From an uncultured Eubacteriales bacterium (GTDB lineage Bacteria > Bacillota > Clostridia > Lachnospirales > Lachnospiraceae), in assembly GCA_900319355.1 (NCBI GenBank), contig ONOC01000024.1, positions 1 through 50,678 of the forward strand: a stretch of 50,678 nucleotides of DNA, read 5' to 3'. Position numbers and translations under genes: made by a program. The notes under the pieces were generated by a model. The model did no database searches. It was not told the origin of the DNA and was given only the letters and a program-made list of their open reading frames with translations. How positions within the stretch are numbered: the stretch's first letter is position 1; each line of letters opens with the position of its first letter. Positions 1 to 50,678 of the stretch are shown in pieces.

Positions 1-2
1 TC

Positions 3-113
3 GCACTTCCGTGCCGCTATCGCGTCACTTCGTGCTCATACATGTTTGCGTCGATCACGCATACAGTTTTCTGTGCATGCTTCGCATGCCCAAAAACTGC
101 CTGCGTGTCGACG
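3..113. repeat. Palindromic repeat element at the window edge
   Basis: Two short hairpins (GCAC-TTCC-GTGC at 3-14 and CAC-TTC-GTG at 26-34) precede a long imperfect hairpin. Its arms pair as CGTCGA 49-54 with TCGACG 108-113, CACGCA 56-61 with TGCGTG 102-107, CAGTTTT 64-70 with AAAACTG 93-99, and GCATGC 75-80 with GCATGC 84-89. No convincing protein is coded here. It could be a dispersed intergenic palindrome or the end of a structured RNA that starts outside the window. Confidence 0.6.
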
Positions 114-130
114 GCTTAATACAGATAAAA

Positions 131-161
131 AACGGGATCTTCCAGCGGCGAAGATCCCGTT
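131..161 (-). terminator. Intrinsic terminator downstream of the alpha-glucosidase gene
   Basis: A perfect 12-bp stem (131-142 with 150-161) closes a 7-nt loop and has A/T tracts on both sides. It can therefore terminate the minus-strand gene ending at 183 and could also act on + strand transcription. Confidence 0.85.
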
Positions 162-182
162 TTTATATAATAAATTCTGTTT

Positions 183-1874
183 TCAGCGCTCCTGCAGTAC
201 GGCGAACTGCCAGCCGAGCAGCGTAACCGTATTGCCGAAGATATGGAGCGGCTTCCCGTTCGTCATGATGATTTCATAGGCTTTGTTCTCATCGGGAAGC
301 TCCACATTCTGGCATTCCGCCTGGAAATTAGCCATGACGAGCAGCGTGCAGACGCCGTTCCAGCGGAAATAGGAGATCAGATTTTTCTGGTTCTCCTCAT
401 AGGCAAGAAATTCTCCGTTGGAGAGCACATCCCAGTATTCTTCGTTCGAGCGGAGACGGATCAGCTGACGGTAGAAGTTCAGAACCGAATCCGGGTTCTC
501 TTCCTCATCCGCCACATTGAAGGCGGGCGCGGAACGGAGCGGTGTCCACGGCGTTCCGTCGGTAAAGCCTCCGTTTTCGGAGTCGTCCCACCGCATCGGC
601 ACACGGGCATTGTCTCTGGAAAAAGGCGCGACAGCAGCCAGAGCCTCCTCGTCGGACAGGCCGGCTTCTTGTGCCGTCCGGTACTGATCCAGTGTCCATA
701 CATCACTCACCTTTTCAATGGAGGGTATGTCCACATTTTCTGTGCCCAGTTCCTGTCCCTGATAGATGAACGGCACACCGCGCAGAAGCATATAGGTGCC
801 GGCGAGCGCCTTCTTCGCGTCGTCGCTGTGGCATCCCCAGGCGTCCTGCGGCAGATAGCGGCTGACGCCGCGCGGTTCGTCGTGGTTTTCAATGATGTTG
901 GAAAGTCTTCCGATCTCGCGCACCGATCGCTGTGCACCGAAGATGCAGCTCTTATATTCTTCCGCACTCAGATATGCTTTGGATCTGTACCATCCGAGTT
1001 CCGATTTTCCGAAGACCTCGCCGGAAAAATCAAACATGGAACTGAAGCATCCGTTATCTGTGCCGATGAAAGCGGCCAGCTCTTCCGGTCTTGCGTCAAA
1101 AATCTCGCCGACCGTAAAGGTATCATGCTGATCGAAGACCTGCTCCTTCATTTCACGGAAAAACTGATCAATGCCGGTCTGTTCCTTCAGCATGGCCGAG
1201 ACGGAGGCAAGCCCGTCGTCTCTGTCTGCCGGATAATCATGGAACGGAAGAACCTTTTTGATGTTGATGATCGCGTCCATGCGGAATCCGGAGACCCCTT
1301 TGTCCAGCCACCAGTTCATCATCTTATAGATTTCCGCACGGAGGTCGGGATTTTCCCAGTTCAGATCCGGCTGCGTCTTATCAAAAAAGTGCAGATAAAC
1401 CTTGTCCGGATGGCCCGGAAGCGGTTCCCAGACCGGCCCGCCGAACTCGGAGCGGAGATTGCACGGCAGGTGTTCACCGTCCCAGTCTTCGATATAGAAG
1501 AACCTGCCGTAAGGACCGTCCGGATCCTCGCAGGCTTTTCTGAACCACTCATGCTGATCGGAGCAGTGATTGACCACGATATCCGTGATCACATGAATAT
1601 CACGTTTTGAAGCCTCGGTCAGAAGCTCCTCGAAATCCGCCATGGTTCCGAAGCGGGGATCGATGCTGTAATAGTCCGAGATATCATATCCTTCATCAAC
1701 CAGGGGAGAAGGATAAAACGGAGATATCCAGAGAATGCCGATCCCGAGGTCGTGCAGATAATCGAGTTTTGAAGTAATGCCCTTCAGATCGCCGATGCCG
1801 TCTCCGCTGGCATCCATAAAACTTTTCGGCCAGATCTGATAGGCTGTTTCGCTTTTCCACCAGTCGCCTGACAT
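183..1874 (-). CDS. GH13 alpha-glucosidase (oligo-1,6-glucosidase type)
   Basis: A 563-residue cytoplasmic glycoside hydrolase expected to release glucose from the non-reducing end of short alpha-glucosides such as isomaltose or maltose. The GH13 catalytic set is visible: the DIVVNH region I near residue 98, the nucleophile D200 in GFRMDA, the acid/base E257 in VGEIFD, and the transition-state stabiliser D332 in ENHDEPR. QPDLNWENP is typical of the oligo-1,6-glucosidase / GH13_31 group, and the length is normal for it. The ATG at 1874 is chosen because GGAGG lies at 1881-1885 on the minus strand and the family N-terminus (WWKSETAYQIWPKSF) starts there; the frame stays open further upstream but without family similarity. 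It is transcribed divergently from the ABC-F gene. Exact linkage specificity cannot be read from the sequence. Confidence 0.93.
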   Translation of the reverse strand: MSGDWWKSETAYQIWPKSFMDASGDGIGDLKGITSKLDYLHDLGIGILWISPFYPSPLVDEGYDISDYYSIDPRFGTMADFEELLTEASKRDIHVITDIVVNHCSDQHEWFRKACEDPDGPYGRFFYIEDWDGEHLPCNLRSEFGGPVWEPLPGHPDKVYLHFFDKTQPDLNWENPDLRAEIYKMMNWWLDKGVSGFRMDAIINIKKVLPFHDYPADRDDGLASVSAMLKEQTGIDQFFREMKEQVFDQHDTFTVGEIFDARPEELAAFIGTDNGCFSSMFDFSGEVFGKSELGWYRSKAYLSAEEYKSCIFGAQRSVREIGRLSNIIENHDEPRGVSRYLPQDAWGCHSDDAKKALAGTYMLLRGVPFIYQGQELGTENVDIPSIEKVSDVWTLDQYRTAQEAGLSDEEALAAVAPFSRDNARVPMRWDDSENGGFTDGTPWTPLRSAPAFNVADEEENPDSVLNFYRQLIRLRSNEEYWDVLSNGEFLAYEENQKNLISYFRWNGVCTLLVMANFQAECQNVELPDENKAYEIIMTNGKPLHIFGNTVTLLGWQFAVLQER

Positions 1875-2005
1875 AAGAAACCTCCATATAGCCGTGGATT
1901 GGTATGATCCCGCATCGGCTCCTGCACCGGCGTCATCCTGCGGGACGCGCATATTATATCACCGGGCGCCTGCGGCATCAACTCCGGGCTGTTTTCACGA
2001 AAACT

Positions 2006-2034
2006 TTGCACATTGCGGAGAATCATAGTAGTAT
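2006..2034 (+). promoter_or_regulatory. Candidate sigma-A promoter for the ABC-F gene
   Basis: TTGCAC (2006-2011), 17-nt spacer, TAGTAT (2029-2034). The predicted transcript start, about 2041, falls only a few bases before the ATG at 2044. Confidence 0.5.
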
Positions 2035-2043
2035 AAATATGCC

Positions 2044-3870
2044 ATGAATATGATGAATCTGGAAAATGTAAGCAAATCTTTTCAGAACAGAATACTTCTC
2101 GACCATGTGACGGTCGGGATCAGTGACACGGACAAGATCGGTGTCATCGGGGTGAACGGAACGGGCAAGTCGACGCTGCTGAGGATTGCGGCGGGAGAAC
2201 TTTCCCCGGATGAGGGACAGGTCGTGAGGAACGGCAGGCTCCGGATTTCGTATCTGCCGCAGACGCCGGTATTTGATAATACAAAGACCATCCTGGAGAA
2301 TGTTGCGTCAGCAATCACCGGCAAGACCGGTCACTGGGACACAGAGGGCGAGGCGAAGGCCCGCCTGAGGGATTTCGGCATTGATGATCCCGACGGTTCC
2401 CCGGCTCTTCTTTCCGGCGGTCAGAGAAAACGGGCTGCTCTGGTGGCGGCAATTCTCACGCCCTGTGATCTTCTGATCCTGGATGAGCCGACAAACCACC
2501 TGGACCATGCCATGATCGAGTGGCTGCAGGATTTCCTTGCGGCATTCAGAGGGGCTGTCCTGCTGGTAACGCACGACCGCTATTTCCTCGATCAGGTAAC
2601 GAATCAGATTCTGGAAATTGACAGAGGCAGTGCTTACCGCTATGAGGGCGGCTACTCAAGGTATCTGGAAGAAAAACAGAAAAGAATGGATTTTGCCGTC
2701 GCCGCGGAGCGTAAGGCGGCAGCACTCTACAGAAAGGATCTCGCCTGGATGATGCGCGGGGCCCGTGCGCGCTCCACGAAGCAGAAGGCGCATATCAGAC
2801 GGTTTGAGGAGCTGAGGGACCGCGATCAGATCGTGGAGGAACGGCAGGTACAGCTGAATTCCCTGCCCTCGAGACTCGGCGGCAAAACGATCATTCTCAG
2901 CGGCATCGGCAAATCTTATGACGGCCGTGTGCTGTTCCGGGATTTTACCTATACCTTCGGCAAAACGGACAGAATCGGCATCATCGGTCCGAACGGATGC
3001 GGCAAGACGACGCTGCTGAAGACCATCGTCGGACAGATTCCGCCGGATGAGGGCTTTGTGGAGATCGGACAGACCGTCCGGATCGGGTATTTTTCACAGG
3101 AAAATGAAAATCTGGATCCGTCGGAACGTGTCATTGACAGTGTACGGGATATCGCGGAGGTCATAAAGACATCGGAGGGACCGGTCACGGCATCCGCCAT
3201 GTGCGAGCGGTTCCTTTTTGACGGGGAGGTGCAGTACTCCCTCATTGAAAAGCTTTCCGGCGGGGAGAAGAGGCGGCTCAGCCTTCTCCGCGTGCTGATG
3301 GGCAACCCGAATGTGCTGATTCTCGACGAGCCGACGAACGATCTGGATATCCAGACCCTCAGGATTCTGGAGGATTATCTGGACGGCTTTGCGGGAATCG
3401 TCATTACGGTATCCCACGACCGGTATTTTCTGGACCGCGTGGTGACGAGGATTTTTGCCTTCGAAAAGGACGGGGAGATCCGGAGAAGCGAAGGCGCATA
3501 TGAAGAATATCTGGCACGTGTAAGAGCCGGAGAGGCAGAGAAAAATGAGACGCGCGTCAGAACGGGCGGTGCTGCCGGAACAGAGGACGGACTGACCGCG
3601 AAAGAGCGGTATGCACTGGAGAACAGGCAGAGCCGCAGGAACCGGCTTTCCTACAGAGATCAGAAAGAGTATGACACGATCGAGGAAGTGATTGACACGC
3701 TGGAGAGAAAAAGCCGGGAGATCACGAAGGAGATGGAAGAAAACGCGGACGACTATATAAAGCTGGGAGAACTTCAGAAGGAAAAAGCCGAGACGGACGC
3801 GAAGCTTGAGGAGCGGATGGAACGGTATCTGGAACTGCAGGATATGGTTGATTCGTTCTCTGATTCATAA
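2044..3870 (+). CDS. ABC-F family ATPase, Uup-like
   Basis: A 608-residue soluble protein with two ABC ATPase domains and no membrane segment, the architecture of ribosome-associated ABC-F translation factors. Walker A motifs are GVNGTGKST near residues 37-45 and GPNGCGKTT near 319. Signature motifs are LSGGQ and LSGGE, and both Walker B motifs read ILDEPTN. The interdomain linker contains ARARSTKQKAHIRR, and residues about 525-608 form a charged coiled coil. This matches the Uup/YfmR branch rather than dedicated antibiotic-resistance ABC-F proteins, but the substrate state of the ribosome cannot be inferred. No Shine-Dalgarno sequence precedes the start, and ATGs at 2050 and 2053 are equally possible. 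It is the first gene of a short + strand group that runs to the GGDEF gene. Confidence 0.92.
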   Translation: MNMMNLENVSKSFQNRILLDHVTVGISDTDKIGVIGVNGTGKSTLLRIAAGELSPDEGQVVRNGRLRISYLPQTPVFDNTKTILENVASAITGKTGHWDTEGEAKARLRDFGIDDPDGSPALLSGGQRKRAALVAAILTPCDLLILDEPTNHLDHAMIEWLQDFLAAFRGAVLLVTHDRYFLDQVTNQILEIDRGSAYRYEGGYSRYLEEKQKRMDFAVAAERKAAALYRKDLAWMMRGARARSTKQKAHIRRFEELRDRDQIVEERQVQLNSLPSRLGGKTIILSGIGKSYDGRVLFRDFTYTFGKTDRIGIIGPNGCGKTTLLKTIVGQIPPDEGFVEIGQTVRIGYFSQENENLDPSERVIDSVRDIAEVIKTSEGPVTASAMCERFLFDGEVQYSLIEKLSGGEKRRLSLLRVLMGNPNVLILDEPTNDLDIQTLRILEDYLDGFAGIVITVSHDRYFLDRVVTRIFAFEKDGEIRRSEGAYEEYLARVRAGEAEKNETRVRTGGAAGTEDGLTAKERYALENRQSRRNRLSYRDQKEYDTIEEVIDTLERKSREITKEMEENADDYIKLGELQKEKAETDAKLEERMERYLELQDMVDSFSDS

Positions 3871-3896
3871 ATAATTCAGAAAAAAGGAGACGGGCT

Positions 3897-4148
3897 ATGA
3901 GTTATGATGATAAGGTGATCCGGTGCTTTCTCACGGGCCAGATGCAGCTTTTTCCCGAGCCTGTGGCCTCTGATGAAGAGGAGGCAGCGTGCTTTCTTGA
4001 AGAGGTGGACGCAAAGGTGGCAGCATCGGCAGCCGAGGTGAGAAAGTATTTTAAGGACGAGGGTGTCGATCTGGAAGGAGAGGACCCGTTAAGTCAGTCC
4101 GAGGTTTTTGACATCGGGGACGGTCGGTATCTGATCGTGGAAGCCTGA
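3897..4148 (+). CDS. Small acidic protein of unknown function
   Basis: An 83-residue protein preceded by AAAAGGAG with good spacing to the ATG. It is acidic, probably soluble and mostly helical (residues 24-55 are rich in Glu and Ala), ending in a short beta-like segment GDGRYLIVEA. No signal peptide, membrane segment or catalytic motif is visible. It lies 26 bases after the ABC-F gene and 12 bases before the next small gene, so co-transcription is likely. I recognise the general look of small conserved Lachnospiraceae proteins but cannot assign a function. Confidence 0.75.
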   Translation: MSYDDKVIRCFLTGQMQLFPEPVASDEEEAACFLEEVDAKVAASAAEVRKYFKDEGVDLEGEDPLSQSEVFDIGDGRYLIVEA

Positions 4149-4160
4149 GGAGGAAAAAAG

Positions 4161-4409
4161 TTGGCAAGTGAAGAATATCTGATCAGGAATACAACACAGG
4201 AACAGCGGAAAAAAATCGTGCAGGAATCTCTCGGCGTGACAGACGGGCTGTGCGACGGCTGCATGCAGGGCATTATCGACCGCTATGATGATTACATTTA
4301 CGGCAGGAAGGAACTCGAAGAAATCAACGCTTCCTTCATGCAGGCATACGGCTACAATATTGATGACGGAACCGAAAAGAACAGAGGCAGCTGCGGGCTG
4401 GTGGAGTGA
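4161..4409 (+). CDS. Small CxxC protein of unknown function (TTG start)
   Basis: An 82-residue protein read from TTG at 4161. GAGGAGG immediately upstream supports this unusual start. Residues near 31-34 form CDGC followed by a Met, and a further Cys lies near the C-terminus, so a metal or redox role is conceivable but not shown. The sequence is otherwise charged, without a membrane segment. It ends 3 bases before the next start and is likely translationally coupled to it. Similar short proteins are sometimes labelled as purine biosynthesis proteins in databases; nothing in the sequence supports that function. Confidence 0.75.
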   Translation: MASEEYLIRNTTQEQRKKIVQESLGVTDGLCDGCMQGIIDRYDDYIYGRKELEEINASFMQAYGYNIDDGTEKNRGSCGLVE

Positions 4410-4412
4410 CAG

Positions 4413-5490
4413 ATGGAACAGTTTATGAACCGTTCGACCAATATAGTTCCGTTCGGCTACGAATGGCTGTACCTTGAAATCAATCTGTTCTGCGTGGCGC
4501 TGCTGGGCATGATGCTTTTTACTTCATGGAGGTACTACAGGCAGAAATATGCCGGAAGGGTATTTCCTGAGTATCACATCGATGTGTTACCTCTGGATGT
4601 ATTACACCGTCATCAGCCTGTTCGGCAACAGGACGCAGGTGCGCAGGAAACTGAAGAGGGCATCTGTTCTGGGCTTTGCCGAGATTTTTCTCCTGATCTT
4701 CAACTGGGTGATACCGGTGCTTTTCAGCGCGAATGCCGCGGGCAGATATTTCAGGGGACCGCTCTTTGTTTTCCAGTACATGTTCGGGTATGTCTATGCG
4801 GTCACCGCGGGCTTCATTGCCTTTCAGAGATCTTTTTCGGAAGAACAGTATGCGGACCGCAGGGAACTCAGGTTATTTGCGGCCTATCCGGTGGCGCCGG
4901 CCGCATCGGGGATCATTCAGTTTTTTGTACCGTTTCTTCCGACACTGTGCTGTGTGATTACCGTGCTGGTCATGGGTATTCATCTGAGAATGTACAGTGA
5001 GATGATCTCACTGGATCCGCTGACCCAGCTGAACAACCGCCGCCGCTTTTTCCTGAAAGTCAGACAGAAGGACAATGCAAGAGACAGATCGCTGACGTAC
5101 TGGATTCTGATGATGGATATCGATTTCTTCAAGGAAATCAATGACAGGTACGGGCATCCCGAGGGCGACCGCGCCCTGAGACTGACGGCGGATGCCGTAA
5201 CCCGGGCAGCCCAGAGCATGAAGCACAGGGCCGTCATTGCAAGATACGGCGGCGATGAATTCATCCTCTTCGTCGAAACGGAAAAGGACGAAGAGATCAG
5301 CAGACTGCGCACCGGAATAGAAAATGAGATAACGGAAGTTCAGAAAACTGAGAAACTTCTCTATCAGCTGAAGCTTTCCATCGGCAGCAGGAAGTGGGAG
5401 GAAGGCGAGCCCCTTTCGAGGACAATAGAGGCAGCGGACGATGCTTTATACGAGGTGAAAAGAAAGCATCATACAGACCGGCAGAGGTGA
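4413..5490 (+). pseudogene. Membrane diguanylate cyclase (GGDEF), probably frameshifted or internally deleted
   Basis: The first part (frame of 4413) codes a start and one membrane helix (LEINLFCVALLGMMLF). The rest (frame of 4549) codes further membrane helices and a complete GGDEF domain: DPLTQLNNRRRF, MDIDFFKEINDRYGH and RYGGDEF. In related multi-helix GGDEF proteins about 35-40 more residues, including a second helix, sit between these two parts. Here the frame changes near 4549-4560 and that helix is absent, suggesting an out-of-frame deletion. The RxxD inhibitory site normally just before RYGGDEF is not present. The downstream part alone (4549-5490, 313 residues, ATG start) might still be translated as a shortened cyclase making c-di-GMP. 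It follows the two small genes and is closed by a terminator at 5661. Confidence 0.6.
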
Positions 5491-5660
5491 ACCTGTACAC
5501 AGCACAGACCGGACATTTCCTGAACTGCCGGAGCCTGCTTTTGGTGAAAACGGAGAAAAAAATACAGAAAATCCGGCACAGGTCACAATTTGAACACAAT
5601 CTGCTGTTATTATCTTTTACAGATAGTTGATCTAACCACTCACTATCTCCCCCTCATTTG

Positions 5661-5692
5661 AAGAAGCACCGGCTCAGCTGCCGGTGCTTCTT
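5661..5692 (+). terminator. Intrinsic terminator after the GGDEF gene
   Basis: A 13-bp stem (5661-5673 with 5680-5692) with a 6-nt loop, followed by a T-rich run interrupted by CTG. It separates the ABC-F/GGDEF group from the murE operon. The remainder of 5491-5775 shows no further gene or convincing promoter. Confidence 0.8.
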
Positions 5693-5775
5693 CTGCTTTA
5701 AAAGAATCTTTCCTTGTGTTATCCTTATTTCTGGGTTTCTGACCAGAGATAAGAAAACGATGAGGTTAATATGAT

Positions 5776-7260
5776 ATGAAGAATTTAAGGGATCTGATGG
5801 CACAGACTGACTGTGAACTCGTGCAGGGAAATGCCGATATTGCCATCAGTGATATCGTTTATGATTCGAGGAAAGTGACGGATGGCTGTCTGTTTGTCTG
5901 CCTGAAGGGCGCGGTCTCCGACGGACACCGCTTTGCCGGAGATGCCGCTGCGAAGGGCGCAGCCGCGATTCTGGTACAGGATAAGGTCGAAGTACCGGAA
6001 CATGTGGCGGTGGTGCGCACGGACAACACGCGCCGCGCGCTGTCACTCATGGCGCAGTACTGGTTTGATTTTCCGGCGAAGAAGCTGAAGACCATCGGAA
6101 TCACAGGCACCAAGGGCAAGACGACCACGAGTTACATGATTCAGTCAATCCTTAACGCGGCCGGCCACCGCTGCGGTCTGATCGGCACGATTGAGGCCAT
6201 TACCGGAAAGAGAACTGTTCCGGCAGAGAATACGACACCGGAATCCTGGCTGATTCAGGAATACATGTCGGAGATGGCAGAGTCCGGCTTTGACAGTGTC
6301 GTGATGGAGGTTTCCTCTCAGGCACTGAAGATGGACCGCGTCGCGGGCATGACCTTTGATTTCGGCATTTTCACGAACATTGCACCCGACCACATCGGTC
6401 CGAATGAGCACAGCAGTTTTGAGGAATACCTGGAATGCAAGAAGAAGCTGCTCCGTCAGTGCAGGATCGGCGTGGTGAACAGGGATGATGCCCGTTATGA
6501 AGATATTGTCAGCGGCAACACCTGTGAAATTCTGGAGACTTACGGATTCGCAGAGGAAGCAACGCTCCGTGCGGTCAATGTGACCATGCTCATGAAGCGC
6601 GGCATGCTCGGCATCTGTTATCAGACGGAGGGAATCGTGGAGATTCCGGTGGAGATTGACATCCCCGGCCGCTTCTCCGTCTACAATTCCCTGGCCGCGA
6701 TCGCCGTCTGCCATCACTTCGGCGTGTCGCCGGAAAATATCATGGAGGCGCTGACACATGCCAGGGTAAAGGGACGGGTCGAGATGGTCAGAATCTCCGA
6801 CAAATTTACCCTGATGATCGATTACGCGCACAACGCCATGGCGCTGGAGAGCCTGCTCTCCACCCTGAGGGAGTATCACCCTTCCAGAATCGTGTGTCTG
6901 TTCGGCTGCGGCGGCAACCGCGACCGCGAACGCCGTTTCATGATGGGAGAAGTGTCCGGACGGATGGCTGATTTTACGATCATTACGTCAGACAATCCCA
7001 GAAATGAGGAGCCGCAGGCCATCATTGATGACATTGAGACCGGCATAAAGAAAACGGACGGTCAGTACATCAAGATCATCGACCGGAAAGAGGCCATCGC
7101 CTGGGCGATTCACCATGCGGAGCCGGGCGACATCATCGTGCTTGCCGGCAAGGGACACGAGGATTATCAGATTATCAAGGGAAAGAAGTACCCGATGGAT
7201 GAGCGCGTGCTTATCCGCGAGATTCTTGAAGAGGACAGAGCGGCCGGAAGGACGGTGTAA
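5776..7260 (+). CDS. murE: UDP-MurNAc-tripeptide synthetase, meso-DAP adding (MurE)
   Basis: A 494-residue cytoplasmic Mur ligase that adds meso-diaminopimelate to UDP-MurNAc-L-Ala-D-Glu using ATP in peptidoglycan precursor synthesis. The ATP-binding motif GITGTKGKTT spans residues 108-117. The amino-acid selectivity motif is D406-N-P-R409, which in this family marks meso-DAP rather than lysine enzymes, so the wall is predicted to be DAP-type. Length is normal. The ATG at 5776 follows GATGAGG. The stop codon overlaps the ATG of priA by one base (TAATG), indicating translational coupling. It heads the long operon that continues to thiN. Confidence 0.96.
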   Translation: MKNLRDLMAQTDCELVQGNADIAISDIVYDSRKVTDGCLFVCLKGAVSDGHRFAGDAAAKGAAAILVQDKVEVPEHVAVVRTDNTRRALSLMAQYWFDFPAKKLKTIGITGTKGKTTTSYMIQSILNAAGHRCGLIGTIEAITGKRTVPAENTTPESWLIQEYMSEMAESGFDSVVMEVSSQALKMDRVAGMTFDFGIFTNIAPDHIGPNEHSSFEEYLECKKKLLRQCRIGVVNRDDARYEDIVSGNTCEILETYGFAEEATLRAVNVTMLMKRGMLGICYQTEGIVEIPVEIDIPGRFSVYNSLAAIAVCHHFGVSPENIMEALTHARVKGRVEMVRISDKFTLMIDYAHNAMALESLLSTLREYHPSRIVCLFGCGGNRDRERRFMMGEVSGRMADFTIITSDNPRNEEPQAIIDDIETGIKKTDGQYIKIIDRKEAIAWAIHHAEPGDIIVLAGKGHEDYQIIKGKKYPMDERVLIREILEEDRAAGRTV

Positions 7261-9482
7261 TGCAGGCGGTATATGCGGATGTCATCGTTGACATAACGGA
7301 AGCCAGCGCCTCGAAATCCTACCAGTATCTGATTCCGGAGAAGTGGCGCGATGAGGCGGAACCGGGCCGGGCCGTGACCGTTCCCTTCGGCAGGGGCGGA
7401 AGAACGGTGGACGGATACATCATATCTACCGGAGATACACCGAAGCTTGATCCGTCAAAAATCCGTGAGATTGCCGATATGCCGGAGAACCGGATGACCA
7501 TCGAGTCAAGGCTGATCAGGCTTGCTCTGTGGATGCACCGCACCTACGGCTCGAGCCTGAACAATGCACTGAAGACGGTCCTCCTTGTCAGAGACAGGGA
7601 GAAAGAACCCGTCCGCGAGAAAATCACACTTGCGGTGAGCGCGGAAGAAGGCAGACGCCTGCTTTCGGTATATGAAAGAAAGCATCAGAGTGCGAAGGTG
7701 CGGCTGCTCTCGGAACTGCTGAACGGCGGCACGACCGACCGGACCGATGCTGCGTCAAGGCTGAAGGCACCCCGTTCCACGGTGGACAGTCTGCTCCGCG
7801 ACGGCGTGATCCGCATCAGTGCCTGTACCATCCTTCGGGGTTCGGAACCGGAAGAGGATGCAGAGGATGAGGCGGAACCGGCACTCTCTGAAGAACAGCA
7901 GGATGTCATCCGTTCCATCCGGGAAGAATGGGACGGCGATGACCGGCCTTCGCTGCTGCTCGGCGTGACGGGCAGCGGAAAGACCATGGTTTACATGGAA
8001 CTGATCGACGGGATCCTGAAGGAAGGACGCCAGGCCATTGTCCTGATCCCGGAGATCGCTCTTTCCTGGCAGAATGTGAACCGCTTCCGGAAAAGATTCG
8101 GAAAACAGGTCACCATCATGAATTCAAGGATGAGCCGCGGAGAGCGCGCTGACCAGTACGAAAGGATGAAGCGCGGAGAAGCCGGAATCGTGATCGGCCC
8201 CAGGTCCGCGCTTTTTGCGCCTTTTCCCGATCCGGGACTGATCATCGTAGATGAGGAACAGGAACGTTCCTACCGGAGCGAGACGGCTCCGAGGTACGAT
8301 GCGCGTGAGGCGGCCATCGAGCGCGGCCGTCTGGAGCACGCTCATGTGCTGTTCGGGTCCGCCACGCCGTCTGTTGATACTTATTACAGGTGTCAGACGG
8401 GACAGTATGCGCTCTTCCGGCTCCGGCAGCGGTACGGCGGCGCCAGTCTGCCTTCTGTCAGCGTCATTGATATGAGAGAGGAACTGAGGCACGGCAGCCG
8501 GTCGGATATTTCGGCGCAGCTTCTCTCGGCGATCGAGGATCGCCTGAAGAAAAAGGAACAGGTCATCCTGTTTCTGAACCGGCGCGGATTTTCGGGCTTC
8601 GTGTCCTGCCGCTCCTGCGGAAATGTCATCAGGTGTCCGCACTGCGACGTATCCCTGACGCTCCATGCCAACGGGAAGCTGATCTGCCATTACTGCGGTT
8701 ACGAGCAGGACATGGTGAAACGCTGCCCGGTCTGCGGATCCCCGCATATCAGCGGTTTTCACGCCGGGACTGAAAAGGCGGAGGAGGAGCTGCACAGGAT
8801 TTTTCCGACGGCGCGCATTCTCCGGATGGATGCGGATACGACAAAAACGAAGAACGGGCACAGCCGGATTCTTCATACCTTTGCTTCCGGCGGCGCGGAT
8901 ATCCTGATCGGAACACAGATGATTATCAAGGGACATGATTTTCCCAATGTGACGCTGGTCGGTGTGCTGGCGGCGGACCAGTCTCTTTTTGAGAGTGATT
9001 ACCGCGCGGCGGAACACACGTACGGCCTTCTCGTTCAGGCGGCAGGACGCGCCGGGCGGGGCAGAATCGCCGGTGAGGCCATGATTCAGACTTTCAATCC
9101 CGATCATTACAGCATTCAGGCTGCAGTGAAGCAGGATTACGAGAGTTTTTACAGCACGGAAATCGCCGCGAGGAACATGCTCGACTATCCGCCGGCGGCG
9201 CAGCTGCTTGCCGTCCACGGCTCCGGAAAAAACGGAGAAAGACTGCACACGGCCATGGCCCAGCTGCTGAAATTCCTGAAGGAGCATGTGCGGAAGGACA
9301 TCATGCCGCTCGGACCGGCACCGGAGGTTATTTCCAGAATCAACGACGTATACCGGGAGGTACTGTACATCAAGGCACCGACAGAAAAACGCGCGGTGGA
9401 AGTGCGGCAGCTTCTCGAGAAATTTATTGAGATCAACAGCGGTTTTCACGGACTTATTTTTCAGTATGATCTGAACGCCTGA
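7260..9482 (+). CDS. priA: Primosomal replication-restart helicase PriA
   Basis: A 740-residue SF2 helicase that recognises stalled forks and reloads the replicative helicase. An N-terminal DNA-binding part is followed by Walker A GVTGSGKT (residues 235-242, K241). Motif II reads D331-E-E-Q334 where the family normally has DEEH. A zinc-binding region starts with C450-R-S-C453 and continues with further CxxC pairs (CPHC, CHYC, CPVC). Motif GSATPS and the C-terminal helicase motif QAAGRAGR are intact. Length is typical. It sits between murE and def, as in the common Firmicute priA-def-fmt order, and starts on the last base of the murE stop codon. Confidence 0.96.
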   Translation: MQAVYADVIVDITEASASKSYQYLIPEKWRDEAEPGRAVTVPFGRGGRTVDGYIISTGDTPKLDPSKIREIADMPENRMTIESRLIRLALWMHRTYGSSLNNALKTVLLVRDREKEPVREKITLAVSAEEGRRLLSVYERKHQSAKVRLLSELLNGGTTDRTDAASRLKAPRSTVDSLLRDGVIRISACTILRGSEPEEDAEDEAEPALSEEQQDVIRSIREEWDGDDRPSLLLGVTGSGKTMVYMELIDGILKEGRQAIVLIPEIALSWQNVNRFRKRFGKQVTIMNSRMSRGERADQYERMKRGEAGIVIGPRSALFAPFPDPGLIIVDEEQERSYRSETAPRYDAREAAIERGRLEHAHVLFGSATPSVDTYYRCQTGQYALFRLRQRYGGASLPSVSVIDMREELRHGSRSDISAQLLSAIEDRLKKKEQVILFLNRRGFSGFVSCRSCGNVIRCPHCDVSLTLHANGKLICHYCGYEQDMVKRCPVCGSPHISGFHAGTEKAEEELHRIFPTARILRMDADTTKTKNGHSRILHTFASGGADILIGTQMIIKGHDFPNVTLVGVLAADQSLFESDYRAAEHTYGLLVQAAGRAGRGRIAGEAMIQTFNPDHYSIQAAVKQDYESFYSTEIAARNMLDYPPAAQLLAVHGSGKNGERLHTAMAQLLKFLKEHVRKDIMPLGPAPEVISRINDVYREVLYIKAPTEKRAVEVRQLLEKFIEINSGFHGLIFQYDLNA

Positions 9483-9518
9483 CAGACAGGCGCGGAGCAT
9501 AAGCAGGAGGTAGAAAAT

Positions 9519-10040
9519 ATGGCAATCAGAAAACTCAGATACGAAGGAGACCCGATCCTTGAGAAGGTATGCAGACCGGTGGAGAAGATGACGCTTCGTC
9601 AGAAGATCCTTGTACAGGATATGTTTGATACCATGTATAAGGAGATGGGCGTCGGTCTGGCTGCACCGCAGGTCGGTGTGCTTCGCAGAATCGTCGTCAT
9701 CGATGTGGACGGGGAACACCCCTATGTATTTGTAAATCCCGAGATTGTGGAGCGTGACGGTGAGCAGACCGGCGACGAGGGATGCCTGAGCATTCCCGGA
9801 AAGGTCGGAACCGTGACACGGCCGATGCACGTCAGAGTAAAGGCCTTTGATGTGAACATGAAGCCTTTTGAACTGGAGGCGGAGGGACTGCTTGCCCGGG
9901 CCTGCTGCCATGAATTCGATCATCTGGACGGCATTCTCTATACGGCGCACTGTGAGGGCCCGCTTCGGGATGCCGGGGAATCTCCGGAAGAAGAGGAAGA
10001 TGCGGGAGACGCTGACACAGAAGGCGCTGACACGGAGTGA
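9519..10040 (+). CDS. def: Peptide deformylase
   Basis: A 173-residue metalloenzyme that removes the formyl group from nascent N-terminal methionine. All three family motifs are present: GVGLAAPQVG from residue 44, EGCLS with metal ligand C89, and HEFDH with ligands H131 and H135 and catalytic E132. The start follows GCAGGAGG with good spacing. The C-terminus carries a short acidic tail with a near repeat (ADTE, GADTE) that is not part of the catalytic fold. It is followed by fmt, which makes the formylated initiator tRNA, so the pair of genes adds and removes the same group. Confidence 0.95.
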   Translation: MAIRKLRYEGDPILEKVCRPVEKMTLRQKILVQDMFDTMYKEMGVGLAAPQVGVLRRIVVIDVDGEHPYVFVNPEIVERDGEQTGDEGCLSIPGKVGTVTRPMHVRVKAFDVNMKPFELEAEGLLARACCHEFDHLDGILYTAHCEGPLRDAGESPEEEEDAGDADTEGADTE

Positions 10041-10126
10041 GAAACGCCCGTTCCCCGGTCCCGGAACATGAGACGTAAGGGGAATACGGCGGCAGAGCGG
10101 CTGTGCCGCAGGAAGAGATACAGAAA

Positions 10127-11065
10127 ATGAAAGTGATTTTTATGGGAACGCCCGATTTTGCCGTCGGTACGCTTGAGGCGCTGATCGAAGCCGGTCACGA
10201 GGTGGCCTGCGTGGTGACAAAAACGGACAGACCTGTCGGCAGAAAGCAGATACTGACGCCGTCTCCGGTAAAAATCTGTGCCCTGGAGCACGGCATTCCG
10301 GTCCTGCAGCCCGCCAGAGTGAAGGGCAACAGCGAATTTTATGAAGAACTGAAAAAAATCGCGCCGGATGTGATCGTGGTAGCCGCATACGGCAAAATCA
10401 TTTCGAAGGAAATTCTGACGCTTCCGCGGTACGGATGCCTGAATGTGCATGCCTCGCTGCTTCCGAAATACCGGGGTGCAGCGCCGATTCAGTGGGCGGT
10501 GATCAACGGAGAAGAAAAATCCGGCGTCACCATCATGCAGATGAATGAAGGACTGGATACGGGCGATATTCTCGCCGTGAGGGAAGTTCCTCTCGATCCG
10601 GAGGAAACAGGGGGCTCGCTGTTCGACCGCCTGTCGAAGGAAGGCGCCGGGCTGCTGACAGAAACGCTGCCCAGGCTGGAGAGAGGAGAGATCCGTCCGG
10701 TTCCGCAGCCGGAGAAAAGCCCCACGGCATACGCGAGGATGATCCGGAAGGAAGACGGCAGGATTGACTGGACGAAGGATGCAGTCAGCCTGGAGAGACT
10801 GGTACGCGGCATGAATCCCTGGCCTTCTGCCTTTACCTCGATGGAAGGCAGAAATCTGAAAATCTGGTCCGCCGCGGCGGACCCTTCGGTCTCGGAGGAG
10901 ACCCCGGGAACGGTTCTCTCTGCAGATGAAGGAGGCATAGCGGTGCAGACGGGCGGCGGCGTCCTAATGGTCAGAGAACTTCAGCTTGAAGGGAAAAAAC
11001 GGATGAAGGCCGCAGATTTTCTGCGCGGTCACAGCATCGGCAGGGGTGCGGTTCTCGGCATCTGA
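10127..11065 (+). CDS. fmt: Methionyl-tRNA formyltransferase
   Basis: A 312-residue enzyme that transfers a formyl group from 10-formyl-tetrahydrofolate to initiator Met-tRNA. The N-terminus MKVIFMGTPDFAV is the family start, so the ATG at 10127 (AGGA 14 bases upstream) is preferred over the in-frame GTG at 10103. The catalytic core motif NVHASLLPKYRGAAPIQ, with H108, is present, as is LDTGDI. A C-terminal tRNA-binding domain follows from about residue 205. It is in the def-fmt pair of the housekeeping operon. Confidence 0.95.
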   Translation: MKVIFMGTPDFAVGTLEALIEAGHEVACVVTKTDRPVGRKQILTPSPVKICALEHGIPVLQPARVKGNSEFYEELKKIAPDVIVVAAYGKIISKEILTLPRYGCLNVHASLLPKYRGAAPIQWAVINGEEKSGVTIMQMNEGLDTGDILAVREVPLDPEETGGSLFDRLSKEGAGLLTETLPRLERGEIRPVPQPEKSPTAYARMIRKEDGRIDWTKDAVSLERLVRGMNPWPSAFTSMEGRNLKIWSAAADPSVSEETPGTVLSADEGGIAVQTGGGVLMVRELQLEGKKRMKAADFLRGHSIGRGAVLGI

Positions 11066-11083
11066 GAAGGAGGCGGATTTGCG

Positions 11084-11797
11084 ATGTATTACGGATCATA
11101 CGGCGGATATTATTACGGCTTTGACTGGACGTATCTGCTGATCATTGCGGCATTTCTGATTTCACTGATTGTGCAGACAACCATGCAGAGCACCTTCCGG
11201 AAGTACAGCCGGATCGGAAGCATGGCAGGTATGACAGGTGCCGATGTGGCACGGCAGATTCTGGACAGCGAGGGACTGTATCAGGTGCGTGTCATCCCCA
11301 TCAGCGGAAATCTGACGGATCATTACGACCCCCGAAATAAGACCGTGGGACTTTCCGAATCTGTCTACGGACAGAGATCCATTGCGGCGCTCGGCGTGGC
11401 GGCTCATGAGTGCGGGCACGCGATTCAGGATGCGCAGGACTATGTGCCTCTGAGAACGAGGTCCGCGCTGGTTCCGGTGGCCAACTTCGGCTCTCAGTTC
11501 TCATGGATTCTGTTTTTTATCGGCCTGATTTTTTCATCACAGCTGCTCTGTGAGGTCGGCATTCTGCTTTTTTGCCTTGCCCTGCTGTTTCAGCTGGTTA
11601 CGCTTCCGGTCGAATTCAATGCTTCGCACCGGGCACTGGTCAAGCTCGGCAACATGAATCTGATGAACAGAGATGAGGTGAAAGGCACCCGTAAGGTGCT
11701 TACAGCTGCGGCCATGACCTATGTGGCGAGCGTATGCGTGTCTCTTCTGTATCTCCTGAGGATGATCATTCTTTCGGGAGGAAGAAGACGTGACTGA
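11084..11797 (+). CDS. Membrane zinc metallopeptidase, YugP family
   Basis: A 237-residue integral membrane protein of the YugP / Zn_peptidase_2 type. After a short Tyr/Gly-rich N-terminus there is a membrane helix near residues 14-28. The zinc motif H108-E-C-G-H112 sits in AAHECGHAIQ, and two or three further helices follow (about 140-175 and 210-230). The start follows GAAGGAGG. Its substrate is unknown in this family. Its 3' end overlaps rsmB by 8 bases. In the classical Firmicute order fmt is followed directly by rsmB, so this gene is an insertion into that order; a role linked to membrane-protein quality control is only a guess. Confidence 0.88.
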   Translation: MYYGSYGGYYYGFDWTYLLIIAAFLISLIVQTTMQSTFRKYSRIGSMAGMTGADVARQILDSEGLYQVRVIPISGNLTDHYDPRNKTVGLSESVYGQRSIAALGVAAHECGHAIQDAQDYVPLRTRSALVPVANFGSQFSWILFFIGLIFSSQLLCEVGILLFCLALLFQLVTLPVEFNASHRALVKLGNMNLMNRDEVKGTRKVLTAAAMTYVASVCVSLLYLLRMIILSGGRRRD

Positions 11798-13151
11798 ACA
11801 TCAGAATGTGCGCCGGATGGCGCTTCAGACTCTGCTTGCGGTCCGTGAGGACGGCGGGCAGAGCCATTTCATCATGAGAGAAACACTCGATGCGAATCCC
11901 CGGATGACGGAACAGGAGCGCTCCTTTTACCGGAGACTGACGGCGGGCACGCTGGAATATACCCTGAAGCTGGATTACATCATCAACTGTTTTTCCAGAA
12001 CCCGTACTGAGAAGATGAAACCGGTGATCCGTGAGATTCTCCGCATGGCCGTCTATCAGATCAGCGAGATGGATGCCGTTCCTGACAGCGCGGCAGTCAA
12101 CGAGGCGGTGAAGCTGGCGCAGAAAACCGGGTACCGGGGACTTTCGGGATTTGTCAACGGTGTTCTGAGAGCTGTTTCCAAGGATCTTCAGAAAGTGAAG
12201 TACCCGGACCGCTCGGACATGGTTTCTTATATGGAGATCAGGTATTCCATGCCGGAGAACCTTCTGAGGGCGTGGATCGAAGAATACGGCGTGGAAAAGA
12301 CAGAGAACATCTGCGCCGGATTTTACAGAAAGCGCCCGGTAACGGTGCGGCTCCGCGGGGAAAACGCCGGAAAAATCCGGGAAGAACTGCGGGACGGAAG
12401 AACGTCTTCCGGTCTGAAGCTCTTGCAGGCACCGTATATCGGCGATGCCTTTTATCTGGCATCGGAGGGAAGTCCTGCCGGATATCCGGAATTCACTGAC
12501 GGGTCGCTGATCGTTCAGGATGTGAGTTCTCAGATCGCGGTCAGAGCCGCAGGCATCAGAGAGGGCAGCACGGTTCTCGACCTGTGTGCGGCGCCGGGCG
12601 GAAAGACGGTACTCGCCGCGGATCTGACCGGAAGGGACGGACATGTATTTTCACGTGATATCTCGGAGAAGCGGGCCGCACGCATACGGGAGAACGTAAC
12701 GAGATGCCGTCTCGAAAACGTCACGGTGGAAGTGAAGGACGCGCGTGAGGAGGACGGCCTGCAGGCGGATGTGGTGATCGCCGATGTGCCATGCTCGGGA
12801 TTCGGCGACATCGGACGGAAACCCGAGATCCGTTACCGCGTCGATGAGAAGAGGATCAGGGAACTGACGGTGCTGCAGCGTGAAATTCTTTCCTCCGCAG
12901 TCCGTCATCTGAAACCGGGCGGGACGCTGCTCTTTTCCACCTGTACCTTCGGACATGCGGAAAACCGGGATAACTTTTTCTGGCTGCGCGACACCTTCGG
13001 ACTGCAGCCGGTGCCGCTGACAGACAGGATTCCGGAGGAACTGCTGAAAAATGAAGATATCAGGCGCGGGGCGGCGGAAGGGTATGTACAGCTTCTGCCA
13101 GGAGACGCGGAATGTGACGGATTTTTCTTTTCGTGCCTGAAACAGATCTGA
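11790..13151 (+). CDS. rsmB: 16S rRNA m5C967 methyltransferase RsmB
   Basis: A 453-residue SAM-dependent methyltransferase for cytosine 967 of 16S rRNA (E. coli numbering). An N-terminal NusB-like RNA-binding domain covers about residues 1-140. The Rossmann domain has the SAM motif LDLCAAPGGKT near 265, motif IV ADVPCSG with C335, and motif VI STCTF with the catalytic C385. GTG is the start; GGGAGGAAG lies just upstream inside the yugP end. The start overlaps yugP and the end overlaps the longest reading of rlmN, consistent with tight operon packing. Confidence 0.94.
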   Translation: MTEHQNVRRMALQTLLAVREDGGQSHFIMRETLDANPRMTEQERSFYRRLTAGTLEYTLKLDYIINCFSRTRTEKMKPVIREILRMAVYQISEMDAVPDSAAVNEAVKLAQKTGYRGLSGFVNGVLRAVSKDLQKVKYPDRSDMVSYMEIRYSMPENLLRAWIEEYGVEKTENICAGFYRKRPVTVRLRGENAGKIREELRDGRTSSGLKLLQAPYIGDAFYLASEGSPAGYPEFTDGSLIVQDVSSQIAVRAAGIREGSTVLDLCAAPGGKTVLAADLTGRDGHVFSRDISEKRAARIRENVTRCRLENVTVEVKDAREEDGLQADVVIADVPCSGFGDIGRKPEIRYRVDEKRIRELTVLQREILSSAVRHLKPGGTLLFSTCTFGHAENRDNFFWLRDTFGLQPVPLTDRIPEELLKNEDIRRGAAEGYVQLLPGDAECDGFFFSCLKQI

Positions 13152-13219
13152 GAAAGGATGTGCCGGAAACGGATACACAGAAGAAAATGACGGATGCGAC
13201 ACGCATGGAAGGTGCGACA

Positions 13220-14284
13220 GACATGGACATCAGAAGCATGATGCCGGAGGAAGTCCTTGCCCTTGTGGAAGGGGCAGGGGATAAAAAATTCCGCGCGGCG
13301 CAGCTTTTTTCATGGATGCATCAGAAGGAAGCAGCTGACTACGATGAGATGACGAATCTGCCGAAGGCACTCAGGGCAAAACTGGCCGCGACGTACCCTC
13401 TGGTTCATCTCACCATGGTAAGAGAACAGGTCTCCGCCATCGACGGCACGAGAAAATACCTTTTTGCCCTGCCAGACGGCAACGTGATCGAAAGTGTCTG
13501 GATGCAGTATCATCACGGCAATTCAGTGTGCATCAGCTCTCAGGTCGGCTGTAGGATGGGCTGCCGGTTCTGCGCCTCTACGGTGAACGGACTGGTGAGA
13601 AGCTTAAGACCTTCGGAAATGCTGGAACAGGTGTACAGAATCGACAGCCGGATCCGCGAGACCGAAGGCCCGGACGGCCACGTGTCCAATATCGTGATTA
13701 TGGGCAGCGGCGAACCGATGGAAAACTATGACAGTGTGGTGCGCTTTATCCGTCTCATCAGCTGTCCGGAGGGAAGAAACATCAGCCAGAGAAATATCAC
13801 AGTATCGACCTGCGGCATTGTGCCGGGCATCAGAAAGCTGGCGGATGAGGGACTTTCAGTCACACTGGCCATTTCGCTCCATGCGCCGGACGATGAAAAG
13901 AGGAAGAAGCTGATGCCGGTGGCAAACCGGTACTCCATTGCGGAGATTATGGATGCCTGCCGGTACTTTTTCCGGAAGACGGGCAGAAGAGTGACTTTTG
14001 AGTATGCGCTTGCGGAGGGACAGAACAATGCCGCGGAAGATGCCGCGTCACTTGCCTCCCTTCTGAAGGGCCTGAACTGCCATGTCAACCTGATCCCGGT
14101 GAATCCCGTGAGGGAGAGAACCTTTGTCAGGCCTGACCGCACGGCAGTGCTGCGGTTCCAGAAAGAACTTGAAAAATACGGAATAAATGCTACTATAAGA
14201 AGGGAAATGGGCGCTGATATAGACGGTGCCTGTGGACAATTACGAAACAGCTATCTGAACGATAGTCAGGAGAGCGTTGAATGA
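13220..14284 (+). CDS. rlmN: Dual-specificity 23S rRNA/tRNA C2-adenosine methyltransferase RlmN
   Basis: A 354-residue radical-SAM enzyme that methylates A2503 of 23S rRNA and A37 of some tRNAs. The radical SAM motif is C111-x3-C115-x2-C118 in GCRMGCRFCAST, and a second catalytic cysteine C338 lies in GACGQLR. The frame is open back to a GTG at 13133, but MDIRSMMPEEVLAL matches the family N-terminus and AAGGTG precedes ATG 13220, so this start is chosen. The upstream extension (about 29 residues, Asp/Thr-rich) has no family counterpart. The end overlaps prpC by four bases (ATGA). Confidence 0.94.
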   Translation, partial: DMDIRSMMPEEVLALVEGAGDKKFRAAQLFSWMHQKEAADYDEMTNLPKALRAKLAATYPLVHLTMVREQVSAIDGTRKYLFALPDGNVIESVWMQYHHGNSVCISSQVGCRMGCRFCASTVNGLVRSLRPSEMLEQVYRIDSRIRETEGPDGHVSNIVIMGSGEPMENYDSVVRFIRLISCPEGRNISQRNITVSTCGIVPGIRKLADEGLSVTLAISLHAPDDEKRKKLMPVANRYSIAEIMDACRYFFRKTGRRVTFEYALAEGQNNAAEDAASLASLLKGLNCHVNLIPVNPVRERTFVRPDRTAVLRFQKELEKYGINATIRREMGADIDGACGQLRNSYLNDSQESVE

Positions 14285-15000
14285 AAGTTTATTCGACTAC
14301 TGACATCGGCCGGAAGCGACATACGAACCAGGATTTTATTTTTACATCGGAAGGTCCGACAGGCAACCTCCCGAATCTTTTTGTGGTTGCGGATGGTATG
14401 GGAGGACACAACGCCGGTGATTTTGCAAGCCGTTACGGTGTGTCCGTCTTTGTTGAAACGGTCCGCAGAGATAAGAATTTCAACCCCGTGAAGATCATGC
14501 GCAACGGCATAGAGGCTGCGAACCGTGAGGTGCTGAAGCAGTCCAGGTCGGATCCTGCCATGGCGGGCATGGGGACAACCATGGTCGTATGTACCGTCGT
14601 GGGCGGCTATGCGTATATCGCAAATGTCGGGGATTCACGGCTGTATCTGGCGGATGACAACGCAATTACACAGATCACGCAGGACCATTCGCTGATCGCG
14701 GAGATGGTTCGTCTTGGGGAGCTGACCCCTGAACAGGGCCGCAATCACCCCGATAAGAATATCATTACCAGGGCGGTTGGAACGAGCGATGAGATCAGGA
14801 TCGATTTTTTTGATATCCGGGTCACAGAGGGGAATCAGATACTGATGTGTTCGGACGGACTGTCCAACATGGTGGAAGACAGAAGGATTCATGAGATCCT
14901 GAGGGACAAAGGCACGAAGGACAAGGCGCGCGCGCTGGTTGACGAAGCAAACGCGAACGGCGGCAGAGATAATATTGCCGTGATCGTGATAGAGTCATAA
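14281..15000 (+). CDS. prpC: PP2C-type Ser/Thr protein phosphatase (PrpC/Stp)
   Basis: A 239-residue cytoplasmic metal-dependent phosphatase that reverses phosphorylation by the neighbouring PASTA kinase. PP2C motifs are in order: VADGMGGHNAGD near residue 38, GMGTTMV near 96, ANVGDSRLYL near 114, SDGLSNMVED near 188, and GGRDNIAVIV at the C-terminus. Length is standard. The ATG overlaps the rlmN stop (ATGA), and 24 bases separate it from the kinase gene. The gene pair order prpC-prkC is conserved in Bacillota. Confidence 0.95.
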   Translation: MKVYSTTDIGRKRHTNQDFIFTSEGPTGNLPNLFVVADGMGGHNAGDFASRYGVSVFVETVRRDKNFNPVKIMRNGIEAANREVLKQSRSDPAMAGMGTTMVVCTVVGGYAYIANVGDSRLYLADDNAITQITQDHSLIAEMVRLGELTPEQGRNHPDKNIITRAVGTSDEIRIDFFDIRVTEGNQILMCSDGLSNMVEDRRIHEILRDKGTKDKARALVDEANANGGRDNIAVIVIES

Positions 15001-15024
15001 CCGGGCCGACGAGGTGAGAGTATT

Positions 15025-17118
15025 ATGCTAAAAGAAGGAGTTATTCTAAGCGAACGCTACGAGGTTATGTCGCGGATAGGGGCCGGCGGCATGGCCGATG
15101 TGTATAAAGCGCAGGACAGGAAGCTGAACCGCCTGGTGGCCATTAAGGTCATGAAGCCGGAATTCCGGGAGGATACCGGTTTTGTCGCGAAGTTTCAGAA
15201 GGAAGCGCAGGCTGCGGCAAAGCTTTCCCATCCGAATGTGGTTAATGTCTATGATGTTGGAGAAGACAGGGGACTCTACTTCATCGTCATGGAGCTGGTC
15301 GAGGGAATCACGCTGAAGAATTATATTGCCAAGAAGGGCAAGCTCAGCGTCAAGGAAGCGACAAGCATCGCGATTCAGGTTTCACTCGGCCTGGAAGCGG
15401 CGCACAACGTGGGTATTATCCACAGAGATGTAAAGCCGCAGAACATCATGATTTCCACCGACGGAAAGGTGAAACTCTCTGATTTCGGTATCGCCAAGGC
15501 CATCAATTCCAATACCATCACGGCCAATGTGATGGGATCGGTGCATTACAGCTCTCCGGAACAGGTGCGCGGCGGATTTTCCGATGCACGGAGCGATATC
15601 TATTCACTCGGTATCACCATGTATGAAATGGTTACCGGTCGTGTGCCGTTCGACGGTGACACAACGGTGGCGATCGCAATCAAGCATCTTCAGGAGGAGA
15701 TTGTTCCGCCGTCAATCTATACGCCGGACCTTCCCTATTCTCTTGAACAGATTATACTGAAGTGCACCCAGAAGGATCCGGACCGCAGATACCAGAACGC
15801 AGGCGATCTGATCGAGGACCTGAAGAAGTCGCTGATCGATCCTCAGGGCAATTTCGTAACGGTGGCACCTCTTGCCGCACACGCTGAAACAGCGGCCATG
15901 ACGGACCGTGAGATGCAGAACATCCGCAGTTCGGACGGACCTCAGCAGAGGAATTACAGAAAGAGCCCTGCTGCGGAGCGGGATGACTATGATGATGACG
16001 ACGATGAGGATGATGACGACGAAGGCAGTTCCGGACTGGAGAAGGCGCTGACCATCGGCGGCTATATCATCGGTGCCGTCATTATTCTGATTCTGATCCT
16101 TGTGATCGGCAATATGGCGGGCGTCTTCCATTTCGGCAAGAACAAAGATACGGCAGCGGTGTCGACATCATCGGCACAGGCCACCTCAGAAGCAGCATCA
16201 TCATCTTCTTCCTCTTCTTCTTCAGAGGAGGCACCGGTTACGGTGCCGGATTTCAGAGGCAAGACCGTTGACGAGGCGACGCAGAGCGCCAATGCGAAGG
16301 GCATCGGTATCTATGAGGCTTCCACGGAGGCTTCTGATGATGTGCCGGAAGGACAGATTATCAGCCAGGATCCTGTGGCGGGATCTCAGGTGGCAAAGGG
16401 CACGACGATCAACGTAACCGTCAGCACTGGAGAGGCAAAAGTAACCATTCCCGTAGGTATTGCGGGTTCCAGCCAGTCTGATGCCGAGGATCTCCTGGAC
16501 GGTCTGGGTCTGGTGACGGAGATTGAACTCCAGTATGACGAAAACGTGGAGGTAGGCGATGTCATTTCGTGCGATCCTGCGGAGGGCACAGAAGTGTCAA
16601 AGGGTTCCACGGTCAAGCTGTATATCAGCAAGGGCGAGGATGATTCCGACAAGGTTTCCGTTCCGGCTGTGATCGGCAAGACAGAGGAGAACGCAAAGCA
16701 GATGCTTGACAGCGTCGGGCTGTCCTATACGGTCACCACAACAACGGATGAGAGTCAGGAAAACGGTGTTGTCATTTCCTGCAGTCCTGATGTCGGCGAA
16801 TCCGTAGATAATGGTACAAGCGTAACACTTACGGTGAATTCTCTTCCGGATACTTCGTCATCATCTTCGAAATCCGGCAAATATGTATGCTACAGTCCGC
16901 TTTCACAGCCTTCGGGATATAACGGCGGCTCGGTGAAGATGGTACTGGTTCAGGGCAATCAGTCCACAACCATCTATGACGGAGATAATCCGTGGTCGAA
17001 CGGCGGCACGTACAGCACTCCGATTGAGAGCACATCCGGTGATACCGGAGAAATTGATGTGTATGAGGACGGTGTGCTGATCGCCAAATATCCGAACGTT
17101 ACGTTCCAGGCAGAATAA
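15025..17118 (+). CDS. prkC: PASTA-domain Ser/Thr protein kinase (PrkC/StkP type)
   Basis: A 697-residue membrane kinase that senses wall fragments and controls wall synthesis and growth state. The Hanks kinase domain spans about residues 10-270: GAGGMADV loop, K41, H133-R-D135, D153-F-G, and APE-like SPEQ at 177-180. A strongly acidic juxtamembrane stretch follows (Asp/Glu run at 319-333). One membrane helix lies at about 343-366, then a Ser run (about 392-400), then three PASTA repeats starting near 404, 471 and 543. A C-terminal Ser-rich linker and a beta-rich tail of about 80 residues complete it. GAGGTGAG precedes the ATG. A terminator directly follows the stop codon. Confidence 0.95.
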   Translation: MLKEGVILSERYEVMSRIGAGGMADVYKAQDRKLNRLVAIKVMKPEFREDTGFVAKFQKEAQAAAKLSHPNVVNVYDVGEDRGLYFIVMELVEGITLKNYIAKKGKLSVKEATSIAIQVSLGLEAAHNVGIIHRDVKPQNIMISTDGKVKLSDFGIAKAINSNTITANVMGSVHYSSPEQVRGGFSDARSDIYSLGITMYEMVTGRVPFDGDTTVAIAIKHLQEEIVPPSIYTPDLPYSLEQIILKCTQKDPDRRYQNAGDLIEDLKKSLIDPQGNFVTVAPLAAHAETAAMTDREMQNIRSSDGPQQRNYRKSPAAERDDYDDDDDEDDDDEGSSGLEKALTIGGYIIGAVIILILILVIGNMAGVFHFGKNKDTAAVSTSSAQATSEAASSSSSSSSSEEAPVTVPDFRGKTVDEATQSANAKGIGIYEASTEASDDVPEGQIISQDPVAGSQVAKGTTINVTVSTGEAKVTIPVGIAGSSQSDAEDLLDGLGLVTEIELQYDENVEVGDVISCDPAEGTEVSKGSTVKLYISKGEDDSDKVSVPAVIGKTEENAKQMLDSVGLSYTVTTTTDESQENGVVISCSPDVGESVDNGTSVTLTVNSLPDTSSSSSKSGKYVCYSPLSQPSGYNGGSVKMVLVQGNQSTTIYDGDNPWSNGGTYSTPIESTSGDTGEIDVYEDGVLIAKYPNVTFQAE

Positions 17119-17128
17119 TGCAGGTCAG

Positions 17129-17156
17129 AAGCTGCCGCGATGATTCGCGGCAGCTT
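17129..17156 (+). terminator. Intrinsic terminator between prkC and rsgA
   Basis: An 11-bp GC-rich stem (17129-17139 with 17146-17156), 6-nt loop, followed by a run of Ts to 17161. It lies inside what is otherwise a continuous operon, so it may reduce rather than stop transcription of rsgA-rpe-thiN. Confidence 0.85.
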
Positions 17157-17193
17157 TTTTTCACGGGATTTCAGGACCGGACGGAAGACAGAA

Positions 17194-18075
17194 ATGCAGG
17201 GAAGAATAATCAGAGGAATTGCCGGCTTTTATTATGTGGTTTCAGAGGGACGGATCTGGACCTGCCGGGCCAGAGGAATTTTCCGCAGGAAGGGGCAGAA
17301 GCCGCTGGTTGGTGATTTTGTCACGATTGAGATCACGGATGAAACGGCGGGAGAGGCTAATGTGACGTCTATCCTTCCGAGAAAGAATGCGCTGATCAGA
17401 CCGGAGGCAGCCAATGTGGACCAGGCAATGGTTTTCTTTGCGCTGAAAAATCCTGATCCCGATGCCGTACTTCTGGACCGCTTTCTTGTCTGCATGGCCT
17501 ACCAGCATGTCCCGGTCATCATCTGTTTCAATAAGGCGGATCTGGCAGACCCTGCCGAGAGCCGGGAATGGACGACGCTGTATGAGTCCTGCGGCTATGA
17601 GATCCGTATCATTTCCGCAAAAGAGGGCACAGGCACAGAAGAAGTGCGCTCGCTGCTTTACGGGAAGACGACCGTTGTGGCAGGCCCCTCGGGCGCCGGC
17701 AAATCTACCTTTGCCAATCAGATGCAGTCTCTGCTTCATATGGAGACAGGGGAGCTTTCTCAGAAACTCGGCCGCGGAAAGAACACGACGCGGAGGGCGG
17801 AACTGCTGATGGTGGATGAGCATACATTTTTCTGCGATACCCCGGGTTTTACCTCGCTTGATCTGCCCGGCATGGAGCCGGAAGAGCTTCAGGGCTGTTT
17901 TCCTGAATTTGCGCCGTATGAGCCGCTGTGCCGTTTCACACAGTGTTCCCATATCACCGAACCTGACTGCGGCGTGAAGCAGGCGGTCGAGGAGGGAAAA
18001 ATCAGCCGCCGGCGGTATGAGAGCTACAGCATGTTCTATCAGGAACTGAAGGAAATCAGAAGGAGAAAATACTGA
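17194..18075 (+). CDS. rsgA: Ribosome small-subunit biogenesis GTPase RsgA
   Basis: A 293-residue circularly permuted GTPase acting in late 30S maturation. An N-terminal OB-fold (to about residue 65) is followed by the permuted GTPase motifs: NKADL (G4), then GPSGAGKST with K170 (G1), then DTPGF (G3). A C-terminal zinc motif follows (CRFTQCSHITEPDC). MQGRIIRGIAGFYYV is the family start, so the ATG at 17194 with GGAAGA upstream is chosen over an in-frame ATG at 17140 that lies inside the terminator. One base separates its stop from the rpe start. Confidence 0.94.
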   Translation: MQGRIIRGIAGFYYVVSEGRIWTCRARGIFRRKGQKPLVGDFVTIEITDETAGEANVTSILPRKNALIRPEAANVDQAMVFFALKNPDPDAVLLDRFLVCMAYQHVPVIICFNKADLADPAESREWTTLYESCGYEIRIISAKEGTGTEEVRSLLYGKTTVVAGPSGAGKSTFANQMQSLLHMETGELSQKLGRGKNTTRRAELLMVDEHTFFCDTPGFTSLDLPGMEPEELQGCFPEFAPYEPLCRFTQCSHITEPDCGVKQAVEEGKISRRRYESYSMFYQELKEIRRRKY

Positions 18076-18076
18076 C

Positions 18077-18766
18077 ATGGGCCGGATTTATGAGCTTGCA
18101 CCGTCGATTCTGTCGGCGGATTTTCTGAAACTGGGTGATCAGCTGGAGACGCTTGAGCGCTGCGGCGTGAAATGGCTTCACATCGATGTGATGGACGGAC
18201 AGTTTGTCCCTCCGGTTTCTTTCGGAGAACCGGTGATCCGCTCGATCCGGAAGGAAGGAAGCCTGTTTTTTGACTGTCATCTGATGACGGAGGAGCCGGC
18301 AAGGTTTATTGCAGGTATGAAGGAGGCCGGCGCCAATGGCATGACGGTTCATGCTGAGGCCTGCCGCCATCTGGACAGAACGCTGGAAGAGATTCACAGC
18401 GCCGGCATGAAGACCGGTGTGGCGCTGAATCCCGCGACACCGCTTTCTGCACTGACATACGTGCTGGACAAGACGGATATGGTGCTGATCATGACGGTGA
18501 ATCCGGGATACGGCGGTCAGGCTTATATCAGGGGAATGACCCGGAAAATCCGGGAGACGCGCCGCATGCTTGATGAGGCAGGGTATCCCGACGTTCCCGT
18601 AGAGGTGGACGGCGGCATCAGACAGGATAATATCGATGAGGTGCTTGAGGCAGGTGCGTCGGTGATTGTCTCGGGGTCTGCCGTATTTAAAGGTGATATC
18701 TGTGCCAATGTCAGAGGGTTCACAGAAAAAATCCGGGCGTTCCGTGCGGCACAGAAGCTGAGTTAA
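18077..18766 (+). CDS. rpe: Ribulose-phosphate 3-epimerase
   Basis: A 229-residue TIM-barrel metalloenzyme interconverting ribulose 5-phosphate and xylulose 5-phosphate in the pentose phosphate pathway. Family motifs are APSILSADF at the N-terminus, HIDVMDGQFVPP near residue 34, the NPGYGGQ phosphate loop near 140, and VDGGI near 177 with the catalytic Asp. The last bases of rsgA contain its AAGGAG site. Length is typical. Confidence 0.96.
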   Translation: MGRIYELAPSILSADFLKLGDQLETLERCGVKWLHIDVMDGQFVPPVSFGEPVIRSIRKEGSLFFDCHLMTEEPARFIAGMKEAGANGMTVHAEACRHLDRTLEEIHSAGMKTGVALNPATPLSALTYVLDKTDMVLIMTVNPGYGGQAYIRGMTRKIRETRRMLDEAGYPDVPVEVDGGIRQDNIDEVLEAGASVIVSGSAVFKGDICANVRGFTEKIRAFRAAQKLS

Positions 18767-18776
18767 GGAAAGGACA

Positions 18777-19469
18777 ATGAGGGAAAAAAGAGCAGAGGGG
18801 AAGACCGTTCTGATTCTGAGCGGAGGAACGATCGATGAGGCAACGGCCCTTCCTGAGATAGAAAAAATCCACGCCGACAGTATCATCGCTGCCGACCGGG
18901 GACTGCTTTTCTGCAGCCGCAGCGGGATCATGCCGGACAGGATTGTCGGCGATTTTGACAGCCTTGAGGAGGCATGCGATACCGGCCCGGAGCTGCTCCG
19001 GGAATACCGGAAGCGGGGGATCCCGATTGACCGGTTCAACCCGGTTAAGGATACAACGGATACGGAGATTGCGCTTGAGAAGGCGCTGGAGGAAGGAGCC
19101 ACCAGAATCTGTCTGTTCGGGGCAACCGGAACGAGGGCGGATCACACACTGAGCAATCTGCTGAATCTCGTCAGACTGCGCGACCGCGGGGTGACGGGGG
19201 TGATCATTGACAGCCACAACCGCGTGACGATGCCGGCCGGCACGGAGATGACCATCCGCCGGGACAGCCAGTACGGCAACAGGATCTCTCTTTTCCCCGT
19301 GCGGGGCGAGGTGACCGGCCTTTCCATCAGCGGCGTGAAATACCCGAAGGAGAATGCCGTGCTTGTTCAGGGGGACGGCGGCCTGTTTGTAAGTAATGAA
19401 ATTCTGGAGGATGTCTGCGAGATACGGTGGCAGAGCGGTGCACTGCTTGTTATGGAGACGAAGGACTGA
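18777..19469 (+). CDS. thiN: Thiamine pyrophosphokinase
   Basis: A 230-residue enzyme that converts thiamine and ATP to thiamine pyrophosphate. Visible motifs are ADRGL near residue 40, VGDFDS near 59 and KDTTDTEIAL near 93 (nucleotide and metal binding), and GATGTRADHTL near 118. It starts after GGAAAGGA, 10 bases downstream of rpe, and is the last gene of the priA-thiN type operon. It connects functionally to the riboswitch-controlled thiamine transporter at 43799: imported thiamine would be activated here, and rpe's pathway partner transketolase needs the product. Confidence 0.93.
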   Translation: MREKRAEGKTVLILSGGTIDEATALPEIEKIHADSIIAADRGLLFCSRSGIMPDRIVGDFDSLEEACDTGPELLREYRKRGIPIDRFNPVKDTTDTEIALEKALEEGATRICLFGATGTRADHTLSNLLNLVRLRDRGVTGVIIDSHNRVTMPAGTEMTIRRDSQYGNRISLFPVRGEVTGLSISGVKYPKENAVLVQGDGGLFVSNEILEDVCEIRWQSGALLVMETKD

Positions 19470-19516
19470 TCCGGAAAATAAATAAGACCGCATGAGGGTC
19501 TGCGAAGGAGAAAATC

Positions 19517-20464
19517 ATGAAGACGTATGCATTTGGTGTAGATGTGGGCGGAACGACCGTAAAGATCGGCCTTTTCAACGTGGCGGGCGATCTGCTTGAA
19601 AAGTGGGAGATCCCGACGGTAAAGGACAGAAACGGGGCGCAGATTCTGCCGGATATCGCGGCTTCCATCCTGAAGAAGCTTGACGACAGAGATATTGAGA
19701 AGGATGACGTTGCGGGTGTCGGCATCGGTGTGCCCGGTGCGGTTCTCCGTGAAAGCATCGTGAACCGATGTGTCAATGTCGGCTGGGGCATCAGGGATGT
19801 GGCAGCGGAACTGTCCGAAGCCCTTGGCGGACTTCCGGTAAAAGTCGGAAACGATGCAAATGTCGCGGCCCTCGGAGAAATGTGGAAGGGCGGCGGAAAA
19901 GGCCACAGAAATATCGTGATGGTGACACTGGGTACCGGTGTCGGCGGCGGCATCATCATTAACGGCAGAATCGTTTCCGGAAACTTCGGCGCAGGCGGTG
20001 AAATCGGCCATATGTGTGTCAATCATGCGGAGACAGAGCGCTGCAACTGCGGAAGAAGAGGATGCCTGGAACAGTACGCTTCAGCCACCGGCATTTCCAG
20101 ACTGGCAAAGGCGTATCTGAAGGCGCATCCGGATGAGGAGACGCCGCTCCGGAAGAAGGAGAATCCCAGCGCCAGAGATGTCTTTGATGCCTACAGGGAC
20201 GGAGATGCCGTGGCCACAGCCATAGCGGAGCAGGTGGGAGATTACCTCGGACGCGGACTCGCCAATGTGGCTGATGTTGTCGATCCTGAGGCCTTCGTTA
20301 TCGGCGGCGGCGTATCAAAAGCCGGAAAAATCCTGATCGATCTGATCAGAAAATATTATCAGCAGTATGTATTTCATACTTCAACAGAAACGGAGATCGC
20401 ACTTGCCGAGCTCGGAAATGACGCAGGCATCTATGGATCCGTGCGAATGATCCTGGGAGACTGA
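19517..20464 (+). CDS. glcK: ROK-family glucokinase
   Basis: A 315-residue cytoplasmic kinase phosphorylating glucose to glucose 6-phosphate. The N-terminal phosphate loop DVGGTTVKIGLF, GIGVPG, the sugar-binding GNDANVAALGE and the TLGTGVGGGII segment are all intact. The ROK zinc motif CNCGRRGCLEQYAS is present near residues 176-189. GAAGGAG precedes the ATG. It lies 47 bases after thiN across a weak hairpin and may belong to the same transcript. The alpha-glucosidase at the window start would supply its substrate, although the genes are far apart. Confidence 0.93.
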   Translation: MKTYAFGVDVGGTTVKIGLFNVAGDLLEKWEIPTVKDRNGAQILPDIAASILKKLDDRDIEKDDVAGVGIGVPGAVLRESIVNRCVNVGWGIRDVAAELSEALGGLPVKVGNDANVAALGEMWKGGGKGHRNIVMVTLGTGVGGGIIINGRIVSGNFGAGGEIGHMCVNHAETERCNCGRRGCLEQYASATGISRLAKAYLKAHPDEETPLRKKENPSARDVFDAYRDGDAVATAIAEQVGDYLGRGLANVADVVDPEAFVIGGGVSKAGKILIDLIRKYYQQYVFHTSTETEIALAELGNDAGIYGSVRMILGD

Positions 20465-20545
20465 TCTGCTTATTTCTGCTTCTTCCCTTCAACGCGTCTT
20501 CGTGCTAAAATACTGAAATGAACTTTTATTAAGGGAGGGAGAAAG

Positions 20546-21916
20546 ATGAGTTCAGGATCTGCAAAGGGATTTAAAAAGGTAATACAGAAATACAATGACA
20601 CAAGTCTGATACTGAGGATTCTCATCGGCATTATCATCGGTGCGGTTCTGGCACTGATCTGGCCGGGTGCGATCAGCTGGCTTCCGACGCTTGGCGATCT
20701 GTTCGTAGGCGCGCTGAAGGCCATCGCGCCGGTTCTTGTCTTTGTGCTGGTGGCTTCGGCACTGGCACAGGGCACGGGAAAGCTGGACAGAAGATTCGGC
20801 ACGGTGATTTTTCTTTACATGCTGACGACGTTTCTGGCTGCATTCGTTGCGGTTGTGGCAAGCTTCATGTTCCCGCAGACCATGGTGCTGGAAGAGGCGG
20901 CAACGGCCGATTCGATTCCGCAGGGCATCGGCGAGGTTATTCATAATCTGCTGATGAATGTCATTGCCAATCCGTTCGGCGCGCTGGCAAATGCCAACTA
21001 TATCGGCATTCTTTTCTGGGCGGCAATGTTCGGATCGGCCATGAAGGGTATCGCGGCTGAAGGCGGCAAGCAGTTCATGAAGAACGTGGCGGATGCGGTT
21101 TCCCTGATTGTACGCTGGATCATCAATCTGGCACCGTTCGGCATTCTCGGGCTGGTTTATAACACGGTATCCACCAACGGACTGGCGATTTTTACCACCT
21201 ACGGCAAACTGCTTCTTCTGCTCGTGGGATGCATGGCTTTCGAGTCACTGATTGTCAACGGTATCGTTGCTGCGGTCGCACTGGGGCGGAATCCTTATCC
21301 GCTGATTCTCCGGTGCCTGAGGGAGAGCGGTATCACGGCGTTCTTCACCAGAAGTTCTGCGGCCAACATTCCGATTAACATGGGACTCTGCAAGCGGCTG
21401 GGTCTGGATGAGGATATGTATTCCGTATCCATCCCGCTCGGTGCGACGATCAATATGGACGGCGCGGCGATCACGATTACGGTCATGACGCTGGCGTGTG
21501 CTCATACGATGGGCATTACCGTAGATATTCCCACGGCGCTTATTCTCTCTGTTATTGCAACGCTCGGAGCCTGCGGTGCGTCCGGTGTGGCGGGCGGTTC
21601 ACTGCTTCTGATCCCGATGGCCTGCTCACTTTTCGGCATTCCGAATGATACGGCCATGCAGGTAGTTGCGGTAGGATTTATCATCGGTGTCGTACAGGAT
21701 TCCGTGGAAACCATGCTGAATTCCTCAGGTGATGTCGTGTTTGCTGCAATTGCTGAGTACCGCGACTGGCTGAAACAGGGCAGACGGCTTCCGGGCTTCA
21801 TGTATTCCGAAAAAGAGCGCAGCAAGATGGGAATCACAAAGGATTTCCCGGGAGATACCGCAGATGCCATGCGTGAGCAGAATATCGCAGCTGACGCGGA
21901 ACTTGAATACAAATAA
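20546..21916 (+). CDS. sstT: Serine/threonine:sodium symporter SstT
   Basis: A 456-residue member of the dicarboxylate/amino acid:cation symporter family. The N-terminal cytoplasmic segment and first helices (LILRILIGIIIGAVLALIWP) match SstT. Eight or more membrane helices, the Ser-rich hairpin TRSSAANIPINMG, the NMDGAAI motif in TM7 and the hairpin GACGASGVAGGS are visible. The C-terminal 40 residues are hydrophilic and slightly longer than in the E. coli protein. It follows AAGGGAGG. NhaC, a sodium/proton antiporter, begins 17 bases downstream, which would restore the sodium gradient that this carrier uses. Confidence 0.9.
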   Translation: MSSGSAKGFKKVIQKYNDTSLILRILIGIIIGAVLALIWPGAISWLPTLGDLFVGALKAIAPVLVFVLVASALAQGTGKLDRRFGTVIFLYMLTTFLAAFVAVVASFMFPQTMVLEEAATADSIPQGIGEVIHNLLMNVIANPFGALANANYIGILFWAAMFGSAMKGIAAEGGKQFMKNVADAVSLIVRWIINLAPFGILGLVYNTVSTNGLAIFTTYGKLLLLLVGCMAFESLIVNGIVAAVALGRNPYPLILRCLRESGITAFFTRSSAANIPINMGLCKRLGLDEDMYSVSIPLGATINMDGAAITITVMTLACAHTMGITVDIPTALILSVIATLGACGASGVAGGSLLLIPMACSLFGIPNDTAMQVVAVGFIIGVVQDSVETMLNSSGDVVFAAIAEYRDWLKQGRRLPGFMYSEKERSKMGITKDFPGDTADAMREQNIAADAELEYK

Positions 21917-21933
21917 GACGGGGAGATAAGAGG

Positions 21934-23559
21934 ATGGAAGAGAAACCTTCTGGAAAGAGAAAAATCCTGAACATCGTTGTCATCTGCGCGATTATCGTGC
22001 TGATGATTGTTGCGGCCTGTGTCACGACAGCCGATTCGGTGCAGCAGTCCTTCTGGGCGCTGGTTCCGCCGATCATTGCCATTGTTCTGGCGCTGGTGAC
22101 GAAGGAAGTTTACAGTTCCCTTTTTATCGGCGTGATTTCCGGTGCTCTGCTGTATTCCGGATTCAGCTTTGAGGGAACCATGCTTCATGTATTTGATGAC
22201 GGAGTGATCAGCGTGCTGTCTGATTCCTACAATGTCGGTATCCTGATCTTCCTGGTCATTCTGGGCATTCTCGTATGTCTCATGAACCGGGCGGGCGGTT
22301 CCGCGGCGTTTGGTGAATGGGCAGGCAGACATATCAGGACAAGGGTCGGCGCTCAGCTCGCCACCATCTGTCTGGGCGTTCTGATCTTCATTGACGACTA
22401 CTTCAACTGCCTGACGGTAGGATCTGTCATGAGACCTGTCACCGACAAGCATCACGTATCCCGGGCAAAGCTTGCGTATCTGATTGATGCGACGGCGGCT
22501 CCCGTGTGCATTATCGCCCCGGTTTCTTCGTGGGCGGCGGCTGTTTCCGCCTATGCGCCGGAAGGAACCAACGGCATCGGTCTGTTTATCCGGACCATTC
22601 CCTTTAACTTCTATGCGCTTCTGACCATCGCCATGATGATCATGCTGGCAGTGACCAGAACAGATTACGGCCCGATGGCGATTCATGAGAAGAATGCTGT
22701 TCTGAACAATGATCTGTATACGACGCCGGACCGTCCGTACGCCAATGCGGAGGATGACAAAATCAGCACAAAGGGCGGCGTGGTCGACCTGATCCTTCCG
22801 GTTGTCGTTCTGATTATCGCCTGTGTGATCGGCATGATCTACACCGGCGGATTCTTTAACGGAGAGAGCTTCATTGATTCCTTCGCAGCCTGCGATGCCT
22901 CCAGAGGTCTGGTTTACGGTTCCATCATTGCGCTTCTGTTTACGATCGTTTTCTATCTGGTTCGGAATGTGCTGTCTTTCAGTCAGTGCATGGAATGCGT
23001 GCCCGAGGGCTTCAAGTCCATGGTCGCACCGATTCTCATCCTGACCTTCGCCTGGTCTCTGAAAGCCATGACGGACAGCCTCGGCGCGAAGGAATTTGTG
23101 GCGGCGCTGGTGAAAAATTCAGCGGCGGGCTTTATGAACTGGCTGCCTGCGATCATTTTCCTGATTGCCGTCTTCCTTTCCTTCTCGACAGGAACTTCAT
23201 GGGGCACCTTTGGTATTCTGATTCCGATCGTGATCAATGTGTTCCCGGCCAGTGATCCGATGATGATTATCGCCATGTCTGCCTGCATGGCAGGCGCTGT
23301 GTGCGGTGACCACTGCTCACCGATTTCCGATACGACAATCATGTCGTCCGCTGGTGCGAGATGTAATCATCTGAATCATGTGACGACACAGCTTCCGTAT
23401 GCGATGACATGTGCAGTGGTATCCTGTGCTACCTATATCGTGGCTGGATTTACAAAGAGTGCGCCGATTTCCCTGATTTTCGGACTGGCGGTGCTTTTCA
23501 TCATCATCATGGTGATCCGCAGACGCGAAAATCCTGCCATAAGAGCAGCAAAATTATAA
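21934..23559 (+). CDS. Na+/H+ antiporter, NhaC family
   Basis: A 541-residue polytopic membrane protein. The first helix (IVVICAIIVLMIVAACV) is followed by a PPIIAIVLALVTKEVYSSLFIGVISGALL segment typical of NhaC proteins. Later motifs include FIDDYFNCLTVGSVMRPVTD and FSTGTSWGTFGI, and the GDHCSPISDTTIMSSAGA stretch with conserved polar residues in membrane regions. About 11-13 helices are expected. It is probably co-transcribed with sstT and closed by the terminator at 23603. Transport of another cation-coupled substrate cannot be excluded from sequence alone. Confidence 0.88.
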   Translation: MEEKPSGKRKILNIVVICAIIVLMIVAACVTTADSVQQSFWALVPPIIAIVLALVTKEVYSSLFIGVISGALLYSGFSFEGTMLHVFDDGVISVLSDSYNVGILIFLVILGILVCLMNRAGGSAAFGEWAGRHIRTRVGAQLATICLGVLIFIDDYFNCLTVGSVMRPVTDKHHVSRAKLAYLIDATAAPVCIIAPVSSWAAAVSAYAPEGTNGIGLFIRTIPFNFYALLTIAMMIMLAVTRTDYGPMAIHEKNAVLNNDLYTTPDRPYANAEDDKISTKGGVVDLILPVVVLIIACVIGMIYTGGFFNGESFIDSFAACDASRGLVYGSIIALLFTIVFYLVRNVLSFSQCMECVPEGFKSMVAPILILTFAWSLKAMTDSLGAKEFVAALVKNSAAGFMNWLPAIIFLIAVFLSFSTGTSWGTFGILIPIVINVFPASDPMMIIAMSACMAGAVCGDHCSPISDTTIMSSAGARCNHLNHVTTQLPYAMTCAVVSCATYIVAGFTKSAPISLIFGLAVLFIIIMVIRRRENPAIRAAKL

Positions 23560-23602
23560 GCGGCAGCCGTCAGCCGTAGACACTGAAAATCATGACGGAC
23601 AG

Positions 23603-23639
23603 AAAAAGCCCGGAAACGGATACCGTTTCCGGGCTTTTT
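23603..23639. terminator. Bidirectional intrinsic terminator between nhaC and pncB
   Basis: A 17-bp stem with outer A/T tracts (23603-23619 with 23623-23639) and a 3-nt loop, followed by T runs on the + strand and by Ts on the minus strand. It serves the converging nhaC (+) and pncB (-) genes. Confidence 0.92.
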
Positions 23640-23695
23640 TTCTTTTTTCTTTCAGGTGTGATCCGGCGCCGTCACTGATCGTGAGCACCGGCCGT

Positions 23696-25159
23696 TCAGT
23701 TCTCCTTCAGTGACATCTGGTGCAGCAGTTTCTGCTTCATATCAAAGAGCCTGTCGGACAGATCCACATAGACGTTCTGCGGGTTGGTCAGACGCATCGT
23801 CTCATCCCACAGGGTTTGCTTTTCTCTGGTGCAGATCGCCTGAATCTCCATCGTGGAAGGAGAGCTGTAGACGTACTGCCCTTTCTGGAAGATCGGAACG
23901 AGCATCTCACGGACAGTGTAGGTGCCGCCCTTCAGCGTTGTCTTCTTCCATGTGGCATTCGGGTCAAAAATCGTCAGATCCTCTGAAGGATCGAATTTCT
24001 CATCCGCAAGGCAGATAAGGTCGGCGCGGATTTTTCCGGTTTTCTTGTCGTAGAAGCGGTAAACGGTCTTGTTTCCCGGATTTGTGATCTTCTCTGGATT
24101 CTCCGAGAGCTTGATCTTCGGCGTGAATTCCTTCTCACCGCTGTTTTTGATCGCCGCGAGCTTGTATACGCCGCCGAAGGCAGACCAGCCGTTGGAGGTG
24201 ATCAGGTTTGTACCTACGCCCCAGGAGTTGATTTTTGCGCCCTGCTGCTTGAGAGAGTTGATCAGATATTCGTCAAGGTCGCTGGAAGCGGAGATGATCG
24301 CATCGCCGAAACCGGCGGCGTCAAGCATCTCGTAGGCCTTCTTGGAAAGATAAGCCAGATCGCCCGAATCAATGCGGATGCCGTAGCCCTTCATGGGAAG
24401 GCCGGCTTCTCTCATCTCACGGAATACCGTGATGGCATTCGGCACGCCCGAACGGAGCACATCGTAGGTATCGGTCAGAAGAATGCAGGCATTCGGATAC
24501 ATTTTCGCGTAGGTGCGGAAAGCGGTGAGCTCGTCAGGAAAACTCATGATCCAGCTGTGAGCGTGGGTTCCCTTTACAGGTACGCCGAACAGTTCGCCGG
24601 TCAGCACGTTGGATGTGCCGATGCAGCCGCCGATCACCGCGGCACGCGCGCCCCAGGTTCCTGCATCCGGGCCCTGTGCACGTCTGAGACCGAATTCCAT
24701 GATGCCGTCGCCCTTCGCCGCATAGCAGACGCGGGAAGCCTTGGTGGCAATCAGACTCTGGTGATTGATGACATTCAGAATGGTCGGTTCCATGAGCTGT
24801 GCCTCCATGATCGGGGCAACAACCTTGACGAGAGGCTCTCTCGGGAATACGACCGAACCTTCCGGAATGGCGTAAATGTCACCGGTAAAATGAAACCCGC
24901 GGAGATAGTCAAGGAAGTCGTCTTCAAACAGATTCAGACTTCTCAGATAATCGATATCCTCTGCGGAAAAGTGAAGATCGCGGATATATTCGATCACCTG
25001 CTGCAGTCCGCAGCAGATGGAATAACCGCTGTTGTAAGGATTCTGGCGGTAAAAGGCGTCAAAAACTACGGTCTGATCGGTGGGATTCTTGAAATATCCC
25101 TGCATCATGGTCAGCTCGTAGAGGTCGGTCATCATCGTCAGGTTACGTTCCTGCACCAT
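23696..25159 (-). CDS. pncB: Nicotinate phosphoribosyltransferase
   Basis: A 487-residue enzyme forming nicotinate mononucleotide from nicotinate and PRPP, the entry step of NAD salvage. The N-terminus (NLTMMTDLYELTMMQGYF) is characteristic. Downstream are EFGLRRAQG, the GTHAHSW segment with the catalytic-loop His, and the IRIDSGDLAYLSKKA phosphate-site region. ATG 25159 is chosen because GGAGG lies 8 bases upstream on the minus strand and the family begins there; the longer open frame has no similarity. A sigma-A-like promoter lies about 100 bases upstream. Confidence 0.95.
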   Translation of the reverse strand: MVQERNLTMMTDLYELTMMQGYFKNPTDQTVVFDAFYRQNPYNSGYSICCGLQQVIEYIRDLHFSAEDIDYLRSLNLFEDDFLDYLRGFHFTGDIYAIPEGSVVFPREPLVKVVAPIMEAQLMEPTILNVINHQSLIATKASRVCYAAKGDGIMEFGLRRAQGPDAGTWGARAAVIGGCIGTSNVLTGELFGVPVKGTHAHSWIMSFPDELTAFRTYAKMYPNACILLTDTYDVLRSGVPNAITVFREMREAGLPMKGYGIRIDSGDLAYLSKKAYEMLDAAGFGDAIISASSDLDEYLINSLKQQGAKINSWGVGTNLITSNGWSAFGGVYKLAAIKNSGEKEFTPKIKLSENPEKITNPGNKTVYRFYDKKTGKIRADLICLADEKFDPSEDLTIFDPNATWKKTTLKGGTYTVREMLVPIFQKGQYVYSSPSTMEIQAICTREKQTLWDETMRLTNPQNVYVDLSDRLFDMKQKLLHQMSLKEN

Positions 25160-25196
25160 TTCAGGTACCTCCATATCTCTTGTACATTGCTTTCCC

Positions 25197-25220
25197 GGCA
25201 GGCCTGTACCATGACCTGCC
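25197..25220 (-). promoter_or_regulatory. Hairpin in the pncB leader
   Basis: GGCAGG (25197-25202) pairs with CCTGCC (25215-25220) in the roughly 90-nt 5' leader between the predicted promoter and the pncB start. It has no terminator tract. A regulatory role is possible but not shown. Confidence 0.4.
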
Positions 25221-25256
25221 AGGTGCCGTCTCCGGCACAGCAGAATTCTGTGTCCG

Positions 25257-25285
25257 AGTATAGCACCGCATAAAGTAAAATACAA
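25257..25285 (-). promoter_or_regulatory. Sigma-A-like promoter of pncB
   Basis: Read on the minus strand: TTGTAT (25285-25280), 17-nt spacer, TATACT (25262-25257). Confidence 0.7.
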
Positions 25286-25358
25286 ACAGTTCAGACTTAT
25301 CCGGTACCGCGCCGGAACGCCTCAGCGTAAGGCTGAAAATCTGTGTCTGCAGAAAAAT

Positions 25359-25389
25359 CGCCGCTGCCCTCGCGAAGAAGGCAGCGGCG
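25359..25389 (-). terminator. Intrinsic terminator after the nitroreductase gene
   Basis: A 10-bp GC-rich stem (25359-25368 with 25380-25389) followed on the minus strand by a T run (25353-25357). Confidence 0.88.
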
Positions 25390-25426
25390 CTGTCACCCGT
25401 TTGTCGGCGGACTGTCATGCACTAAG

Positions 25427-26299
25427 TCAGTGTTCCAGATCGTAATAGGCATAGATTTCATATTCATCGGGCTTTTTTGTGTCACCGATCGTATCCGGTA
25501 TGCCCATTTTCCAGGGACCTCTGGGTCCGTTTTCATCCTCCATGACCGCTGCGAAATTCAGCATCGCTGCACCGATATCCAGATAGGTGTCATTTTCCGT
25601 AACCATTTCCTCCTTCCGCGCCAGCAGAATAAGGATTTTATTGCTGAAAATAAAACGGTATGGCTGACGGTTCAGGAAACTGGGCGCCAGCGTAGCGGCA
25701 TAAATGGCATGGTCAACCTGAGGAGCAATTCTGTTTTCGCTCCAGTCCGCTTTATTGCCCCAGACACCATAGTATGCGATATCATCCTGTGCAATTTTCG
25801 GCGCAACATGTCCCTCGCGCTCTCTGTAGTGAACGTTGGACGGATTAAAGATGTCGAGTCTCTTCAGACGGTGCTCCTGTTTGCCGAAGCCTGCTGCGAT
25901 CAGTGCAACGATCTCTTTCGGAGAATCAATTCGGAGAGCCGTCTTCACATAATCGCTGTCATTGACCGTGATCCAGCAGCCATCTATGCCGAGCTCTGTC
26001 ATGGAGAGGATCAGATCCTCGGTCAGATAGCCGGCATTCACCATATAATTCTCGTCCTGATCGGACAGTATGACGATGTAATCCGGCGCCATGAAGGAAT
26101 TGCCGCCGTATCCCGCAAGCCCTTCCAGGCGGACACCTGCATCGCCGTCTGCAATCATCATCTCCACATCAATTTCCGGGTTGAGCCGCTTCGTCTCAAA
26201 AAAAGCCCGCCGGATCTGGTCCTTCTGCTCTTCACTGAGTTCTTTTCTGCGGAATTCGCGCGTGGACTGACGCTTTTCCATCTTCTCCATGTAGTTCAT
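25427..26299 (-). CDS. Nitroreductase-family flavoprotein
   Basis: A 290-residue protein resembling the putative TM-nitroreductase group. The N-terminal RQSTREFRRKELSEEQ is the FMN phosphate-binding pattern (R-x-S-x-R). A second half contains a repeat of the fold with ATLAPSFLNRQPYRF, again a substrate/FMN-site pattern. It probably binds FMN and uses NAD(P)H, but the physiological substrate is unknown. ATG 26299 is preferred because GGAGGAGGG lies just upstream; the longer open frame would translate the ribosome site itself. It is followed by its own terminator and then pncB; both make or use nicotinamide cofactors, but co-regulation is not indicated. Confidence 0.85.
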   Translation of the reverse strand: MNYMEKMEKRQSTREFRRKELSEEQKDQIRRAFFETKRLNPEIDVEMMIADGDAGVRLEGLAGYGGNSFMAPDYIVILSDQDENYMVNAGYLTEDLILSMTELGIDGCWITVNDSDYVKTALRIDSPKEIVALIAAGFGKQEHRLKRLDIFNPSNVHYREREGHVAPKIAQDDIAYYGVWGNKADWSENRIAPQVDHAIYAATLAPSFLNRQPYRFIFSNKILILLARKEEMVTENDTYLDIGAAMLNFAAVMEDENGPRGPWKMGIPDTIGDTKKPDEYEIYAYYDLEH

Positions 26300-26315
26300 A
26301 ACATCCCTCCTCCTG

Positions 26316-26393
26316 TACACGGTGAATACGCTGCATACACGAAAAAGACCGCATCCCCCGATACACGCTCCGGCCGCATCTGTTCACCGTATA
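26316..26393 (-). promoter_or_regulatory. Inverted repeat in the nitroreductase leader
   Basis: TACACGGTGAA (26316-26326) is inverted at 26383-26393 with one mismatch, enclosing about 56 bases. The left arm abuts the ribosome-binding site at 26306-26313. It could be a leader hairpin or a binding-site pair. Confidence 0.4.
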
Positions 26394-26413
26394 TTTTGAA
26401 AATTTAATAGATT

Positions 26414-26442
26414 ATTATATATTGTATTCCATATTAGCGGAA
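26414..26442 (-). promoter_or_regulatory. Weak candidate promoter of the nitroreductase gene
   Basis: On the minus strand TTCCGC (26442-26437), 17-nt spacer, TATAAT (26419-26414). The -10 is perfect; the -35 is poor. The surrounding DNA is strongly A/T-rich. Confidence 0.4.
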
Positions 26443-26561
26443 CTGTCCATTATTATTCTGTGTTCGGCCTTAATACAGCACCGCCGAGCATGTCCTTCTG
26501 CCGTTTCCACCTGAAAGGAGGGGCTCTGTCTTATCCTTGTCTGCAAAAGACCGGGCATCAG

Positions 26562-26570
26562 TGATATAAT
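26562..26570 (+). promoter_or_regulatory. Extended -10 promoter of the CDF transporter gene
   Basis: TGA-TATAAT (26562-26570) is an extended -10 element. The -35 position (26542-26547, TGCAAA) is weak. The predicted start, about 26577, leaves a leader of about 48 nt. Confidence 0.55.
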
Positions 26571-26624
26571 CTGATCATCTTTCTGGTGTACCTGAGATTG
26601 AAAACGAAACCGGAGGAGAGATTC

Positions 26625-27842
26625 ATGAGGATCGGAGACGGGCTGATCAGAGCCTTTGTGAAAAACAGTGAACATACGGAAGATGCCGGGGTGAGAGCGG
26701 CGTATGGCACCCTGGCCGGTGTGACGGACATTCTCTGCAATGTCTTTCTGTTTGCCGTCAAATTTACGGCAGGTCTGATCATGGCTTCGACCGCGGTCAC
26801 CGCAGATGCCTTCAATAATCTGTCGGACGCCTTTTCGTCCGTTGTCAGTCTGGTTGGCGTGCGCGTCGCTTCCCGACCGGCTGATGAGGAGCATCCCTTC
26901 GGGCACGGCAGGATCGAATATGCGGCTTCGCTGATTGTCGCCGTGGTGATCATTGTCGTAGGCGTCGAATTCTTCAGAACTTCCGTGGACAAAATCCTGC
27001 ATCCGACAGCGCTTACCGTCAGTGTAACGGCGGTGATTTTTCTTGTGCTGTCCATCCTGGTCAAATTCTGGATGTATCTGTTCAACCGGAATATCGGAAA
27101 AAGGATGAAGAGCACACTGTTTTCCGCGACGGCTGCCGATGCGGCTTTTGATATGCTGACGACAGCGGTAACGCTGGTGTCGGTCGTGGTGTATGCGGTG
27201 CTCCAGGTCAATATCGACGGCATCTGCGGTCTGATCGTATCCGTTGTCGTCATCTGGGCCGGCATAGGCATCGCAAAGGACATGATCAATCCGCTGATCG
27301 GAGAGCCGATGCCGGAGGAATTCAGGGAGCGCATGGAAAAAATGGTGACGGAGATACCGGGCGTGGAGGGCGTTCATGACCTCATTGTCCACAATTACGG
27401 TCCGGGCCGTTACATGGCAACCATCCATGCGGAAGTTTCGCGCAAGATGTCGCTTGATGAAGCTCATGCGATCGCGGATAAGGCGGAGCGGAAGGTGAAA
27501 AAGGAAATGAATGTGTTTCTGGTCGTCCACATCGATCCTGTCGAAATCCACGATCAGAAGGTCATGGAGATCCGGGAAAAAATCAGCGGGATCATAAAAG
27601 ACACCGACCCTTCACTCAGCTTTCATGATTTCCACGTGAAGCACGGCAAAACCGACAGGAACGAACTGGAGATTACCTTCGACCTGTGTGTGCCGTACGC
27701 CTACAGTGAGGAGAAGGAAAATGAGACGGCGTACAGGATCATGGACAGTATACGCAGGGAGAACCCCCGCTGGCACTGCGTCATCACCATCGACAGGGGC
27801 ATGGTGCCGGAGACCAGTATTTCCAGCGCCGGCCGCGACTGA
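26625..27842 (+). CDS. Cation diffusion facilitator (CDF) family metal transporter
   Basis: A 405-residue membrane protein exporting divalent metals (Zn, Mn, Fe, Co or similar) against protons. Six helices are expected. The metal-site region in TM2 is TADAFNNLSDAFSS, followed by the loop PADEEHPFGHGRIEY that marks the family. The partner site in TM5 is AADAAFDML. The cytoplasmic C-terminal domain (VEGVHDLIVHNYGPGRYMATIHAEV) is followed by a further domain of about 100 residues beyond the usual end. GGAGGAG precedes ATG 26625, which also fits the family N-terminus better than the upstream in-frame ATG at 26586. Metal specificity cannot be read from the sequence. Confidence 0.9.
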   Translation: MRIGDGLIRAFVKNSEHTEDAGVRAAYGTLAGVTDILCNVFLFAVKFTAGLIMASTAVTADAFNNLSDAFSSVVSLVGVRVASRPADEEHPFGHGRIEYAASLIVAVVIIVVGVEFFRTSVDKILHPTALTVSVTAVIFLVLSILVKFWMYLFNRNIGKRMKSTLFSATAADAAFDMLTTAVTLVSVVVYAVLQVNIDGICGLIVSVVVIWAGIGIAKDMINPLIGEPMPEEFRERMEKMVTEIPGVEGVHDLIVHNYGPGRYMATIHAEVSRKMSLDEAHAIADKAERKVKKEMNVFLVVHIDPVEIHDQKVMEIREKISGIIKDTDPSLSFHDFHVKHGKTDRNELEITFDLCVPYAYSEEKENETAYRIMDSIRRENPRWHCVITIDRGMVPETSISSAGRD

Positions 27843-27889
27843 ACTGCCATGATGGATCGTTACTGTTCACTCTTTGCCAGCCGCTGTCA

Positions 27890-28021
27890 CACATGGAGAC
27901 TTCCAGCCTCGACACGCTCGCGCTTGTCCTCGGCGCAGCGGTGATAAATTCGTCCTTCGCTACGCTCGGACTCATTAACCACCGACGCCTGCGGAGGTCT
28001 CGGCCTGGGAGTCTCCATGTG
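27890..28021. repeat. 132-bp imperfect palindrome
   Basis: The outer arms are CACATGGAGACTTCCAG (27890-27906) and its near-perfect inverse at 28005-28021 (one difference, which still allows a G-U pair). Inner arms pair less exactly: GGTGATAA around 27940 with TTAACCACC around 27976. The centre is a small GTCC...GGAC hairpin around 27952-27971. No open frame or transposase is present. It lies between the CDF gene and the tRNA promoter and could be a dispersed palindromic element, a non-autonomous mobile element remnant, or a long hairpin in RNA. Confidence 0.7.
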
Positions 28022-28050
28022 TTCCGTGGCTCTGGATCGGAAATTTAGAC

Positions 28051-28079
28051 TTGCCTCGTATTTTGAATTATGATATGAT
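28051..28079 (+). promoter_or_regulatory. Promoter of the tRNA cluster
   Basis: TTGCCT (28051-28056), 17-nt spacer, TATGAT (28074-28079), 35 bases before the first tRNA. Confidence 0.75.
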
Positions 28080-28114
28080 ACCTAAAGTGTCAGCAATGCT
28101 GTTCACAGGCAAGC

Positions 28115-28186
28115 GGCCCGGTGGTCAAGAGGTTAAGACATCGCCCTTTCACGGCGGTAACATGAGTTCAATTCTCGTCCGGGTCA
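28115..28186 (+). tRNA. tRNA-Glu (TTC)
   Basis: A 72-nt cloverleaf with acceptor GGCCCGG/CCGGGTC, TTC anticodon at 28148-28150 in a CTTTCAC loop and a GTTCAATTC T-arm. CCA is not encoded. Confidence 0.95.
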
Positions 28187-28189
28187 TTC

Positions 28190-28262
28190 GCCGATGTGGC
28201 TCAATTGGCAGAGCAGCTGATTTGTAATCAGCAGGTTATCGGTTCGAGTCCGATCATCGGCT
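28190..28262 (+). tRNA. tRNA-Thr (TGT)
   Basis: A 73-nt cloverleaf with acceptor GCCGATG/CATCGGC, anticodon TGT in CTGATT-TGT-AATCAG and a GGTTCGAGTCC T-arm. It starts 3 bases after tRNA-Glu. CCA is not encoded. Confidence 0.95.
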
Positions 28263-28272
28263 CGTTCATTAA

Positions 28273-28346
28273 GGACCTTTAGCTCAGCTGGTTAGAGCAG
28301 TCGGCTCATAACCGATCGGTCCCGGGTTCGAGTCCCCGAAGGTCCA
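28273..28346 (+). tRNA. tRNA-Met (CAT), elongator type
   Basis: A 74-nt cloverleaf with acceptor GGACCTT/AAGGTCC, anticodon CAT and a GGGTTCGAGTCCC T-arm. It lacks the initiator features (C1-A72 mismatch, three GC pairs below the anticodon). A lysidine-modified tRNA-Ile (CAT) is the alternative and cannot be fully excluded by eye. CCA is not encoded. Confidence 0.88.
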
Positions 28347-28386
28347 CGACGGTTGTAAAAAACCATATTTTCATCATTGCAGTACT

Positions 28387-28460
28387 GGCCCAGTGGCTCA
28401 GATGGTTAGAGCGCCGCCCTGTCACGGCGGAGGTCATCGGTTCGATCCCGATCTGGGTCG
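28387..28460 (+). tRNA. tRNA-Asp (GTC)
   Basis: A 74-nt cloverleaf with acceptor GGCCCAG/CTGGGTC, anticodon GTC in a GCCCT-GTC-ACGGC arm, discriminator G and a GGTTCGATCCC T-arm. CCA is not encoded. Confidence 0.95.
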
Positions 28461-28473
28461 TCAGGAAAGCATT

Positions 28474-28499
28474 GGGAGAAGTGCAGCAGCGCTTCTCCC
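28474..28499 (+). terminator. Terminator of the tRNA cluster
   Basis: GGGAGAAG (28474-28481) pairs with CTTCTCCC (28492-28499), followed by G and seven Ts to 28507. Confidence 0.88.
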
Positions 28500-28525
28500 G
28501 TTTTTTTACGTAAAGGGGAGAAATT

Positions 28526-29800
28526 TTGAACGGGAGAAATAACTGGTACCGTCTGGATAACGCCGCAAAAATCATTCCGGCCAGTGTCAGTGGTGCGGAT
28601 ACGCGTGTGTTCCGGCTGGTCTGTGAGCTGAATGAGGAAGTAGATCCTCACGTCCTTCAGCAGGCGCTGGACAGGGCCCTTGAGGCTTTTCCGTACATGA
28701 ACTGCTGTCTCAGAAAAGGCATCTTCTGGTACTATATGGATGAGCTGGATCACGGCGCCGTCGTACATGAGGAATACACGAGAGCGCTGAAATCGCTGTA
28801 TGTGCCGGGCAGAAGAAATCTGCTCTACCGGGTGGTATATCGAAAGAACCGGATTATGCTGGAGATGTTTCATGTGCTCGCGGACGGAACCGGTGGCTTT
28901 ATGTTCTTCAGTGCCATCATCACGGAATATCTGGTGCAGAAGCACGGACTGGACAGAAGCCTTGTCGCGGGAGAAGGCTTCGGACCCTCCGTAGATGAGC
29001 TCCGTGATGATGCGTTCAGCAGGTTCTATGAGAAAGAAAAAAAGAAAAAACGGAATTATCTGAAGGAAATGTTTCCGACGACGGCCTATCACCTGAAGGG
29101 AACCTACGATGAAAACATGGATGCGCACCTGATCGAGGGCACTTCCTCGGTGCGCCGGATTCTCGACATCTGCCATGCGCATCATGTGACGCTCGGCGTA
29201 TTTGTCACATCGGTCTGGATTGAGTCCATTCTGAGGCAGATGAAGCGTTCGGAATATGATCATCCTGTCGTTGTCAGCGTACCGGTGAATCTGCGCCAGT
29301 TCTTCCCGTCGGAAACATCAAGGAATTTCTTCGGGGTCATCAATGTTTCCTATGATCCTGCTTCTTATGACGGGACGCTGGAGAGCATTCTGCCGGTGAT
29401 CGGGGAAGAATTCAGAAAAATGCTTCTTCCCGAGAATGTACAGCAGACAATGAACTCCTATTCGGCGCTGGAGCATAATCTTGCGATCAAGCCCGTGCCG
29501 CTTGCGCTGAAGGACCTGACGGTGAGAGGTATCAAGTACATGATGGACAGAGGGGTGACGACCTCCGTTTCCAATGTGGGCAAAGTCGACATACCGGAAC
29601 CGCTTCATCCCTATATCCACAAGTTCTGCAGCTTCATGGCCTGCAAGACCGTATTTCTCTGTATCAGTACCTTTGAAGACTGCATTGTGTTCGGTGTTGT
29701 CTCCGCCTTTGAAGAGCATACGACGGAGAAGTTTTTCTTCCGCCGGCTGACAGAGCTGGGTGCCGACGTTGAAATTGCAAGCAACGATTATTATGCCTGA
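28526..29800 (+). CDS. Condensation/alcohol-acetyltransferase-like protein (TTG start)
   Basis: A 424-residue protein with the acyltransferase motif H116-V-L-A-D-G121 (HxxxDG) in MFHVLADGTGG, as in NRPS condensation domains, alcohol acetyltransferases and PapA-type enzymes. The two-lobed CoA-dependent acyltransferase fold is suggested by the N-terminal RLVCELNEEVDPHVLQQAL pattern and the C-terminal SVSNVGKVDIP segment. There is no signal peptide or membrane helix. TTG at 28526 is used, with GGGGAG 5-6 bases upstream; no ATG gives a better N-terminus. It is followed closely by a DUF6320-like membrane protein and an esterase, so it probably acts with them. The acyl donor and acceptor are unknown. 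Confidence 0.75.
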   Translation: MNGRNNWYRLDNAAKIIPASVSGADTRVFRLVCELNEEVDPHVLQQALDRALEAFPYMNCCLRKGIFWYYMDELDHGAVVHEEYTRALKSLYVPGRRNLLYRVVYRKNRIMLEMFHVLADGTGGFMFFSAIITEYLVQKHGLDRSLVAGEGFGPSVDELRDDAFSRFYEKEKKKKRNYLKEMFPTTAYHLKGTYDENMDAHLIEGTSSVRRILDICHAHHVTLGVFVTSVWIESILRQMKRSEYDHPVVVSVPVNLRQFFPSETSRNFFGVINVSYDPASYDGTLESILPVIGEEFRKMLLPENVQQTMNSYSALEHNLAIKPVPLALKDLTVRGIKYMMDRGVTTSVSNVGKVDIPEPLHPYIHKFCSFMACKTVFLCISTFEDCIVFGVVSAFEEHTTEKFFFRRLTELGADVEIASNDYYA

Positions 29801-29832
29801 GCAACCTCAGGGACAGAAGAAAGGACTGTGTT

Positions 29833-30495
29833 ATGCAGGAGTGCAGCCGGTGTCATGTGACCATCCGGGGGAATAAAAAAGCGTGTCCGCTCTGCGGAGG
29901 TCCTCTGACAGGGGAACCGGAGGAAGAGGTATACACACGCGTCGCAAAACGCAGAATTTCCAGATTCGGCGTGGTGAAATGCGCCGCTTTTGCGCTGATT
30001 GTCTTTCTCGCCGCCATGGCGGCACTGGATATGTTTAAGGGAGAGATGTATTCCTGGATGCCGCTCGCGATCATCTGTGCCGTGATTGGTTTCCTGGATA
30101 TCGTCCTCGTCATGTATTACCGGGGCAACCCCCTGAAGGTGATTTCATGGGAGATGTATATCGGCACGGCAGTCAGTGTCATTGTAGATTATTTTACAGG
30201 GCAGCACGGATGGGCCGTGACCTGGGTGATTCCCTCCGCATTTCTGGCGCTTGTGATCGCCACGGTATGCGTGGGTGCCGGACTGCAGCTGAGTCTCGTT
30301 GATTTTATCCTTTATCTTCTTTTTGATACGGTGGCATCCACCGTGATTCAGGGACTGATTCTCTTTTCCGGAGTGAACCGCTTCCGTTATCCGATGATCA
30401 TCAGCTTTTTCGTCTGCATTCTTTTCTTTGCGGGCGTGCTGATTTTCCGGTGGAAGGATTTCCGGATGGCGAGCAGCCGATATTTCAATATGTGA
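29833..30495 (+). CDS. Zinc-ribbon membrane protein, DUF6320-like
   Basis: A 220-residue protein that begins with a zinc ribbon (C4-x2-C7 and C18-x2-C21) and continues with about six membrane helices from residue 49 to 210. The family has no established function, and I call it DUF6320-like from its overall pattern only. AAGGA precedes the ATG at 29833. It sits 32 bases after the acyltransferase gene and 35 bases before the esterase gene. Inference: the ribbon may dock a cytoplasmic partner to the membrane, and the helices may form the membrane part of an acyl-transfer system. Confidence 0.7.
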   Translation: MQECSRCHVTIRGNKKACPLCGGPLTGEPEEEVYTRVAKRRISRFGVVKCAAFALIVFLAAMAALDMFKGEMYSWMPLAIICAVIGFLDIVLVMYYRGNPLKVISWEMYIGTAVSVIVDYFTGQHGWAVTWVIPSAFLALVIATVCVGAGLQLSLVDFILYLLFDTVASTVIQGLILFSGVNRFRYPMIISFFVCILFFAGVLIFRWKDFRMASSRYFNM

Positions 30496-30530
30496 TCAGG
30501 GATTTTATTCCCGGACGGCAGGAGGTATGA

Positions 30531-31778
30531 ATGGCACAGGAATCCAGACGCGCGGCCATCGCGAAAAATCTGAAAAATGCGCTTCCCGCTCACCCGCCGC
30601 TTGAGAAAGTAGGAGATGCGGTCGACACGGCGATCAGCATCGGCATCGAGCGCCATTTCGAGGCGCCTCTTCTGGAAGGCGAACCGGAGCTGTACAAGTG
30701 GTACAGGATTACCATCCCGGAAGGAATAGCCGGAGACGGCTCGGGCTATTTCATTTATATCAAGAAGGCGGAGAGCAGCCATCTGTGCGTGTTTCTTTCC
30801 GGCGGCGGCGTCGCATGGAACAGTTACATGGCGGCACGGCCTGTGACCGGCGGCAAGGTCGCCGCCGGGCTTCCCAATTACTACTGGAACAATCTGCGTC
30901 CCATGACGCAGATCATGAACATCAACGGCGGGATCACGGAACTGAACAATCCGGAGAACCCGTTCGATGACTGGAATTTTGTCATAATCACTTACGCGAC
31001 CGGCGATTTTCACACGGGGAACAATGACTTCTGCTACAGAGATGAAAACGGGCAGCAGCAGGTGCTGCACTTTCATGGCTGGAAAAATCTTCAGGCCGGT
31101 CTGACAAAGGGTAAGGAATATTTCCCGGATCCGGACAAGCTTCTGATTGCCGGGGATTCGGCGGGAGCCTTTGCCGTGCCTGCCGTAACAGGAATGATCC
31201 TCGAGGATTTTTACCCGGAGACATCCGATGTAACGCTTCTGTCCGACAGCGGGCAGCTGCTGTACCGAAACTGGCGTGAGACGACGGAGAAAGTCTGGAA
31301 GTCTCCGGCCTGTGTTTATGAACCGGTCAGAACGGACAATATCACCGTCGACTGGTACCGGAATCTGTATTCCGTCTGGGGCGGCAGGCTCAGGTATCTC
31401 TATGCGGGGTCGACCAGGGATTATCTGCTGAGTGCGTATTATAATGATGTGATCACGCACAAATATAAGACGACACCGGCAGTGCAGAACAGGTATTACC
31501 GGCACATGCAGGAAATGATCCGTCAGCTGAGGGAGATCAATCCGGCTTTCGGATTTTTTATCTACCGGTGGCAGAGCATGTCACTGCAGATCGGCGGGAC
31601 GGTCCACACGGCGGTGCGTCACAAGCGTTTCTATTTCCGGACGGCCGGGGGAAAAAGCATGGCACAGTGGCTCGGCGATGCCGTCAACGGTATGGTTTAT
31701 GATGTCAATATGGAATTCATGAACGGACATCAGACGCATCGCGTGCGCAGAACGGAATCCGCCGGTGAGGATGACTGA
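30531..31778 (+). CDS. Pectinacetylesterase/Notum-like serine hydrolase
   Basis: A 415-residue alpha/beta hydrolase. The oxyanion region is LSGGGVAWNS (89-98), the nucleophile is S210 in G-D-S-A-G, and a following DSG motif (LSDSGQLLY) matches the pattern of the pectinacetylesterase/Notum family, which remove acetyl or palmitoleoyl esters. A C-terminal His (in GGTVHTAVRHKR) could complete the triad. No signal peptide is evident, so a cytoplasmic or membrane-surface location is likely, unlike the secreted family members. GGAGG lies just upstream of the start. As the last gene of the acyltransferase/DUF6320-like group it may undo or edit the acylation; this is inference. Confidence 0.75.
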   Translation: MAQESRRAAIAKNLKNALPAHPPLEKVGDAVDTAISIGIERHFEAPLLEGEPELYKWYRITIPEGIAGDGSGYFIYIKKAESSHLCVFLSGGGVAWNSYMAARPVTGGKVAAGLPNYYWNNLRPMTQIMNINGGITELNNPENPFDDWNFVIITYATGDFHTGNNDFCYRDENGQQQVLHFHGWKNLQAGLTKGKEYFPDPDKLLIAGDSAGAFAVPAVTGMILEDFYPETSDVTLLSDSGQLLYRNWRETTEKVWKSPACVYEPVRTDNITVDWYRNLYSVWGGRLRYLYAGSTRDYLLSAYYNDVITHKYKTTPAVQNRYYRHMQEMIRQLREINPAFGFFIYRWQSMSLQIGGTVHTAVRHKRFYFRTAGGKSMAQWLGDAVNGMVYDVNMEFMNGHQTHRVRRTESAGEDD

Positions 31779-31894
31779 GAGGAGCGGATGCCGCTGATGA
31801 AAATGACCGGGTATGTACGTATAAAGAATGGCCGGTGCCGCAGCGCGGAGCTGAAAGAAGAAAGCACCGGGAAGAACAGGAGATACGACAGATT

Positions 31895-32419
31895 ATGGAT
31901 ATGGGAAGAAATTCTAAATTCAAGGACGGCATCCGCATCGCAGCTGCGGTCTATCTGATTTATCTGGCAGTGGAAATCATTCAGGACGGACTGATCGGCG
32001 GACAGATGCAGGGAAAAATGAGGATCGTCGGCATCATTGCCGTGATCGGTTTCATTGCCTTCGGCGTTGTGGTTTCCATCTGGTCAGTGAAGGACCTGAT
32101 GAAGATGGACGAAGAAGAAAAAACAGAGCAGGCAGAGCAGGCGTCCGGAGAGGCAGAACCGGGAGATACAGCGCCCGGAGAGGCGAAACCGCAGGATACA
32201 GAATCCGGTGACGGGAAATCCGCAGCGGCCGGATCCGGAGATGAGAAATCCGGCGGGGCGGAATCCGGAGAAGAAGGATCCAAAGAGCGGGAATCTGCAC
32301 AGGAACCGCAGAATAAAACGGAAGCACCGCAGAAAAAGAGCGCTGCCGGCACGGATTCACCGAAAAGCATCTATGAGCGCGCCATGATGCATACCGGCAG
32401 TGAAGAGGATAAATCGTAA
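31895..32419 (+). CDS. Small membrane protein with acidic low-complexity tail
   Basis: A 174-residue protein with two membrane helices (about residues 14-29 and 42-62, IVGIIAVIGFIAFGVVVSIW) followed by a roughly 100-residue Glu/Gly/Ser/Ala-rich tail of degenerate short repeats (SGEAEPGD, PGEAKPQD, SGDGKSAA, SGDEKSGG). A short conserved-looking end SPKSIYERAMMHTG follows. ATG 31895 is used, with AGGAGA 11 bases upstream; ATG 31901 is possible. I do not recognise a family. It lies behind the esterase and is closed by a terminator, so it may belong to the same transcript. Confidence 0.65.
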   Translation: MDMGRNSKFKDGIRIAAAVYLIYLAVEIIQDGLIGGQMQGKMRIVGIIAVIGFIAFGVVVSIWSVKDLMKMDEEEKTEQAEQASGEAEPGDTAPGEAKPQDTESGDGKSAAAGSGDEKSGGAESGEEGSKERESAQEPQNKTEAPQKKSAAGTDSPKSIYERAMMHTGSEEDKS

Positions 32420-32446
32420 CAAAAAATTAATAATTTTGTCCGGGGT

Positions 32447-32490
32447 ACAAGATGTGGATGCCTGCGGGAAAAACAGGCCTCACATCTTGT
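32447..32490 (+). terminator. Terminator after the acidic-tail membrane protein
   Basis: ACAAGATGTG (32447-32456) pairs with CACATCTTGT (32481-32490), with an inner GCCTG/CAGGC pairing (32460-32464 with 32474-32478). The following T run is short (TTTG), so strength is uncertain. Confidence 0.65.
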
Positions 32491-32553
32491 TTGAAAACAG
32501 ATTTACAGACGCTGAAATGCCGGATTTTTCAGAATTGTGCGAACAATAATCAA

Positions 32554-32581
32554 TTGCAAAAGCCGGAACGGCTGATATAAT
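32554..32581 (+). promoter_or_regulatory. Promoter of the recombinase gene
   Basis: TTGCAA (32554-32559), 16-nt spacer, TATAAT (32576-32581) with TGA before the -10 (extended -10). Confidence 0.65.
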
Positions 32582-32652
32582 GAAGAGCAGTATTAAATCG
32601 TTTTTGAAGGGTGAATTGCTTTTATAATCCATGGTAAAGGCAGTTGTTATTC

Positions 32653-33495
32653 ATGATGATAAATGCAATTCAGCAGTTTATTTCGTACCTGCACAATGAC
32701 AGAGGTACATCGTACAACACGGAGGTTTCCTACGAAAGAGATCTGAAGCAGATGGCTGAGTATCTCTCTGACGCAGGAGTGGAGAATCCTGAGGATGTGA
32801 CGGAGACGAACCTGAATTCCTACATCCTTTATCTGGAAAGACAGGATAAGTCGGCGGCGACGATTTCAAGAAGCATCGCTTCCATCCGGTCCTTCTATCA
32901 TTACCTGCTGCGGAAGCATCTGGTGACAGATGATCCGACAGAACATCTGAAATCTCCGAAGGTGACAAAAAAAACACCGGAAATCCTGACAGCTGATGAA
33001 GCTGCGAGACTTCTGGCACAGCCGGACAGACGGACAGACAAGGGCGTGCGCGACCGTGCGATGCTCCAGCTTCTGTACACGACGGGCTTACGGGTAAGTG
33101 AACTGATTCACATGACGACGGGGGATGTGAATCTGGAAATGGGGTACATTACCTGTACGGACCGGGGCAGAAAGCGGGTGATTCCCATCGACCGCGGCAC
33201 CAGGATCATTCTGGACGAATATATGAGTTCAACGAGACAGCGCATGCTGAAAGGAAACGACAGCGATGCGCTGTTCACAAACTGTTCCGGAAAGCCGATG
33301 AGCCGTCAGGGATTCTGGAAGGTCATCAAATATTATGCGGCGGAAGCGGGCATTCAGAAGGACATTACACCGCATACGCTGCGGCATTCCTTTGCTGCAC
33401 ATCAGCTGGAGAAAGGGACGGATGTTCACGATCTCCAGGTGATACTGGGTCATGCGGATCTGACAACAACGCAGATGTATGCCAGAATGATGTAA
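32653..33495 (+). CDS. XerD-like tyrosine recombinase with a very short C-terminus
   Basis: A 280-residue site-specific recombinase with the SAM-like N-terminal core-binding domain (to about 100) and the catalytic domain. All catalytic residues are visible: R147 (TGLRVSEL), K174 (GRKRVIP), H241 and R244 (HTLRHSF), H267 (LGHADLTTTQ) and the nucleophile Y276. In chromosomal XerD proteins 15-20 residues follow the tyrosine and contact the partner recombinase; here only four follow. The start is taken at ATG 32653 (ATG 32656 is also possible). It resembles XerD for chromosome dimer resolution, but no dif site or mobile element was seen nearby. Confidence 0.85.
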   Translation: MMINAIQQFISYLHNDRGTSYNTEVSYERDLKQMAEYLSDAGVENPEDVTETNLNSYILYLERQDKSAATISRSIASIRSFYHYLLRKHLVTDDPTEHLKSPKVTKKTPEILTADEAARLLAQPDRRTDKGVRDRAMLQLLYTTGLRVSELIHMTTGDVNLEMGYITCTDRGRKRVIPIDRGTRIILDEYMSSTRQRMLKGNDSDALFTNCSGKPMSRQGFWKVIKYYAAEAGIQKDITPHTLRHSFAAHQLEKGTDVHDLQVILGHADLTTTQMYARMM

Positions 33496-33530
33496 GACGG
33501 TGAGGAAAATGCCGGCCGTACGTACCGGTA

Positions 33531-33572
33531 TGCTGTGACCGGCATGGGAATCCTGTCTGCTGTGACCGGCAT
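33531..33572. repeat. Short direct repeat downstream of the recombinase gene
   Basis: TGCTGTGACCGGCAT occurs at 33531-33545 and 33558-33572, a period of 27 bases. A third, partial GACCGGCAT-like copy is not present. No gene is coded in 33496-33752 beyond this, the terminator and the promoter. Confidence 0.7.
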
Positions 33573-33632
33573 CAGGATGATGCTGATCCGATGGCGCAAT
33601 CCGGCTGAAAGAAAATGACAGAAAACGGAAAG

Positions 33633-33656
33633 GCTCTGAGGCATCGCACTCAGAGC
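33633..33656 (+). terminator. Intrinsic terminator before the Rrf2 regulator
   Basis: GCTCTGAG (33633-33640) pairs with CTCAGAGC (33649-33656), followed by six Ts. Confidence 0.88.
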
Positions 33657-33678
33657 TTTTTTATGCTCTCGAAAAACG

Positions 33679-33707
33679 TTGCAGAATTCGTCAGAAATAG
33701 GTAACAT
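33679..33707 (+). promoter_or_regulatory. Promoter of the Rrf2/IscR-desulfurase group
   Basis: TTGCAG (33679-33684), 17-nt spacer, TAACAT (33702-33707). The leader starts with a 7-bp hairpin, TGCCCGG (33714-33720) with CCGGGCA (33731-33737), just at the predicted transcript start. The regulator may control itself here, as IscR does, but no operator consensus was verified. Confidence 0.6.
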
Positions 33708-33752
33708 CAGAGTTGCCCGGGCGGAATCGTCCGGGCAGGGAGCAGAACAGGT

Positions 33753-34220
33753 ATGAAATTATCGACAAGAGGAAGATACGGACTGCGGGCTCTGATCGAT
33801 ATTGCCGCGCATCAGGATGAGGGTGCGGTATCCGTGCAGAGCATCGCACGGCGGCAGGCAATTTCCGAAGGGTATCTGGAGCAGCTGATACGTCTGATGA
33901 AAAAGGGCGGCCTGGTCGTCAGTGTCCGCGGTGCCGGCGGAGGATACAGAATCGCACGGCCGGCGGAAGAAATTTCGGTCGGAGATATTCTGCGATGTCT
34001 GGAAGGAAGTCTGGAGGCCGTGGAGTGTCCGGCACTGGATGGCAGCGACTGCAGCGCGGCTGACGAATGCGTCACCAAGTTTGTATGGGACAGAATCAAC
34101 CGTGCCATTGCAGAAGCTGTGGATTCCGTCATGCTTTCCGAGCTTGTGGAGGAAAGCAGAAAGCTGAAGGTGTCGCCGGAGGCAGAAATCATCAGAAAGG
34201 AGCAGAGCATCCGCCCGTGA
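33753..34220 (+). CDS. Rrf2-family transcriptional regulator, IscR-like
   Basis: A 155-residue winged-helix regulator. MKLSTRGRYGLRALIDIA is the family N-terminus, and residues about 28-68 form the helix-turn-helix and wing (ISEGYLEQLIRLMKKGGLV, GAGGGYRIARP). Three cysteines, C92, C100 and C106, sit where IscR carries its iron-sulfur ligands, although the spacing differs slightly. It lies directly upstream of a cysteine desulfurase, the usual target and source of its cluster. It probably senses Fe-S status and represses the downstream genes. Name kept general because CymR-type relatives share the fold. Confidence 0.88.
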   Translation: MKLSTRGRYGLRALIDIAAHQDEGAVSVQSIARRQAISEGYLEQLIRLMKKGGLVVSVRGAGGGYRIARPAEEISVGDILRCLEGSLEAVECPALDGSDCSAADECVTKFVWDRINRAIAEAVDSVMLSELVEESRKLKVSPEAEIIRKEQSIRP

Positions 34221-34285
34221 TCATGCGGCGGCCGTAAAGACCGGGATACCGCGGATTTTCCGCCAGATGCGTGACTGATATTACT

Positions 34286-36097
34286 ATGCTGATATACCTT
34301 GATAATGCTGCAACAACAAAAATGGCACCGGAAGTCCGTGAAGCCATGCTTCCCTGGCTGACCGAAAAGTTCGGCAATCCGTCGGCAATCACGAGACCCG
34401 GAGAAGACGCAAAGGATGCGGTGGCGAAAAGCCGCAGACAGACGGCGGCACTGATCGGTGCCGAACCGGAGGAAATCTATTTTACATCCGGCGGAACGGA
34501 GTCGGACAACTGGGCGCTGACGGCTGTTTTTGACAGGATGTGCAGAAAAGGGCGTCATATCATTACGACGGCCATTGAGCATCCGGCGATCCTCAGGACC
34601 TGTGAATATCTGGCGCAGACGAGAGGGGCGAAGATCACAGTTCTTCCGGTAGACAAATACGGTTATGTACGGCCGGAGGACGTGGAAGCTGCCATAACGG
34701 ATCAGACGATTCTGATCAGTGTCATGACGGCCAACAATGAGATCGGTACCATTGAGCCGGTCCGGGAGATTGGAAAAATCGCCCACAGCCATGGCATTCT
34801 GATGCACACCGATGCCGTTCAGGCATTCGGCCAGATTCCTGTCAGCGTGAAGGAACTGAATGTGGATCTGCTCAGCGCCAGCGGCCATAAGCTGAACGGA
34901 CCTCAGGGTACGGGAATCCTTTATATCAGGAAGGGATTAAAGCTCGGCGCACTGATTCACGGAGGCGCGCAGGAACGTAACCGGCGTGCCGGAACGGAAA
35001 ATGTTCCCGGTATCGTCGGACTCGGGGCGGCGGCGGAAAGAGCCGCCAGACGTCTTCCTGAAAAAATCAGAAAAGAGACGGAACGCCGGGATTATCTGAT
35101 CCGGAGAATCAGGGAGGAAATCTCCCACGTTCATCTGAACGGTCCGGACCCGTGCCGGGACGATGATTTTTCCGGAAAGGAAAAATCAGACCCGGAAGAG
35201 AATAAGGCGGCTCAGGAAGAACTCACCCGGGAGGACAGAGATCTGCTGACCTTTACCCGGGAGGAGAGGGAATATTTTCACTTTCCCGAAGAGAACGGGG
35301 CACAGCCGGAGGAGGAAGACTTTGCGGAAGAATTCCGCGATGATTTCTTCAGTAAAAAAGCACCGGAGGCGTCGGATGACGATTTCAGGAAGAGCTGCCG
35401 TGAATCTTTCCGTCAGGAACAGAAAGACGTTCCGTCCTGGGAAAAGCATTTCCTGTCCGGCGTAAATAAAAAAGAAGAAAAAACAGCCGCCGCGGGGGTC
35501 TCAAGAGCCGAATCGTACACCAGAGCCATGTGGGGACTGGACGACGGCAGCGGACCGGATCGCTCTGATGCGGGAAATCACATGACAGAATGGCGTTCCG
35601 GAGCTGCAGGAAAGGCAGAAGACACGCGCACCGGCGCGGGCGGATGGACCGGCGGGACGGCAGAACCCCGGAAAAACGGAGCCGTCACGGATGGAAACCC
35701 GGCCGGACGGCAGCCTCAGGAAACAGAATCAGCGCAGCCTCAGCAGGCCGCAGAAAAGAATCAGCCGCCGAGACTTCCGAATAATGTCAATTTCAGTTTT
35801 GAATTCACGGAAGGGGAATCCCTGGTGATCATGCTTGATATGAAGGGCATCGCCGCGTCTTCGGGCTCCGCGTGTTCTTCAGGGTCACTGAGCCCTTCTC
35901 ATGTGCTGAAGGCTGTCGGTCTGTCCGATGATCTGGCGCAGGGCGCGGTGAGATTCACCCTTTCGGAGGATACCACGGAAGAAGAACTGGACAGGACCGT
36001 GGACGTGCTGAAAACATCCGTGGAACGGCTGCGCGGTATCTCCACCAATTTCGACGCATACCTGCAGGGCATCCGTCCGTCGGAGACCGGATCATAA
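34286..36097 (+). CDS. Cysteine desulfurase (NifS/IscS class) with a large acidic insertion
   Basis: A 603-residue PLP enzyme that takes sulfur from cysteine for tRNA thiolation or Fe-S clusters; normal length is about 380-400. The first part is standard: IYLDNAATTK start, H99 in AIEHPAIL, K202 in SASGHKLNGPQG (PLP lysine) and HGGAQERNRRAGTENVPG. After HLNGPDP the fold is interrupted by about 206 acidic, Gly/Ser/Gln-rich residues (about 290-495). It then resumes with RLPNNVNFSF and the catalytic C530 in SSGSACSSGSL. ATG 34286 fits the family start, while GTG 34271 is also possible; neither has a clear ribosome site. mnmA follows without an iscU gene between. Activity is expected because every catalytic residue remains. 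Confidence 0.9.
   Translation: MLIYLDNAATTKMAPEVREAMLPWLTEKFGNPSAITRPGEDAKDAVAKSRRQTAALIGAEPEEIYFTSGGTESDNWALTAVFDRMCRKGRHIITTAIEHPAILRTCEYLAQTRGAKITVLPVDKYGYVRPEDVEAAITDQTILISVMTANNEIGTIEPVREIGKIAHSHGILMHTDAVQAFGQIPVSVKELNVDLLSASGHKLNGPQGTGILYIRKGLKLGALIHGGAQERNRRAGTENVPGIVGLGAAAERAARRLPEKIRKETERRDYLIRRIREEISHVHLNGPDPCRDDDFSGKEKSDPEENKAAQEELTREDRDLLTFTREEREYFHFPEENGAQPEEEDFAEEFRDDFFSKKAPEASDDDFRKSCRESFRQEQKDVPSWEKHFLSGVNKKEEKTAAAGVSRAESYTRAMWGLDDGSGPDRSDAGNHMTEWRSGAAGKAEDTRTGAGGWTGGTAEPRKNGAVTDGNPAGRQPQETESAQPQQAAEKNQPPRLPNNVNFSFEFTEGESLVIMLDMKGIAASSGSACSSGSLSPSHVLKAVGLSDDLAQGAVRFTLSEDTTEEELDRTVDVLKTSVERLRGISTNFDAYLQGIRPSETGS
35153..35770 (+). other. Insertion segment inside the cysteine desulfurase
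   Basis: This in-frame stretch codes the extra ~206 residues. It is rich in Asp/Glu and in Arg/Lys near the start, with near-repeats LTREDRD / FTREERE and DDDFSGKEK / DDDFRKSCRES. It turns Gly/Thr/Gln-rich toward the end. Two cysteines (in DPCRDDD and KSCRES) are the only ones. It has no recognisable domain and no flanking repeats. Confidence 0.85.
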
Positions 36098-36108
36098 CCT
36101 TCGGAAAT

Positions 36109-36144
36109 ACAGAAAGTGATACAGAAAGTGATACAGAAAGAGAT
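36109..36144. repeat. Three 12-bp tandem repeats before mnmA
   Basis: ACAGAAAGTGAT at 36109-36120 and 36121-36132, with a variant ACAGAAAGAGAT at 36133-36144. The block ends 6 bases before the mnmA ATG and supplies its purine-rich upstream sequence. Confidence 0.85.
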
Positions 36145-36150
36145 TCTGAA

Positions 36151-37236
36151 ATGAGTGATAAGAAAACGGCAGTAGTCGGCATGTCGGGCGGTGTGGATTC
36201 ATCGGTCGCAGCATATCTGCTCAAACAGCAGGGGTACGAGGTGATCGGCGTGACCATGCAGATCTGGCAGGAGAAGGACGGCGTCACGGCGGAAAGGGAA
36301 GGCGGCTGCTGCGGCATATCCGCTGTAGACGACGCGCGCCGCGTGGCGGAAGTCATCGGTATTCCCTATTATGTGATGAATTTCCGTGACATTTTCAGGG
36401 AAAAGGTCATGGATTACTTTTCTGCCGAATATCTGAAAGGGCGGACGCCGAATCCCTGCATTGCCTGCAACCGGTACGTCAAGTGGGAGGCGCTTCTCAG
36501 AAAGAGCATCGCCATCGGAGCCGACATGATCGCAACCGGGCACTATGCCAGGATCAGAAAACTGGAGAACGGGAGGCTCGCGATTGCGGGCTCTGCTACG
36601 GAGGCAAAGGATCAGACATACGCACTGTACGGTCTGACGCAGGAACAGCTCGCCCATACCATTCTCCCGATCGGAGACTATGACAAGCCCACCGTCAGAA
36701 AAATCGCCGAAGAAGCCGGACTCCCCGTGGCACATAAGCACGACAGTCAGGAAATCTGCTTTATCCCGGATGACGACTATGCGTCCTTCGTAGAAAAAGA
36801 TACCGGCGTTCATCTGCCGGAGGGAAATTTCGTCACAAAGGACGGCAGAATCCTCGGCCGGCACAGGGGCATCATCCACTATACCGTCGGACAGCGGAGA
36901 GGACTCGGGCTGCCGATGGGAGAACGGGTCTTTGTGACACAGATCCGACCGGAGACAAACGAGGTTGTCATCGGAGGCGCGGAGGATGTCTGCACAGACA
37001 CCGTCCGTGCGGATCATCTGACCTTCATGGGCATTCCGGATCTGCCCTTCGGCCATCCGGAGCGCTTCATCGGAAAAATCCGTTATAATCACCGCGGTGC
37101 GGCCTGTACGGCGGAAAGAACCGGGGACGATGAAATAACCTGTGTGTTCGACAGTCCGGTCAGGGCGCCCGCGCCGGGTCAGGCACTCGTGCTTTACCGG
37201 GACGGATGGGTAGCCGGCGGAGGTATTATAAAGTGA
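36151..37236 (+). CDS. mnmA: tRNA-specific 2-thiouridylase MnmA
   Basis: A 361-residue enzyme that activates U34 of tRNA-Glu, -Gln and -Lys with ATP and inserts sulfur. The PP-loop motif is SGGVDSS (residues 12-18 region). The two sulfur-transfer cysteines are C103 (NPCIACNR) and C203 (QEICFIPD). The C-terminal beta-barrel is complete, so length is normal. The ribosome site is weak (AAAGAGA) and built from the tandem repeat upstream. It follows the desulfurase by 53 bases, a context that implies direct sulfur supply from it to MnmA. A tRNA-Glu (TTC) substrate gene lies at 28115. Confidence 0.95.
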   Translation: MSDKKTAVVGMSGGVDSSVAAYLLKQQGYEVIGVTMQIWQEKDGVTAEREGGCCGISAVDDARRVAEVIGIPYYVMNFRDIFREKVMDYFSAEYLKGRTPNPCIACNRYVKWEALLRKSIAIGADMIATGHYARIRKLENGRLAIAGSATEAKDQTYALYGLTQEQLAHTILPIGDYDKPTVRKIAEEAGLPVAHKHDSQEICFIPDDDYASFVEKDTGVHLPEGNFVTKDGRILGRHRGIIHYTVGQRRGLGLPMGERVFVTQIRPETNEVVIGGAEDVCTDTVRADHLTFMGIPDLPFGHPERFIGKIRYNHRGAACTAERTGDDEITCVFDSPVRAPAPGQALVLYRDGWVAGGGIIK

Positions 37237-37284
37237 CAGGGTGAGAACAGTAACCTTCTTTCGACAAACGCTTCAATTTATGAC

Positions 37285-37313
37285 TTGAATTCATGAACGT
37301 AATTCTGTATTAT
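37285..37313 (+). promoter_or_regulatory. Promoter of gap
   Basis: TTGAAT (37285-37290), 17-nt spacer, TATTAT (37308-37313). A short inverted repeat follows in the leader: GTAGTT (37322-37327) with AACTAC (37348-37353). The A/T-rich leader leads to AGGAGG at 37367. Confidence 0.7.
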
Positions 37314-37381
37314 AACTAGTGGTAGTTGTTAAACTTTAAACACAATAAACTACACATATATTTTTTAGGAGGATCTAGATT

Positions 37382-38389
37382 ATGGCAGTAAGAGTTGCGA
37401 TTAACGGTTTTGGCCGTATCGGCCGTCTGGCATTCCGTCAGATGTTCCAGGCAGATGGATATGAAGTAGTGGCGATCAACGATCTGACCAGCCCGGAGAT
37501 GCTTGCATACCTTCTGAAGTATGATACCACTCATGGCAGATACAACGGAACCGTTGAAGCAGGTGAGGATTCCATCACCGTTAACGGCAAGAAGATCACC
37601 ATCTACAAAGAGAAAGATGCTGCAAACCTTCCTTGGAAGGAACTCGACATCGACGTTGTTCTTGAGTGCACCGGATTCTACACCTCCAAGGAGAAATCCA
37701 TGGCACACATCAACGCAGGTGCTAAGCATGTTGTTATTTCCGCACCGGCCGGCAAGGATCTGAAGACCATCGTTTACAATGTAAACCACAAGACCCTTAC
37801 TGCTGATGATCAGATCATCTCCGCAGCTTCCTGCACAACCAACTGCCTTGCTCCGATGGCTAAGGCTCTGAATGACCTCGCTCCGATCGAATCCGGTTTC
37901 ATGACCACTGTTCATGCATACACCGGTGATCAGATGATCCTTGACGGACCGCAGAGAAAGGGCAACCTTCGTCGTTCAAGAGCAGCTGCTCAGAACATCA
38001 CACCGGCTTCTTCAGGTGCTGCCAAGGCAATCGGCCTTGTTATTCCGGAACTGGACGGCAAGCTGAACGGCGCTGCACAGCGTGTTCCTACCGCTACAGG
38101 TTCTACCACCATCCTTGACGCTGTTGTTGATGCCAAGGTTACCGTTGATGATGTCAATGCACAGATGAAGAAAGAAGAGACCGAGTCCTTCGAGTACAAC
38201 ACCGATGAGATCGTTTCTTCCGATATCATCAACAGCACCGCAGGTTCTATCTTCGATGCTACTCAGACCAAGGTTCTGCCGATGGGCGACAAGACCCTCG
38301 TTCAGGTTGTTTCCTGGTATGATAACGAGAACTCCTATACCACTCAGATGGTTCGTACCATCAAGTATTTCGGTTCTCTGATCAAGTAA
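37382..38389 (+). CDS. gap: Glyceraldehyde-3-phosphate dehydrogenase
   Basis: A 335-residue NAD-dependent glycolytic enzyme. [11 protein letters not shown] forms the NAD-binding start, and the catalytic cysteine is C151 in [12 protein letters not shown]. Later segments [14 protein letters not shown] and [11 protein letters not shown] are standard. It has its own strong promoter and AGGAGG site. Codon use changes noticeably from the upstream genes (more CGT, GTT, CTT and ACC), as expected for a highly expressed gene. It is followed by pgk, tpiA and ppdK. Confidence 0.97.
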
Positions 38390-38427
38390 TCTGACCTGCA
38401 GAGGTTAAATCCAACACTGAACCAATG

Positions 38428-38459
38428 GAGGGGTCCGGTCCGCTTGGACCGGATCCCTC
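38428..38459 (+). terminator. Hairpin between gap and pgk (possible attenuating terminator)
   Basis: A 14-bp stem with one G-T pair (38428-38441 with 38446-38459) and a 4-nt loop. Only TTCT follows, so it is more likely an mRNA-processing or stability element or a weak terminator, letting gap be expressed above pgk. Confidence 0.7.
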
Positions 38460-38600
38460 TTCTGATGCGGAGATTTTTCCGTATTCCCTGCTGCGCCACA
38501 TAAGGCACGGCGGGCAGTATTCCCTTACAAACATAAGGCTTCCGGCGGACGGAGCGGAACGGCTGCCCCGCGGACCGGAAATCCGGAAAAGGAGATAAAC

Positions 38601-39815
38601 ATGGCAGGATTAAACAAGAAAACAGTTGACGATATCAATGTGAAAGGCAGGAGAGTTCTCTGCCGCTGCGATTTTAACGTTCCGATGAAGGACGGCCGGA
38701 TCACCGACGAGAACCGTCTCGTTGCAGCGCTTCCGACCATCAGAAAACTGGTTGCTGACGGCGGAAAAGTAATCCTCTGCTCCCATCTCGGCAAAGTAAA
38801 GACCGAAGAAGACAAGAAGACCAAATCTCTGGCACCGGTAGCAAAGCGTCTGTCCGAGCTGCTCGGCCAGGAAGTAAAGTTCGTTCCGAGCCCGGTTGTT
38901 GTTGACGACACCGTACGTGCAGCTGTTGATCAGATGAAGGACGGCGACATCATCCTTCTTGAGAATACCCGTTTCCGTCCGGAAGAGACAAAGAACGGCG
39001 AGGCATTCTCAAAGGATCTCGCTTCCATTGCCGACGTATTTGTTAACGACGCTTTCGGTACAGCACATCGCGCACACTGCTCCAATGTCGGTGTCACGAA
39101 GTACGTTGATACCTGCGTTGTCGGCTATCTGATGCAGAAAGAGATCAGATTCCTCGGCAATGCCGTTGAAAACCCGGTTCGTCCGTTTGTTGCCATCCTC
39201 GGCGGTGCCAAGGTTGCAGATAAGCTGAATGTGATCAACAACCTTCTCGAGAAGTGCGATACGCTGATCATCGGCGGCGGCATGGCTTACACTTTCCTGA
39301 AGGCAAAGGGCTATGAAATCGGAAAGTCTCTTCTCGACGAGTCCAAGATCGATTACTGCAAAGAGATGATGGACAAGGCAGAGAAGCTCGGCAAGCAGCT
39401 CCTTCTTCCGGTTGACACCGTTGTTATCCCTGAGTTCCCGGATCCGATCGATGCTCCGGTTGACACAAAGGTAGTTGACGCAGACAAGATCCCGGCTGAT
39501 ATGGAAGGTGCTGATATCGGACCGAAGACCATCGCGCTGTACAGCGATGCTGTAAAGAATGCGAAGACGGTTGTATGGAACGGACCGATGGGCGTATTTG
39601 AGAACCCGATCCTCGCAGCAGGTACGAAGGCTGTAGCAGCCGCACTGGCTGAGACGGATGCAACCACCATCATTGGCGGCGGCGATTCTGCAGCAGCAGT
39701 TAACCAGCTCGGATACGGCGACAAGATGACCCATATCTCCACCGGCGGCGGCGCTTCTCTTGAGTTCCTTGAGGGCAAGGAGCTTCCCGGCGTTGCAGCA
39801 GCAAACGACAGATAA
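38601..39815 (+). CDS. pgk: Phosphoglycerate kinase
   Basis: A 404-residue glycolytic kinase making ATP from 1,3-bisphosphoglycerate. The N-terminal [23 protein letters not shown] substrate site, SHLGK, and the C-terminal nucleotide-binding GGGDSAAA and [15 protein letters not shown] segments are present. AAAAGGAG precedes the ATG. Length is slightly above the usual 390-395 and otherwise normal. A roughly 210-base spacer with the hairpin separates it from gap. Confidence 0.97.
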
Positions 39816-39841
39816 TGTTCGATTTTTCCTGTAAGGAAAGC

Positions 39842-39864
39842 GCAGCGCGCAGAAAGCGCGCTGC
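39842..39864 (+). other. GC-rich hairpin between pgk and tpiA
   Basis: GCAGCGCGC (39842-39850) pairs with GCGCGCTGC (39856-39864) around a 5-nt loop, with no T run. It probably stabilises or marks processing of the polycistronic mRNA. Confidence 0.65.
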
Positions 39865-39896
39865 AGGTTACAGATCATAAAAAGGAGAAGTGTATT

Positions 39897-40649
39897 ATGT
39901 CAAGACGTAAAATCATCGCAGGCAACTGGAAAATGAACGAAACACCGACCGAGGCAAAGGCTCTTGTAGAGCTGTTGAAACCGCTGGTAAACAATCCGGA
40001 TGTGGATGTGGTATATGGTGTTCCGGCCATTGATATCACGACAGTTGTGGAAGCAGTAAAGGGAACCAATGTACAGGTTGCGGCTGAGAATATGTATTTT
40101 GAGGAGAAGGGTGCCTACACCGGCGAGATTTCTCCGGCCATGCTTGTAGATGCCGGCGTTAAGTATGTGATCCTCGGCCACTCCGAGAGACGCGGCTACT
40201 TCCATGAGACCTCTGAGGAGATCAACAAGAAGATCCTGAAATGCTTTGAACATGGTCTTACCCCGATCATGTGCTGCGGCGAGTCTCTGGAGCAGAGAGA
40301 GCAGGGCATTACGATGGACTGGATCCGTCAGCAGGTAAAGGTCGGCTTCCAGCATGTTACCGCTGACCAGGCAAAGACAGCTGTTATCGCATACGAGCCG
40401 ATCTGGGCGATCGGAACCGGCAAGACAGCTACGGCTGATCAGGCAGAGGAAGTCTGCAAGGGCATCCGTGACTGCATCGCTGAGATTTACGACACCGATA
40501 CAGCAGAAGCCATCCGTATTCAGTACGGCGGATCCATGAAGGCTGCCAACTGCAAAGAGCTTCTGGCTAAGCCCGATATCGACGGCGGACTGATCGGCGG
40601 TGCTTCCCTCAAGGCAGAATTTGCCGAGATCGTTAACTACAATAAGTAA
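39897..40649 (+). CDS. tpiA: Triosephosphate isomerase
   Basis: A 250-residue TIM-barrel enzyme interconverting dihydroxyacetone phosphate and glyceraldehyde 3-phosphate. GNWKMN with the catalytic Lys is at the N-terminus, H95 is in GHSERR and the catalytic base is E167 in [10 protein letters not shown]. The phosphate loop GGSMKAAN and GGLIGGASL complete the set. AAAAAGGAG precedes the ATG. It lies in the gap-pgk-tpiA order usual in Bacillota; phosphoglycerate mutase and enolase are not in the window. Confidence 0.97.
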
Positions 40650-40676
40650 TCCGGCGGCGCACCGCGCCGAAACAGC

Positions 40677-40705
40677 TTGACTCTGTGCGTTTTCACAGAT
40701 AGAAT
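40677..40705 (+). promoter_or_regulatory. Promoter of ppdK
   Basis: TTGACT (40677-40682), 17-nt spacer, TAGAAT (40700-40705), close to consensus. A second perfect -10, TATAAT (40718-40723), lies just downstream but has no good -35. Confidence 0.8.
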
Positions 40706-40767
40706 AAAAACGTTGGTTATAATGTATTTTTACATATAAATCTTTCAATTCAGGAGGAAAAAAACAG

Positions 40768-43401
40768 ATGGCAAAGAAATGGATCTACCTGTTTACCGAA
40801 GGCAACAAGGACATGCGCGAGTTGCTCGGTGGTAAGGGTGCAAACCTTGCCGAGATGACCAATATCGGTCTTCCGGTTCCGCAGGGTTTTACCATCACTA
40901 CTGAGGCCTGCACACAGTACTATGAAGACGGCAGACAGATCAATGATGAGATCAAAGGACAGATCGCAGAGTACATGGACAAGCTGGAGCAGATCACCGG
41001 AAAGAAATTCGGCGATGCTGAGAACCCGCTTCTGGTTTCCGTTCGTTCCGGCGCCCGCGCATCTATGCCCGGTATGATGGATACGATCCTTAACCTCGGC
41101 CTTAATGAAACTGTAGTAGAGACTCTTGCAAAGAAGTCCGGCAATCCGAGATGGGCATGGGACTGCTACAGAAGATTTATCCAGATGTTCTCCGATGTCG
41201 TTATGGAGGTTTCCAAGAGCGAGTTCGAGAAGCTCATCGATGCCAAGAAGGCTGAGAAGGGTGTAAAGAACGACGTTGACCTTGATACCGATGATCTGAA
41301 AGATCTGGCAAGCCAGTTCAAGGCTAAATATAAAGATACGATCGGTTCTGACTTCCCGTCTGATCCGAAGGTACAGCTGATCGAGGCTGTAAAGGCCGTA
41401 TTCCGTTCATGGGACAACCCGCGTGCGAATGTATACCGTCGTGACAACGATATCCCGTATTCCTGGGGCACCGCTGTTAACGTACAGATGATGGCATTCG
41501 GTAACATGGGCGAGACCTCCGGATCCGGTGTTGCTTTCACACGTGACCCGGCTACCGGTGAGAACAGATTCTACGCTGAGGTTCTGATGAACGCACAGGG
41601 CGAGGACGTTGTTTCCGGTGTTCGTACCCCTATGAAGTTTGACGAGCTGAAGAAGACCATGCCTGAAGTACATGATCAGCTGCTTGATATCGCAAAGAAG
41701 CTTGAGGATCATTACAGAGACATGCAGGATATGGAGTTCACCATTGAGGAAGGCAAGCTTTACATGCTGCAGTGCCGCAATGGTAAGAGAACGGCAAAGG
41801 CAGCACTGAAGATCGCCAATGACCTCGTAAAAGAGGGCAAGATCACGAGAGAGCAGGCTGTTCTTTCCGTAGATCCGCACAACCTGGATACCCTTCTTCA
41901 TGGTTCCTTCTCCAAGGCAACGCTGAAGAATGCCGTTCAGATCGGCAAGGGACTTCCGGCAGCTCCGGGCGCAGCTTCCGGTGCGATCGTTCTGACCGCT
42001 GAGAAGGCCAAGGCAGCAGCAAAGGAAGGCAAGAAGGTTGTTCTTGTACGTCGTGAGACCTCCCCGGAGGATATCGAAGGTATGAAGAGTGCTCAGGGTA
42101 TTCTGACAGCACGTGGAGGCATGACCTCTCATGCAGCTGTTGTTGCCCGTGGCATGGGCGCATGCTGCGTAGCAGGATGCTCCGATATTGTATTCTCTGA
42201 GGATGAGCAGAGCTTCACCCTTGGCGGACACACCTACAAAGAGGGAGATGTGATCTCCTTCGACGGTTCTACCGGTAACATCTACGACGGCGCTCTGGAA
42301 GTTCAGGAAGGTGCCATCGAGGATGAGGATTTTGCCACCATCATGAAGTGGGCTGATGAGTTCAGAACCATGAAGGTTCGTACGAACGCTGATACGCCGG
42401 CTGATGCTGAGAAGGCAGTTGAGCTCGGTGCAGAAGGTATCGGTCTGACCCGTACAGAGCATATGTTCTTCCAGGGCAACCGTATCGATGCATTCCGTGA
42501 GATGATCTGCTCTGATACAAAGGAAGAGAGAGAAGAGGCTCTGGCAAAGATCGAGCCGCTTCAGCAGGGCGACTTCGAAGGCCTGTTCACCGCTATGAAG
42601 GGTATGCCGTGCACCATCCGTTTCCTGGATCCGCCGCTTCATGAGTTCGTTCCGAAGACGGAAGAGGATATCAAAAAGGTTGCCGATGCAAAGCATAAGA
42701 CCGTTGAGCAGATCAAGGCACGTATCGCCGGACTTCAGGAGTTCAACCCGATGATGGGTCATCGTGGATGCCGTCTGTCGATCACCTTCCCGGAGATCGC
42801 TGTTATGCAGACCACCGCTGTTATCCGTGCAGCCATCAACGTAAACAAGGCTCATCCGGACTGGAATGTTGTTCCGGAAATCGAGGTTCCGCTTGTAGGC
42901 GACGTCAAGGAGCTGAAGTTCGTTAAGAAGTTCATCACCGAGACTGCTGAAAAGGAAATCGCAGCTGCAGGCGTAAAGCAGGAGTACAAGATCGGTACCA
43001 TGATCGAGATCCCGAGAGCAGCGCTGACTGCCGGAGAGATCGCAAAGGAAGCTGACTTCTTCTGCTTCGGTACCAACGATCTGACGCAGATGACATTCGG
43101 ATTCTCCCGTGATGATGCCGGCAAGTTCCTTGATTCCTACTATGATAACAAGATTCTTGAGAATGATCCTTTTGCAAAACTGGATCAGACCGGCGTCGGC
43201 AGACTGATGAAGATGACCGTAGAAGACGGAAAGGCAGCCAATGCCAATCTGCACATCGGCATCTGCGGCGAGCACGGCGGAGATCCGTCTTCCGTTGAGT
43301 TCTGCCACAACATCGGACTTGACTATGTATCCTGCTCACCTTTCCGTGTACCGATCGCAAGACTGGCAGCGGCACAGGCAGCTATCAAGAGCCGCAGATA
43401 A
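40768..43401 (+). CDS. ppdK: Pyruvate, phosphate dikinase
   Basis: An 877-residue three-domain enzyme interconverting pyruvate, ATP and phosphate with PEP, AMP and pyrophosphate. The N-terminal ATP-grasp domain (GGKGANLAEM start), the central phosphohistidine domain with H455 in GGMTSHAAVVARGMG, and the C-terminal PEP/pyruvate barrel (GIGLTRTEHMFF, CGEHGGDPSS) are complete. H455 is the same number as the catalytic His in the well-studied Clostridium symbiosum enzyme. AGGAGG precedes the ATG. Its own strong promoter and highly biased codons suggest abundant expression. Placed after gap-pgk-tpiA, it probably replaces or supplements pyruvate kinase in a pyrophosphate-linked glycolysis. Confidence 0.97.
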   Translation: MAKKWIYLFTEGNKDMRELLGGKGANLAEMTNIGLPVPQGFTITTEACTQYYEDGRQINDEIKGQIAEYMDKLEQITGKKFGDAENPLLVSVRSGARASMPGMMDTILNLGLNETVVETLAKKSGNPRWAWDCYRRFIQMFSDVVMEVSKSEFEKLIDAKKAEKGVKNDVDLDTDDLKDLASQFKAKYKDTIGSDFPSDPKVQLIEAVKAVFRSWDNPRANVYRRDNDIPYSWGTAVNVQMMAFGNMGETSGSGVAFTRDPATGENRFYAEVLMNAQGEDVVSGVRTPMKFDELKKTMPEVHDQLLDIAKKLEDHYRDMQDMEFTIEEGKLYMLQCRNGKRTAKAALKIANDLVKEGKITREQAVLSVDPHNLDTLLHGSFSKATLKNAVQIGKGLPAAPGAASGAIVLTAEKAKAAAKEGKKVVLVRRETSPEDIEGMKSAQGILTARGGMTSHAAVVARGMGACCVAGCSDIVFSEDEQSFTLGGHTYKEGDVISFDGSTGNIYDGALEVQEGAIEDEDFATIMKWADEFRTMKVRTNADTPADAEKAVELGAEGIGLTRTEHMFFQGNRIDAFREMICSDTKEEREEALAKIEPLQQGDFEGLFTAMKGMPCTIRFLDPPLHEFVPKTEEDIKKVADAKHKTVEQIKARIAGLQEFNPMMGHRGCRLSITFPEIAVMQTTAVIRAAINVNKAHPDWNVVPEIEVPLVGDVKELKFVKKFITETAEKEIAAAGVKQEYKIGTMIEIPRAALTAGEIAKEADFFCFGTNDLTQMTFGFSRDDAGKFLDSYYDNKILENDPFAKLDQTGVGRLMKMTVEDGKAANANLHIGICGEHGGDPSSVEFCHNIGLDYVSCSPFRVPIARLAAAQAAIKSRR

Positions 43402-43467
43402 TTTCTGCTTCGGCTTCTGAAGGATCATCCGGAGTTTTCCCGGAGACCTCAGGTCAGATATTCAGGA

Positions 43468-43500
43468 AGGCTTCTGTACACGATACGTGTACAGGAGCCT
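43468..43500 (+). terminator. Intrinsic terminator after ppdK
   Basis: A 14-bp stem with one mismatch (43468-43481 with 43487-43500) and 5-nt loop, followed by five to six Ts. Confidence 0.9.
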
Positions 43501-43586
43501 TTTTTGTGCGGTCAGACGGCCACATACGGTTACAAAGCGATCGGATGCGGCAGACGCCGGATGCAGAGATAAAACCTGAGAAAGGG

Positions 43587-43615
43587 TTGACCGGCATCAC
43601 TTCAGCGCATATACT
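43587..43615 (+). promoter_or_regulatory. Promoter of the thiT riboswitch transcript
   Basis: TTGACC (43587-43592), 17-nt spacer, TATACT (43610-43615); transcript start is expected at about 43622, just before the aptamer. Confidence 0.8.
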
Positions 43616-43636
43616 GACAGAGTAATCATGAATAAC

Positions 43637-43724
43637 CTGCTGGGGGAGCGTGAGCTGAGAGTGCGCGGATTTTTCGCGCAGACCCTTGAACCTGATCCGG
43701 GTAATGCCGGCGAAGGGAAGCCTT
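43637..43724 (+). promoter_or_regulatory. TPP (thi-box) riboswitch aptamer
   Basis: The conserved thi-box blocks occur in order: GGGGGAGC, CTGAGAG (43654-43660), GACCCTTGAACCTGATC (43681-43697), GGGTAATGCCGGCG and GAAGGGAAG. These form the pyrimidine-sensing and pyrophosphate-sensing arms. Thiamine pyrophosphate binding should switch off thiT. The downstream stretch to 43798 holds a candidate hairpin that masks the ribosome site. Confidence 0.95.
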
Positions 43725-43765
43725 GCATAAGACAGGCGGACTTTTCCGGTCCGTCCGTGATACGT

Positions 43766-43792
43766 TCCTCCCCGGGAAAGAAAAGAGGAGGA
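43766..43792 (+). promoter_or_regulatory. Candidate expression platform of the TPP riboswitch
   Basis: TCCTCC (43766-43771) can pair with GGAGGA (43787-43792), which is the thiT Shine-Dalgarno region, and six Ts follow at 43793-43798. Ribosome-site masking is the simplest reading; premature termination is possible but the stem is short. Confidence 0.55.
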
Positions 43793-43798
43793 TTTTTT

Positions 43799-44497
43799 AT
43801 GTCAGTATTTGCTGTTTATGATGAGGCCAATGGCGTTTATCAGATCACATCGGCCGGTTACGGGCTGATGGTCGCGATTCTGATCGGTGTGCTGCTTCTC
43901 GCCAGTTTTCTGACCAAACCTGATCAGAAAAATGTGCTGGGCACCAGAAAACTGGTCTTTTCCGCCATGGCCATCGCTCTTGCGACCGTCACTTCCATGA
44001 TTGAACTTTTCCATGCGCCGATGGGCGGTTCCATCACGCTGTTTTCCATGCTTTTCGTCACGCTGATCGGCTACTGGTACGGTCTCGGTACCGGCCTTTT
44101 CGCAGCCATTGCATACGGTCTGATTCAGATGATGATCGATCCCTATATTATTTCCATTCCGCAGATGCTTGTTGACTATATCTTTGCTTTCGGGGCACTC
44201 GGCCTGTCCGGTGTGTTCTGCAATGCGAAGCACGGTCTCATCAAGGGCTACATCCTCGGCATCATCGGAAGATACTTCTTTGCCTGCCTTTCAGGTGTGA
44301 TCTTCTTTGGTATGTATGGCAACGACTATGGCATGTCACCGCTGGCCTACTCCATGGCATACAACGGTCTGTATATCTTCATCGAAGGCGGTATTACCAT
44401 TGCGGTTCTCTTTATTCCTGCTGTCAGCAAGGCCATGGTACGCGTGAAAAATCTGGCCTGCCAGTCCTCGGACCGCAGAAAAAAGAAAGCGGCATAA
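43799..44497 (+). CDS. thiT: Thiamine ECF transporter substrate component ThiT
   Basis: A 232-residue membrane S-component with about six helices that captures thiamine for the energy-coupling factor transporter. The short N-terminal region is followed by LVFSAMAIALATVTSMIELFHAPMGGSIT, the family's first-helix pattern, and by TGLFAAIAYGLIQMMIDPYI and QMLVDYIFAFGALGLSG. ATG 43799 follows GAGGAGG; the open frame extends upstream through the riboswitch but is not coding. Its control by TPP is consistent with thiamine uptake. The EcfA/EcfT energy module is not in this window. Confidence 0.95.
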   Translation: MSVFAVYDEANGVYQITSAGYGLMVAILIGVLLLASFLTKPDQKNVLGTRKLVFSAMAIALATVTSMIELFHAPMGGSITLFSMLFVTLIGYWYGLGTGLFAAIAYGLIQMMIDPYIISIPQMLVDYIFAFGALGLSGVFCNAKHGLIKGYILGIIGRYFFACLSGVIFFGMYGNDYGMSPLAYSMAYNGLYIFIEGGITIAVLFIPAVSKAMVRVKNLACQSSDRRKKKAA

Positions 44498-44515
44498 ACC
44501 GGCATTTTTCCGGTA

Positions 44516-44544
44516 TTGTGGATCCGGGTGACTTATATTATGAT
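44516..44544 (+). promoter_or_regulatory. Candidate promoter of the SprA-related gene
   Basis: TTGTGG (44516-44521), 17-nt spacer, TATGAT (44539-44544). A leader of about 150 nt with palindromic sequence follows. Confidence 0.55.
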
Positions 44545-44599
44545 GAGTACATAAATATGAATTTCTTACGGTTATGAATGTATGTGTATAGATGTAAGG

Positions 44600-44613
44600 G
44601 TATGAATTCATAC
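44600..44613. repeat. 14-bp perfect palindrome in the leader of the SprA-related gene
   Basis: GTATGAATTCATAC is a perfect palindrome. Downstream, CATCC (44612-44616 region) with GGATG (near 44657) and GGTAAA with TTTACC can form a further hairpin. It could be an operator or a leader structure. Confidence 0.55.
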
Positions 44614-44700
44614 ATCCAGACCTGCGGGTAAATCCGGAAGCCTGTATGTTTACCTGCGGATGGTCAGGTACGGAGAGCATGATCGCGGAAAGGAGCGGCC

Positions 44701-45471
44701 TTGGCATATCAGGGATTGTACATAAATGATACGACCGGCAACGGGAATCCGTTCGGATTTTCATCTGTGCGCCTTACTTCCGCGGGTGCTTCGTACGGCT
44801 TTTTCAGAAATGCAGCGTCTGCCTCTGCTGCAGCGGCAGGGGCAGCGGTTCTGGCCGGAGCAGCTGTCGGCGGGGCATCCGTAACGGCAGCAGGTCGGAA
44901 TGCAGAAGAGACGGCATCGGCTTCCGGTGCGGCAGACCTGAAAACACCAGTGTATGATGTGTATGAGCGTTCACCTGAAAGCCTTCGCGGCACTGCAGTG
45001 GATCCGGAAGACACGGAGGCTGCAGAAGCTGCTCTGAACGGCACAGAGAAAGAAGAACGGACACCGGGTAAAGTGGAACTGAATCCCGGGGAGTCTGATG
45101 AGAAGAAGCCGGGGCGCCGCTCATCACCGGCAGAGTGTGAAACCTGTAAGGAAAGAAAGTACAAAGACGGGTCCGATGAAATGGTCTCCTATAAGACGGC
45201 GACGCACATCAGTCCGTCCGAGGCGCCGGCACGCGTCATGGCGCATGAGGGTGAGCACGTGGCCAACGCCTACAAGAAGGCGGAGCAGCATAACGGCAAG
45301 GTACTGTCGGTGTCGGTATCGATCCACACAGCCGTGTGTCCTGAATGCGGCCGTGTCTATGTATCCGGCGGAGAGACAAGAACAAAAATAGCCTACAGCA
45401 CAGACAGCGGGGATGAACCGAAGGATTCCGGGAGAGAAGTACTCGGAGCCAGACTCGACATGACAGCGTGA
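44701..45471 (+). CDS. SprA-related putative metalloprotease (TTG start)
   Basis: A 256-residue protein whose C-terminal half resembles the SprA-related family (also named putative metalloprotease CJM1_0395 family). It has C146-x2-C149 in CETCKERKYKDGSDE, the zinc-protease pattern H182-E-G-E-H186 in MAHEGEHVANAY, and C213-x2-C216 in AVCPECGRVYVSGGETRT. The two CxxC pairs may bind a second metal. The N-terminal half is Ala-rich (about 36-65), then acidic and disordered. It has no cleavable signal peptide that I would trust. TTG at 44701 is supported by GGAAAGGAG upstream. The substrate is unknown. The gene stands alone between thiT and a terminator. Confidence 0.75.
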   Translation: MAYQGLYINDTTGNGNPFGFSSVRLTSAGASYGFFRNAASASAAAAGAAVLAGAAVGGASVTAAGRNAEETASASGAADLKTPVYDVYERSPESLRGTAVDPEDTEAAEAALNGTEKEERTPGKVELNPGESDEKKPGRRSSPAECETCKERKYKDGSDEMVSYKTATHISPSEAPARVMAHEGEHVANAYKKAEQHNGKVLSVSVSIHTAVCPECGRVYVSGGETRTKIAYSTDSGDEPKDSGREVLGARLDMTA

Positions 45472-45527
45472 ATAATCCCTGTGCTGAAATATGCGCAACA
45501 TCAGGCAGCAGAAAATTTACCATGATC

Positions 45528-45562
45528 ATCCGGTTTTTCATGAAGACAGTGAAAAACCGGAT
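45528..45562 (+). terminator. Intrinsic terminator after the SprA-related gene
   Basis: A 13-bp stem (45528-45540 with 45550-45562), 9-nt loop, followed by TTTT. Confidence 0.88.
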
Positions 45563-45600
45563 TTTTCAGTTTAGGCCTAGGAAAAGAGCGTGGCATACTT

Positions 45601-45606
45601 TATAAT
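45601..45606 (+). promoter_or_regulatory. Candidate -10 element for the TAXI-TRAP operon
   Basis: TATAAT at 45601-45606 is a perfect -10, but the 17-nt-spaced -35 (TAGGAA, 45578-45583) is poor, so an activator may be needed. The leader then forms a hairpin: GTCGG (45613-45617) with CCGAC (45652-45656), and GCAGG (45624-45628) with CCTGC (45643-45647). Confidence 0.5.
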
Positions 45607-45719
45607 AGAAAAGTCGGCATTTTGCAGGAAATGAAAAACAAACCTGCATTTCCGACGGAGTTTCGCGACATTTCAGGAACGGACTCCATTTTCAGATCTG
45701 AGAGGGAAGGGAAAGAAAA

Positions 45720-46769
45720 ATGAACAAACTGATCAGAAGGATCGCAGGGGTGATGATGGCTGCGGTGACAGCCCTGTCACTTGCCGGCTGCAGCGGTGAG
45801 CAGCGTATCATGTTCGGTACGGGAGGTACGGCCGGAACCTATTATGCGTACGGCGGTGTGCTGGCGCAGGCTATGCGCAACTATGCTGGCATCCGCGTAA
45901 CGGCAGTATCCACCGGCGGATCCAAGGCCAATATTCAGACCATACAGGACGGTGATTTCCAGCTGGGATTTACCCAGTCGGATGTTCTTGATTATGCGTG
46001 GGACGGCACCCGCTCCTTCGAGAAGGACGGTCCGACACATGATTTCCGTGTCCTCGGCGCCTTATATGATGAGACCGTTCAGCTGTTCACCATGGACCCG
46101 GATATCAAATCGGTTTATGACCTCCAGGGAAAGAGTGTATCCATAGGTGCTGCGGGATCAGGCGTTTATTTTAACGCACTTGACGTGCTCAATGCAGCAG
46201 GACTCAGCATCTCCGACATTACACCGCAGTATGAGTCTTTTGAGGATTCCAAGGAATCGATGAAGGATGGCAAAATCGATGCGGCCTTCATCGTTGCCGG
46301 CGCTCCGACGACAGCCATCACCGAGCTCGCGACGACAAACGGCGTATACCTCATCAATATCGACGGAGACCTGAGGGATAAAATCCTGCAGGAATGTCCG
46401 TACTATAAAGCCAAGACCATTCCGGCAGGCACCTATACAGGACAGGATGATGATGTGGAAACCATCACGGTAGAAGCGACGGTCGTCGTTGATGACAAAC
46501 TGGACAATGATACCGTTTACCGGCTGACGTCGGCGATTTTTGATCACAGTGATGAGATCTCAAAGGAAAATGCGAAGGGCGAAGAACTCTCTGTGGAAAA
46601 GGCTGCTGATATCAAAGGTGTGCCTTACCATGCCGGCGCTGCAAAGTACTACGCGGAACACGGCATTACCGTTTCAACGGATGAATCCGGGGATGAAAGC
46701 GTACAGTCCGGAAGCAGTGAACAGATCGGCGGCAGCAGCGCGGATTCAGCGACAGGAACAGAGAACTGA
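45720..46769 (+). CDS. TAXI-family TRAP transporter substrate-binding lipoprotein
   Basis: A 349-residue exported protein. The signal peptide ends in the lipobox LAGC with C24. The mature part starts with IMFGTGGTAGTYYAYGGVLAQAM, the TAXI pattern, followed by VSTGGSKANIQTIQDGDFQLGFTQSDV. It is therefore the extracytoplasmic solute receptor of a TRAP transporter of the TAXI type. The C-terminus has a Ser/Gly-rich tail (SGDESVQSGSSEQ). The ligand is unknown; related receptors bind dicarboxylates or amino-acid-like compounds. Its permease starts 14 bases downstream. Confidence 0.93.
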   Translation: MNKLIRRIAGVMMAAVTALSLAGCSGEQRIMFGTGGTAGTYYAYGGVLAQAMRNYAGIRVTAVSTGGSKANIQTIQDGDFQLGFTQSDVLDYAWDGTRSFEKDGPTHDFRVLGALYDETVQLFTMDPDIKSVYDLQGKSVSIGAAGSGVYFNALDVLNAAGLSISDITPQYESFEDSKESMKDGKIDAAFIVAGAPTTAITELATTNGVYLINIDGDLRDKILQECPYYKAKTIPAGTYTGQDDDVETITVEATVVVDDKLDNDTVYRLTSAIFDHSDEISKENAKGEELSVEKAADIKGVPYHAGAAKYYAEHGITVSTDESGDESVQSGSSEQIGGSSADSATGTEN

Positions 46770-46783
46770 GGGGGATGGCACAT

Positions 46784-48829
46784 ATGACGAGTAAAGTTGA
46801 TGAAGAAAGAAAAAAGTTTGAGGCCCGTCAGACGGAAGAAGAAAATAAATTCAACAGAGAACAGGAGGAAAAGTTCAGTCAGTTCGATAATGTCGTAGAT
46901 GACGAGACGAACGAGATCAAGGCTGATATCGATACCCTGATGCGTAAATACGACCGGGAGTCCAATACGAGAATCTGGGTCGGCAAGCCGAAGGTGGCCA
47001 TCAGTATCATTCTGGCCATGTTCTCCATCTGGTGCATCTATGTCACGCTGTTTGCCACCTTCCTGGAAGAGATCCGGCTGACATCGTTCATGGCGCTCAT
47101 CATTCTGATGGGATTTCTGATTTATCCTGCCCGTAAGGGCATGCAGAAGGCCAATTACATGCCTGTCGGCGACATCATTTTCATGATCGCCGGCACGGGA
47201 GCTTTTCTGTATTTCACAATGAATGCAAACCAGATCATCAATCAGGGAACGAGATTTACCTGGCCGCAGATCATCATCGGCATTATCGGTATAGCCGCAC
47301 TGATTGAGGTCACGAGGCGGTGTGTCGGTCTGCCGATTCTGTGTGTGGCGGGATTCTTTATCGTCTACGCTCTGGTGTACGGACTGACGAACCCGGCTTT
47401 CTTCGGGCGTGTCCGTTACCTGGTCAGAAATCTTTTCTATACCAAAGAGGGCATTCTTTCTACGCCGATCAATGTCTGCTCGAAATATATCGTTGTCTTC
47501 ATTATTTTCGGGGCATTTCTTGAGCGGACCGGAATTTCCAACTTCTTTATCAATCTTGCCAACTGTGTTGCCGGTCGTTTTGCGGGCGGACCTGCCAAAG
47601 TGGCCGTTATCTCCTCGGCACTCTGCGGCATGGTTTCCGGTTCATCCGTAGGAAACACCGTGACGACCGGTTCCGTTACGATTCCGATGATGAAAAAGAC
47701 CGGCTACCGCCCTGAATTTGCGGGCGCCGTAGAAGCGGCGGCATCGACCGGAGGACAGATCATGCCCCCGATCATGGGTGCTGCGGCATTCCTGATGGCT
47801 GATTTTGTCGGCGTGCCTTATTCCGATATTATCGGGAGAGCGGTCCTTCCGGCTATCCTGTACTTTACGGGTATTTTTATTTCCGTTCATCTGGAGGCAA
47901 AGAAGAACAACCTCAGAGGAATTCCGAAGGAAGATCTGCCGAAATTCCGCGATCTGATTAAAAAAATCTACCTGCTGCTTCCGCTGGTGATGCTCGTCAT
48001 CTGGGTTTCAGGCAACTTCATGACCATGCAGAGAGCAGCTTCGCTGGCGATTGTTCTGGCCATTGTCGTCAGTCTTTTCGACAGCGAGAACCGCATCACA
48101 CCGCACAAAATCCTCGATGCCCTTGAGGCAGGCGGCAAGAGCACAATCACGGTCGGTGCGGCCTGCGGCGTGGCGGGCATCATCTCCGGAACGATCACGA
48201 TGACAGGCCTTGCCAATGATCTGATCAACGGCATAGTGACCCTTGCCGGCGACCGGCTGATCATTGCGCTCGTACTGACCATGATCTGCTGCATTATCCT
48301 CGGCATGGGCGTTCCGACGACAGCGAACTACTGCATCATGGCTGCCACCACGGCACCGATCCTCATCCGGATGGGAGTTCCGACACTGGCGGCGCATTTC
48401 TTCGTTTTCTACTTCGGTATCGTTGCGGATATCACACCGCCGGTGGCACTCGCCGCCTATGCGGGATCCGCCATCGCGAAGTCCAACCCGATGAAAACGG
48501 CTGTCAATGCCTCAAAGCTGGCTGTGGCGGTCTTCATCGTACCGTATGTATTCTGCTATAATCCTTCGATGCTGCTGATTGATACGACCCCGCTGGCCGT
48601 TGTCCAGATCGCCGTGACATCCTTTATCGGCATCTTCGGTGTGGCAGCGGCACTGGAAGGCTACTGCTTCGCACATATGAACCCTGTGATGCGTATTGTC
48701 ATCGCCGCCGGCGGACTTCTGCTCATCATTCCGGGCGCTGTATCCGATCTGCTCGGCCTCGCCATCGTCGTCGGCTGCGTCATGATCCAGAGAGGCATCG
48801 CAGGAAGACAGAAAAAGGCGGCTGCATAA
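46784..48829 (+). CDS. TRAP transporter fused permease (4TM/12TM type)
   Basis: A 681-residue membrane protein joining the small (DctQ-like, four helices, about residues 75-170) and large (DctM-like, about 12 helices) subunits, the usual form that partners TAXI receptors. DctM motifs include GSSVGNTVTTGSVTIPMM, AAASTGGQIMPPIMGAAAF and GMGVPTTANYCIMAA. An unusual cytoplasmic N-terminus of about 65 residues is highly charged and predicted coiled-coil (EERKKFEARQTEEENKF). ATG 46784 is chosen because GAGGGGG ends 9 bases before it; ATG 46775 directly abuts that site. Transport is expected to be driven by a sodium gradient, which fits the sodium carriers at 20.5-23.6 kb. Confidence 0.93.
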   Translation: MTSKVDEERKKFEARQTEEENKFNREQEEKFSQFDNVVDDETNEIKADIDTLMRKYDRESNTRIWVGKPKVAISIILAMFSIWCIYVTLFATFLEEIRLTSFMALIILMGFLIYPARKGMQKANYMPVGDIIFMIAGTGAFLYFTMNANQIINQGTRFTWPQIIIGIIGIAALIEVTRRCVGLPILCVAGFFIVYALVYGLTNPAFFGRVRYLVRNLFYTKEGILSTPINVCSKYIVVFIIFGAFLERTGISNFFINLANCVAGRFAGGPAKVAVISSALCGMVSGSSVGNTVTTGSVTIPMMKKTGYRPEFAGAVEAAASTGGQIMPPIMGAAAFLMADFVGVPYSDIIGRAVLPAILYFTGIFISVHLEAKKNNLRGIPKEDLPKFRDLIKKIYLLLPLVMLVIWVSGNFMTMQRAASLAIVLAIVVSLFDSENRITPHKILDALEAGGKSTITVGAACGVAGIISGTITMTGLANDLINGIVTLAGDRLIIALVLTMICCIILGMGVPTTANYCIMAATTAPILIRMGVPTLAAHFFVFYFGIVADITPPVALAAYAGSAIAKSNPMKTAVNASKLAVAVFIVPYVFCYNPSMLLIDTTPLAVVQIAVTSFIGIFGVAAALEGYCFAHMNPVMRIVIAAGGLLLIIPGAVSDLLGLAIVVGCVMIQRGIAGRQKKAAA

Positions 48830-48884
48830 TCGGCGCCGGCCGGAAATCCGTTCTCATGTGTAAATGAAAACATCTCCGCGCCCC

Positions 48885-48914
48885 TTGTGCATCACAGAGA
48901 GAATTCGCTATAAT
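48885..48914 (+). promoter_or_regulatory. Promoter of guaA
   Basis: TTGTGC (48885-48890), 18-nt spacer, TATAAT (48909-48914). The leader of about 47 nt contains no visible purine riboswitch. Confidence 0.7.
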
Positions 48915-48967
48915 GAATGTGTTGCAGCAAAACGGTAGTACAGAAGAGTGACAGAAAAGGAAGACAG

Positions 48968-50524
48968 ATGGCACAGGAACAGCATGAAAAAGTGATCGTT
49001 ATCGATTATGGCGGTCAGTATAATCAGCTTGTGGCAAGGCGCGTGCGTGAATGCAGCGTGTACTGCGAGATTTTTTCCTACAGAACTCCCCTTGATGAAA
49101 TCCGGAAGCTGAACCCGAAGGGAATCATTCTCACGGGCGGTCCGAACAGCGTTTATGAGGAAGGTGCGGCATCCGCACCCGCGGAGCTGTTCGAAATGGG
49201 CATACCGGTTCTCGGTCTGTGTTATGGTGCACAGCTGATGCAGTATGTGCTCGGCGGTGATGTACAGCGTGCGGAAGACAGGGAATACGGGAAAACAGAA
49301 ATGAAGGTTGATGCGACGGACTCCGCACTGTTTGAGGATGTACCTGAGGAGAGCATCGTGTGGATGAGTCATAATGACTACATCACAAGGCTGGCGCCGG
49401 GCTTTACGACAGCGGCACATACGGCGAACTGCCCGTACGCGGCGGTAGCCGATGAAACGAGAAAACTGTACGGATTCCAGTTTCATCCGGAAGTGCTCCA
49501 CACACAGTACGGCACACAGATGATCCGGAACTTCGTATTAAAAATCTGCGGATGCTCCGGTGACTGGCGCATGGAGGATTTTGCCGAGCGCACCATTGAG
49601 GAGATCCGCGAGAAAGTCGGTGACGGAAAAGCACTCTGCGCGCTCTCGGGCGGTGTAGATTCATCGGTGGCAGCGGTTCTGATGTCCAGAGCGATCGGGA
49701 AGAATCTGACCTGCGTTTTCGTTGATCACGGGCTTCTCCGCAAGGATGAGGGCGATATGGTCTCCGAGGTCTTCGGTCCGGACGGTCCGTATGACCTGAA
49801 CTTTGTCCGCGTGGATGCCAGTGAGAAATTCTTCAGTGATCTGGCAGGCGTTACCGAACCGGAGAAGAAGAGAAAAATCATCGGCGAGGATTTTATCCGT
49901 GTCTTCGAAAAAGAAGCAAAGAAGATCGGTCATGTCGACTATCTGGTACAGGGCACGATCTATCCTGACGTGGTTGAATCAGGACTTGGCGGTGAATCCG
50001 CAAAAATCAAATCGCACCACAATGTCGGCGGTCTGCCGGACTATGTGGATTTTCGTGAGATCATCGAACCGCTTCGTTATCTCTTCAAGGATGAGGTGCG
50101 CAAAGTTGGCCGCCATCTCGGCATCCCGGAGAAACTCGTCAACCGTCAGCCGTTCCCGGGTCCGGGCCTCGGCATCCGGATTATCGGAGAGGTAACGCCG
50201 GAGAAGGTTAAAATCGTGCAGGATGCCGATGCCATCTTCCGTGAGGAAATGGAAAATGCGGGAATTAACAGGACAGCAAACCAGTATTACGCGGCGCTCA
50301 CGAATCTGCGTACCGTCGGTGTCATGGGAGACGAGAGGACATATGATTATGCCATTGCGCTCCGTGCCGTCAGCACAGTTGACTTCATGACGGCTGACGC
50401 TGTAGAGATTCCGTATCCGGTGCTGAAGAAAGTCACCAGCCGGATCGTCAACGAGGTGAGTCACGTCAACAGAGTATTCTACGACATCACGTCGAAGCCG
50501 CCGGGAACGATAGAGTTGGAATAA
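48968..50524 (+). CDS. guaA: GMP synthase (glutamine-hydrolysing)
   Basis: A 518-residue two-domain enzyme making GMP from XMP, ATP and glutamine. The glutaminase domain has C85 in GLCYGAQ and the FQFHPEV His-Glu pair. The synthetase PP-loop is LSGGVDSSV near residue 229, and the C-terminal dimerisation segment ends [11 protein letters not shown]. The family start ([18 protein letters not shown]) places the ATG at 48968, with AAAGGAAG upstream; the longer frame is not coding. It has its own promoter and terminator and is monocistronic. Confidence 0.97.
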
Positions 50525-50530
50525 ATGTTA

Positions 50531-50571
50531 AAAGTCCGGAAACCAGCATAAACACTGGGATTCCGGGCTTT
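50531..50571 (+). terminator. Intrinsic terminator after guaA
   Basis: A stem with small internal mismatches (CCGGAA 50536-50541 with TTCCGG 50561-50566, CCAG with CTGG, AAG with CTT) followed by a T run. From 50575 to the end (50678) I see no gene, promoter or repeat that I can support. Confidence 0.8.
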
Positions 50572-50678
50572 TTCTATGTCTCGTGAGTACATTTTTCAAA
50601 AAAAGATTCGGCGTTTACCGACCACCCTTTTTGCCTGAAAACGGAACCACCTATTTACCTCCGTCTGTGAAGGTGAAT

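Follow-up and report, generated by a model that had tools for sequence, protein, structure and literature searches.

We find that a class I (NifS/IscS-type) cysteine desulfurase of an uncultured Lachnospiraceae bacterium carries 206 additional residues in a loop of its small domain, and that this insertion, as far as sequence comparison can tell, is the extreme of a lineage-specific, hypervariable loop series. The gene lies in a stretch of 50,678 nt (contig ONOC01000024.1 of assembly GCA_900319355.1), here called the window, and its features are collected in Table 1. We favor, as a probable reading of the whole, that the protein is a YrvO-like enzyme dedicated to MnmA, in which a disordered loop expansion has been tolerated after the loss of NifU. 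The case is a clear example of a conserved enzyme that has accommodated an insertion roughly half as long as itself.

Table 1. Features of the desulfurase gene (positions in the window)
Feature	Position	Strand	Remark
Class I (NifS/IscS-type) cysteine desulfurase gene, 608 aa	34271..36097	+	GTG start; alternative ATG at 34286
PLP lysine codon, K207 (SGHK motif) = IscS K206	34889..34891	+	Alignment to E. coli IscS
206-residue insertion, residues 295-500, small-domain loop after LNGPDP	35153..35770	+	Exact bounds, from alignments
Acidic, F/W-containing first part of insertion, residues 295-396	35153..35458	+	Charge table
G/A/T/Q-rich second part of insertion, residues 397-500	35459..35770	+	Composition
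Catalytic cysteine codon, C535 = IscS C328	35873..35875	+	Alignment to E. coli IscS
D553 = IscS 346	35927..35929	+	In or beside docking patch
N593 = IscS 386	36047..36049	+	In or beside docking patch

The original prediction of a NifS/IscS-type enzyme with intact catalytic landmarks is borne out by a Pfam Aminotran_5 (PF00266) match of 268.6 bits, by matches to the NCBIfam NifS model TIGR03402, and by alignment to E. coli IscS (taken from NC_000913.3), on which both the PLP lysine and C535, the latter within SSGSACSS, find their counterparts. A motif of the SSGSAC type holding the catalytic cysteine is described as a mark of class I cysteine desulfurases (PMC8300815). The TIGR03402 match reaches 517.1 bits for the whole protein, in two stretches of which the best covers residues 8-293, and lies just below the curated cut-off of 530.75, which leaves the protein outside this equivalog. 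The core is 51-65% identical to that of 41 relatives, only part of which are nifU-linked.

Inserted between GPDP and RLPNNVNFSF are 206 residues in one open frame, with bounds exactly where they had been placed from the sequence, and the change from an acidic start (25 D/E versus 10 K/R in residues 295-362) to a Gly/Thr/Gln-rich spacer, richer in G/A/T/Q from about residue 397, is likewise confirmed. In the alignment to E. coli IscS the insertion follows G291, ends before PNILNVSF, and enters 37 residues upstream of the catalytic cysteine (IscS Cys328). As the small domain of IscS comprises residues 1-15 and 264-404 (PMC2854127), the point of entry is within this domain and not, as first proposed, in a surface loop before it. 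Both ends of the loop join the small domain at adjacent points of the alignment, which would leave room for a disordered chain whatever its length. Such disorder is probable from the composition of the insert, which has 17% order-promoting residues versus 32% in the core, and from its charge-hydropathy balance, by which it plots as disordered; the 9-residue loop of the congener G011 plots as ordered.

The insertion looks real, and not just a product of chance. Its open frame (206 codons, 618 nt) was kept in 338 of 20,000 first-order Markov shuffles (1.7%), and the synonymous codon score of this frame, 0.109, is the best of the six, the other five scoring 0.080 or less. This score is within the range (0.093-0.224) of the 22 other genes of the window, from which the codon reference was also built, and the same holds for the GC3 of 0.578; GC1 (0.646) and GC2 (0.485) lie above the window-gene ranges (0.512-0.629 and 0.354-0.444), as expected from the unusual amino-acid make-up. 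An error of assembly or sequencing, or a chimeric join with foreign DNA, might be suspected since the long form is found in one genome, a draft of 131 contigs that is 87.8% complete. We consider this very improbable, as the 618 nt are in frame on both sides with gene-like codon use, in-frame insertions occur at the same loop in five of the seven other orthologues from the nifU-less group of the genus, and the insert is unmatched in phages, plasmids and the rest of the genome. It had been foreseen that the prediction would fail if close relatives lacked the segment and the assembly were at fault. The first part stands in so far as the nearest relative, G005, has 36 residues instead of 209 at this loop, but there is no sign of an assembly error, because five congeners have in-frame insertions at the same point.

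Searched alone, the insert gave no match in Pfam, NCBIfam, PHROGs or the PDB, which rules out a discrete known domain and agrees with the expectation that nothing similar would be found among curated families. A mobile origin was rejected as well, since searches of 50,697 phage records and 72,556 plasmid records gave no match at E 0.1, and so was a copy of another gene, since the insert matches only itself in its own genome. Among the 397 genomes of the family it has, besides itself, three weak matches (E 0.00025-0.0067, 29-40% identity), two of which contain stops, and we have treated all three as compositional. The near-repeats noticed earlier (LTREDRD/FTREERE and DDDFSGKEK/DDDFRKSCRES) do not stand out: the best protein self-match was equalled in 61 of 300 shuffles and there is no tandem array, so that a tandem-repeat expansion can be dismissed. 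At the DNA level, a 15-nt near-repeat lies inside the insert (35649-35663 and 35699-35713, 14 of 15 identical), and 2 of 60 Markov shuffles gave one as good. An intein was rejected too, as the end motifs typical of inteins are absent from the insert. A literature search returned no report of such a desulfurase insertion, which does not in itself prove that none is in print.

The nature of the insertion becomes clearer from its relatives. Counted from LNG to RLP, the loop of the present protein has 209 residues, and in the other members of the nifU-less group it has 4 (G009 and G007), 9 (G011), 10 (G002), 16 (G004), 36 (G005) and 56 residues (G014, in a gene cut by the contig end). G005 is 71% identical to the present protein. 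The congeners G003, G010, G013 and G015 have a loop of 4; no clear orthologue was found in G001, G006, G008 and G012, with a weak C-terminal match in G001 and none in the other three. The six long loops (9-209) have only their PDP start in common, and those of different species differ in sequence, length and charge. Homology of the insert to the G005 loop was rejected, the DNA score being attained by 110 of 300 randomisations. Nor is there a general tendency to insertions, since NifS alone among 14 window proteins has an internal indel of more than 4 residues relative to G005; the largest internal indels in other proteins were 8 relative to G002 and 13 relative to G009 in the same comparison. 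The insertion is thus the end of a series that runs from 4 to 209 within one group of the genus, and not a discrete new domain.

In the best 80 loci from named relatives, largely Lachnospiraceae, a set that leans to close relatives because only the best were kept, the loop has 4 residues in 74, 5-7 in five and 16 in one, the last being Eubacterium sp. UBA4343, probably the same genome as G004. Our first search of the 397 family genomes ranked whole-gene matches, so that split genes sink and may go unlisted; with the pre-loop part as query (283 genomes matched), the frame of 619 here was the sole one longer than 467 among about 150 rows listed, and the three frames of 466-467 (G376, G261 and G244) each match in one unbroken piece in the first search. 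A quick tree of 142 rows, computed with SH-aLRT supports and no bootstrap, pairs the present protein with G005 (99) and groups the other long-loop species with G009 (97). The long-loop state therefore needs two changes, either two separate expansions or a single one that was later lost in G009.

The gene directly downstream of the desulfurase, at 36151..37236 (+), is from its motifs one that we take to be mnmA, encoding the tRNA 2-thiouridylase, and the upstream gene at 33753..34220 (+) presumably encodes an Rrf2/IscR-type regulator. MnmA starts 54 nt past the end of NifS, and no nifU lies between the two, which sets the protein apart from the members of NifS-NifU pairs. The order XerD-Rrf2-NifS-MnmA-GapA-Pgk-Tpi is conserved in those congeners with long enough contigs. 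Among 147 nifS loci, some genomes contributing two, nifU directly follows nifS in 108, and there the loop has 4 residues in 104, 5-6 in four and more in none. mnmA follows nifS within 400 nt without nifU at 20 loci, of which 11 (from six genomes) have loops longer than 8 residues, one has 7 and eight have 4. The remainder comprises 14 loci with neither neighbor and five cut by a contig end. Every long loop observed is thus found in a nifU-less gene directly followed by mnmA, but the converse fails: the absence of nifU is not sufficient for expansion, as loops of 4-7 residues persist in G007, in G009 and at five loci outside the genus that are likewise mnmA-direct.

The wider complement of sulfur-transfer genes differs between the genomes of the genus. 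As grouped here (16 genomes), the Fe-S assembly system switches within the genus: in four genomes a strong NifU match (171-177 bits) adjoins nifS and the sole SufB/D-type match is weak, 11 have a strong SufB/D pair and a NifU_N match of just 40-70 bits, and G001 has neither a strong NifU nor the SufB/D pair. The source genome holds a NifU_N match of 68.5 bits beside SufS, and another below the cut-off; the 68.5-bit match is the last gene of a SufC-SufB-SufD-SufS-SufU run in which SufS carries the motif RxGHHCA. A second desulfurase is encoded directly upstream of a ThiI-like ORF (L169 3186-5636, contig 85 of G000), an arrangement resembling that of NifZ and ThiI; the names SufC and ThiI in this genome are tentative assignments from sequence.

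These gene contexts resemble one well-described system. In Bacillus subtilis YrvO and MnmA suffice for the formation of s2U, and yrvO is commonly located directly upstream of mnmA (PMC5372745; PMC5372739). By gene layout the present enzyme is like YrvO, as it is encoded directly upstream of mnmA in a genome with SUF and with a separate desulfurase beside a ThiI-like gene, and as the TusE family is found in none of the 16 genomes of the genus while TusA, over the cut-off in 8 of the 16, stays below it in the source genome and G005. Since this layout resembles the division of labor in B. subtilis, the enzyme is most likely dedicated to MnmA, judging from gene order and missing partners, and we would regard the feature as a YrvO-like desulfurase with an extreme loop expansion, rather than a new domain. 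A difference is that the available text of PMC5372745 and PMC5372739 mentions no such loop for YrvO. With the NifS proteins of NifS-NifU pairs from Lachnospiraceae and other Clostridia it shares an orthologous core and, in many of them, an upstream Rrf2 gene, but NifU is absent here, the loop has 209 residues instead of 4-6, and the residues at IscS positions 346 and 386 differ. E. coli IscS likewise has its PLP lysine and catalytic cysteine at aligned positions and an Asp at 346, but it is a hub enzyme for IscU, TusA and ThiI with a short loop (292-297) and Leu at 386, where the present protein has a long loop and N593.

According to the reading we favor, the ancestral desulfurase would have worked with NifU, and the neighboring nifU was presumably lost in this group of the genus, in which the SUF system could build Fe-S clusters. 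The core would act as a normal desulfurase, whose cysteine persulfide sulfur would be passed directly to MnmA for tRNA 2-thiouridine. After the loss of nifU the 4-residue loop would have grown in several species of the group, here to 209 residues; the inserted chain would project into the solvent while the core folds and works normally around it. The insert may then be mainly a tolerated, fast-changing appendage, with some help in holding MnmA or tRNA possible. We infer that the loss of nifU relaxed the surface and so allowed the expansion, and that the insert, of which the long form comes from one species only, is nearly neutral.

The roles first put forward for the insert, namely to recruit an acceptor, to localise the enzyme or to tune the cysteine loop, are hypothetical. 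As an alternative to a tolerated appendage, the insert could be a functional tether, in which the acidic arm binds MnmA through short F/W helices, or competes with tRNA on the basic face of MnmA, and so holds the acceptor near the cysteine loop in place of partner docking. The adjacency of mnmA and the lack of TusE and of a TusA over the cut-off would suit such a role, as would the acidic first part, where the mean helical moment (residues 295-406) was reached by 9 of 1000 shuffles in one of 13 such tests and gives a hint of helix-forming motifs. A precedent for binding exists in the encapsulin-cargo desulfurase CyD, which has a disordered N-terminal domain of 225 residues with a proven binding role (PMC8049743). 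Still, the strongest single helix is at chance level (140 of 1000 shuffles), neither sequence, length nor charge of the loop is conserved from one species to the next, a loop of 4 residues is enough for G009 and G007, and the net charge of MnmA is not raised (-5 here, -1 to -13 in nine of ten others and +1 in G005). We regard a tether, the main rival to our reading, as unlikely.

CyD (NCBIfam NF041166) is also the example that comes to mind for a localisation signal, being a known desulfurase with a disordered targeting segment of about 200 residues, similar in size to the insert (PMC8049743). The CyD segment is, however, an N-terminal shell-targeting signal, while the insert is internal, has no NCBIfam or other sequence match to it, and no family 2 encapsulin shell match (PF19307) was obtained in the source genome or the other five long-loop genomes, which places the protein outside the family 2A encapsulin cargo and makes this option extremely improbable. 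The sole shell match in the 16 genomes is a family 2 gene on contig C23 of G012 (PF19307, 319 bits, 2106-2861), which lies about 3.4 kb from a TusA-family match at 6231-6440. The arm could also be thought to act as a shield that keeps the scaffold SufU or other acceptors off the enzyme and so separates tRNA thiolation from Fe-S assembly; in favor of this, all genomes in which a long loop was observed have SUF and lack a NifU next to nifS. This seems quite improbable to us: G007 and G009 have SUF and yet a 4-residue loop, and the insertion loop does not appear among the residues of IscS that PMC2854127 lists as IscU contacts.

Those contacts, namely helix 309-316, Glu347, the end of helix 11 and helix 379-391 (PMC2854127), define a docking patch whose fate after nifU loss can be followed. 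We used this footprint with Glu347 widened to 345-349, and counted changes in columns that are conserved in 109 nifU-linked rows; removal of eight duplicate loci and three identical proteins had brought the set from 152 to 141 rows, G003, G010, G013 and G015 being assigned as nifU-linked by coordinates and G014 as mnmA-direct. In the present protein alone, 7 of 15 footprint columns were changed versus 19 of 161 others (Fisher p 0.002), in the nifU-less subclade 4 of 15 versus 15 of 161 (p 0.06), and in five other mnmA-direct rows 4 of 15 versus 5 of 161 (p 0.003). The overall enrichment separates the groups poorly, since the nifU-bearing congeners also show 4 of 15 versus 16 of 161 (p 0.07).

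Two single positions are more telling within this set. At IscS 346, His is present in 105 of the 109 nifU-linked rows and Asp or Glu in all 13 mnmA-direct rows; at IscS 386, all 109 nifU-linked rows have Leu or Val and all 13 mnmA-direct rows a polar residue. The 14 rows with neither neighbor have seven acidic residues and three His at 346. E. coli IscS, itself a partner of IscU, combines Asp at 346 with Leu at 386, so an acidic residue at 346 need not abolish docking, and as one nifU-linked row has Asp at this position too, 386 is the better marker of the two. A separate loss of nifU, nested among nifU-linked rows (support 97 and 99), is represented by L069, L071 and L075, with the same changes at 346 and 386. 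Independent losses are few, giving two to four pairs and a median sign-test p of 0.25-0.5. Position 386 may, on these alignments, be a more useful lead than the insertion.

One could go further and combine the two observations, proposing that mnmA-adjacent desulfurases that lose nifU repeatably remodel the NifU patch, chiefly by Leu/Val to polar at 386, and that in one Lachnospiraceae lineage a disordered acidic arm now captures MnmA or tRNA, as a new, relay-free routing of sulfur; this joint proposal we hold to be distinctly doubtful. Cysteine desulfurases determine the destination of cellular sulfur. As to what lets YrvO-like enzymes hand it straight to MnmA, it is stated for SufS and MnmA of Plasmodium falciparum that no conserved motif common with YrvO could be identified (PMC10219651). 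The lineage described here offers a natural series of loops between 4 and 209 residues long, in the presence or absence of NifU, plus one or two candidate specificity positions.

Two further observations concern other genes of the window. The ORF at 31835-32419 (+) encodes a small putative membrane protein whose long C-terminal tail is acidic, of low complexity and variable among congeners (the frame in G005 has 147 aa); this protein has a YxRAM motif in common with the NifS insert, probably by chance. At 4413-5000 and 4549-5490 (+) two overlapping frames, which together presumably correspond to one GGDEF-type protein, point to a possible frameshift, the N-terminal part being seemingly in another frame.
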